Shown here: one piece after another, positions 1 through 39,511 of the stretch
How the letters are laid out: each line of letters begins with the position of its first letter
Position numbering within the stretch: position 1 is the stretch's first letter
From: Acidisphaera sp.
GTDB taxonomy: Bacteria > Pseudomonadota > Alphaproteobacteria > Acetobacterales > Acetobacteraceae
DNA: 39,511 bases
NCBI GenBank assembly: GCA_019240395.1
Contig: JAFAYM010000256.1
Span: forward strand, 1 to 39,511
Reading direction: 5' to 3'
Program-made: the position numbers and the translations under genes
The notes under the pieces: generated by a model
The model's input: only the letters and a program-made list of their open reading frames with translations
What the model was told of the DNA's origin: nothing
Databases searched by the model: none

Positions 1-289
1 GATGGGGCTCGGCTTGGCCAACGCGCTGGCCGGGCTCGAGGAGGGCATCCGCAATTTCGACAGCTCGCTGGCCGGGCTGGGCGGCTGCCCCTATGCCCCG
101 GGGGCGTCCGGCAACATCGTCACCGAGGACCTCGTGTTCATGCTGGAGAGCATGGGCTTCGACACCGGCATCGACATCGAGAAGTTGATCGCCGCGCGGG
201 CCATCCTGCATGAGGGCCTGCCGGACGAGCCGATGCACGGCCAGGTGCCGATCGCCGGCCTTCCCAAGACATTCAGGGCGGCGGCGTAA
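1..289 (+). CDS. mvaB: Hydroxymethylglutaryl-CoA lyase, C-terminal part (5' end outside window)
   Basis: The last 95 codons of an HMG-CoA lyase, which cleaves HMG-CoA to acetoacetate and acetyl-CoA in leucine and ketone-body catabolism. The reading frame is open to the window edge (frame of base 2) and stops with TAA at 287-289. The conserved block GGCPYAPGASGN is visible; it holds the catalytic Cys and a metal-ligand Asn of this DRE-TIM-type family, followed by NIVTEDLVFMLESMG. The N-terminal barrel with the HxH metal site lies upstream of the window, so completeness cannot be judged. The C-terminal tail (GLPKTFRAA) is normal for the family. The next gene is convergent. Confidence 0.93.
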   Translation, partial: MGLGLANALAGLEEGIRNFDSSLAGLGGCPYAPGASGNIVTEDLVFMLESMGFDTGIDIEKLIAARAILHEGLPDEPMHGQVPIAGLPKTFRAAA

Positions 290-330
290 GCCGAGAGTTT
301 TCAGCCCGGCAGCGCGTAGACCAACGCCGC

Positions 331-615
331 TCAGGGTCTGGCGGAGCTCGCTCCGGGCGCCGATTGGCCCCCGGAGGGCACCCCGCCCGCCGGGAGACCG
401 CCCGAACTCGTCCCGCCTGAAGCAGCCGCCGGCGGAGCAATCTGCTCAGGCGGAGCACTGGTCGGCTGCGGGACCGAGGTGAGAGGATGTGTGTCGGGGG
501 GCGGAACCGCCGGGACTGGCGGCGGAGCCGGTGCGACTGCCGTCTGAGCCATGGCGGTAGTGAGCGGTGCGGCCGCGAGCACGCAAGAAGCCGCGAACCA
601 GACCAGACCACGCAT
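331..615 (-). CDS. Secreted Pro/Ala/Ser-rich small protein of unknown function
   Basis: 94 codons. Residues 1-24 form a clear Sec signal peptide (MRGLVWFAAS..., ending AMAQ). The mature part is almost wholly low-complexity: PAPPPVPAVPPP followed by Gly/Ser/Pro repeats (ASGGTSSGG, PAGGVPSGG). The ATG at 613-615 is chosen because GGAGG lies 7 bases upstream and because the signal peptide begins there; the longer open frame has no such features. I recognise no domain. It could be a periplasmic linker or an envelope-associated protein. It converges on the HMG-CoA lyase gene. Confidence 0.55.
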   Translation of the reverse strand: MRGLVWFAASCVLAAAPLTTAMAQTAVAPAPPPVPAVPPPDTHPLTSVPQPTSAPPEQIAPPAAASGGTSSGGLPAGGVPSGGQSAPGASSARP

Positions 616-773
616 CCCGAGACCTCCAGCCCGCCAACGCAGGGTGGCCGGGCGAGGTTGCGGTCGCCCTGTAGCGAGGCCCCGAGCGTCAGAGCAGAGA
701 GGCGATGGATGCCCGGAATGGTTGCATAAACCTGCGCTGCATACAATCATATGGTTCCACGCAAGGGAATCCA

Positions 774-1745
774 ATGCGGCTGCTGTGGCGCTTACGGTCA
801 GCGGTATGGCCTCGCCCGGGTCCGGCGGCGGGCAGTTCGGCGGATCGTCCAAGCGAGTGGCCGCCCGAGGCTGCGAATGCAGAACCGGACAGGCAAGCTA
901 CAGGCGGGCCGGAATATCGCCTGCCCGAACCGGCCGATACGCCCGGGTTTGCCGAGGCCGTGCAGTACCTCGGAAGGGCGCCCAGACAACACCCGCCGCC
1001 CCCGGCCCTCGGTCATCATCCCGGCGGCTTCGCCCGCGCAATCGGCGCCGGGCAGGCTCCGCCGTTCGCGAGCACCGGCCCGCATGGGCATCGGGCTCGC
1101 CTGCGCGAGAAGCTGCTGAGCCGCGGTCCTGAGGCGCTGGCCGACTACGAGCTGCTGGAGATGTTGTTGTTCTTTGCGCAGCCGAAAGGCGACACCAAGC
1201 CGCTGGCGAAATCGGTGATCAACCGGTTCGGCAGCTTCGCGGCGGCGCTCTCCGCCCCGTCGCGCGACTTGCTGGCGACCAGGGGGCTCGGCGAGCACAG
1301 CGTCGCCGCCCTCAAGCTGGTGCAGGCCTCCGCGCTGCGCCTGGCGCGCGCCGAGGTGATCGACCGCCCGGTGCTCAACAATTGGGATCGCCTCATGGAG
1401 TATCTGCACGCCGTGCTCGGCCGCGAGCGGATCGAGCAGTTCCGCGTGCTGTTCCTCGACAACCGCAACCGGCTGCTCGCCGACGAGGCGCAGTCGCGCG
1501 GCACGGTGAACCACACACCGGTCTACCCGCGCGAGGTGGTCAAGCGCGCGCTGGAGCTGCACGCCACCGCCCTGATCCTGGTGCACAATCACCCCAGCGG
1601 CGATCCCACGCCCTCGCCCGACGACATCGACATGACGCGCGAGATCGAGGCGGCAGGGCTCGCCCTTTCCATCGTCCTGCATGACCACGTCATCATCGGC
1701 AACGGACGATGGCTGAGCTTTCGACGGGAGGGATTGCTGGTCTGA
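774..1745 (+). CDS. radC: RadC family protein with JAB/MPN domain
   Basis: 323 codons. Residues 1 to about 100 are a Pro/Ala-rich, probably disordered extension. Then comes the UPF0758 helix-hairpin-helix part (LADYELLEMLLFF ... LATRGLGEHSVAALKL) and a C-terminal JAMM-like metal site, HNHPSGDPTPSPDD, with H271, H273 and D284 in the exact HxHx10D spacing. The family was named for DNA repair, but the original radC phenotype has been reassigned, so its role is not settled. The ATG at 774 has AAGGGA just upstream; starts further upstream or downstream are possible because the N-terminus is not conserved. The gene is convergent with tRNA-Lys. Confidence 0.88.
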   Translation: MRLLWRLRSAVWPRPGPAAGSSADRPSEWPPEAANAEPDRQATGGPEYRLPEPADTPGFAEAVQYLGRAPRQHPPPPALGHHPGGFARAIGAGQAPPFASTGPHGHRARLREKLLSRGPEALADYELLEMLLFFAQPKGDTKPLAKSVINRFGSFAAALSAPSRDLLATRGLGEHSVAALKLVQASALRLARAEVIDRPVLNNWDRLMEYLHAVLGRERIEQFRVLFLDNRNRLLADEAQSRGTVNHTPVYPREVVKRALELHATALILVHNHPSGDPTPSPDDIDMTREIEAAGLALSIVLHDHVIIGNGRWLSFRREGLLV

Positions 1746-1780
1746 CCACCCCGCGGGCCAACGTGTCAGCGGACGTCGGG

Positions 1781-1839
<59 letters not shown>

Positions 1840-1853
<14 letters not shown>

Positions 1854-1871
1854 GCTGAGCTATGCGCCCGC
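1840..1871 (-). repeat. 16-bp tandem duplication of the tRNA-Lys 5' end
   Basis: Two head-to-tail copies of GCGGGCGCATAGCTCA (minus-strand sense) with a 16-base period. The inner copy includes the first 14 bases of tRNA-Lys; the outer copy sits in the 5' leader between promoter and gene. The precursor transcript therefore carries the tRNA 5' sequence twice. Confidence 0.9.
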
Positions 1872-1882
1872 TCGGGGCGAGG

Positions 1883-1911
1883 CCTATAGCAAGGTCGCCC
1901 CGGACTGTGAA
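1883..1911 (-). promoter_or_regulatory. Promoter of tRNA-Lys
   Basis: On the minus strand, TTCACA (1911-1906), a 17-base spacer and TATAGG (1888-1883) fit a sigma70-type promoter. The predicted start is near 1876, about 22 bases before the mature tRNA 5' end. It lies within 5 bases of the stop codon of the flavin reductase gene. Confidence 0.55.
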
Positions 1912-1914
1912 GGC

Positions 1915-2406
1915 TCAGGCCAGCACGCGAATCCGGTGATAGGCCCGGCCGAAATAGATCAGGCCCTCGTGCGCCAGGCCGACGCGCAGCGCCTCGATCT
2001 CGCAGAAGAAGACGCTGTGCGTGCCGACTTCGGTCACCTGAGCGATGCGGCAATCGAAGGCGACCGCACACTCCTCCAGGACCGGCGACCCCGTCACCAG
2101 CGCGCTCCAGGACGCCGCCTCGAACCGCGCCGGCATGTCGCATTCCACCAGCCCGCCGAACAGCGGCGAAAGCTCCTCCTGCGCTGCCGCCAGCACGTTG
2201 ACGCACAGCACCCGGTTGGCCTTGAAGATGGCGTTCAGCTCGCTGCCGCGGTTCATGCAGACCAGCAGGGTCGGCGGCTCGTCGGTCACGCTGCACACCG
2301 CGGAGGCGGTGAACCCGCCCTGCCCGGCAGCCCCGGCGGTGGTGATCACGCTCACCGCCGCGCCGAGCCGCGCCATCGCGTCGCGGTAGCTCTCCCGGGA
2401 AATCAT
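1915..2406 (-). CDS. Flavin reductase domain protein (RutF/HpaC-like)
   Basis: 163 codons. The N-terminus (SYRDAMARLGAAVSVITT), TASAVCSVTDEPPTLLVCMN and the C-terminal GLIYFGRAYHRI are typical of the FMN-binding split-barrel flavin reductases. These use NAD(P)H to supply reduced flavin to a partner monooxygenase. The full family length is present and the start matches other members. No monooxygenase gene lies next to it, so the partner is unknown. The start codon has no clear Shine-Dalgarno sequence and sits 8 bases from the edge of a repeat element (2415-2520), which must contain or replace its promoter. Confidence 0.9.
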   Translation of the reverse strand: MISRESYRDAMARLGAAVSVITTAGAAGQGGFTASAVCSVTDEPPTLLVCMNRGSELNAIFKANRVLCVNVLAAAQEELSPLFGGLVECDMPARFEAASWSALVTGSPVLEECAVAFDCRIAQVTEVGTHSVFFCEIEALRVGLAHEGLIYFGRAYHRIRVLA

Positions 2407-2414
2407 CGCCGAAC

Positions 2415-2520
2415 TAGAGCATTTTTCGTGCTGAAAGGCGCACCAAAAACGCTCTATCCGTTTGTTCGAGCGAGCAACTTTATCCGATCGGGTGATTCCG
2501 CCCGATTGGATCTTGCTCTA
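2415..2520. repeat. Alphaproteobacterial palindromic intergenic repeat (REP/MITE-like)
   Basis: A noncoding block of about 106 bases bounded by TAGAGC at the left and GCTCTA at the right, with an internal GCTCTA. It contains the palindromic core ATCGGGTGATTCCGCCCGAT, pairing ATCGGG with CCCGAT. Base composition is more AT-rich than the flanks. The general look matches dispersed repeats I know from Rhizobiales and Rhodospirillales. A degenerate partial copy occurs at 33120-33147. Confidence 0.6.
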
Positions 2521-2555
2521 TGTGCCCGGCCGGCTCGGGAGGAAAGCCGGCGCAT

Positions 2556-2590
2556 GAAAACGGCGCCGCGGGGCTGCCGCGGCACCGTTC
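2556..2590 (-). terminator. Rho-independent terminator of the CsbD gene
   Basis: Minus strand: stem AACGG-x-GCCGCGG / CCGCGGC-x-CCGTT with one mismatch and a 5-base loop, running straight into TTTT. It lies 16 bases beyond the CsbD stop codon. Confidence 0.7.
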
Positions 2591-2605
2591 CCCGAAGCTG
2601 TGCCG

Positions 2606-2791
2606 TTACGACTTTCTTGCGGCGTCGCGGACGGCGTCCTTGGCGCCGCCGGCGGCATTCTGCACCTTGCCCGCGGTCTTCTCGGCCTTGCCGGAGGCCT
2701 GCGTCTTGGTGTCGCCGGTCACCTTCCCGACGGCTTCCTTCACCGCACCTTTCGCCTGCTTGGCACTGCCCGCGACGCGATCCTTGTCCAT
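2606..2791 (-). CDS. CsbD-like stress protein
   Basis: 61 codons, starting MDKDRVAGSAKQAKGAVKE and continuing with Lys/Ala/Gly-rich amphipathic heptads (GKVTGDTKTQASGKAEKTAGKVQNA). This is the CsbD family, small hydrophilic general-stress proteins whose molecular role is unknown. The ATG at 2789-2791 is chosen for the perfect AAGGAGG 7 bases upstream and the conserved MDKDR start; upstream in-frame codons encode an unrelated sequence. The gene is likely monocistronic, since 107 bases separate it from prfB and a terminator follows. Confidence 0.92.
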   Translation of the reverse strand: MDKDRVAGSAKQAKGAVKEAVGKVTGDTKTQASGKAEKTAGKVQNAAGGAKDAVRDAARKS

Positions 2792-2898
2792 CCACGCCTC
2801 CTTTGATGCAACGGTGCGTTCACCGTCAGCCGCGTAACGGACGCGTGACCATCGAGTTTCCGCCGGCTCCCAATACCGATGCGGTTTCACCATGCAGG

Positions 2899-4026
<1,128 letters not shown>

Positions 4027-4030
<4 letters not shown>

Positions 4031-6666
4031 TAGAGGCCGCCCATGCCGGTATCCAGCGCGTTGGCGGTGCTGGCCGAGGCGGCCGTCGACGGCCCGACGC
4101 CGCTGTCGGGAGTGCCGGCATCGCCCATCGCCGCCACCGTCGAGGCCCCGGGCTCCTGGCCGACCTTGTAGGCATCCAGCGCGCCGTTGCCGGAGGCCAC
4201 CAGCGTGACGCCGGGCGGCGGCGTGAAGGGCAGCACCGGGCGGTTCTTCAGCGCCACCGCCATGAAGTCGTGCCAGATCGGCGCCGCCACGGCGCCGCCG
4301 GTCTCCTTGTCCCCGAGGCTCGCCGGGTTGTCGAAGCCGACCCAGACGGCGGTGACCAGGTCGGGCGTGAAGCCGACGAACCAGGCGTCGTTGAAATCCT
4401 GGCTGGTGCCGGTCTTGCCGGCGATCGGCCGCTTCAGCCCCTGCCCGGCGGGCACGCCGGTGCCACGCTGCACCACGCCCTGCATCATCGTCACCACCTG
4501 AAAGACGCTGTCCGGATCGGCGATGCTCCGGCGCTGGTCGTTCAGCACCGGCGGCTGCGCGACCTGGCCTTCGCAGCTCTCGCAGGTCGTGCCGGCTGGG
4601 CGCCACAGCACGTGCCCGTCACGGTCCTGCACGCTGTCGATCATCGTCGGCACCACCTCGCGGCCGCCCTCATCGAGGGAGGCGTAGGCACCCGCCATGC
4701 GCAGCACGGTGGTGTCCACTGCGCCGAGGGCGGCCGGCAGCACGCGGGGCATGTTGTCGACGACATGGAAGGCGATCGCGTTCTGCGCCACCGCCTCCAT
4801 CCCGACTTTCTGCGCCACCCGCACGGTGACCAGGTTCAGCGATTTCTCCAGCGCGACGCGCAGCGGCACCGGGCCGAGGAACTCCGGCTCGTAGTCGTTC
4901 GGCCGCCACTGGCCGGCGGCACCCATGTCGAGCACGAAGGGCGCGTCGAGGAAGCGCTGGCTCGGCGAGATGCCCTGCTCCATGGCGGTGAGGAAGACGA
5001 TCGGCTTGAAGCTGCTGCCGGGCTGCCGGTTCGCCTGGGTGGCGCGGTCGAACTGGCTCATCTCGTAGCTCCAGCCGCCGGCCAGCGCCAGCACGCGGCC
5101 GGTGCGCGGATCGAGCGACACCAGCGCGCCCTGCACCTGCGGAATCTGGCGCAGCAGCATCTTCTCGGCCGGCAGCGCGGAGGCGCCGCGGGCGCCGGGC
5201 AGCGGCACCGTGGCGGCGCCCGCCGGCTCGGCCATCACCACGTCGCCGACCTGCACGATATCGCTCATGCGGTGCGGCGCCGGTCCCATCCGGCCGTCGC
5301 GGTTGGGGCGCGCCCAGCCGGTGTCGCCAAGCGCCAGGGAGAAGATCCGCGGTACGCCGGCGATGCCGGGCGGCGCGTCGGCCGGCCGATCGAGCCAGCC
5401 CAGCTTCGCGTCCGCCGCGCTCTCGTCCAGCACCACCGCGAGCTTCCAGCCCGGCAGCATGCCGGGCGGCCGGGCGATCTGCGGCAGCAGGGTGGTCCAG
5501 GAGGCGCGCAGGGTGGCCGCATTGGCGTCGAGATGGCCGACCGGCCCGCGCCAGCCGCCGTGCGAGCGGTCGTACGCCAACAGCCCGTCGCGCAGCGCGC
5601 GATCGGCGGCGCCCTGCAGGTCGGTGTCCAGGGTGGTGCGCACCATCAGCCCGCCCTGGGTCGTGGTGTCGGCGCCGAACCGGTCCACCAGCTGGCGGCG
5701 CACGTCCTCGGCGAAGTAGTCGGCACCCTGCACGATCTCCGGCCGGCGGAAGCTGGCCGGCACGATCGGCTCCGTCTTTGCCTGCGCGGCCTGCTCGGGA
5801 GAGATCGCGTGGTCGTCGGCCATCCGGTCGAGCACCCAGTCCCGCCGGCTGCGCGCGGCGTCGGGGAAGCGCGTCGGATTGTAGTTGTTCGGCGCCTTCG
5901 GCAGCGCCGCCAGGAACGCCGCCTCGGCGACGTCGAGCCGGTCGAGCGACTTGTTGAAATAGGCCTGGGCGGCGGCGGCCACGCCATAGGATTGCTGGCC
6001 GAGATAGATCTCGTTCAGGTAGAGCTCGAGGATGCGCTCCTTGCTCAGCGTTTCCTCGATGCGCCAGGCCAGCAGCGCTTCCTTGAACTTGCGGCTGAAC
6101 GACATCTCGTTGCCCAGCACCATGTTCTTGGCGAGCTGCTGGGTGATGGTGGAGGCGCCGATCGGCCGCCTTCCCCGGGCGACCAGGGAGATGTCGGTGA
6201 TGGCGGCGCGCGCGATGGCGACCGGATCGACGCCGCGATGCACCCAGAAATTCTGATCCTCGGCGGAGACGAAGGCGCGCTTCACCAGATCGGGGATCGC
6301 CGTGTACGGGACGAAGATTCGCCGCTCGGTCGCCAACTCGGCCATCAGCGCGCCGTTGCCGGCATAGACCCGGCTCATCACGCGGGGCTGGTAGTGGCGC
6401 AGGCCGTCGACGCCGGGCAGGTCGGAGGCATAGTGGAGATAGCCGGCATAGCCGGCCGCCGCCCCGCCGAGTGCGAGCAGCAGCACCAGCCCCAGCAGCG
6501 CGCCGAAGATCCGCCCGGCCACCCCCCGCCGGCGGACCGGCCCCTTGCCGTTCGGCCCCGCACCATTCGGAACGCGTGCGCGTGCGCCGGTCCGTCCGGA
6601 CACCGCAGGACGCACCAGGCGCTCTCCGGCCGACAGGCTGCTTCTTGTGGGCCGATCCTCGGTCAT
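4027..6666 (-). CDS. mrcA: Penicillin-binding protein 1A (bifunctional glycosyltransferase/transpeptidase)
   Basis: 879 codons. A basic cytoplasmic tail is followed by one membrane segment (about 54-76, FGALLGLVLLLALGGAAAGY). The GT51 glycosyltransferase follows, with catalytic EDQNFWVHRG at 136-145, GASTITQQLAKN and LELYLNEIYLG. The transpeptidase has SSFK (nucleophile S551, K554), SLN at 609-611 and KTGT from 751. The Ser/Ala/Gly-rich C-terminus (TAASASTANALDTGMGG) looks disordered. It polymerises and crosslinks peptidoglycan in the periplasm. The stop codon overlaps the TTG start of prfB; amiC lies 48 bases upstream, so the three genes are probably one transcript. Confidence 0.96.
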
Positions 6667-6714
6667 GGCCGGTCTGTAGCACCTCCGGCGATGCGCCCGG
6701 TAGCCTCGGCGGTG

Positions 6715-7581
6715 CTAGCCGGCCATGCGGGTGAGATGATCGGAACCAAGGAAAAAGGCATCCACCGCCCGCTTCATCGCCGCAGCGATCCTGGCGCGGT
6801 GATCCGCCTGCCGTAACGCCGCTTCATCCTGCGGGTTCGACATGAATCCCATCTCAACGAGCACGCTCGGGATGTCGGCCGCCTTCAGCACCACGAAGCC
6901 GGCGTGCCGGGCCGGATTGACCAGCAGCGGCGCGTCCCGGCCGAGCGCACCGACCACGTCGCGCGCCATGCGGGCCGAGCCCATGCGGGTCTCGGCGCGC
7001 ACCAGGCTGGCCAGGATCTGCGCCACCTCCGGCGAGGTGCCGCGGAAGGCCGGCCCGGCGAAGCGGTCGGCACTGTTCTCCCGCCGCGCCAGCGCCGCGG
7101 TCTGCGCGTCCGAGGCCGTGTCGGAGAGGGTGTAGACGCTGGCGCCGCGCACCGACGGGTCGGTCAGCGCGTCGGCGTGCATCGAGACGAACAGGGCGGC
7201 GCCGCGGCTCTGCGCGTAGGCCACCCGGTCTTCGAGCGGGATGAAGACGTCGCGCCCGCGGGTCATCTCGACGCGATAGCGGCCGTCGGCCTCCAGCTGC
7301 CGGCGGAGTTCCTCGGCGGCGGCGAGCGCCACGTGCTTCTCGTAGGTGCCGGCGAAGCCGATCGCCCCGGGGTCCTTGCCGCCATGGCCCGGGTCCAGTG
7401 TCACCAGATGCGGCCCGGGGCGGGGCGTGGGGCGCCCGGCGGGGCTCGACGGCAGCCGCCGGTCGGCAGGCGCGGCGGCGGCCTCGGCCAGCCTGGCGCG
7501 CAACCAGGCCGGGAGCAGGAAGGTCGCGAGGACTCCGCAATCGAGGAGCCGGCGGCGCGATACGGGCCTCTCGCAGTCCAT
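6715..7581 (-). CDS. amiC: N-acetylmuramoyl-L-alanine amidase (AmiC type, Amidase_3)
   Basis: 288 codons. The N-terminus SRRRLLDCGVLATFLLPAWL resembles a twin-arginine signal, suggesting Tat export. The amidase domain shows the zinc and catalytic set: LDPGHGGKDPGAIG (His), the Glu of TYEKHVAL, SMHADA (His) and VEMGFMSN (Glu). It cleaves the amide between MurNAc and L-Ala to split septal peptidoglycan. It is shorter than E. coli AmiC and lacks an AMIN domain. The ATG at 7579-7581 is picked because the Tat-like signal starts there; the upstream SD is weak and a start at 7662 is possible. It leads the amiC-mrcA-prfB group. Confidence 0.93.
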   Translation of the reverse strand: MDCERPVSRRRLLDCGVLATFLLPAWLRARLAEAAAAPADRRLPSSPAGRPTPRPGPHLVTLDPGHGGKDPGAIGFAGTYEKHVALAAAEELRRQLEADGRYRVEMTRGRDVFIPLEDRVAYAQSRGAALFVSMHADALTDPSVRGASVYTLSDTASDAQTAALARRENSADRFAGPAFRGTSPEVAQILASLVRAETRMGSARMARDVVGALGRDAPLLVNPARHAGFVVLKAADIPSVLVEMGFMSNPQDEAALRQADHRARIAAAMKRAVDAFFLGSDHLTRMAG

Positions 7582-8058
7582 GGCCCGATCTGCCACATCG
7601 GTTTCAGAGATGCACGCTTGCCGTTGAAAAGGGGCGATTTTAGGTTCATGTGTCACGCGCAAGCCACGGTGGCTTGCGGCTTGGGCCGGTTTGCTTCATG
7701 GTCGGTCCGTGCCCGGTCGTGGACCGGCGAGCGATCGATCCCGAGCGGGGTCGCGCCCGCTCTGGACCGTTGCGGAGCAAAGGCGCGCGCGGCGCGCCGA
7801 CGACCATCACACCAGGGCGGCACTCCTCAGGAGCTTTTCCGCCCGCAAGCCAGGGACCGATGCCCGGGAATCCGACGAACGCTGCCGTGCCGATCCGCCC
7901 ACTCTCTCGCGCGCCGTTTTCTCGCGCGCGGAGCTCTGGCGTGCCGGCATATGGCGGCGGCGCCTGTCCCGCCCTGCCCCTCACATCAAGCCTATTCCGC
8001 CGTCGGTGGAGCGCGCCGAGCTCGCGCATCCCGGCGGCATACCGGAGTCCTTTCCTCG
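7582..8058 (+). other. Long rne leader / intergenic region
   Basis: This is 477 bases without a credible gene; the open frames here are Arg/Pro/Ser-rich and lack SD sites. On the plus strand it can form perfect stem-loops, for example CGGTCC/GGACCG (7703-7726) and GAGCGGG/CCCGCTC (7743-7762), and it has twin CTCGCGCGC copies near 7904-7928. RNase E genes in other bacteria have long structured leaders through which the enzyme controls its own mRNA, and this region fits that picture. The amiC promoter must lie here as well. Confidence 0.5.
7618..7646 (+). promoter_or_regulatory. Possible rne promoter
   Basis: TTGCCG, a 17-base spacer and TAGGTT in the most AT-rich stretch of the intergenic region. 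Start near 7653 would give a leader of about 400 bases. The match to consensus is only moderate. Confidence 0.3.
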
Positions 8059-10986
8059 ATGACGAAGCGCATGCTGATCGATGCCACCCACGCGGAAGAA
8101 ACCCGCGTGGTGGTGCTGGACGGTAGCCGGCTCGAAGACTACGACGTCGAGACCTCGACCAAGAAGCAGCTCAAGGGCAACATCTATCTTGCCAAGATCG
8201 TCCGCGTGGAGCCGAGTCTCCAGGCGGCCTTCGTCGAGTATGGCGGCAACCGCCACGGCTTCCTGGCCTTCGACGAGATCCATCCCGACTACTACCAGAT
8301 CCCGGTCGCCGACCGGCAGCGCCTGCTCGCCATGCAGGCCCAGGCGCGCGAGGAGGACGAGTTCGGCGACGAGCACGATGACCCGCCGCCGCGTCCGTCG
8401 AGCCGGTTCGAGACCGCCGCTTCGGAGCCGACACCGCCCGAAGCGGCGACACCCGAGAGCGCGGAGCCGGAGACCGGGTCAGCCGAGACGGGCGCGCCCG
8501 AGACTGGGGCGCCCGAGACTGGGGCGCTCGAGACCGGGGCGCCGCAAGCCGAGCCTCCCGCTTCCGCCTTGCCCGAGCAAAGCGCCGAACCCGAAGAGAA
8601 CCGGGGGAGCTCGGCCGAGACCGACATCCCGGTGCTGCCGGAGCCGGAGCCGCAACCGGACATCGCCTCGACGATGCCACCTGTCGTCGCCGCCACGGCC
8701 GAGCTTGCCGCAGAGAGTGCGGCGCAGGCCGCGCCCATCGCCCAGGACATCATCGTCGCCGACGCCGACATCGCGCCGACCCCGCCCGCCGAAGACACCG
8801 GCGCCCCGGAAACCCCGATTGAGGGATCGGCCGATGTCGGGCCGATGCCGGCAGAGACCGGCGAAGAGACCGGCTCCGCAGCGGCGCCAGCAGGCGAGAT
8901 CGAGACGGTCGCCGCCGATGCCCCGCCGCCCGAGACGGTGGGTGGGGAGGATGACGGCGGCGAGGACGGGCGCGAGCGCCGCATCCGCCAGCGCTTCCTG
9001 CGCAACTACAAGATCCAGGAGGTCATCCACCGCCGCCAGATCCTGCTGGTGCAGGTCGTCAAGGAGGAGCGCGGCACCAAGGGCGCGGCGCTCACCACCT
9101 ACATCTCGCTCGCCGGCCGGTTTTCCGTGCTGATGCCGAACTCGCCGCGCGGCGGCGGCATCTCCCGCAAGATCACCTCCGCCGCCGACCGCCGGCGCCT
9201 CAAGGAGATCACCGCCGAACTCGACATCCCCGAGGGCATGGGGCTGATCGTGCGCACCGCGGGCGCCAACCGCCCGAAGCCGGAGATCAAGCGCGACTGC
9301 GAATACCTGCTGCGGCTGTGGGACGACATCCGCGAGACCACGCTGCGGTCCGTGGCGCCGGCGCTGATCCATGAGGAAGCCTCGCTGATCAAGCGCGCCA
9401 TCCGCGACGGCTATTCCCGCGACATCGACGAGGTGCTGGTCGACGGCGAGGACGGCTGGAAGGCCGCCCGCGACTACATGCGCATGCTGATGCCGGCGCA
9501 CGCCCGAAAGGTCCAGCCCTGGACCGACGGCAGCCAGCCGCTCTTCGCCCGCTACCAGGTGGAGGCGCAGCTCGACGCCATGCTGGTGCCGAACGTGCAG
9601 CTCAAATCCGGCGGCTATCTCGTCATCAATCAGACCGAGGCGCTGGTCGCCATCGACGTCAACTCCGGCCGCTCGACGCGTGAGCGCGGCATCGAGGAGA
9701 CGGCGCTGCGCACCAACCTGGAGGCCGCGGACGAGGCGGCCCGCCAGCTGCGGCTGCGCGACCTGGCCGGGCTGATCGTCATCGACTTCATCGACATGGA
9801 GGCCAAGCGGCACAACGCCATGGTCGAGCGGCGCCTCAAGGAGGGGCTGAAGAACGACCGGGCGCGCATCCAGGTGGGCCATATCAGCCATTTCGGCCTG
9901 ATGGAGATGAGCCGGCAGCGGCTGCGGCCGTCGCTGGCGGAGACCAGCTTCATCGCCTGTCCGCAGTGCGGCGGCACCGGCCATGTCCGCAGCACCGAGA
10001 GCGGGGCGATCCACGTGCTGCGCGGCATCGAGGAAGAGGCGGCAAAGCGGCGCTCGGCCGAGATCATGGTGCACGTGGCGGGGCCGATCGCGATGTACAT
10101 CCTCAATCACAAGCGCGACCGGCTGCACGAGATGGAGGCCCGCTACGGCATGCGGGTGCTGTTCACCGCCGATCCCGCGCTGATCGCCCCGCAGATGCGC
10201 ATCGAGCGCCTGCGCGCGCTGGAGCCCGCGGCCGCACCGTCCCCCGCCCTCCCGCCACCCGCGCCCATCCAACCCGTCGAGGAGATCGCGGAGGAGGAAG
10301 CTGCCGAAGAAGCCGACATCGAGGAGACCCGGGCGCCCGACAATGCGAAAGACGGCGCGGCGGCCGATGGCCACAGCGTGGCCGAGCCGGCCGGGGAGAC
10401 GGCGGAGGAGAGCGAACAGCGCCGGCGGCGGCGCCGGCGGCGGCGCCGTGGCGGGCGCCGCGAGGACGGCACCGAGGAAGCGCTGCCGGCCATCGCCGAG
10501 CCGGGAGCCGAGCAGCCCGCAACCGAACCCGCAGCCGAACCGACCGCCGAGCCGCCCGCCGAGCCGCCCACCGAGCCGACGGAGGCCGGCAGCGAGGAGG
10601 AACAGCGAGCCCGGCGGCGCGGCCGACGCGGCGGCCGGCGGCGCCGGCGCGAGCCCTCCGAGGAACCGCAGGTCGGGACGCCTGCCGAAATCCCGCCCGA
10701 GCCGATGCCGGTCTATGCCGGTCCTACTCCTGCCGATCCGTTCGGCCCGACCTTCGACATCTTCGACGCCCTGGAAGCGGCCGAGCAGGCGCCGAGGCCT
10801 TTGCCGACGCCGCCCTTGCCGGAGCCCGAAGCGGTCACGGAGCCTCCCGAGCCGCCGGCGCCGGAACCCGAACCGCGGAGTGCCGAGGTGGTGGTCCTGG
10901 AGCAGCCCGCCGAGCCGGCTATCCGGCCGGTCCTGGTGAACGGCACGCCCGCCGCCGAGCGGAAGCGGGGCTGGTGGAAACGCTGA
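8059..10986 (+). CDS. rne: Ribonuclease E (Rne/Rng family)
   Basis: 975 codons. RNase E is the endonuclease that starts mRNA decay and matures rRNA and tRNA. The order is: N-terminal RNase H-like strand (MLIDATHAEETRVVVLD); S1 domain (KGNIYLAKIVRVEPSLQAAFVEYGG...HGFLAFDEI); an acidic Pro/Glu/Ala insertion of about 200 residues (8360-8965) inside S1; then S1 resumes (RNYKIQEVIHRRQILLVQVVKEERGTKGAALT). Catalytic Asp residues are in VAIDVNSGR and GLIVIDFIDM; the Zn-link is CPQCGGTG. The C-terminal 240 residues are disordered, with Arg runs (RRRRRRRRRGGRR; RARRRGRRGGRRRRR) typical of RNA binding and degradosome scaffolding. The ATG at 8059 is fixed by conserved MTKRMLIDATH. S1 insertions are known in alphaproteobacterial RNase E. 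Confidence 0.96.
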   Translation: MTKRMLIDATHAEETRVVVLDGSRLEDYDVETSTKKQLKGNIYLAKIVRVEPSLQAAFVEYGGNRHGFLAFDEIHPDYYQIPVADRQRLLAMQAQAREEDEFGDEHDDPPPRPSSRFETAASEPTPPEAATPESAEPETGSAETGAPETGAPETGALETGAPQAEPPASALPEQSAEPEENRGSSAETDIPVLPEPEPQPDIASTMPPVVAATAELAAESAAQAAPIAQDIIVADADIAPTPPAEDTGAPETPIEGSADVGPMPAETGEETGSAAAPAGEIETVAADAPPPETVGGEDDGGEDGRERRIRQRFLRNYKIQEVIHRRQILLVQVVKEERGTKGAALTTYISLAGRFSVLMPNSPRGGGISRKITSAADRRRLKEITAELDIPEGMGLIVRTAGANRPKPEIKRDCEYLLRLWDDIRETTLRSVAPALIHEEASLIKRAIRDGYSRDIDEVLVDGEDGWKAARDYMRMLMPAHARKVQPWTDGSQPLFARYQVEAQLDAMLVPNVQLKSGGYLVINQTEALVAIDVNSGRSTRERGIEETALRTNLEAADEAARQLRLRDLAGLIVIDFIDMEAKRHNAMVERRLKEGLKNDRARIQVGHISHFGLMEMSRQRLRPSLAETSFIACPQCGGTGHVRSTESGAIHVLRGIEEEAAKRRSAEIMVHVAGPIAMYILNHKRDRLHEMEARYGMRVLFTADPALIAPQMRIERLRALEPAAAPSPALPPPAPIQPVEEIAEEEAAEEADIEETRAPDNAKDGAAADGHSVAEPAGETAEESEQRRRRRRRRRRGGRREDGTEEALPAIAEPGAEQPATEPAAEPTAEPPAEPPTEPTEAGSEEEQRARRRGRRGGRRRRREPSEEPQVGTPAEIPPEPMPVYAGPTPADPFGPTFDIFDALEAAEQAPRPLPTPPLPEPEAVTEPPEPPAPEPEPRSAEVVVLEQPAEPAIRPVLVNGTPAAERKRGWWKR
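8470..8544 (+). repeat. 15-bp x 5 tandem repeat inside rne
   Basis: Five consecutive 15-base units of the form GAGACYGGGGCGCCC encode ETGSA-ETGAP-ETGAP-ETGAL-ETGAP in the acidic S1 insertion. Units are in frame, so copy-number change would lengthen or shorten the linker by five residues without breaking the gene. Confidence 0.9.
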
Positions 10987-11001
10987 CTTGAGTCACGGGG
11001 T

Positions 11002-11021
11002 CTGGGGCCGACGGGCCCCAG
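11002..11021 (+). terminator. Hairpin downstream of rne
   Basis: CTGGGGCC-GACG-GGCCCCAG is a perfect 8-bp stem with a 4-base loop, 15 bases after the rne stop. No T-run follows, so it is either a weak or Rho-assisted terminator or a 3' end stabiliser. Confidence 0.55.
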
Positions 11022-11073
11022 CGGGGTCCCATACTTCAGCGTGTGGGGGCAGCGCCCCTCGCTTGGCTTCCTG

Positions 11074-11715
11074 ATGCTTTCCCATCACCTTCTCGCCACT
11101 CTGCTCCACCGCTACGGCTATGGCGGCATCGGCCTGGTGATCATGCTGGAAAGCATCGGCATGCCGCTGCCGGGCGAGAGCCTGATGCTGGCGGCGGCGA
11201 TCTATGCCGCGGCGACGAACGAGCTCGACATCGTCGCGGTGGTGCTGGTCGCGTCGGCGGGCGCGATCGCCGGCGGCGAGATCGGCTTCCTGCTCGGCCG
11301 GAGCATCGGCCTGCGGCTGCTGACCCGGTTCGGCCGGCGGATCGGCCTGACGCCGCAGCGCCTGCGGCTCGGCCAGTTCCTGTTCCGCCGGCATGGCGGC
11401 AAGGTCGTCTTCTTCGGCCGCTTCATCGTCGTGCTGCGCACGCTGGCAGCCCTGCTGGCCGGCGCCATCGGCATGGATTGGCGGAGCTTCCTGCTGTTCA
11501 ACGTGCTCGGCGGCTTCGCTTGGTGCAGCCTCTACGGCTTCGGCGCCTACCTGCTCGGCGACGCCGCGCGGCATCTGAGCGGGCCGATCGGCATCGTCAT
11601 CGGCGTCATCGGGACGGCGGCGATCATCAGCGTCGTCATATTCCTCAAGCGCAACGAGAAGCGGCTGCAGGCCGACGCCGAGCGGGAGATGGCGGGGCAG
11701 CCGGACCTCGCCTGA
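11074..11715 (+). CDS. DedA family inner-membrane protein
   Basis: 213 codons. The DedA/SNARE-associated family signatures are present: LVIMLESIGMPLPGESLMLAAA, then FFGRFIVVLRTLAALLAGAIGMDWRSFLLFNVLGG. Several hydrophobic segments and two re-entrant-like loops are apparent, with a basic C-terminus. DedA proteins are linked to lipid carrier (undecaprenyl phosphate or phospholipid) recycling and to pH and envelope homeostasis; substrate cannot be told from the sequence. The ATG at 11074 is preferred for its family-like start (MLSHHLLATLLHRYGYGG); a GTG at 11041 is the alternative, and neither has a strong SD. Confidence 0.88.
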   Translation: MLSHHLLATLLHRYGYGGIGLVIMLESIGMPLPGESLMLAAAIYAAATNELDIVAVVLVASAGAIAGGEIGFLLGRSIGLRLLTRFGRRIGLTPQRLRLGQFLFRRHGGKVVFFGRFIVVLRTLAALLAGAIGMDWRSFLLFNVLGGFAWCSLYGFGAYLLGDAARHLSGPIGIVIGVIGTAAIISVVIFLKRNEKRLQADAEREMAGQPDLA

Positions 11716-11721
11716 TCCAGA

Positions 11722-12903
11722 TCAGGCCGATATCGCTCGATCCCGAGACCAGTGCCGCAGCCGCTCCGCGGCCTGCCGAATGTCCGCCTCCCTGCCGCAA
11801 TAGCTGAAGCGCACGAACCGGCGGCCGCGGTCGGCGTCGAAATCGACGCCCGGGGTCGCCGCAATGCCCGCCTCGGCCAGCATGTCGGCGCAGAAGGCGA
11901 TGCTGTCGTTCGAGCGCTCGCCGATATCGGCATAGAGATAGAACGCCCCCTCGGCCGGGCTGAGCCGCGCGAAGCCGGCCTGCGGCAGCGCCTGCAGCAG
12001 GAAGTCGCGGGAGCGGCGGTAGCGCGCCACATTGGCCTGCAGCTCGTCGGTGCAGTCGAAGGCCGCCTCGGCGGCGATCTGCGCGAGGTGCGGCGCGCTG
12101 ATGAAGAAGTTCTGCGCCAGGCACTCGACAGGGCGCACCAGCTCCTCGGGCAGCACCAGCCAGCCGATGCGCCAGCCCGTCATGCTGAAATATTTCGAGA
12201 AGCTGTTGACCACGACGGCATGCGGGCTGGCCGCCGCGGCGGTGGCGATCGCGCTGTCGTAGTGCAGCCCGTGATAGATCTCGTCGGAGATCAGCCGCAC
12301 CCCGTTGGCGTCGCACCAGGCGGCGATGGCGGCCAGTTCGTCGGGATGCAGCATGGTCCCGGCGGGGTTGCAGGGGCTGGCCACGATCAGCCCGTCGGGC
12401 GGCGGATCGAGCCGCTCGAGCAGGCCGACGGACGGCTGAAAGCGGGTCTCCGGTCCGGCGGCCAGGATAACCGGCTGGATGCCCAGCGCGGTCAGAATGT
12501 TCAGATAGGGCGGGTAATAGGGCGCGGTCAGCGCCACCCGGTCGCCGCGGTCGAAGGCCGCCAGGAAGGCCAGCGGAAACGCCCCGGAGGCGCCGAGGGT
12601 CACCGCCACCCGGTGCGGCGCCACGCTGAGGCCGTACCAGTCGCGATAGTGCCGGGCGATCCGCCGGCGCAGGCCGGGCCGGCCGAACGCCTCGGTGTAG
12701 CCGAGCGGATCGCCGCTTCGCAGCGCCGCCTGCACCGCTTCCACCGCGCCGGCGGGGGCGCCGGTGCCGGGCTGCCCCACCTCCAGCCGCAGCACCCCCG
12801 GCGCGCCCGGCGCCAGCGCCGCCTGGCGCGCATTGGCCGCGGCGATCACGTCCATCACCAGGAAGGGCGGGGCGTTGGCGCCCCGACCGATTTTCAGCGC
12901 CAT
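11722..12903 (-). CDS. PLP-dependent aminotransferase, class I/II
   Basis: 393 codons. This is a fold-type I aminotransferase. Visible motifs are LGYTEAFGRPGLRRRIARHY, the substrate/PLP segment APYYPPYLNILTALG, SPCNPAGTM (conserved Asn), LISDEIYHGLHY (Asp that contacts the pyridine nitrogen) and the Schiff-base lysine in NSFSKYFSMTGWRIGW. It closely resembles the aspartate/aromatic aminotransferase-like group; the amino donor is not predictable. Its ATG overlaps the stop of the upstream GGT-like gene as ATGA, so the two are translationally coupled. Confidence 0.93.
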   Translation of the reverse strand: MALKIGRGANAPPFLVMDVIAAANARQAALAPGAPGVLRLEVGQPGTGAPAGAVEAVQAALRSGDPLGYTEAFGRPGLRRRIARHYRDWYGLSVAPHRVAVTLGASGAFPLAFLAAFDRGDRVALTAPYYPPYLNILTALGIQPVILAAGPETRFQPSVGLLERLDPPPDGLIVASPCNPAGTMLHPDELAAIAAWCDANGVRLISDEIYHGLHYDSAIATAAAASPHAVVVNSFSKYFSMTGWRIGWLVLPEELVRPVECLAQNFFISAPHLAQIAAEAAFDCTDELQANVARYRRSRDFLLQALPQAGFARLSPAEGAFYLYADIGERSNDSIAFCADMLAEAGIAATPGVDFDADRGRRFVRFSYCGREADIRQAAERLRHWSRDRAISA

Positions 12904-14366
12904 CAATCGCCGCCGAGCGCCAGGCCGGCGCCGCGCGGGTCGGTGGCCCAGCGGCACGAGCGCTGCGCGTCCGGCAGGTAGCCGCTGCAGGCGATGGCGT
13001 TGACGCGGCCGGGCTCGGGCACCGGCACCGCCTGGTTGCCGCCGCCGCGCAGCACGTCGATCAGGCCGGCCGCCACCGCCAGCGGCGCCCCCGCCTGGCC
13101 GGAGGCCGCGACCTCGGCGCGGAAGGCGTGGATGTTGTCGTTCCAGGCGAGCGCCGCGGAAAGCAGCGGCGGCGGCACCGCCGCCGGGGAGGCGGCCAGC
13201 AGCATGCCGGTCTCCGGCACCACCCGCCCGGTGCCGAAGAGGTTGTCCATGGTCACCGCGCAGGCCACCGCATTGCCGTCCCGATCGAGGGTCGCGAACG
13301 ACGTGGAGGCCGGCAGCGGCGGCAGCGCGCCGGCCGATCCGGCTGCGGCGAGCACCGCCATCGGGTCGCCGCCCCCGGCCCGCCAGCGCAGCGCCACGCC
13401 CATCGCCCGCTCCTGCGCCTGGGCGAGCGCGCGCGCGTCGCCCTGCAGCACCTGGAACGCCGCCGCGGCGGCCAGGCCGCCATCGGCCGGCGGCGGCAGG
13501 AAAGCGACCCGGTCGCGGCCGCTGCGCAGGATGATCGGCGCCGCGGTGCGCGGCAGGGCGCCACGCAAGGCGTCGGCCGAGAGCGCTCCGCCGACGATCG
13601 CCGACCCTTCCACGAGCCGGCGCGCCAGCACGCCCTGATAGAGATCGCCGACGCCGCCGACCCGCAGCTGCGACAGGGTGGAGCCGAGGTCCGGCTGCAG
13701 CAGAGTCGCCCCCTCGGCGAGCGGCGTGCCCGACGGTCCGAAGATCGCCCGGGCACCCGGATCGGCCAGCAGCGGCCCGCTCACCACGGCCAGGTCATTG
13801 GCGAAGGCGCGGGAGACCTGCACGCCGAAATGCGCCAGCTGCTCGGCCGGCACGATCAGGGTCTCGATCGGGCGGCGGCCATAGCGGGCTTGCAGCGCAT
13901 AGAGGCCGCGGGCCAGCATCGGCACCGCCGCCGGCCGGTCCGAGCCCGCCGTCACCGGGGCGGCCACGGGGGTGAACAGGATGGCCTCCGGCACGCCGCC
14001 GCCCGGACCATCGCGGCTCGGGTTGTAGGCCAGGCAGGCCCCGCCGGCGCCCAGCCCGGCCCGCGACGGCAAGGTGACGGTCAGCGCGAAGCCGAGCGCC
14101 GTCGCCGCGTCCGCCGCATCGCCCCCCTGGGCAAGCACCTGGCGGGCGACCAGGGCGGCCCGCGGCTCGTCAGCCGCAACGCCGCCGAGGAAGCCCCTGA
14201 TGAAGCCGGGCTGCCCCTCCGTCGGTGCGTTGCCGCCGCCCAGGAAGAAATCGCCGACCGAGCCCATGGTGTCGCAGCCGGCAGTCGCCAGCGCCGTCGC
14301 GAGCGCCAGGGCCAGGCACAGCCGCCGGCTCACCGAGGACGCCGAGACCGAGACGTTGCTGCGCAC
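12903..14366 (-). CDS. Gamma-glutamyltransferase-like lipoprotein
   Basis: 487 codons from a GTG start with GGAGG 8 bases upstream. The N-terminus is a lipoprotein signal (LCLALALATALATAGC, lipobox Cys about 30), so the product should be anchored to the envelope. Homology to GGT is visible in GGDAADAATALGFALTVTLP and in the small-subunit start STSFATLDRDGNAVACAVTMDNLFGTGR. In classical GGT the nucleophile position here is Thr (NTTHYSVVDKDGNAV); this protein has Ser at that position followed by Thr. At 487 residues it is about 90 shorter than E. coli GGT. It may be a divergent amidohydrolase that self-cleaves, or it may be inactive. It is co-transcribed with the aminotransferase. Confidence 0.82.
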   Translation of the reverse strand: MRSNVSVSASSVSRRLCLALALATALATAGCDTMGSVGDFFLGGGNAPTEGQPGFIRGFLGGVAADEPRAALVARQVLAQGGDAADAATALGFALTVTLPSRAGLGAGGACLAYNPSRDGPGGGVPEAILFTPVAAPVTAGSDRPAAVPMLARGLYALQARYGRRPIETLIVPAEQLAHFGVQVSRAFANDLAVVSGPLLADPGARAIFGPSGTPLAEGATLLQPDLGSTLSQLRVGGVGDLYQGVLARRLVEGSAIVGGALSADALRGALPRTAAPIILRSGRDRVAFLPPPADGGLAAAAAFQVLQGDARALAQAQERAMGVALRWRAGGGDPMAVLAAAGSAGALPPLPASTSFATLDRDGNAVACAVTMDNLFGTGRVVPETGMLLAASPAAVPPPLLSAALAWNDNIHAFRAEVAASGQAGAPLAVAAGLIDVLRGGGNQAVPVPEPGRVNAIACSGYLPDAQRSCRWATDPRGAGLALGGD

Positions 14367-14537
14367 CTACGCTATCCTCCGCGCCGGCGGTCCCGGGCTG
14401 CTGCCTGATCCGTGCGGCCAGACTGGCCTGACAAGGCAGGCTGCCATAGACTCCTTCGCGGGCACCGGCAACCGGCTGTTCCGCAAGGGCGCATGCCCGA
14501 GACCGACGAACTCCCGACCAATCGACGAGGACACGCA

Positions 14538-15290
14538 ATGAAAATCCTGGCCCGGGCGCTGCCGCTGGCGCTCCTGCTCCTGCCGCTGCCCGGCTTCGCC
14601 CAAGGCTATACGCCGGCGGTCACGCAGTTCACCGCCGCCCAGCGCGACGAGATCGTCGCCATCGTCCGGGCGGCGCTGAAGAGCGACCCCTCGATACTGC
14701 GCGACGCCGTCACCTCGCTGCAGGCCGACGAGGGACTGCGCCACGAGGCAGCGTCACGCGCTGCCATCGCCGCCACCCGCGAGAAGCTGGCGCACGCATC
14801 CGAGGACCCGGTGGCGGGCAATCCCGCCGGCGACGTCACGCTCATCGAGTTCTACGACGTCCGCTGCCCCTACTGCCGGCGCATGCTGCCGGTGATGGAC
14901 CAGCTGCTCCGCGAGGATCACGGCGTCCGGCTGGTGCTGAAGGATCTGCCGGTGCTCGGCCCGCCGAGCGTTCTGGGCGCGAAGGCGATGCTCGCGGCCC
15001 AGCGCCAGGGCGGCTACTTCAAGCTGCAGGACGTGCTGATGCGCGCCACCGGGCCGATCACCGAGGACACGCTGGCGACCCAGGCGCAGATGCTTGGACT
15101 GGACTGGCCGCGAATGCAGCGCGACATGGCCGACCCGGCGATCCAGCAGCACATCGATGCCGATCTCGCCCTGGCGCACACTCTCAACATCCAGGGCACG
15201 CCGGCGCTGGTCATCGGCGATCACCTCATCCCCGGAGCTGTCGAGATCGCCGAGCTGCGGCAGGCCATCGCCGAAACGCGGGCACAGTGA
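14538..15290 (+). CDS. DsbA/thioredoxin-fold disulfide oxidoreductase
   Basis: 250 codons. A Sec signal peptide (MKILARALPLALLLLPLPGFAQ) is followed by a helical region (about 25-90) and a thioredoxin-fold domain. The active site is DVRCPYCRRM (CPYC) and the cis-Pro loop is IQGTPALVIGDHLIPG. The shape matches the DsbA family proteins of alphaproteobacteria (ScsC/Com1-like) that oxidise or isomerise periplasmic disulfides. GAGG lies about 8 bases before the ATG. No DsbB partner is in the window. Confidence 0.92.
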   Translation: MKILARALPLALLLLPLPGFAQGYTPAVTQFTAAQRDEIVAIVRAALKSDPSILRDAVTSLQADEGLRHEAASRAAIAATREKLAHASEDPVAGNPAGDVTLIEFYDVRCPYCRRMLPVMDQLLREDHGVRLVLKDLPVLGPPSVLGAKAMLAAQRQGGYFKLQDVLMRATGPITEDTLATQAQMLGLDWPRMQRDMADPAIQQHIDADLALAHTLNIQGTPALVIGDHLIPGAVEIAELRQAIAETRAQ

Positions 15291-15380
15291 GAGCGAGCGC
15301 CTTTTGAGGATGTCGGCTTGACAGATCGTCAAAGGAGCGAACGATCCTAGACGCGGGGCCCGGGTGGCCGGGAAAATGCA
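15291..15380 (+). other. Intergenic region with short direct repeat
   Basis: Between the DsbA-like gene and the autotransporter-like fragment. Its end holds two near-identical copies of CCGGGRAAATGCAG (15368-15381 and 15385-15398) with a 17-base period. No gene or clear terminator seen. Confidence 0.5.
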
Positions 15381-15607
15381 GTGACCGGGGAAATGCAGCG
15401 CAAGCGCAATAATTTCATTTGCGTTCAGGAATGCCAGAACGATACGACCAATCTGCTCCTGACCAACACCGGAACGATCACCGCCAACGGCAGCAACCCC
15501 CTGGTATTGTCCTCCTCGACGGTGCTCTCTCACGTCACCAATACGGGCGTGCTCGGCGGCACGCTGACCAACACAATACCGGCCTCATTCAGGCCACCAG
15601 CGCCTGA
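15381..15607 (+). pseudogene. Decayed fragment of an autotransporter/adhesin passenger-type protein
   Basis: The frame from 15381 encodes LLLTNTGTITANGSNPLVLSS followed by a segment ending VTNTGVLGGTLTN. This is the alternating NTG/TIT pattern of beta-helical passenger repeats in autotransporters and haemagglutinin-like proteins. At about 15571 the repeat continues in another frame (NTGLIQATSA then TGA at 15605), consistent with a one-base loss. There is no signal peptide, no beta-barrel and no sensible N-terminus, so it is a remnant, not a gene. Its Thr/Asn/Ser-rich codon use and lower GC differ from the flanking genes, which suggests acquired DNA. Confidence 0.5.
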
Positions 15608-15758
15608 TCACTTCCCGCGTCCGGCACGGCCGATTGCCGCTCCAGCGGCAACTCCGATGGTGGGACAGGCGTAGCCACTTCGGAAACGGCTCGGCCTGTG
15701 TCGCCGGCCATACGAAGCGGGGCTACCTGATGACCGATCGGCTGATGACGGCACTGAC
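15608..15758 (+). other. Intergenic stretch, no gene seen
   Basis: Short open frames only. It may be further debris of the adjacent adhesin-like fragment, but I see no recognisable protein motif. It must hold the promoter of the DUF1345 gene. Confidence 0.4.
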
Positions 15759-16418
15759 TTGAGCGTGCTTCCCCCGTTCATCGCGGCGCGGCCGCGGCTG
15801 TTCGCCGGCCTGCTCTGCGGCCTCATCGCCTGGCCGCTGCTGCCGAACGGGCTCGCGCCTATGGTTCGCGCGGTCTGCGCCTGGGATATCGGCGTGCTCG
15901 TCTATCTCCTCGGCACCGGCGTGCTGTTCTGCTCGGAGCATCTGGACCGCATGCCGGCCGACGCCGAGCGTCAGCAGGAGGGCGAGTGGACCATCTTCGC
16001 CATCACCGTCGCCGTCGTGGTGATCAGCCTGGTCGCGATCCTCGGCGTGTTCTCCGGCAGCAAGGACCTGCCGCCGCAAGCGCGCGGCCTGCGCATCGCC
16101 CTGGTGACCCTGACGCTGCTGGCCTCCTGGCTGATGGCGCACGCGACGTTCTGCTTCCGCTACGCCCATGAATACTATTCCCGCACGCCGGGCCGGGAGG
16201 GGTTCGACGGCGGCCTGGAATTTCCCGGGGAGACTCGCCCCGACTATCTGGATTTCGCGTATTTTTCCCTGGTCCTCGGCATGACCTTCCAGGTCTCGGA
16301 CGTGCAGATCACGTCTCGCAAGCTGCGCCGGCTCGCCGCGGTGCACGGACTGCTGAGCTTCATGTTCAACACCGTCATCCTGGCGCTCACCGTCAACATC
16401 GCCGCCAGCTTCCTGTAG
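15759..16418 (+). CDS. DUF1345 family membrane protein
   Basis: 219 codons. Five or six hydrophobic segments are visible. Family-typical segments are YAHEYYSRTPGREGFDGGLEFPG and PDYLDFAYFSLVLGMTFQVSDVQITSRKLRR, which place it in DUF1345. Function is unknown; the conserved aromatic, Asp- and His-containing stretch between membrane segments is the hallmark. The start is uncertain: TTG at 15759 or GTG at 15765, neither with a strong SD. It lies alone between an adhesin-like remnant and a tannase-like gene. Confidence 0.85.
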   Translation: MSVLPPFIAARPRLFAGLLCGLIAWPLLPNGLAPMVRAVCAWDIGVLVYLLGTGVLFCSEHLDRMPADAERQQEGEWTIFAITVAVVVISLVAILGVFSGSKDLPPQARGLRIALVTLTLLASWLMAHATFCFRYAHEYYSRTPGREGFDGGLEFPGETRPDYLDFAYFSLVLGMTFQVSDVQITSRKLRRLAAVHGLLSFMFNTVILALTVNIAASFL

Positions 16419-16507
16419 CCGCAGAGCCATCGCCTTTCCCTTGACTCATGCCGCCGGGGGAACGGAAGCTGGTGCGGGTCCAAAACAGAACCGACCGGGG
16501 AAAACGC

Positions 16508-18172
16508 ATGCGACCGCCATCTCTGATCACCGCTGCCCTGCTCGCCACGACGGCGCTTTCCGCACGGCCGGCGGCGGCCGCGAGTTGTGCCAGCCTTGCC
16601 AGCGCGCTGCTGCCGAACGCGACGATCACCGCAGCCCAATCCATTCCCGCCGGCAGCTACGCCGCGCCGGACGGCAACACCTATACGGACTTGCCGGCAT
16701 TCTGCCGGGTGGCGGCGACACTCACGCCGACGCCGCAGAGCGACATCAACGTCGAAGTCTGGATGCCGCTCAAGCCGGGTTGGAACGGCCGCTTCGTCGG
16801 TACCGGCAATGGCGGCTATGCCGGCGCCATCGTCTATTCCGAGCTCGCCGCGACGCTGCAGCTCGGCTTCGCCGTCGCCAATACCGACATGGGCACCTCC
16901 CCTGCGACGGCGCTCGACGGCAAGCCGCTCACCGGCGAGCGCCAGAAGCAGATCGATTTCGGCTATCGCTCGACGCATCTGATGACCACTGTTGGCAAGC
17001 AGATCGTCAGCGCGTTCTACAACAAGCCGGCGGAATATTCGTATTTCACGGGCTGCTCGACCGGCGGCGGACAGGCGCTGCACGAGGCCGAGCAGTTCCC
17101 CGACGATTACGATGGGATCGTGGGCGGCGCTCCCGCCGAAAACCGGACCAACGTGCACATCGAGGTTCTCTGGGCCTACTACGTCACGCATGAAAGCCCG
17201 CAAAGCCTGATCCCGCCGGCGCTGCTTGCACTTGTCACGCAATCCGTGCTCGCGGCCTGCGTGACGCAAAGCGGCGGCCTCCCCACCGATCCGTTCCTTA
17301 CCGATCCGCGGGCCTGCCACTGGAATCCCAACAGCCTGGCCTGCCAGAACGGGCAGACCACGAACTGCCTCAATCCGCAGCAGGTGCAGGCCCTCGATCT
17401 GCTCTATGACGGACCGCGCGATCCGCGCACCGGGAAGCTGATCTATCCCGGCATAAATCGCGGCAGCGAATCCGGCACCTTGTTCGACGTCTCGGCGGAT
17501 GAAGGCATCACGTTCCCCTCGACGGAGCCGCTGTTCGACGGGCTGTTCTACTGGGTCTTCGGCCCGAACTGGAACTGGCAGACTTTCGATTTCGATCATG
17601 ACGTAACCGCGGTCAACCGCGATCTCGGTCCGATCCTGAACGCCAACAGCGTTGATCTCAGTGCGTTTCAGGGGCACGGCGGCAAGTTCCTGATGTACCA
17701 CGGCTGGGCGGATGCGCTGGTGCCGCCGCAGGACGACATCGACTATTTCCTGCGCCTGGCGGCGACCCTCGAGGGCAACAGCGGCAGCCTTCTGGTCGGC
17801 GAGAACCGCGCCCACAGCTTCTATCGCCTGTTCATGGCCCCGGGCATGGGGCATTGCTTCACCGGCCCCGGCCCGAACATATTCGGCGGCGCCGACAATC
17901 CCGGCGGCCCGGCCGACCCGCAGCACAATGTGCTGCTGGCGCTGCAGCGCTGGGTCGAGGAGGGCGTCGCACCGACCAGGATCATCGCGACGAAATACGT
18001 CAACGACACGCCGAGCCAGGGTGTGGCGATGACGCGCCCGCTCTGCGTATTCCCGAAGGTGCCGCGCTACAAAGGCTCCGGCGACACCACGGACGCGGCG
18101 AATTTCGAGTGCGCGGTCGACGACATCAACGACAACCCCATGGCGGCGCCCCAATACCTGAAAAACGACTGA
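16508..18172 (+). CDS. Tannase/feruloyl esterase family protein, secreted
   Basis: 554 codons. A Sec signal peptide (about 1-24, ending ARPAAAA) precedes an alpha/beta hydrolase of the tannase family. The nucleophile motif is GCSTGGGQ, the acid is in MYHGWADALVPP, and the base is in APGMGHCFTGPG; Cys before the Ser and after the His complete the CS-D-HC signature of the family. These enzymes hydrolyse ester bonds of galloyl, feruloyl or terephthalate-type aromatics. The lid domain is Cys-rich (ACVTQSGG, ACHWNPNSLAC, TTNCLNP). GGGGAAAA precedes the ATG at 16508. The substrate is not predictable, and no aromatic catabolic genes flank it. Confidence 0.92.
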   Translation: MRPPSLITAALLATTALSARPAAAASCASLASALLPNATITAAQSIPAGSYAAPDGNTYTDLPAFCRVAATLTPTPQSDINVEVWMPLKPGWNGRFVGTGNGGYAGAIVYSELAATLQLGFAVANTDMGTSPATALDGKPLTGERQKQIDFGYRSTHLMTTVGKQIVSAFYNKPAEYSYFTGCSTGGGQALHEAEQFPDDYDGIVGGAPAENRTNVHIEVLWAYYVTHESPQSLIPPALLALVTQSVLAACVTQSGGLPTDPFLTDPRACHWNPNSLACQNGQTTNCLNPQQVQALDLLYDGPRDPRTGKLIYPGINRGSESGTLFDVSADEGITFPSTEPLFDGLFYWVFGPNWNWQTFDFDHDVTAVNRDLGPILNANSVDLSAFQGHGGKFLMYHGWADALVPPQDDIDYFLRLAATLEGNSGSLLVGENRAHSFYRLFMAPGMGHCFTGPGPNIFGGADNPGGPADPQHNVLLALQRWVEEGVAPTRIIATKYVNDTPSQGVAMTRPLCVFPKVPRYKGSGDTTDAANFECAVDDINDNPMAAPQYLKND

Positions 18173-18199
18173 GGTCAGCGGCGGCTGACCCGCACCTGG

Positions 18200-18412
18200 T
18201 TACAGGAGGTCAGCCATCACGCAATTGGTCCTGCCCGACAACAGGCAATCCTCCACCATGGCCTCATGGTGGAGATGCTTGATGAGGAACAGCCCGACGA
18301 CCATCAGGAGCAGCGTGATCGCCAGGCCGGCGAGGCTCGCGGTCTGGCGGTCCAGCTCCGCCTGATCGGGCTGGGCATCGTCCGTGAAGGTGAACTTGCC
18401 AGTATGAGCCAT
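18200..18412 (-). CDS. Small single-pass membrane protein of unknown function
   Basis: 70 codons. A polar N-terminus (MAHTGKFTFTDDAQPDQAELDRQT) precedes one membrane segment (about 30-45, LAGLAITLLLMVVGLFLI). The C-terminal segment KHLHHEAMVEDCLLSGRTNCV carries a His cluster and two Cys about 10 apart. The composition looks coding. No recognised family. The SD upstream of the ATG is weak. The His/Cys tail could bind a metal or form a disulfide; that is a guess. Confidence 0.6.
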   Translation of the reverse strand: MAHTGKFTFTDDAQPDQAELDRQTASLAGLAITLLLMVVGLFLIKHLHHEAMVEDCLLSGRTNCVMADLL

Positions 18413-18541
18413 TCTTGAGGTGCCTTGAGGTGCGATGCCGCGTGCCGCTTCCGAAACCGAGGGTTGCATTCTAGCCCCGAAATGGGGGTGAGGGGCAAGT
18501 GCAACGCCATATACGAGGTCCCACAGAGCGCCTTCCAGCAT

Positions 18542-18604
18542 CGTCATTCCCGCGAAAGCGGAGGTCCACGCGGCACATGGATTCCCGCTTTCGCGGGAAT
18601 GACG
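18542..18604. repeat. Perfect 20-bp inverted repeat (dispersed palindromic element)
   Basis: CGTCATTCCCGCGAAAGCGG at 18542-18561 is repeated in inverted form at 18585-18604, with a 23-base centre. The right arm is itself nearly palindromic (ATTCCCGCTTTCGCGGGAAT). The sequence resembles the ATTCCCGC...GCGGGAAT repeats found in many copies in several Proteobacteria. It lies between the small membrane protein gene and the glycosylase gene. Confidence 0.85.
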
Positions 18605-18638
18605 GCCATGAGTCGGCGCGCCCGAGAACTGGTATTAC

Positions 18639-19274
18639 ATGACGCGGGATGCTCAGCGCCATCTGATCGAGGCGGACCCGGCAATGGCGGCGCTGATCGG
18701 CCGCATCGGCCCCTGCCGGATGGTTCGCGAGCGCGGCCGCAGCCCCTATCGGGCGCTGATGCACGCGATTTCCCACCAGCAGCTGCACGGCAACGCCGCC
18801 AAGGCGATCATGGGGCGCTTCCTGGCGCTCTACCCCGGCGTGGATTTCCCGCCGCCCGAGCTGGTGCTGGCGACCGAAACCGGCGTGCTGCGTGCCTGCG
18901 GCTTTTCCGGCAGCAAGATCGCCGCCCTGCGCGACATCTGCGAGCGGACCCTCGACGGCACGGTGCCGACCAGCCATGCCGCTTCCCGCCTCTCGGACGA
19001 GGCGCTGATCGAGCGGCTGACGGCGGTGCGCGGGGTCGGCCGCTGGACCGTGGAGATGCTGCTGATCTTCACCCTCGGCCGTCCGGACGTGCTGCCGGTG
19101 GACGATTTCGGGGTGCGCGAGGGGTATCGGCTGCTGCACGGCCTCGAGAGCCAGCCCAGGCCGCGGGAGCTGGCGCGCATCGGCGAGCGATGGGCGCCAT
19201 ATCGCACCACCGCCGCCTGGTATCTCTGGCGGTCGGCGGATGCCGGCAAGAAGATCAAGCAGCCCGGGGCATGA
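18639..19274 (+). CDS. DNA-3-methyladenine glycosylase II family (AlkA/MAG-like)
   Basis: 211 codons. An HhH-GPD base-excision glycosylase: ALMHAISHQQLHGNAA early, then the helix-hairpin-helix VRGVGRWTVEMLLIFTLGRPDVLPVDDFGVREG with the catalytic Asp in the VDDFG segment. It removes alkylated purines such as 3-methyladenine. It lacks the N-terminal AlkA_N domain of E. coli AlkA and has no Ada part, matching the short yeast MAG-like form. Its 3' end overlaps the convergent hydrolase gene by 20 bases. The repeat at 18542-18604 lies just upstream. Confidence 0.9.
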   Translation: MTRDAQRHLIEADPAMAALIGRIGPCRMVRERGRSPYRALMHAISHQQLHGNAAKAIMGRFLALYPGVDFPPPELVLATETGVLRACGFSGSKIAALRDICERTLDGTVPTSHAASRLSDEALIERLTAVRGVGRWTVEMLLIFTLGRPDVLPVDDFGVREGYRLLHGLESQPRPRELARIGERWAPYRTTAAWYLWRSADAGKKIKQPGA

Positions 19275-20031
19275 AGGCGCGCAGCGTGGCCAGGAAGCCC
19301 TCGGGGTTGTCGGCGTGCACCCAGTGCCCAGCCCCCTTCACCGTGACGAAGCGGGCGGCCGGAAAGCGGGCACGGATGGCGGGCCGGTGCTCCCGCCTGA
19401 TGTAGTCGGAGTGCTCGCCGGAGACGAACAGGCTCGGCCCCTCGTAGCGGGCGGCGGCGGGCGGCTCCGGCCACGCCTCGATGTCCGGTAGGCCGGCGGC
19501 GATCTCGGCGAGCCCGATGCGCCAGGCCGGCGCGGCGCCGAGGCGCAAATTCTGCAGCAGGAAGCCGCGGATCGCCGGCTCCGGGACCGCCGCGCCCAGC
19601 GCCGCGTCAGCGGTCGCGCGGGTCAGGCCGGGGACCAGCGGGAGGGAGGCCATGGCCGCGGCGTAGCCGCGGAACGCCGGCTCGTAGGCGACCGGCGCGA
19701 TGTCGGACACCAGCAAACCCTCGACGGCCTCCGGCGCCTCCAGGGCGGCGCGCATGGCCGCCTTGCCGCCCATCGAGTGCCCCGCCAGGACGCAGGGCAG
19801 TGCCGCGCGTGCGCGCAGCGTTTCCAGCACGTCGGCGGCCAGCGCGGCATAGCTCATGTCGCGCCCATGCGGGCTGGACCCGTGATTGCGCAGGTCGAGC
19901 GCCAGCACCCGCCGGTCGTCGGCCAGCCGGCGCTGCAACGCCCCGAAATTCCCCGCCGAACCGAACAGGCCGTGCAGCAGGACGAGCGGCGGCCCCGCCC
20001 CTGCCCCCGCCTCGAGGGCGTGCAGGATCAT
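19255..20031 (-). CDS. Alpha/beta-fold hydrolase (esterase YbfF-like)
   Basis: 258 codons. The fold markers are LVLLHGLFGSAGNFG (oxyanion HG), nucleophile AGHSMGGKAAMRA, an LVSDIAPV strand, and the catalytic His in VKGAGHWVHADNPEGF. It resembles the YbfF esterase and abhydrolase-11 branch. It is cytosolic, with no signal peptide. Its ATG overlaps the EamA stop (ATGA), so it is the last gene of the 19255-22730 operon. Substrate unknown. Confidence 0.9.
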   Translation of the reverse strand: MILHALEAGAGAGPPLVLLHGLFGSAGNFGALQRRLADDRRVLALDLRNHGSSPHGRDMSYAALAADVLETLRARAALPCVLAGHSMGGKAAMRAALEAPEAVEGLLVSDIAPVAYEPAFRGYAAAMASLPLVPGLTRATADAALGAAVPEPAIRGFLLQNLRLGAAPAWRIGLAEIAAGLPDIEAWPEPPAAARYEGPSLFVSGEHSDYIRREHRPAIRARFPAARFVTVKGAGHWVHADNPEGFLATLRAFMPRAA

Positions 20032-20954
20032 GCCTCGCGCGGCGGCCAGGCCGCGACGACCACCCCGGCCAGGATCAGCGCCGAGCCGAGCGCGAGGCTG
20101 AGGGTAAGCGGCTCACCAAGCCAGACCGTCGCCAGCAGCAGCCCCGCCGCCGGCGTCATCAGGAAGCCGATGGAGGCGACGAGCGCGGGCAGGGTCACCG
20201 CGGCCTGCATCACGCACCAGGTGCCGACCGGTCCGGCCAGCAGCCCGACGAAGCCGACCGCGGCGAGGGCGCCGGGGGTCCAGTTGCCGGGCTGCGGAGC
20301 CTCCGCCAACAGGATCGGCAGCAGCATCAGGCTGGCGAGTGCCAGGCACCAGGGCAGCAGCTCGAGCATCGAGGAGTGCGGGGGAAAGCGGCGCACCAGG
20401 ATGATCGTCACCCCCCAGCTGGCGCCGGCGGACAGCAGGAAGGCGTGGCCGATCAGCACGCCCGGCTGGCTCCAGTCGATCCCCCAGGGCCCGATCAGCA
20501 CGATCACCCCGGCGAGGCTGATCGCAGTGGCGATCCAGCGCAGCGCCGAGATCGACTCGTGCAGCACGATCACCGAAAGCGGCACGACGAAGATGCTGGT
20601 GACGTTGGCGAGGACGGCGGTGCGCCCGGCCGGCAGCCAGCCGACGGCGGCGTGCACGAAGGCGAAGAAGGCGCCGATCTGCAGCAGCCCGACACCGAGC
20701 AGCGCCGGCAGATCGGGCCGGACGGGCAGCCGCAACCGCCGCAGCGCCGCCAGCAGCAGGAAGGCCGAAACACAGGACAGCCCTGCCCGCCCTTCGGCGA
20801 ACCACAGCGGCGCCGCGCCCTGCTGCACCGCGTATTTCGTGAACGGCCAAGCTCCGCCGAACAGCACGACGGAGCCGAGCAGTTGCAGCAGTCCGGCCGG
20901 CGGAATCCCCTCGCGGCGCGTCAGGATACGCCGAGGTGCGGCGGCGACCGACAT
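20028..20954 (-). CDS. EamA/DMT family transporter
   Basis: 308 codons and about ten hydrophobic segments forming two EamA halves. The first contains LLGSVVLFGGAWPFTKYAV and the second GASWGVTIILVRRF. Members export amino acids, metabolites or drugs; the substrate is not predictable. The ATG at 20952-20954 is preferred because the upstream gene stops one base before it (TGA C ATG); in-frame Met codons further upstream lie within that gene. It is part of the overlapping operon. Confidence 0.9.
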   Translation of the reverse strand: MSVAAAPRRILTRREGIPPAGLLQLLGSVVLFGGAWPFTKYAVQQGAAPLWFAEGRAGLSCVSAFLLLAALRRLRLPVRPDLPALLGVGLLQIGAFFAFVHAAVGWLPAGRTAVLANVTSIFVVPLSVIVLHESISALRWIATAISLAGVIVLIGPWGIDWSQPGVLIGHAFLLSAGASWGVTIILVRRFPPHSSMLELLPWCLALASLMLLPILLAEAPQPGNWTPGALAAVGFVGLLAGPVGTWCVMQAAVTLPALVASIGFLMTPAAGLLLATVWLGEPLTLSLALGSALILAGVVVAAWPPREA

Positions 20955-20955
20955 G

Positions 20956-21741
20956 TCAGGAGGCGCCGCGCAGCCTTGCCGCCAGGAACTCCCGAGTCGC
21001 CGCGATGGCGTCCGCACTGGCCACGGGATCGTGGCCGAGATGGTGACCCATATAGAGGCGCGAGGGCAGCTCGCTGTCGAAGCTGTGCAGCGCTCCCGGG
21101 TAGATCTTCATCGCCAGCGTGTGGCCGTTGCCGACCAGGTTCTGCTGGAAGCGGACGCATGGCTCGTAGGGCGTCCAGTCATCCGCGTCGCCGATCAGGA
21201 TCAGCGTGTCGGTGGCCAGCGGCGAAGGCGAGGGCGGGCACCCCGGGTAGAAGGCGACAGCAGCCTTGAAGGGTACCGCGTGGTCACTCTGCACGGTGCT
21301 CTCGAGCACTGCGCGCATCACCGTCCAGCCGCCATGGGAAAAGCCGATGACGCCGATGCGGTCCGCCCGCACGTAAGGCTGGGTACGCAGCCAGGCGGCC
21401 GCGGCATAGGCGTCGGCGGCGCGCAGCAGCGGCGGGATCGTCTGTCCGTGGCTGCAGACATTCGCAACGCCCCGCGGCGCGAAGCTGTCGACGAGCAGGG
21501 CGACATAGCCCCAGTCGGCCAGGCGCTGCCCCCATTGCTGCTCGTGGGCGCCGATGCCGGCGCAGCCGTGCAACACGACCATGGCCGGCGCCGGCTCGTC
21601 GCTTCTTGGCCGATACAGCCGCGCGACGGCGCCGAAGTCGCTCGGACCGCCGATATGCGCTGTGTCGAAGGTCGGGCTCCCCGTCGCCGGCGCAGCGCAG
21701 GCCGTGAGCAGGGCGAGGAATGCGCCGGCGAGGCTCCTCAC
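20956..21741 (-). CDS. Dienelactone hydrolase-like lipoprotein
   Basis: 261 codons. It begins with a short lipoprotein-type signal (RSLAGAFLALLTACAAP, lipobox Cys about 15). The DLH-type fold follows: MVVLHGCAGIGAHEQQW, nucleophile GFSHGGW, acid region LILIGDADDWTPYEPC, and His in YPGALHSFDSELP. Classical dienelactone hydrolases use Cys; this one has Ser, which is common among envelope members of the family. Its GTG start overlaps the stop of the quinone oxidoreductase gene (GTGA), showing coupling. Confidence 0.88.
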   Translation of the reverse strand: MRSLAGAFLALLTACAAPATGSPTFDTAHIGGPSDFGAVARLYRPRSDEPAPAMVVLHGCAGIGAHEQQWGQRLADWGYVALLVDSFAPRGVANVCSHGQTIPPLLRAADAYAAAAWLRTQPYVRADRIGVIGFSHGGWTVMRAVLESTVQSDHAVPFKAAVAFYPGCPPSPSPLATDTLILIGDADDWTPYEPCVRFQQNLVGNGHTLAMKIYPGALHSFDSELPSRLYMGHHLGHDPVASADAIAATREFLAARLRGAS

Positions 21742-22730
21742 GCGACCTTCAGCATGATCTTGCCGATGTGGGTGCTGCTTTCCATCAGCCGGTGCGCCGC
21801 CGCGGCCTCGGCCAGCGGGAAGACGGCGTGGATCACCGGACCGCAGCGTCCCTCGTCGAGCAGCGGCCAGACTTTTTCGCGCAGCGCCTGGGCGATCGCG
21901 CCCTTCTGCGCCGTGCTGCGCGGGCGCATTGTCGAGCCGGTCACGGTGAGCCGCCGGACCATCACCGGGGTGAAGTCGAACGTCTCGGCCTTGGGACCGC
22001 CGAGGAAGGCGATCAGCACGAGGCGTCCGTCCATGGCCAGGCTGCGCAGGTTGCGCTGCGCGTACGGCGCCCCGACCATGTCGAGGATCACGTCAACGCC
22101 GCGGCCGCCGGTGAGGCGCTTGATCTCCGCGACAAAATCCTGCTCGCGGTAGTCGATCGCCTCGGCAGCGCCAAGCCGGCGGCAGGCGGCGCATTTCTCG
22201 GCACTTCCGGCTGTGGCATAGACCGTCGAGCCGAGCGTGTGCGCCAGCTGGATGGCGGTGGTGCCGATCCCGCTGCTGCCGCCATGCACCAGGGCGCTTT
22301 CTCCGGGCTGCAGCCGGCCGAGCTGGAACAGGTTGGCCCAGACCGTGAAGTAGGTCTCGGGCAAAGCGGCGGCACGGATGGCGTCAAAGCCCTCCGGCCA
22401 GGGCAGGCATTGCGGGGCCGGGGCGACGCAGTATTCGGCGTAGGCCCCGCCGTTGGTCAGCGCGCAGACGCGGTCGCCGATCCGCCATCCCGTCGCTTCG
22501 GGGCCGAGCGCAGCCACCTCGCCGGCGGCCTCCAGCCCGAGGATCGGGCTCGCCCCGGGCGGCGGCGGATAGGAGCCCTTGCGCTGCTGCACGTCCGGGC
22601 GGTTGACGCCGGCGGCGAGCACGCGGATCAGCACTTCGTCGCCGCGCGGCTCGGGCATTTCGCCGGTTGCGGGATGCAGGATTTCCGGACCGCCGGCGCC
22701 ATCGGCGGCGATGTAGGTCATGGCGGTCAT
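21738..22730 (-). CDS. NAD(P)H quinone oxidoreductase, PIG3/zinc-free MDR family
   Basis: 330 codons. N-terminal GroES-like part (VNRPDVQQRKGSYPPPPGASPILGLEAAGEV) and a Rossmann part with VHGGSSGIGTTAIQLAHTLG for NADPH. The absence of the catalytic zinc Cys/His and the RKGSYPPPPG segment place it in the PIG3/quinone oxidoreductase branch. It leads the four-gene minus-strand operon. The start could be either of two close ATGs (22730 or 22721). Confidence 0.93.
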   Translation of the reverse strand: MTAMTYIAADGAGGPEILHPATGEMPEPRGDEVLIRVLAAGVNRPDVQQRKGSYPPPPGASPILGLEAAGEVAALGPEATGWRIGDRVCALTNGGAYAEYCVAPAPQCLPWPEGFDAIRAAALPETYFTVWANLFQLGRLQPGESALVHGGSSGIGTTAIQLAHTLGSTVYATAGSAEKCAACRRLGAAEAIDYREQDFVAEIKRLTGGRGVDVILDMVGAPYAQRNLRSLAMDGRLVLIAFLGGPKAETFDFTPVMVRRLTVTGSTMRPRSTAQKGAIAQALREKVWPLLDEGRCGPVIHAVFPLAEAAAAHRLMESSTHIGKIMLKVA

Positions 22731-22801
22731 GCCGGAATGGATAGGCGGTAAAGGGCAGGATGGCGAGGGGCCTCCCCTCGCCTTGTGCTATGCTCGCCCC
22801 C

Positions 22802-22939
22802 ATGGACGAGAAACCCGGCGCCGAGCCCGAACCCGACAAGCCGCTCCCGAACAAGCCGAAGGAAATCGGCGGCCCCGCCGGGCCGGAGCCGACGCGCTAC
22901 GGCGACTGGGAGCAGAAGGGCCGCTGCACCGACTTCTGA
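22802..22939 (+). CDS. DUF1674 protein (SDHAF4-like succinate dehydrogenase assembly factor)
   Basis: 45 codons. The charged N-terminus leads to the family signature GPEPTRYGDWEQKGRCTDF at the extreme C-terminus. Mitochondrial relatives (SDHAF4/Sdh8) protect the flavinylated SDHA subunit during complex II assembly; the bacterial protein is inferred to do the same. The gene ends one base before the stop of the convergent secreted-protein gene. An extended minus-10 like TGCTATGCT ends at 22794, eight bases before the ATG, and no SD is visible, so the mRNA may be leaderless. Confidence 0.85.
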   Translation: MDEKPGAEPEPDKPLPNKPKEIGGPAGPEPTRYGDWEQKGRCTDF

Positions 22940-22940
22940 G

Positions 22941-23312
22941 CTACTCGACGGTCGCCCGCGTCTCCTGGTTCTGGCGATTCCAGTGCAACGTCACGCGCGA
23001 GATGTCGCACAGGTTGACGTTGCTCCACTCCGCCTTGTCGCCGTCGTGGTATTCCACGCGAATGTCCCAGTGACAGGTGCGGCCGCCGTGCTCGAAGGAG
23101 ATATCGACCGACTCGCCGTCGTCCAGCGTGTCGCGGCCCATCACGTCCTTGCCCCAGTCGTTCGATGAGCTCTGGCTGACATAGACGCTGTCGATCTGGT
23201 AGCCGGTGTGGTTGACCAGTGTGAAGTCCTGCTTGGCGGCCTCGGCCGCGAGCGGGGCGGTGATCAGGAATGCCGCGGCGAGCGGCCAGCGCATGGTGCT
23301 CCAACGGATCAT
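22941..23312 (-). CDS. Secreted small protein of unknown function
   Basis: 123 codons. The ATG at 23310-23312 is preferred for the upstream GAGGGGG; a second Met six codons in is possible. A Sec signal peptide (WPLAAAFLITAPLAAEAA) precedes a compact acidic domain: QDFTLVNHTGYQIDSVYVSQS, DVMGRDTLDDGESVDI, CHWDIRVEYHDGDKAEW, NLCDISRVTLHWN. The two Cys could bond. I recognise this as a conserved alphaproteobacterial secreted family, sometimes mislabelled in databases, but no function is known to me. Confidence 0.75.
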   Translation of the reverse strand: MIRWSTMRWPLAAAFLITAPLAAEAAKQDFTLVNHTGYQIDSVYVSQSSSNDWGKDVMGRDTLDDGESVDISFEHGGRTCHWDIRVEYHDGDKAEWSNVNLCDISRVTLHWNRQNQETRATVE

Positions 23313-23361
23313 GTCGTGAACCCCCTCGGTGATTGCCGGAGGGAGCGTGCAGGACGCGCGG

Positions 23362-24219
23362 TTAAATCTTCGGAAAGCCACCCCGCCGGTGACGGGCGGC
23401 CTCGAGCGTGTTCTCGAGCAGGCAAGCGATGGTCATCGGCCCGACGCCGCCGGGCACCGGCGTGATCGCGCCGGCCCTTGCCGCGCATTCCGCGAATGCC
23501 ACATCGCCGACCAGGCGCCCGTCGGGCAGCCGGTTGATGCCGACGTCGATCACCACGGCGCCGGGTGCGATCCAGTCGCCGCGGACCATCTCGGGCCGGC
23601 CGACCGCCACCACCAACAGCTCGGCCCGCCGGCACTCGGCGGCGAGGTCGCGGGTGCGCGAGTGGGCCACGGTCACCGTGGCGTCGGCATTGGTGAGCAA
23701 GGCTGCCATCGGCTTGCCGACGATCTGCGAGCGTCCGAGCACCAGGGCGCGCGCGCCGGTGAGCGGCAGCTCGGCGGTTGCGAGCAGCTTCATGACGCCG
23801 AGCGGCGTGCAGGGAGCGAAGCTCGCCAGCCCGTCCAGCAGCCTGCCCATGTTGACGGGGTGGAAGCCGTCGACGTCCTTGGCCGGATCGACGGCCTCGA
23901 GGACGGCGCGCGGGCGGATGTGCGCGGGCAGCGGCAGCTGGACCAGGATGCCGTCGATCTCCGGATCGGCGTTCAGGCGCGCCACCAGCTCGAGCAGGTC
24001 GGCCTCGGCGGTGTCGGCGGGCAGCCGCAGGGTTTCCGCGGCGATGCCGACGGCGTTGGCGGCGCGGTCCTTGTTGCGGACATAGACGGCGCTCGCGGGG
24101 TTCTCGCCGACCAGCACGACGGCGAGGCCCGGGCGATAGTGCAATGCCGCGACCTGCTCGGTGATCTGGGCACGCAGCAGCGCCGCCGCGGCGCGGCCGT
24201 CGATGATGCGCGCGCTCAT
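23362..24219 (-). CDS. folD: Bifunctional methylenetetrahydrofolate dehydrogenase/cyclohydrolase
   Basis: 285 codons. FolD interconverts 5,10-methylene-THF and 10-formyl-THF with NADP. The active-site Lys is in [10 protein letters not shown] (E. coli K54 counterpart). Other markers are [33 protein letters not shown], the cofactor-binding [13 protein letters not shown] and the C-terminal [18 protein letters not shown]. The length equals that of E. coli FolD (288). It follows yggT by 9 bases and is probably in one transcript with it. Confidence 0.97.
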
Positions 24220-24228
24220 GCCGGCTCC

Positions 24229-24546
24229 TCAGAACACCAGGGATTGCCAGCCGCCGTAAATCGCGGCGTAGAGGCGGGGCAGGACCTCCTGCTGCACCAG
24301 CTGCAGCAGGATGATCAGGATCAGCGGGCTGAGGTCGATGCCGCCGAGATTGGGCAGCAGGTTGCGGATCGGGCGAAGCGCCGGTTCGGTCAGCCGATAA
24401 AGGAAGTCGCCGATCGTCCAGACCAGCCGGTTGCGCGTGTCGAGCACGTTGAAGGCGACCAGCATGCTGAACACCGCGGCCAGGATCACCGCCCAGGTGT
24501 AGAGACGGATGAGCAGATAGAGCAGGCTGAAGAGGGCAGTGATCAC
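24229..24546 (-). CDS. YggT family membrane protein
   Basis: 105 codons from a GTG start with GGAGG 7 bases upstream. Two hydrophobic halves ([40 protein letters not shown]) flank the family block [23 protein letters not shown]. The family is implicated in osmotic tolerance and in envelope growth zones in other bacteria. Found upstream of folD here, as in many alphaproteobacteria. Confidence 0.92.
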
Positions 24547-24623
24547 CGGGGGCCTCCGCCCAACACCGGCGAGACGGGGGGCCGGCGGAAGCTACCGACC
24601 ACCCCCGAGGCGCGCAACCGCGC

Positions 24624-24652
24624 TTGACACCACCGGACCCCCTCAGCATTGT
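24624..24652 (+). promoter_or_regulatory. Promoter of tRNA-Ala
   Basis: A perfect TTGACA minus-35, 17-base spacer and CATTGT minus-10. Start predicted near 24660, 33 bases before the tRNA. Confidence 0.55.
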
Positions 24653-24692
24653 CCGCCGCCTGCGGGGCGGGAGCCTCGTGCCCGAGCGGGGC

Positions 24693-24768
24693 GGGGCTGT
24701 AGCTCAGTCGGGAGAGCGCCTCGTTCGCAATGAGGAGGTCAGGGGTTCGATTCCCCTCAGCTCCACCA
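24693..24768 (+). tRNA. trnA: tRNA-Ala (anticodon CGC)
   Basis: 76 bases with acceptor GGGGCTG/CAGCTCC (one G-U pair), D arm TAGCTCAGTCGGGAGAGC, anticodon loop TTCGCAA (anticodon CGC, reads GCG), T loop GGTTCGATTCC, discriminator A and an encoded CCA. Confidence 0.96.
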
Positions 24769-24888
24769 CCGTCCTGCCGATCCCCCGTAGGGCTCTGAGC
24801 GCAGCCGCGGGTCCAGCGTGGCGGAGCGTGGTTAATCCGCGATTATCTGAAATTTGCGACGCTGCGCGCCCTACATAGAGGCGCGGCC

Positions 24889-27369
24889 GTGAAGATCATC
24901 GGGTGCATCACGCAGCAGCATGACCTCAGGCTGGTGTTGCTGGCAGCGTTGATCTGCGCCACCGCCTGCTTCACCAGCTTCAACATGCTTTCGCGCGCCG
25001 CGGTGACGACCCGGCTGGCCCGCGCAAGCTGGGTGGGCGGTGCGGCGTTCGCCTTCGGCCTGGGTGTCTGGGCGACGCATTTCGTCGCCGAGCTGGCGTT
25101 CGAGCCCGGCCTGCCGGTCAGCTACGAGTTCTACGCGACCCTGCTTTCGGCGACCATCGCCATCATCGGTGCGCTGATCGCGCAGCTGATCTACCTGACG
25201 GCGCCGGAGCAGGGCTTCGCCGTGGCGGCGAGCGGCCTGGTGCTCGCCGCCGCAATCGGCGCCATGCACTTCACCGGGATGGCGGCGATGCGGGTCCCCG
25301 GCAGCATCGATTTCAACGCGCGCTATGTCGCGGCGGCGCTGCTCGACGGTGGCCTGCTCTGCATGGTGGCCCTGAAGTTCGGCGCCCCCCTGCACAAGCT
25401 CGGCAACCGGCTGCTTGGGGCCGGCTGCCTGTGCCTGGCGATCTGCAGCCTGCACTTCATCGGCATGGCGGCGGTAACCATCGTCCCGGGTTCGATGCTC
25501 GACCGGCACGAGACGCTGCTGGCCTCCGGGCCGCTGGCCGTCATCGTCGCCACGGTGACCATCGCCATCCTCGTGCTGAGCCTCTCCGGCTCCGTCCTGG
25601 ACCAGCATCTGTCGGCGCTCGCCGATCGTGAGGCCCAGCGGCTGCGCCAGCTCGCGGAAGCCACGTTCGAGGGGATCCTGATCCATCGGCAGGGCACCGT
25701 GCTCGACGCCAACAATGCGCTCTGCCGGCTGATCGGCACCGAGGTCGGCCAGGTGCGCGGCCGCAGCGTGTTGGACTTCGTCGCGCCTGGCTCGGCCGAG
25801 CTGGTTCGCGAAAGGCTGCGGACCCTGGAAAGGCAGGGGAAGCTGGCGGGGAGTGCCGAGATCGAGCTGCTCACCGTCGCCGGCGAGACCCTCCCGGTGG
25901 AGATCCTCTCGCGCAGCATCGAGCACGACGGCAGACCGGCGACCGTGGTCGCCCTGCGCGATCTCTCCGAGCGCAAGCGTGCCGAGGACATGATCCGCCA
26001 TCTGGCGCATCACGACGCGCTGACCGCCCTGCCCAACCGGTTCCTGTTCGCCGACCGCCTCTCCCAAGCGCTCGAGATGGCGGGGCGGGCGCAGCACGGC
26101 CTGGCCGTGTTGTGCATCGATCTCGACCGCTTCAAGTTCGTCAACGATCTGCTCGGGCATCAAGGCGGCGATCAGCTGCTGAAGCAGGTCGCGGAAAGGC
26201 TGCGCGCGGCGATCCGGAGCATGGACACCGTCGCGCGCCTCGGCGGGGACGAGTTCGCCATCGTGCAGCCGCTGACCGAGGGCCCCGACGCGGCAGCCAG
26301 CCTGGCGGCTCGGCTGGTCGAGGCCCTGTCGCTTCCCTTCGAGGTCGATGGGCAGCAAATGGAAATCGGCGCCAGCATCGGCATCAGTATCTTTCCGGGC
26401 GATGGCGATACCGGCCCGAAACTGCTGAAGAACGCCGATACCGCGCTGTACCGCGCGAAGCGCGATGGCCGCGGCCGCTTCTGCTTCTTCGAGCCGGGGA
26501 TGGACATGCGGCTGCAGGAGCGCCGGGCGCTCGAGCAGGATCTGCGCCATGCCCTCGATCGCGGCGAGATGGACGTCGAGTACCAGCCTTTATTTGATTG
26601 CCGCTCCGGCGACATCGAAGGCTTTGAGGCGCTGCTGCGCTGGAATCACCCGATTCGGGGCCGGGTGGCGCCGACCGATTTCATCCCGGTGGCCGAGGAA
26701 TCCGGGCTGATCGCGGCGCTCGGGCAATGGGTGCTGCAAACCGCCTGCGCCGAGGCGGCGTCGTGGAGCCGACCGCTGCGAATCGCCGTCAACCTCTCGC
26801 CGACGCAATTCCGCCAGCACGACCTGCCGGCGATCGTCGCCGCGGTGCTGGCGCGGACCGGGCTGGCCGCCCATCGCCTGGAGCTCGAGGTGACCGAGAG
26901 TCTGCTGATCGACGACACCGCGCATGCCCTCGAGATTCTCAACCAACTGAAGCGGCTCGGAGCGCGCATTTCGCTCGACGATTTCGGAACCGGCTATTCC
27001 AGCCTCAGCTATCTGCGCCGCTTCCCCTTCGACAAGCTCAAGATCGACAAATCCTTCGTCCAGGCGTTCGGTGAGGATCAGGAGGCCGCCGCCATCATCC
27101 GGGCCATCGTGGCACTCGGCCGCAGCCTGCATCTTTCGGTGACCGCAGAAGGCGTGGAAACCGCCGCTCAGCTCGAGCTGCTGCAGAAGCAGCAATGCAA
27201 CCAGGTGCAAGGCTTCCTGCTGAGCCGCCCGCTTTCCGCCGCACAGCTCGCCTCGCTGGTGGCTGCATCGCCGAGCGGCGATGAGCCGCCGGCCCGGCTC
27301 CCGCTCGACTCGGCCGGCCAGCCGCTTCCGGCCGGCCGCGCTCGCCTCCCCGCCCAGGCGGCGGGATGA
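24889..27369 (+). CDS. MHYT-PAS-GGDEF-EAL c-di-GMP signalling protein
   Basis: 826 codons from GTG. Residues 1-240 are an MHYT-type membrane sensor with repeated His/Met motifs (WATHFVAELAF, GAMHFTGMAAM, SLHFIGMAAV), thought to bind a metal and sense a gas. A PAS domain follows (about 247-362), then GGDEF (intact GGDEF at 452-456, inhibitory I-site RSMD five residues before it), then EAL (EALLRW at 580, NLSPTQF, EVTES, LDDFGTGYSS, KIDKSF, AEGVET). Cyclase and phosphodiesterase sites are both complete, so the net activity cannot be predicted. The start fits because the first membrane segment begins at residue 12. A 7-bp hairpin follows the stop. Confidence 0.96.
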   Translation: MKIIGCITQQHDLRLVLLAALICATACFTSFNMLSRAAVTTRLARASWVGGAAFAFGLGVWATHFVAELAFEPGLPVSYEFYATLLSATIAIIGALIAQLIYLTAPEQGFAVAASGLVLAAAIGAMHFTGMAAMRVPGSIDFNARYVAAALLDGGLLCMVALKFGAPLHKLGNRLLGAGCLCLAICSLHFIGMAAVTIVPGSMLDRHETLLASGPLAVIVATVTIAILVLSLSGSVLDQHLSALADREAQRLRQLAEATFEGILIHRQGTVLDANNALCRLIGTEVGQVRGRSVLDFVAPGSAELVRERLRTLERQGKLAGSAEIELLTVAGETLPVEILSRSIEHDGRPATVVALRDLSERKRAEDMIRHLAHHDALTALPNRFLFADRLSQALEMAGRAQHGLAVLCIDLDRFKFVNDLLGHQGGDQLLKQVAERLRAAIRSMDTVARLGGDEFAIVQPLTEGPDAAASLAARLVEALSLPFEVDGQQMEIGASIGISIFPGDGDTGPKLLKNADTALYRAKRDGRGRFCFFEPGMDMRLQERRALEQDLRHALDRGEMDVEYQPLFDCRSGDIEGFEALLRWNHPIRGRVAPTDFIPVAEESGLIAALGQWVLQTACAEAASWSRPLRIAVNLSPTQFRQHDLPAIVAAVLARTGLAAHRLELEVTESLLIDDTAHALEILNQLKRLGARISLDDFGTGYSSLSYLRRFPFDKLKIDKSFVQAFGEDQEAAAIIRAIVALGRSLHLSVTAEGVETAAQLELLQKQQCNQVQGFLLSRPLSAAQLASLVAASPSGDEPPARLPLDSAGQPLPAGRARLPAQAAG

Positions 27370-27373
27370 CGCA

Positions 27374-27391
27374 TCTGCCGTTCACGGCAGA
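27374..27391 (+). terminator. Hairpin after the MHYT-GGDEF-EAL gene
   Basis: TCTGCCG-TTCA-CGGCAGA, a perfect 7-bp stem with a 4-base loop, 4 bases after the stop codon. No T-run, so termination strength is unclear. Confidence 0.5.
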
Positions 27392-27509
27392 CACGCAGTC
27401 GTGCGCTCTGACGGATTTAAGATGATCGGCTGACACACCCTTGACGCTGGGCCCGGTTCAATTGGACGGCAGGAAGAAGGACCTGCCGGCAACGGAGTGC
27501 AGGGGCGCA

Positions 27510-27827
27510 ATGGCGAACAATGGCAGGCCGGAATCGGCGCTCGGCGTTACCACGGACATAACCTCGTTCGGCATCGAGGAGCTCCTCGGGGCGGTCGACC
27601 GGGCAGCGCAATCAGGCAATCAAACCGCCGCGGAATGGATCGTGCAAATGATCTACGACACCCTGGACAGGGCGGTCCCGCAACGAAGTCTCGGCCGGCG
27701 GGGTGCCCGGACGACCTCTGACGGCTTCTCCCGCGCCACCGCGGCGATGGAGCTGAAGGGCGGCCGATCACCGGCGCGGAGGGGATCGGCTCAGTGGATG
27801 CCGGCGAGGCGCAGACCGGTTTCGTAA
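27510..27827 (+). CDS. Hypothetical small protein
   Basis: 105 codons. The central part ITSFGIEELLGAVDRAAQSGNQTAAEWIVQMIYDTLDRA reads like a genuine amphipathic helical protein. The C-terminal 40 residues are Arg-rich and less convincing, and the last 37 bases overlap the end of the opposite-strand regulator gene. ATG at 27510 has GGGG a few bases upstream. No family recognised. It could be a real small regulator or a chance frame; treat as tentative. Confidence 0.35.
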   Translation: MANNGRPESALGVTTDITSFGIEELLGAVDRAAQSGNQTAAEWIVQMIYDTLDRAVPQRSLGRRGARTTSDGFSRATAAMELKGGRSPARRGSAQWMPARRRPVS

Positions 27828-29827
27828 AGGAGGCGATCCTCGGGCCGGACGTGGCGCATTGTGGCCAGCGCTCGCTGGACGCTGAAATCGGGCTCGATCT
27901 GCACCAGCTTGGCGCGAATCTCCTCGATCTCGGCGCGCAGCCCAAGGTGACCGAGGGCGGCAATCTGCGCTTTGAGTGTCGAGGAAAACCACGGATTGAG
28001 CTCGATCGCGCGGTGTCCGATGTTCACCACGGTATCGAAATCCCCCTTCATCAGGTGGGCGATCATCAACGCCATGTCGAAGAAGTAGGAGTGCGGATCG
28101 AGCGGCGACAGCTTGATGGCCTGACGGACCAGCCGCAGCGCTTCGTCGTGTTCGCCGCGGTAGCTCTGGGTCAGCCCGGAGAGCACCCAGGCGAGCGGCA
28201 GATTGGGATTGGCCACAATGGCGCGCGAATGCAGCGCGCGCGCCTCCTCGAGCCGGCCGTAGAGGAAGGCACGCACGTGTCCGGCAATGGTCAGCCCGCG
28301 GGCGTCGGTCGGATCAAGCGCCACGGCACGCTCGGCGGCGGCCCCGGCCCGGCGCATTGCCTCCGTGCTGCTTTCCGCCCAGCCTTGCCCGATCAGGAAG
28401 ATGTTCCAGCAGGCCAGCCAGCCATGGGCGGCCGCATCCTGCGGATCGAGGGCGACGGCCCGGCGCAGCAGGTCACCGGCGCGGTTGAAGGCGTCGCGAT
28501 CCAGCTGGTAAATGCATGGCACCGCTTGCAGCACCAGGTCCTCGGCGGTCAGATCGGCTGACGGTCCGTCCGCTCCGTTTCGGCTGGAGCCGTTTGCCTG
28601 ATAGCCGTTAGGACCCGCCTGCATCAGCAACGCCGTGTCGACCTGGGCGGCGATTTGGCCGGCGATCTGATCCTGCAGTGACAGGAGGTCGTCGGCCTCG
28701 TGGTCGAATCGCTGGACCCAGATCGCCTCTCCGGAGGCCCGCAGATCGAGCAGGCGCATCATCACCCGGACCCGTCCTCGTGATTTCTGGACGGTGCCGT
28801 CAAGGATGAAGCCGAAACCCTGCTGGCGAATATCAAGACCCACGCTCCCGGTTTCGGCTTCCAGGCGGGAAATCGAGAGATCGGACAGGACCGAGATGTG
28901 ACGGAAGCGAGCCAGCGCCGTCGTGATTTCCTCGGCCAAGCCGACCGAGAGGCTTGGATCGGTCTCCTGGCCGATATCGCGAGGCGGCAAGACCGCGACG
29001 CGGATGCCGCGGCCGAGCAGGCGGCCGGGGGTACGAATGTTGGAGTTCGGCCGCAGGATGCCGCCGGATTGCTCTGCCCATCTGATGTCAGCGACGATCG
29101 CCTCGGTTTCCGGGGAGGGCGCGGTTTTCAGCAGGTCGGCAAGCACTTTCTTGCAGCGGGCATACAGTTCGACCACCAGGGCGCGCTCGCCGCGCTCGGC
29201 ATGCGCCCGCATCAAGGCGCGCCAGGCGTCCTCATGTGTCGGGTCGAGCGTCAGCAGCCGGTCAGCCGCCGTGATCACCGCGTCGGGCTCGGTCTGCTGC
29301 AGCAGGGCGGCACGGGCGATCTGCCGGGCCGCATCGCCGAGTCGCCGGCGCTCGATGGCGAGCCATTTGTCAAAAGCAGGATCGAGGCCGGAGAGCTCTT
29401 CAAGAAACTCGCCCTGGATCAGCGCCAGCGGCTCCGGCCGCTCGGCCGTCGCGCGGGCCAGTTCGTGGACGTCGGCCAGTATCCCATCGGCGTTCAGGGC
29501 GACGGCAAAGCGGTCGGCCCGCAGCAGCGACGGCGTGATCGGCGCAAGGCACTCCGCCAGATCATGCAGCGCTTGCCGCAATGAGCCGCGCGCCTGATCG
29601 GCTCCCCGCTGGCTCCAGAGCAGCCGCCACAAGGTCGGACGCAGCACCGAGGCCGGCGCCGACACGGTCAGCACCGCGAGCAACCCCCGAGCCTTGCGCG
29701 ACCGCGGCAGGACCAGCGCCCGGCCGTCGACCCACGCCTCCATCTGGCCGAAGAGCTTCAGGCGGAGCACGGGCGCACTCGGCTCATCCGATGAGGGGGA
29801 GACAGTGGCATTCACCTCCCTGTCCAT
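27791..29827 (-). CDS. BTAD-family transcriptional regulator with TolB-like and TPR domains
   Basis: 678 codons. An N-terminal winged-helix part (about 18-115, LRLKLFGQMEAWVDGRALVL ... SRKARGLLAVL ... ARGSLRQALHDL) is followed by the BTAD helical domain (DKWLAIERRRLGDAARQIARAAL ... HEDAWRALMRAHAERGERALVVELYARCKKVL). Next is a TolB/FlgO-like alpha/beta domain (IRVAVLPPRDIG ... VGLAEEITTALARFRHISVL). The C-terminal half is TPRs (RAVALDPQDAAAHGWLACW; RAVALDPTDARGLTIAGHV; QAIKLSPLDPHSYFFD). This is the SARP-like architecture of one-component activators, here without nucleotide cyclase motifs. It is divergent from the 70-residue repeat-peptide gene and so probably controls that locus. The start Met is chosen by domain extent; the SD is poor. 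Confidence 0.85.
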   Translation of the reverse strand: MDREVNATVSPSSDEPSAPVLRLKLFGQMEAWVDGRALVLPRSRKARGLLAVLTVSAPASVLRPTLWRLLWSQRGADQARGSLRQALHDLAECLAPITPSLLRADRFAVALNADGILADVHELARATAERPEPLALIQGEFLEELSGLDPAFDKWLAIERRRLGDAARQIARAALLQQTEPDAVITAADRLLTLDPTHEDAWRALMRAHAERGERALVVELYARCKKVLADLLKTAPSPETEAIVADIRWAEQSGGILRPNSNIRTPGRLLGRGIRVAVLPPRDIGQETDPSLSVGLAEEITTALARFRHISVLSDLSISRLEAETGSVGLDIRQQGFGFILDGTVQKSRGRVRVMMRLLDLRASGEAIWVQRFDHEADDLLSLQDQIAGQIAAQVDTALLMQAGPNGYQANGSSRNGADGPSADLTAEDLVLQAVPCIYQLDRDAFNRAGDLLRRAVALDPQDAAAHGWLACWNIFLIGQGWAESSTEAMRRAGAAAERAVALDPTDARGLTIAGHVRAFLYGRLEEARALHSRAIVANPNLPLAWVLSGLTQSYRGEHDEALRLVRQAIKLSPLDPHSYFFDMALMIAHLMKGDFDTVVNIGHRAIELNPWFSSTLKAQIAALGHLGLRAEIEEIRAKLVQIEPDFSVQRALATMRHVRPEDRLLYETGLRLAGIH

Positions 29828-30201
29828 GGCTCCGAGTCGCTTCCCGCTCTTGATCCGTCGGGGTTCGTGGCAGCACGAACGGAGTAACCGCTCTAGACGG
29901 CCGCAAAAGCCGGTACAGGTCAAGCCTTCGTGCCCGCCGTGATAGTCTCACACAATCGCGTGAGATACCAGAGGCAGCCGCAAACCGACTTGTCCGGCCC
30001 AAAAAACCTCTGGAAAAGGGTTTATTCCAAGTGTAAGGAAACCAAACCGATTAATAAAGGTTGACGGTCTTGAACTTCCCGGCGAGGTTGAGAGTCGCCG
30101 GAAGCGGCTTACTGAAAGTGACATGGTAGTCATTGGGCCACTACTGTGCCTACTCTCCTGATACGCGGGCTCGAACACGACTATACAAGGTGAGGTTCAA
30201 A
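29828..30201. promoter_or_regulatory. Divergent, AT-rich control region of the repeat-peptide locus
   Basis: 374 bases between two divergent genes, clearly more AT-rich than anything else nearby (for example 29998-30060). Features seen: a perfect 6-bp inverted repeat TCTCAC-N8-GTGAGA at 29946-29965; a stem CCGGCGA-N9-TCGCCGG at 30079-30101; and TTGACG at 30061. No complete sigma70 promoter stands out in either direction. The inverted repeat is a plausible operator for the BTAD regulator; that is inference. Confidence 0.45.
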
Positions 30202-30414
30202 ATGGACACCAAGCAGCTGACTTCTACGCTCGTGGGGACGACGGCATGCCGCTTGGCGCCGGCCAGACCCATGGTCGCCATTGCCGATCCCAACACCGTG
30301 CGCATCGGCGCCGGCCTGAAGGGCCTGCCCGCCGCCAAGCCCGCCGCCGCCATCGCCGACCCCAGCCGCGTCCGCATCGGCGCCGGTCTCAAGGGCCTGC
30401 CCCGGCGCACTTGA
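30202..30414 (+). CDS. Two-repeat small peptide, candidate RiPP precursor
   Basis: 70 codons. ATG at 30202 has AAGGTGAGG just upstream. A polar leader (MDTKQLTSTLVGTTACRLAP, one Cys) is followed by two copies of a segment: AIADPNTVRIGAGLKGLP (26-43) and AIADPSRVRIGAGLKGLP (50-67), with a 24-residue period and tail RRT. Sixteen of 18 residues are identical. At DNA level 8 of 54 bases differ, and 5 of those are silent, so the peptide sequence appears conserved under selection. It is not a signal peptide or a membrane protein. A strong hairpin follows, then a DUF6065-like gene and an exporter. Leader plus repeated core is typical of multicore ribosomal peptide precursors; that role is inference. 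It matches no family I recognise. Confidence 0.7.
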   Translation: MDTKQLTSTLVGTTACRLAPARPMVAIADPNTVRIGAGLKGLPAAKPAAAIADPSRVRIGAGLKGLPRRT

Positions 30415-30438
30415 GCTAGCCGGTCGCTTCGGCAGTCG

Positions 30439-30474
30439 CACCGGAGGCGGAGCCCGGCTGCTCCACCTCCGGTG
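30439..30474 (+). terminator. Strong hairpin after the repeat-peptide gene (attenuator)
   Basis: A 15-bp stem with a single mismatch and a 6-base loop (left arm CACCGGAGGCGGAGC, right arm GCTCCACCTCCGGTG), 24 bases after the stop. No T-run follows, so it is more likely an mRNA stabiliser or partial terminator that makes the peptide transcript more abundant than the downstream genes. Confidence 0.75.
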
Positions 30475-30501
30475 TGGCCGGAGTGGCTCACCGCGGCTGG
30501 C

Positions 30502-30543
30502 ATCGTCACCCGGCTATCGTCACCCGGCTATCGTCACCCGGCT
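30502..30543 (+). repeat. 14-bp x 3 tandem repeat upstream of the DUF6065-like gene
   Basis: Three perfect copies of ATCGTCACCCGGCT (30502, 30516, 30530) and a broken fourth (ATCTTCAC). It ends 24 bases before the start codon at 30568. Fourteen is not a multiple of three, so gain or loss of a unit would alter the spacing of the untranslated leader. Confidence 0.92.
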
Positions 30544-30567
30544 ATCTTCACGAGGTACGGTGCAGCG

Positions 30568-31329
30568 ATGGATCAGCCGGCGGATGCCGAACAGACCGTG
30601 CGTTTCTTCCAGTTGGTGGCACCGGCGCGCGCGCCGCAGCGCGCAGACCGTTCTGCTGCCGGCACGATACCGCATCGTGCCGCGCAATACTGCGACGCCA
30701 TCACGGTGGCAGCCGCGTTCGGCTGGTACGTGTTTCCGCCGATGGATTTTCGCGTGTTGTGGGACGGCCGCGATCTCTTCTGGACCTATCACGGGGTCGA
30801 CGACTGGCTGGCGCTTGGGGCAGCGCAGTTCCCGGATTTCGCCGCGAGCTTTGATGCGCATGCTCCCGACGAGCTCAAGGGCTACGCCCCGCCGTTCCTG
30901 ACGGCGCTGCCCGAGCCCGGATTGCTGCAGATCTGGAGCGGCGTGATGGCGCGCACCCGCCCCGGCTGGAGCCTGCTCGTGCGCCCGCCGGCCAACCTGC
31001 CCCGCAGCGGCGGCTTCGACATGTACGAGGGCATCATCGAAAGCGACCGCTGGTTCGGTCCGTTGTTCATCAATTTGCGGCTGACCCGCACCCACGTGCC
31101 GGTGGACATCAATGGCGAATGGCCGCTGTTCCAGGTGCAGCCGATCCCGCAGCACGCGTATGCTGAAGCAACCCTGGGCGCTTCCGCCATAGTCAGCGGG
31201 CTGGAGAGCTTCAGCCCGCGGGATTGGCAGGATTACGATCGGACGGTGGTCCGCCCCGAGGGCAAGTCGGCGCATCAGATTGGCCACTATGCCGCCGCCA
31301 CGCGACGACGGCGCAAGCAGGCGAGTTAG
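30568..31329 (+). CDS. DUF6065-like protein
   Basis: 253 codons. The conserved pattern is AFGWYVFPPMDFRVLWDGRD, then TRPGWSLLVRPPANLPRSGGFDMYEGIIESDRWFGPLFINLRLTR and VPVDINGEWPLFQVQPIPQ. I match it to DUF6065, proteins of unknown biochemical function; the fit is by remembered pattern only. The C-terminus is basic (RRRRKQ). No signal peptide or membrane segment, so it is cytosolic. ATG at 30568 is preferred, since a GTG at 30472 would put the start inside the hairpin and force the 14-bp repeats into coding. GAGG lies about 12 bases upstream. Sitting between a repeat peptide and an exporter, it is a candidate peptide-modifying or peptide-binding protein. Confidence 0.75.
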   Translation: MDQPADAEQTVRFFQLVAPARAPQRADRSAAGTIPHRAAQYCDAITVAAAFGWYVFPPMDFRVLWDGRDLFWTYHGVDDWLALGAAQFPDFAASFDAHAPDELKGYAPPFLTALPEPGLLQIWSGVMARTRPGWSLLVRPPANLPRSGGFDMYEGIIESDRWFGPLFINLRLTRTHVPVDINGEWPLFQVQPIPQHAYAEATLGASAIVSGLESFSPRDWQDYDRTVVRPEGKSAHQIGHYAAATRRRRKQAS

Positions 31330-31379
31330 CACCTGCCGGCTGACGGGTCCTGCCGGACGCGATTTCCAAGGAGAGATGC

Positions 31380-32603
31380 GTGAGATCCGCCGGCCCGATC
31401 CGCTTCGCCGAGTTCGTGCTGATCGTCGCCACGCTCAGCGGTTTGACCGCGTTTTCCGTCGACAATGTCCTCCCGGCATTTCCGGCAATCGCGGGCCAGT
31501 TCCATCTGGCCGGTCAGAATGATGTGCAGTACCTCGTCTACACCTACGGCATCAGCTACGCGATCATGCAGCTCGTTTACGGCACGGTCTCCGACAGCGC
31601 GGGGCGCCGCCCGGTGGTCCTGTTCGGCTTGGCGGTGTATGCGGTTGCCAGCCTTCTCGGAACCTTCGCGGACAGCTTCCCGCAACTCCTGACGGCGCGC
31701 GTGTTGCAGGGCATCGGCGCCGCCTCTGCGCGGGTTCTCTCGATGGCGATCATCCGCGACCGCTATCACGGCAGCGACATGGCGCGGGTGCTGTCGCTGA
31801 CCTTGATGATGACCATCCTGCTGCCGGTTGTCGCGCCGTCAGCCGGGAGCCTGCTGCTGCTGGTCGGCAGCTGGCGGACCATCTTCGCCAGCATGGCCGT
31901 CATCCCCGTGCTCCTGTCGGTCTGGTTCGGCCTGCGCATGCCCGAGACGTTGCCGCCCGGACGCCGATCGCGCTTTTCCGCGCAGCGCATCCTGGCCGAT
32001 GCCGGGATCGTCGCGGCGACCCGCCGATCGGTCGCATATGCGACGGCGACCGGGCTGGTGATGGCCTGTCTCTACGCCTATGTCGGCTCGGCGCAGCAGA
32101 TCCTCGGCGGCACCTACCGGCTCGGCGGCCTGTTTCCGCTGTTGGTCGGCATGCTGGCCGCGGTGCTGAGCGTTGCTGCCTTCACCAATGCACGCCTGGT
32201 CAAGTCCATCGGCCTCTCGCGGCTGGCCCACGCCGCGCTCTGCGGCAATGCCGCCGTGGCTGTGATCCAGCTGTCCGTCGCCTACCTGTTCGGTGGCCAC
32301 CCTCCGCTGGCCTTGTTCTGCGTCATGATCGGCGGCAGCCTGTTCCTGTTCGGACTGATCATCCCGAATTTCAGCTCCCTTGCCCTCGAGCCGCTCGGCA
32401 GCGTCGCGGGCACCGCCGCCTCGATGCTCGGCGCCTACACCACCTTGATGGGTGCGGTGCTGGGACTGTTCGTCGGCCGGGCCTTCGACGGCACGATCCT
32501 GCCGCTGAGTATCGGTTTCGTCGTCTTCGGCCTGACAAGCCTGGCGACTGTCGCCTGGAGCGAGCGCGGCAGGCTGTTTCATGCCAGCCAGCAGGTCGCC
32601 TGA
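31380..32603 (+). CDS. MFS exporter, Bcr/CflA type
   Basis: 407 codons from GTG with AAGGAG 7 bases upstream. Twelve hydrophobic segments. The family markers are FSVDNVLPAFPAIAGQF in the first segment, the motif-A-like YGTVSDSAGRRPVVLFG loop, and LTARVLQGIGAASARVLSMAIIRD. These proteins export drugs, amino acids or peptides using the proton gradient. It starts 50 bases after the DUF6065-like stop, so it is probably the last gene of that operon and may export the peptide product or an unrelated compound. Two inverted repeats follow. Confidence 0.92.
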   Translation: MRSAGPIRFAEFVLIVATLSGLTAFSVDNVLPAFPAIAGQFHLAGQNDVQYLVYTYGISYAIMQLVYGTVSDSAGRRPVVLFGLAVYAVASLLGTFADSFPQLLTARVLQGIGAASARVLSMAIIRDRYHGSDMARVLSLTLMMTILLPVVAPSAGSLLLLVGSWRTIFASMAVIPVLLSVWFGLRMPETLPPGRRSRFSAQRILADAGIVAATRRSVAYATATGLVMACLYAYVGSAQQILGGTYRLGGLFPLLVGMLAAVLSVAAFTNARLVKSIGLSRLAHAALCGNAAVAVIQLSVAYLFGGHPPLALFCVMIGGSLFLFGLIIPNFSSLALEPLGSVAGTAASMLGAYTTLMGAVLGLFVGRAFDGTILPLSIGFVVFGLTSLATVAWSERGRLFHASQQVA

Positions 32604-32652
32604 TACCAGCCGGCGAAAGCGTTGACTCTTCCAACGCTCCCGCTGGCTGGTA
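32604..32652 (+). terminator. Long imperfect hairpin after the MFS gene
   Basis: TACCAGCCGGCGAAAGCGTTG and its near-complement (18 of 21 bases) separated by ACTCTTC. It begins at the base after the stop codon. Likely a terminator or repeat-derived 3' structure. Confidence 0.6.
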
Positions 32653-32692
32653 CCGCGCGCCGGGTTGGCGGGCGGCGGCGCGCCAGATAAAG

Positions 32693-32735
32693 GCGTCATA
32701 CCAACGGTCATTCTTTATGACCGTTGGTATGACGC
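32693..32735. repeat. Perfect 19-bp inverted repeat between convergent genes
   Basis: GCGTCATACCAACGGTCAT (32693-32711), loop TCTTT, then its exact reverse complement (32717-32735). It sits between the MFS gene and the convergent XRE gene, where it could end transcription from both sides. The sequence also looks like a dispersed intergenic palindrome. Confidence 0.9.
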
Positions 32736-32754
32736 GCACCGACGCGGTTTCGGC

Positions 32755-33051
32755 TCAGTTCCTCTCGACGGACTGGAAGAAATAGCTGATCCGCACGCCG
32801 AGCAACGTCGCGAATTTGCATAGATGCGCCGGCGAGACCCGGTCGGCACCCCGCTCATACATCTGCAACTGCTGCAGCAGCAGGGCAGCCTCCCCGGCGA
32901 GCTCCGCCTGCGAGAGGCCGAGCGCCAGCCGGCGCTTGCGGAGCCGGTTGCCTACGTTGACATCAACCTCGGAAACCGGAACGCGCCGGTCACTATTCTG
33001 CCACGCTGGCGCACCGATGCCCTCGCGGCCCGCCTCGTCGGTCTCTTCCAT
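32755..33051 (-). CDS. XRE-family (helix-turn-helix) transcriptional regulator
   Basis: 98 codons. The HTH_3 domain is at about 33-95: VGNRLRKRRLALGLSQAELAGEAALLLQQLQMYERGADRVSPAHLCKFATLLGVRISYFF. This is the common alphaproteobacterial form with YERGADRVS in the recognition segment; the AALLLQQL stretch replaces the more usual ALGVSFQQV. There is no ligand domain. The ATG at 33049-33051 is preferred over longer frames, which run into repeat-derived sequence. Upstream lies a degenerate copy of the 2415 repeat. Its targets are unknown; the adjacent exporter gene and the flanking c-di-GMP gene are candidates. Confidence 0.88.
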   Translation of the reverse strand: MEETDEAGREGIGAPAWQNSDRRVPVSEVDVNVGNRLRKRRLALGLSQAELAGEAALLLQQLQMYERGADRVSPAHLCKFATLLGVRISYFFQSVERN

Positions 33052-33119
33052 GCGGGCGATCCCGGTCAACTTCAGGGAGGATAGGCGCTCGCCTTGGCAG
33101 CAAGCAAGGCGGACGAACG

Positions 33120-33147
33120 CGGCTTTATTCCCACCGATCGGATGTTG
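33120..33147. repeat. Degenerate partial copy of the 2415-2520 repeat
   Basis: On the minus strand TAGAGCAACATCCGATCGGT... matches the end of the element at 2520 (TAGAGCAAGATCCAATCGGG...) in about 21 of 26 positions, with the rest missing. It lies between the XRE gene and the start of the next gene's 3' end. Confidence 0.45.
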
Positions 33148-33149
33148 CT

Positions 33150-35915
33150 CTAAGCCGTGGAGGGGATCGGCGGGACCAGGCAGGCGCGCACCATCTCGGC
33201 CGGCATCGGGCGGCCGAGCAGGTAGCCCTGCACCTGGCTGCACCGCAGGCGGCGCAGCACCTGCAGTTGCAGCTCGGTCTCCACACCCTCGGCGACGACG
33301 CCCAGCCGCAAGGTGCTGCTCAAGGTCAGGATCGCCTGCGCGATGGCCAGCGCCTCGTCGTCGTCACCCAGGCTCTGGACGAACGATTTGTCGATCTTGA
33401 TCTTGTCGAATGCAAAACGACGGAGGTAGCTCAGGCTGGCATGGCCGGTGCCGAAATCGTCGAGCGAAATGCGGATGCCCTGCGACTTCAGCGCGGTGAG
33501 CGTGACGGCGACACGCTCGGTATCGTCGATCAGCAGGCCTTCGGTGATTTCGAGGTGCAGCCGGTGGCCACACATGCCGGTCGACGCCAAAATTCCGGCA
33601 ACCAGTCCGGGCAGATCCGGCTGGCGGAACTGGGCCGGCGAGAGATTGACGGCGAGGTGCACATCGCCCGGCCAGGTCGCCGCCTCGGCACAGGCGGTCT
33701 CAAGCACCCAGCGGCCGAGCGGCACGATCAGGCCGGTCTCCTCCGCCATCGGTATGAACTCCATCGGCGGGATGGCGCCTCGGACGGGATGGGTCCAGCG
33801 CAGCAGCGCCTCAAAACCGGAGATCTGCCGGCTGTCGGTGTCACAGATCGGCTGATAGTGCAGCGTCAGGCGGTTTTCCGCGATCGCCTCGCGCAGATCC
33901 TGCTCCAGAAGCTGACGCTCGTAGAGCCGGATGTTCATCGAGGGATGGAAGAAGCGGAATGTGGTGCCCCCCTCCTCTTTCGCGCGGTAAAGCGCGGTGT
34001 CGCCGTTCTTGAGCAGTTCCTCGGCGGCGACACCGTTTTGCGGATGCAGTGCAATGCCGACACTGACGCCGATCATCGAGAGCTGGCCGTTGATGTCATA
34101 CGGCCGCGACAGCGAGTCGACCAGCCGCCGGGCCAGCGCGGCGGCGTCCGCCGGGTCGGCGATCGACTGCACGATGACGAACTCGTCGCCGCCGATCCGG
34201 GCGATCGTGTCGCACTCGCGCACATCCTGGCGGATCCGATTGGCCACCTGGATCAGCAGCTGATCGCCGACGTGATGGCCGCGGACGTCGTTGACCAGCT
34301 TGAACCGGTCCAGATCAAGGCACAGCACTGCGACGCTCCGGCCGTTGCCGGAGATCGATCGAATGGCACTCTCCAGATGATCGTCGAGCGCGATCCGGTT
34401 GGCCAGCCCGGTCAGCGCATCGTGGTGGGCGAGGAAGCGGATCTTGTCCTCGGCCCGCTTGCGCTCGGTGATGTCGGTGAAGGTGCGAACCGCGCCGCCC
34501 GCCGGCAACGCCTGGGTGCGGATCTCGAGCACCATGCCGTTCGGCCGCACCCGTTCGTAGACGGAGAATCTCTCATGGATGCCGCCGGCTTCGACGAACC
34601 GTCGAAGGTCGTTCTTTCCCGCCCCGTCCGGCCCGAACTCCCCCGATTGCAGCTGCCATTTGAGGATCTCGTCGAAGCTGGGAACCCGGGCAATGAGTTC
34701 GGGAGGCAAGCCGAGCAGCTCGGCGGCACGCCGGTTGATGACCGGCGCCCGTCGATGCTTGTCCACCATCAGGATGCCCTGGCTGATGTTCTCCAGCGTG
34801 TCCTTGAGCGCCTGCTGGGAATACGCCAGACGCCGCTTGTGGCGGACCATCAGGCCGCCGACGATGAGCACGAGGAAGGTAAGGCAGGTGCCGACGCCGA
34901 CGTATTGCCGCTTGTCGCGCCGATAGGTTGCGAGAACGTCCGCCAGATCGAGGCCGACGCTGACGATCAGCGGATAGCGGGTCAACTTGCGGAAGCTGCT
35001 GATCCGGCTTACGCCGTCGAGCTGGCTGCGGCCGATGAAGCTGCCATGCCGGGCGGTCGATCGCAGAATCGGCGAGTTCGCGATCACGCGGCCGATCATG
35101 TGCTCGCTGACCGGCGCCCGCGCCCGTACCACGCCGTCAACGCCCACCAGCAGCAGGATGCCGCGGCCGAGATCCAGCGACTGGTAGAAGCTGGACAGCA
35201 TGTAGGGATCGAGCGAGACCACGACGACACCGTCGAATGATCCGTCCGGCGCCACGATCTTGCGGGTGAACTGCAACGACCACTTGCCGGAGTCGCGCCC
35301 GACAACCGGCGTGCTGATGTAGAGCGTGTCCTGGCTCGTACCGAGATGGACACGAAAGTGCTCGCGATCCGAGAGGTCCATCGGCTTGACCACCGGGCCG
35401 AGCGAGCTCGCCCGCAGCATGCCGTCCTTGTCGATGATGGCGATCTGGAAGGTCAGGTCGTTGGAGATCGCATTGTCGCGAGTCCAGCGGGCCAGGTCGA
35501 AATTCGGGTTGTCGAGATAGGAGCCGCGGACGAAGCGCAAGGTCTGATCGATCGACGCGACGGTGCGGTTGATGTTCTCCTCGAACGCCAGGGCCAGATT
35601 ACTGCTGTTCAGCTCCGCCTGGCTTTCAGCCAGAGAACGCTCCTGCAGCAGATGCAGGGCGATCGCGGCCCAGAGCAAGCCGACGATGACGCAGATCAGG
35701 CTGACATCGATGACGAAGCCGCGACGCCGGCGCTCCGGCACCCCGGGCCAAGTCAGACGGTCCAGAACGCCGATCACCCCTCGGCGACGGCGGCCGCGCT
35801 CGGCTCCGCGCTGCTCCAGGCCAGGCTTGGACTCCAGCTCCACAGTCCGGCAACTCCCGTGACGCCGGTCCGGACAGCGGCAACCCCCGCACGATCCGCC
35901 AGCGACGTCGAACAT
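33150..35915 (-). CDS. Periplasmic sensor-PAS-GGDEF-EAL c-di-GMP protein
   Basis: 921 codons. A membrane segment at about 68-90 (FVIDVSLICVIVGLLWAAIAL), a periplasmic PAS/Cache-like sensor (about 95-335, NINRTVASIDQTLRFVRG ... DREHFRVHLGTSQDTLYISTPVVGRDSGKWSLQFTRKI) and a second membrane segment (YVGVGTCLTFLVLIVGGLMV) are followed by PAS (about 370-490). GGDEF is intact at 575-579 with I-site RECD five residues before; EAL is intact (EALLRW at 702, LEITEGL, LDDFGTGHASLSYL, KIDKSF, AEGVET). Both enzymatic sites look functional. The first 60 residues are basic and unconserved, so the true start may be further in. It is separated from the ABC gene by 89 bases. Confidence 0.94.
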   Translation of the reverse strand: MFDVAGGSCGGCRCPDRRHGSCRTVELESKPGLEQRGAERGRRRRGVIGVLDRLTWPGVPERRRRGFVIDVSLICVIVGLLWAAIALHLLQERSLAESQAELNSSNLALAFEENINRTVASIDQTLRFVRGSYLDNPNFDLARWTRDNAISNDLTFQIAIIDKDGMLRASSLGPVVKPMDLSDREHFRVHLGTSQDTLYISTPVVGRDSGKWSLQFTRKIVAPDGSFDGVVVVSLDPYMLSSFYQSLDLGRGILLLVGVDGVVRARAPVSEHMIGRVIANSPILRSTARHGSFIGRSQLDGVSRISSFRKLTRYPLIVSVGLDLADVLATYRRDKRQYVGVGTCLTFLVLIVGGLMVRHKRRLAYSQQALKDTLENISQGILMVDKHRRAPVINRRAAELLGLPPELIARVPSFDEILKWQLQSGEFGPDGAGKNDLRRFVEAGGIHERFSVYERVRPNGMVLEIRTQALPAGGAVRTFTDITERKRAEDKIRFLAHHDALTGLANRIALDDHLESAIRSISGNGRSVAVLCLDLDRFKLVNDVRGHHVGDQLLIQVANRIRQDVRECDTIARIGGDEFVIVQSIADPADAAALARRLVDSLSRPYDINGQLSMIGVSVGIALHPQNGVAAEELLKNGDTALYRAKEEGGTTFRFFHPSMNIRLYERQLLEQDLREAIAENRLTLHYQPICDTDSRQISGFEALLRWTHPVRGAIPPMEFIPMAEETGLIVPLGRWVLETACAEAATWPGDVHLAVNLSPAQFRQPDLPGLVAGILASTGMCGHRLHLEITEGLLIDDTERVAVTLTALKSQGIRISLDDFGTGHASLSYLRRFAFDKIKIDKSFVQSLGDDDEALAIAQAILTLSSTLRLGVVAEGVETELQLQVLRRLRCSQVQGYLLGRPMPAEMVRACLVPPIPSTA

Positions 35916-36004
35916 CCCGCCCGAAGGGGCGAAACCATGGGAGTTTGCGGGCGCGAGCCTCTACATCAGGTTAAGAGCCGGTGCGTATGGCACTCGGCCG
36001 CTTC

Positions 36005-39000
36005 CTATTGACCGGGCTGCAACACGCCATTTCGTGCCGCCGCGCCCTGCCGACGGACCAAGCGGGCATAGAGGCCGCCGCGCGCCAGCAGGGCCTCGTG
36101 CCGGCCGACTTCCACCAGGCGGCCGTCGTCCAGAACGGCGATCAGATCGGCGCCCATCACCGTGGAGAGGCGGTGGGCAATGACGACCGTGGTCCGCCGG
36201 CGCATCAACCCGGCAAGGGCAGCGCGCAGCTGGGCCTCGCTGATGGCGTCCAGATGCGAGGTCGCCTCGTCAAGGATCAGGGTCGGAGCATTCTTCAAAA
36301 AGGCGCGGGCGATCGCCACCCGCTGGCGCTGGCCGCCCGAGAGCTGCACCCCGCGCTCGCCGACCGGCGTGTCCAAGCCCTGCGGCAGGCCGGCCAGGAA
36401 CTCGCCCAGCGCCGCCTGCTCCAGCGCCTCGCGGAGTTCCGCCTCCCCGGCATCCGGGCGAGCCAGGCGGATATTGCCGCCGAGCGTGTCGTTGAACAGA
36501 AAGGTCTCCTGGGTGACCAGGGAAATGCGGGCGCGCAGCTCGTCGGTGCGCCATTTCCGCAGGTCCAGGCCGTCGAGGCTGATGGCGCCGCGATCCGGGT
36601 CCCAGAAGCGCAGCAGCAGGTTGGCGAGTGTGCTCTTGCCGGCCCCCGAGGGGCCCACCAGGGCCAGCACCGCCCCCGGCGGCACGGTGAGCGAGACGCC
36701 GCGCAGCGCCGGGGCAGCGATCCCGGGATAGGCGAACCCGACGGCCTCGCAGACGATGCTGGAGCCGCTGTCCGAACTCGGCGAGGGCACCGGCGCCGGA
36801 TCGGCCGGCTCGCTCACCGCCGGGATTTCGGCGTGCACGGCGTGCAGCCGGCGCGCCGAGGCGATGGTGTCGGCGAGCTGGCGCCCGGCCTCGGCGATCT
36901 CGGAGATCGGCAGGAAGCAGGAGGTCGCCAGCAGGATCAGCAGCGGCAGCATCCCCGCCGGCAAGGCGCCCGCGGTCACCAGGCGCGCGCCGGCCAGCGC
37001 CATTGCCAGGCCGCCGAAAGCGGCGATCGCGTCGAGGCGCGCGGTTTGCCCGCTCAGATCGGCCTGCAAGGCGAGGCGCAGACGCCGGTAGTCGCCGACC
37101 ACTCTCATGAAATCGGCCTCGCGCCGCTCCTCGGCCGCAAAGCTGATCAGGTCGGGCAGGCCCTGGATGGTCTCGGCGATGTGCGCACCGAGGCGGCCGA
37201 GCGCCGCTCGAGCCTGGCTCGCCATCCCATCGATGCGGCGACGCGACACCGCCGGTGCCGCGCCGGCGTAGAGCACGAAGGGCAGCAGGACGAGGGCGAG
37301 CGGCCAGGCGACCCAGGCCAGGGTGGCGATGACGGTCAGCGGCACCAGCACGGCGACCGCCGCCGGGGCGACGGTGTGGGCGTAGAAATACTCGACGGTC
37401 TCGACGTCCTGGGTCACCAGGGTGATCAGGTCGCCGCTGCGCCGGCGCAGGAGGAAGGCCGGAGCCAGGCTGTCGAGCTTTTCGAACAGGGCGATGCGCA
37501 TCTCGGCGAGCAGGCGATAGGCGATATCGTGGGCCAGCGCCGATTCCAGCCAGTGCAGCAGGCCGGCGAGCGGCGCCACCACGGCGAGGGCAACCAGCAG
37601 CGCGCCGTAGGAGCCGCCGCGGTGCACCGTGGCGACGGCGAGCGCGCCGATGACGCCGACGCCGATCAGCGCGGCGACCCGGCCGATGCCGGCGGTCACG
37701 ACGACGGCCATCGTGCCGGCCCATGGCGCGATCGGCCGCAGCAGGGCGGTCAGGGTGGAGCGGACGCCGATTGCGGCGCCGGCGAGGATGCCGTCGGCGA
37801 GCGCGGGGGTCGCCACCACGTCCGGAGATGGCGGTTCATCGACCGTCGCGTCGGCGAGGACATCATCGAGCGGCGCCGCGTCGTGCCGGGCGCTGGCCTG
37901 CGCCCCCATCAGCCGGCGATAGGCGCCGTCCCCGGCGATCAGGCTGGCATGAGTGCCGCTCTCGACGACGCGGCCGTGCTCGAGCACGAGGATGCGGTCG
38001 GCGCCGATGACGCTGGAGAGGCGGTGCGCCAGGACCAGCGTGGTGCGCCCCTGCGAGAGCCGGTCCAGCGCCTGCTGGATGGCACCCTCGTTCTCCGCGT
38101 CGACGGCCGAGAGCGCCTCGTCGAGGATCAGGATCGGCGCGTCGCGCAGCACCGCCCGGGCGATCGCCAGACGCTGGCGCTGCCCGCCTGACAGCGTGGC
38201 GCCGCGCTCGCCGATCACCGTCCGGTAGCCGTGCGGCAGGGCGCCGATGAAGCTGTGGGCGTTGGCGGCGCGCGCCGCCGCCTCGATCTCGGCGTCGGTG
38301 GCGTCCGGCCGGCCGAGGCGCAGATTGTCGGCGACGGTGCCGTGGAACAACCAGGTGTCCTGGTGCACCACCGCGATCATCGCCCGCAGCGCCGCGGCAT
38401 CGAGGGCGGCGAGGTCATGGCCGCCGATCGAGACACGGCCGGCGGTCGGCTCCTGCAGACGCAGCAGCAGCCGCACGATGGAGGATTTGCCCGACCCGCT
38501 CGGCCCGACGATGCCGACCCGCTCGCCGGCGGCGACGCGGAAGTCGAGGCCGTCATGCGCCGGCCGGCGGCCGCCGGGATAGAGCAGGCGGACACCCTCG
38601 AAAGCGATCTCGGGGACGACTCCGGTGGGGCGCAGGCCGGCCGCCGGTGCGATCGGCAGCTCGGCGTCGAGCAGGGCGGTGATGCCGGCCGCGGCGGACT
38701 GGCCGACCATGCCCTGGTGCAGCACGGCCCGCAGCTCGCGCAGCGGCCGGAACACTTCGACCCCGGCCATCAGCACGACCAGCAGCGCCTCGAAGCTCAT
38801 CAGCCCGTGCGCCACGCGCCACACGCCGAAGGCGAGCGCCGAGGCGGCGCCGATGGCCACACAGCAATCGGTGATGCCGCGGGTGGCCAGGCCGAGGGAG
38901 AGCAGCGACATGGTGCTGTCGGAGAGGGCGCGGGCGCGGACGGCGAGGGCGGCGCCGCGGGCACGGCTCTGGCCGAACGCCTTGAGGGTCGGGAGCCCTT

Positions 39001-39511
39001 GCACCGCGTCGAGGAACTCGGCGCCGAAGCTCTTGAACGCGCGCTGCCGCTCCAGGCTGACGCGGCGCTCCATCCGGTGGAACGCCATCGGCACGAGGAG
39101 CGCGATCAGCGCGGAGGCGAGCAGCACGCCGGCGACGGGCGCGTCCCACCAGGCGATGACGGCGAAGATGGCGATCGGCGTGAGCGCCGAGATGCAGAGC
39201 TGCGGCAGGTATTGTCCGAAGAAGGTCTGCAGCTGCTCGACGCCGTCTGTCACCGAGAGGGTGATGCCGCCGGTCCGCTCGCCGGCGAACCAGGCCGGCC
39301 CGAGGGCGATGATGCGCGCGTGCAGCATCTGCCGCAGCCGCAGCTGCAGCCGTGCAGCGGTGCGGTGCGCCAGCACGGCGCGGCCCTGATCCAGTCCGGC
39401 GCGTACGACGATGGCGGATGCAACCCCGGCGGCGGGCAGCAACGGCAGGGCGGCGCCGGCGAAGACGCGGGCCAGCAGCACGCCGAGGAGGGCCAGGCGC
39501 GCGATCCCGAC
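36005..39511 (-). CDS. Fused two-module ABC exporter, CydDC-like (5' end outside window)
   Basis: At least 1168 codons, open to the window edge (VGIARLALLGVLLARVF continues past 39481). The order is TMD-NBD-TMD-NBD in one chain. The first NBD has Walker A GPSGSGKSS, signature LSGGQRQRLAIARA and ILILDEALSAVD. The second has GPSGAGKST, LSGGQRQRVAIARA and TLILDEATSHLD. The first TMD contains FLDAVQGLPTLKAFGQSRARG, as in CydD-type thiol exporters, where CydD and CydC normally are separate subunits. Exported substrates of that group are glutathione and cysteine for cytochrome bd assembly; whether this one does so is not shown. No cydAB genes are in the window. Confidence 0.9.
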   Translation of the reverse strand, partial: VGIARLALLGVLLARVFAGAALPLLPAAGVASAIVVRAGLDQGRAVLAHRTAARLQLRLRQMLHARIIALGPAWFAGERTGGITLSVTDGVEQLQTFFGQYLPQLCISALTPIAIFAVIAWWDAPVAGVLLASALIALLVPMAFHRMERRVSLERQRAFKSFGAEFLDAVQGLPTLKAFGQSRARGAALAVRARALSDSTMSLLSLGLATRGITDCCVAIGAASALAFGVWRVAHGLMSFEALLVVLMAGVEVFRPLRELRAVLHQGMVGQSAAAGITALLDAELPIAPAAGLRPTGVVPEIAFEGVRLLYPGGRRPAHDGLDFRVAAGERVGIVGPSGSGKSSIVRLLLRLQEPTAGRVSIGGHDLAALDAAALRAMIAVVHQDTWLFHGTVADNLRLGRPDATDAEIEAAARAANAHSFIGALPHGYRTVIGERGATLSGGQRQRLAIARAVLRDAPILILDEALSAVDAENEGAIQQALDRLSQGRTTLVLAHRLSSVIGADRILVLEHGRVVESGTHASLIAGDGAYRRLMGAQASARHDAAPLDDVLADATVDEPPSPDVVATPALADGILAGAAIGVRSTLTALLRPIAPWAGTMAVVVTAGIGRVAALIGVGVIGALAVATVHRGGSYGALLVALAVVAPLAGLLHWLESALAHDIAYRLLAEMRIALFEKLDSLAPAFLLRRRSGDLITLVTQDVETVEYFYAHTVAPAAVAVLVPLTVIATLAWVAWPLALVLLPFVLYAGAAPAVSRRRIDGMASQARAALGRLGAHIAETIQGLPDLISFAAEERREADFMRVVGDYRRLRLALQADLSGQTARLDAIAAFGGLAMALAGARLVTAGALPAGMLPLLILLATSCFLPISEIAEAGRQLADTIASARRLHAVHAEIPAVSEPADPAPVPSPSSDSGSSIVCEAVGFAYPGIAAPALRGVSLTVPPGAVLALVGPSGAGKSTLANLLLRFWDPDRGAISLDGLDLRKWRTDELRARISLVTQETFLFNDTLGGNIRLARPDAGEAELREALEQAALGEFLAGLPQGLDTPVGERGVQLSGGQRQRVAIARAFLKNAPTLILDEATSHLDAISEAQLRAALAGLMRRRTTVVIAHRLSTVMGADLIAVLDDGRLVEVGRHEALLARGGLYARLVRRQGAAARNGVLQPGQ

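Follow-up and report, generated by a model that had tools for sequence, protein, structure and literature searches.

A repeat peptide gene paired with a DUF6065 gene of predicted dUTPase fold: a candidate ribosomal-peptide pathway

In terms of precursor architecture, the cyanobactins and graspetides are RiPPs with multi-copy precursors. The Kex2-processed repeat peptides of fungi are reported to be likewise multi-copy precursor RiPPs (PMC7329392). The locus described here, from a 39,511-nucleotide stretch of Acidisphaera sp. DNA (the window), resembles these systems in its short gene, tandem cores of variable copy number, dedicated partner protein and, sometimes, an exporter, and differs in that loci of the window type had no known RiPP enzyme, clear leader or protease in our scans. 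The partner, a DUF6065 protein (PF19541, IPR045709), shares the fold of the trimeric dUTPases in a predicted model only. To our knowledge, no described RiPP enzyme has the dUTPase fold. dUTPases are bound by the Stl repressor, and by analogy a protein partner on a dUTPase-fold trimer may be proposed for DUF6065, with the difference that this partner would be a repeat peptide encoded next door, and no repressor.

No literature naming DUF6065, PF19541, IPR045709 or the peptide strings was found in a search that covered few subscription journals and none of bioRxiv's own preprints, wider searches at the level of titles and opening lines of abstracts gave nothing on such a peptide pathway, and the searches made found no Pfam or NCBIfam family or paper describing the peptide. 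As far as the literature, Pfam and NCBIfam could be searched, the peptide/dUTPase-fold pathway is undescribed, in line with an earlier note on this DNA, which knew of no such class. The features of the locus are as follows.

27791–29827, minus strand: BTAD/TPR transcriptional regulator (Pfam BTAD, 45.2 bits, plus TPR), divergent from the peptide gene
29828–30201, no strand: divergent control region, A+T-rich relative to the window
30202–30414, plus strand: 70-residue repeat peptide with two 18-residue repeats; a related motif occurs upstream of the window-type DUF6065 genes of held-out loci
30277–30330, plus strand: repeat 1, AIADPNTVRIGAGLKGLP, from the sequence
30349–30402, plus strand: repeat 2, AIADPSRVRIGAGLKGLP, from the sequence
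30415–30500, plus strand: strong RNA hairpin between the peptide and DUF6065 genes, by folding energy against shuffles
30502–30551, plus strand: three 14-nt tandem copies (family D2), immediately 5' of the DUF6065 gene
30568–31329, plus strand: DUF6065 protein of the window type (253 aa; PF19541, 55 bits), for which a dUTPase fold is predicted
31380–32603, plus strand: MFS exporter, Bcr/CflA-like (MFS_1, 107.8 bits)

The earlier note had described here a BTAD/TPR activator divergent across an AT-rich control region, a 70-residue gene with two near-identical 18-residue segments, a strong hairpin behind it, a DUF6065-like protein and a same-strand Bcr/CflA exporter, with no radical SAM, lanthipeptide or YcaO enzyme. 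All of these are recovered, and its coordinates are correct, the regulator lying just beyond the range it gave (29828–32603). The regulator starts with an ATG at 29827, in an open frame that extends to a TTG at 29923, and the stretch 29924–30201 has a G+C content of 51.8%, versus 69.6% for the window. A Shine-Dalgarno-like sequence, AAGGTGAGG, sits directly 5' of the peptide ATG; no sigma-70-type site was found in 29700–32800. Neither radical SAM, LanC-type or YcaO families nor any known RiPP modifying-enzyme family was detected in the 21 window ORFs scanned with Pfam, a subset of the window's ORFs that probably includes some non-coding frames. The PADLOC anti-phage defence models gave 0 matches at E ≤ 0.01 for four locus proteins, and Rfam gave none at E ≤ 0.1 in 29700–33200.

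The two repeats of the peptide are identical at 16 of 18 residues, and their 18 codons carry five synonymous and two non-synonymous differences. Across loci, the peptides carry from 1 to at least 18 copies of the element D-x-G-[KR]-[VI]-R-[LI]-G-[AG], each with a variable tail behind it, and the units are mostly 14–27 residues apart. Unlike many RiPP cores, the repeated element is itself the most conserved stretch of the peptide, core frequencies being partly dictated by the pattern used for picking cores. Multi-copy peptides have a short N-terminal part and single-copy peptides almost none, the latter leaving scant space for a leader at a length of ~30–40 residues; as judged by eye, the peptide has no signal or double-glycine leader. 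The window peptide and four other peptides gave no match above cut-off in Pfam or NCBIfam; weak matches to VMAP-M7, DUF4113 and carbon storage regulator were treated as chance.

The peptide gene adjoins a DUF6065 gene in many alphaproteobacteria, well outside the window, and this linkage was followed in both directions. Scanning genomes with only the DUF6065 protein as query returned, independently of the peptide, three loci (two Rhodospirillales MAGs and Nereida), all with a repeat peptide directly upstream; at one of these, L009, the peptide frame runs without a stop up to the next gene. On a Rhizobium plasmid, a 3-copy peptide (annotated as a hypothetical protein), a DUF6065 gene and an MFS gene that is split stand in a row. 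In a held-out set, which together with most of the discovery set stems from the same family search and is thus not phylogenetically independent, 33 of 38 window-type loci have the element in the 1 kb upstream of the DUF6065 gene, as compared with 3/38 on the opposite strand, 1/36 downstream and 3/24 at classic DUF6065 genes. A looser regular expression gave 34/38 upstream (opposite strand 8/38, downstream 7/36, classic loci 6/24). By eye, 35 of the 38 loci have the peptide: the first-expression match at L233 is not the peptide, and those of L216, L220 and L224 are found by the looser expression only. At L204, where the upstream sequence is too short for counting, the motif stands at the contig end.

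In the reverse direction, a DUF6065 gene follows the peptide gene in 18 of the 20 loci with downstream sequence. These come from 30 loci, of which 18 have the same-strand gene, 10 end at a contig edge (nine with fewer than 14 nt after the array, and L269, whose copies continue to contig base 84) and two have other sequence. Genes of this kind are easily overlooked, since the repeat arrays frequently sit at the ends of contigs. In the held-out and reverse tests alike, a gene-encoded putative precursor adjoins its partner gene, as in RiPP systems. None of the three conditions that the earlier note had named as refuting its reading applies: in most loci the peptide gene has the DUF6065-like gene beside it, the segments are conserved in relatives, and the ORFs listed downstream do not bind the DUF6065-like gene to one unrelated pathway.

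At L039, L069, L073, L082, L206, L233 and L241, no peptide turned up close to the DUF6065 gene. Genus g58 holds four of these peptide-less genes (L069, L073, L206, L241) and also two unlinked peptide arrays of the GAFAPTL type; as the GAFAPTL tails match those of the clade adjoining the peptide-less genes, the pair seems, by sequence, to be kept but unlinked in this genus. A second peptide in the Acidisphaera genome lies with a regulator at a tatC/serS-like site (identified by eye from its genes), and these two have no neighbouring DUF6065 gene.

Judging from the tree, the peptide and DUF6065 have diversified together. The class of the core tail changes 5 times on the DUF6065 tree (97 rows, 85 labelled) versus a shuffled mean of 25.9, with 0 of 500 shuffles as low, a test that does not distinguish co-adaptation from the shared ancestry of two linked genes. 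This joint diversification is a pointer to a peptide-based pathway.

The window DUF6065 protein scores 55 bits against PF19541, above the Pfam curated cut-off of 26.6. The AF2 model of window-type DUF6065 reached pLDDT 90.8 and pTM 0.84 (pLDDT 41 when built from only 4 sequences), and it matches dUTPases in Foldseek (E 7e-6) and 3ecy_A in VIA-align (Z 11.4, rmsd 3.0, 119 residues); window-type DUF6065 is therefore predicted to adopt a dUTPase (beta-clip) fold. The predicted fold is the sole support for this link, as profile-profile comparison of DUF6065 with dUTPase was not significant; PF00692 dUTPase was not matched, a Pfam scan at E ≤ 1 giving DUF6065 only, and a sequence-profile search of the PDB returned no significant match for DUF6065.

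The dUTPase-like fold is familiar from nucleotide enzymes; the catalytic motifs of dUTPases are PRSG, GTIDADYRG and RGxGGFGSTG. Relative to the consensus of 16 dUTPases (A5), the window-type consensus (A1, which covers all but L060 of the 47 window-type proteins) reads PPAN for PRSG and GIVETDRWFG for GTIDADYRG, in a register set by the non-significant profile alignment and by eye, and does not have the glycine-rich C-terminal motif RGxGGFGSTG. Since the fold is one of nucleotide enzymes and these motifs are not kept, the activity of DUF6065 is uncertain. The by-eye view that the peptide mimics the glycine-rich C-terminal arm of dUTPases was dropped because the pattern is missing from several core types.

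Classic DUF6065 proteins, from bacteria and viral contigs (67 loci in the viral-contig collection), belong to the same Pfam family (profile-profile probability of window-type DUF6065 versus PF19541, 98.7). C42, G52 and N143 occur at ≥90% in both types and the GIVETD stretch is mostly kept. Of the alignments used, A3 covers 9 of the 25 classic loci, and A4 joins 22 sequences of the window type with 35 of the 67 classic ones from viral contigs. The window type is nevertheless a separate subfamily, scoring 238–485 bits with the window-type HMM whereas classic proteins score under 43, and classic loci are without the peptide, the 3/24 upstream motifs being at the level of the other controls. In PHROGs, the window protein matched a single family without a name, at E 0.0076.

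The hairpin folds at -60.8 kcal/mol versus -41.1 for shuffles (z -5.7), and 30 of 50 loci, the window included, have a hairpin with z ≤ -2 at the corresponding position, versus 4 of 88 control stretches (the 50 were taken from 88 loci by a gap of 90–320 nt and no N). It has no T run and is absent from the terminator-like sites, making a role as attenuator plausible. Among the 47 window-type loci that offer 2.5 kb of sequence on either side, tblastn found a regulator homologue in 34, and 36 of 48 linked cases are upstream and on the opposite strand; none was detectable within ~6 kb either side in Nereida (L010) and Rhizobium (L103). For the exporter, the best NCBIfam model is efflux_Bcr_CflA (TIGR00710; 190.7 bits, below its cut-off of 200.9). 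An exporter of one of two unrelated families, MFS or EamA, stands directly beside the DUF6065 gene in some lineages only, and most loci have no obvious exporter in the downstream ORF listing, in which families were assigned in few; exporters are optional and no general part of the unit. Hence, of the natural-product layout read by the earlier note, the regulator and hairpin recur and the exporter does not hold generally. MFS and EamA transporters usually move small molecules, and that they adjoin the gene in lineages separate from each other suggests a product that is small and exported. No protease was seen among the scanned neighbours in a partial survey.

These observations are consistent with the notion of a dedicated peptide/dUTPase-fold pair in which the protein acts on the repeats as a RiPP-like maturation enzyme, a reading to which we give an even chance. 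The BTAD/TPR protein would turn the unit on, the hairpin would allow the peptide to be made in excess, window-type DUF6065 would bind the copies one by one and mature each repeat, probably by modification, and the small product would leave via an exporter (MFS in the window). That this constitutes a new class of ribosomal-peptide pathway, with a repurposed dUTPase-fold protein as sole conserved maturase, tandem units and a small exported product, is put forward more tentatively. If the protein does act on the peptide, it would add a new enzyme fold to those that mature peptides, along with a class that can be mined from genomes and comes with ready libraries of natural core variants; for DUF6065, which no paper in the searched literature names, this is a first testable function.

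Alternatively, the peptide could be no substrate and instead a multivalent ligand or inhibitor of the DUF6065 trimer, each copy docking at the dUTPase-like site and so controlling or gathering DUF6065 in the way that Stl acts on dUTPases. A short linear element of variable copy number, co-diversified with DUF6065, would suit such docking, as would the loss of the dUTPase catalytic motifs and the PDB titles of Stl complexes, in which dUTPase-fold proteins are bound by a protein inhibitor; however, exporters have joined the unit in several lineages, and the hairpin, though compatible, is left unexplained. We regard this alternative as distinctly less probable than maturation. A bacteriocin-like peptide that is exported unmodified, with DUF6065 as its immunity or chaperone protein, is improbable: the peptide is short and an MFS gene lies nearby in the window, Nereida and Rhizobium, but no signal or double-glycine leader is visible, MFS and EamA proteins usually carry small molecules, and most loci lack an obvious exporter beside the DUF6065 gene. 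Similarly unlikely is a role as ligand of the divergent regulator, as a cytoplasmic or exported signal tuned by DUF6065; the frequent upstream, opposite-strand regulator, which stays near the second Acidisphaera peptide where DUF6065 is absent, agrees with such a role, but Nereida and Rhizobium keep the pair with no regulator detectable. A chance small ORF with a local duplication, for all that G+C-rich DNA is rich in open frames, is refuted by conservation and given next to no weight, in view of the held-out and reverse tests, the synonymous excess between the two repeats and the occurrence of related peptides in three orders. The pair is common in one Rhodospirillales family and present in Rhodobacterales and Hyphomicrobiales.

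The layout that the earlier note had read from the window, a peptide gene followed by a hairpin, a DUF6065 gene and an exporter gene with a regulator gene on the other side, is present as described:

27791-29827, minus strand: BTAD/TPR regulator gene, divergent
30202-30414, plus strand: repeat peptide MDTKQ...RRT, 70 residues, with two 18-residue segments that have 16 residues in common
3' of the peptide stop: hairpin (-60.8 kcal/mol, z -5.7)
30568-31329, plus strand, 3' of the hairpin: DUF6065 protein (PF19541, 55 bits)
31380-32603, plus strand, 3' of the DUF6065 gene: MFS exporter

Across the 18 codons of the two repeats there are five synonymous and two non-synonymous differences, which fits the repeat being kept at the protein level. 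Immediately 5' of the DUF6065 start, a 14-nt unit, ATCGTCACCCGGCT, occurs three times head-to-tail (30502-30551), the continuation of the last copy being imperfect. The MFS gene and an HTH gene converge, and between the two lies an inverted repeat of 19 bp with a loop of 5 nt (GCGTCATACCAACGGTCAT / ATGACCGTTGGTATGACGC; 32693-32735), terminator-like on the minus strand.

Peptide and DUF6065 genuinely occur as a pair, and they do so widely. When named genomes were searched with nothing but the DUF6065 protein as query, three loci came up, and each carries a short repeat peptide immediately upstream of the gene. Two peptide copies precede DUF6065 in each of two Rhodospirillales MAGs (in one, L009, no stop codon closes the peptide frame ahead of the following gene), and five copies of the DAGRVHIANKSPAF type precede it in Nereida. 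A Rhizobium plasmid also carries the pair: an 83-residue "hypothetical protein" with three units is followed there by DUF6065 and then by an MFS gene in two pieces. Within the family of the window, 108 of 299 genomes contain PF19541 matches, and these fall into two groups when scored with an HMM from five window-type proteins (238-485 bits versus below 43), the window-type subfamily and the classic members. In a class-wide search of 385 genomes, four window-type genes besides that of the window scored at least 372 bits (genomes G464, G560, G482 and G099), each with an upstream peptide; the remaining matches reached at most 54 bits.

The linkage was measured with a regular expression, D.[GSAK].[VIL].[LIVMF][GA], drawn from the discovery peptides (upstream match in 37 of 46 discovery loci) and then run on 40 newly fetched loci. 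Of these, 38 had at least 300 nt upstream, and 33 of the 38 have a same-strand match within 1 kb upstream, so the segments are conserved in relatives, as the earlier note's proposal demanded. The same expression matched on the opposite strand in 3 of 38, downstream in 1 of 36 and upstream of classic DUF6065 in 3 of 24; a looser second expression gave 34 of 38 upstream versus 8 of 38, 7 of 36 and 6 of 24, respectively. Judged by eye, a peptide is present at 35 of the 38 held-out loci and absent in L206, L233 and L241. In the reverse direction, the peptide as query matched in 48 of 200 family genomes, and among 30 loci fetched, a DUF6065 gene lies just downstream in 18, a contig edge follows the array in 10 and other sequence stands there in two (genomes G058 and G173); the peptide gene is thus not found mostly without its partner, the outcome that the earlier note had held would count against it. 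Contigs often stop inside or right after the peptide gene (e.g. L049, L204, L269, L270, L284-L286, L290); the arrays thus apparently disrupt assembly and could keep the gene from being annotated.

Both exceptions belong to genus g58, whose genomes also have DUF6065 genes accompanied by a peptide of their own (L048, L218) and a second, peptide-less set (L069, L073, L206, L241) that forms one clade. The sister of this clade comprises genes whose peptides carry GFAPTL-type tails, and the unlinked arrays have GAFAPTL tails; from this match in tail type, the pair seems to have been kept but unlinked in g58.

Of 106 loci that have the protein, 88 had a peptide picked automatically, and these supplied the core statistics. 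The core reads D (0.91)-[AST]-G (0.77)-[KR] (0.80)-[VI]-R (0.88)-[LIFMV]-G (0.96)-[AG], and a variable tail comes after it; the D, VI, R, L, G and AG positions are in part dictated by the picking pattern, while the third-position G, the fourth-position KR and the tail are free. Tails include GFAPTL, AMSPAL, NKSPAF, AGMRRG and AGWRLP, with AGLKGLP in the window, and divergent peptides change the core too (GKSKVKLGMMAPAF; FGDGGCIYR). The commonest unit spacing is 17 residues, and copy number runs from one (33 of 88 loci) to at least 18 (L049, whose contig begins within the array).

When tails were classed by P or no P at the fourth position (32 and 53 rows) and mapped onto a quick tree of 97 DUF6065 proteins with SH-aLRT support, the class required 5 changes, versus a mean of 25.9 for shuffled labels (0 of 500 shuffles as low). 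This clustering is consistent with recognition of the tail by the protein and is no proof of it, as inheritance of a linked pair would by itself group the labels too. The window protein lies at the end of a long branch on this tree. We regard it as highly probable that peptide and DUF6065 are partners.

An AlphaFold2 model from 57 sequences (22 window-type and 35 classic from viral contigs) reached pLDDT 90.8 and pTM 0.84. The 50 Foldseek PDB matches listed are dUTPases or dUTPase complexes (best E 7e-6, TM 0.75 by target), VIA-align superposed the model on a dUTPase with Z 11.4 over 119 residues (rmsd 3.0), and a viral structure library gave further matches to unnamed phage proteins and dUTP diphosphatases. 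Sequence-profile comparisons did not detect dUTPase from DUF6065. In an alignment of window-type proteins with dUTPases that is not significant in itself, a PPANL-type stretch stands opposite PRSGL-type and EGIVETD near GTIDAD, in the same register by eye. In this register E158 would presumably occupy the position of the dUTPase catalytic Asp, and, unlike in dUTPases, the PRSG Ser is absent from window-type proteins. Going by its motifs, the protein is no dUTPase; it may be a repurposed relative. Window-type proteins all have C42, N143 and E158, and almost all have D160.

The main rival to a modification pathway takes the peptide as a multivalent ligand or inhibitor of this dUTPase-like protein. 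We favor a RiPP-like pathway, in which the peptide would be produced in excess, a DUF6065 trimer, as suggested by the predicted fold, would act on each unit, and the product would leave the cell where the locus has an exporter; covalent maturation itself we consider evenly poised. The literature searched names DUF6065 nowhere and holds no occurrence of six peptide strings, and no Pfam or NCBIfam model scored above cut-off for any of five peptides tested, on which grounds we rate the pair, its chemistry left aside, as a kind not yet described.

The window's genome (G000) has a second peptide locus:

G000:C2, 7801-8064, minus strand: second repeat peptide (L105), 63 residues, one clear and one degenerate unit

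A second regulator copy is located some 1 kb away. The site is syntenic in the same-genus genome G001, where 2,078 aligned columns show 84% DNA identity and one gene looks serS-like by eye; a response regulator gene, a DUF6065 gene and the peptide motif stand there one after another. At the G000:C2 site the DUF6065 gene of G001 is missing, while the peptide, the response regulator homologue and the BTAD regulator are still there; either the window DUF6065 serves both peptides or this locus is decaying.

A homologue of the window regulator occurs in 34 of 47 loci with 2.5 kb on both sides, upstream and on the opposite strand in 36 of 48 linked cases, and in none of 45 control loci (25 classic DUF6065, 20 dut), which are only about 3.7 kb long; in the window's genome it has three close copies and one weak match. 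Behind the peptide, 30 of 50 loci show a hairpin stretch with z <= -2, versus 4 of 88 stretches within the DUF6065 gene, a control that is coding sequence. The exporter, which the earlier note had made part of the locus, is present as an MFS gene in the window, Nereida and Rhizobium, as an EamA gene in four loci (L037, L057, L058, L075) and as a sugar-porter type MFS gene 75 nt downstream in L054, but it is optional to the unit: next genes vary elsewhere, e.g. GDSL lipase-like (L049) or CoA-transferase (L078), and among 87 other loci the window's MFS protein is matched in just one (L239, at 30% identity).

Terminase- and portal-like genes lie downstream of DUF6065 in 16 of 18 IMG/VR loci (L085-L101), a collection that selects for phage genes, and also in two (L222, L223) of the 87 loci from genomes, often with a single-domain response regulator in between; the neighbor is possibly a gene-transfer-agent-like or prophage element. 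On a phage-like contig, L102, a DUF6065-like gene (4995-5699; 36% identity to the window protein by tblastn) lies near endolysin-like and integrase-like ORFs (by eye), and a pattern search saw no upstream peptide. The viral-contig collection also holds 67 classic DUF6065 loci (L136-L202), many on long contigs; among 13 read, some adjoin 2-oxoglutarate oxygenase-like ORFs (L167, L201) or paralogues (L188, L198), by eye.
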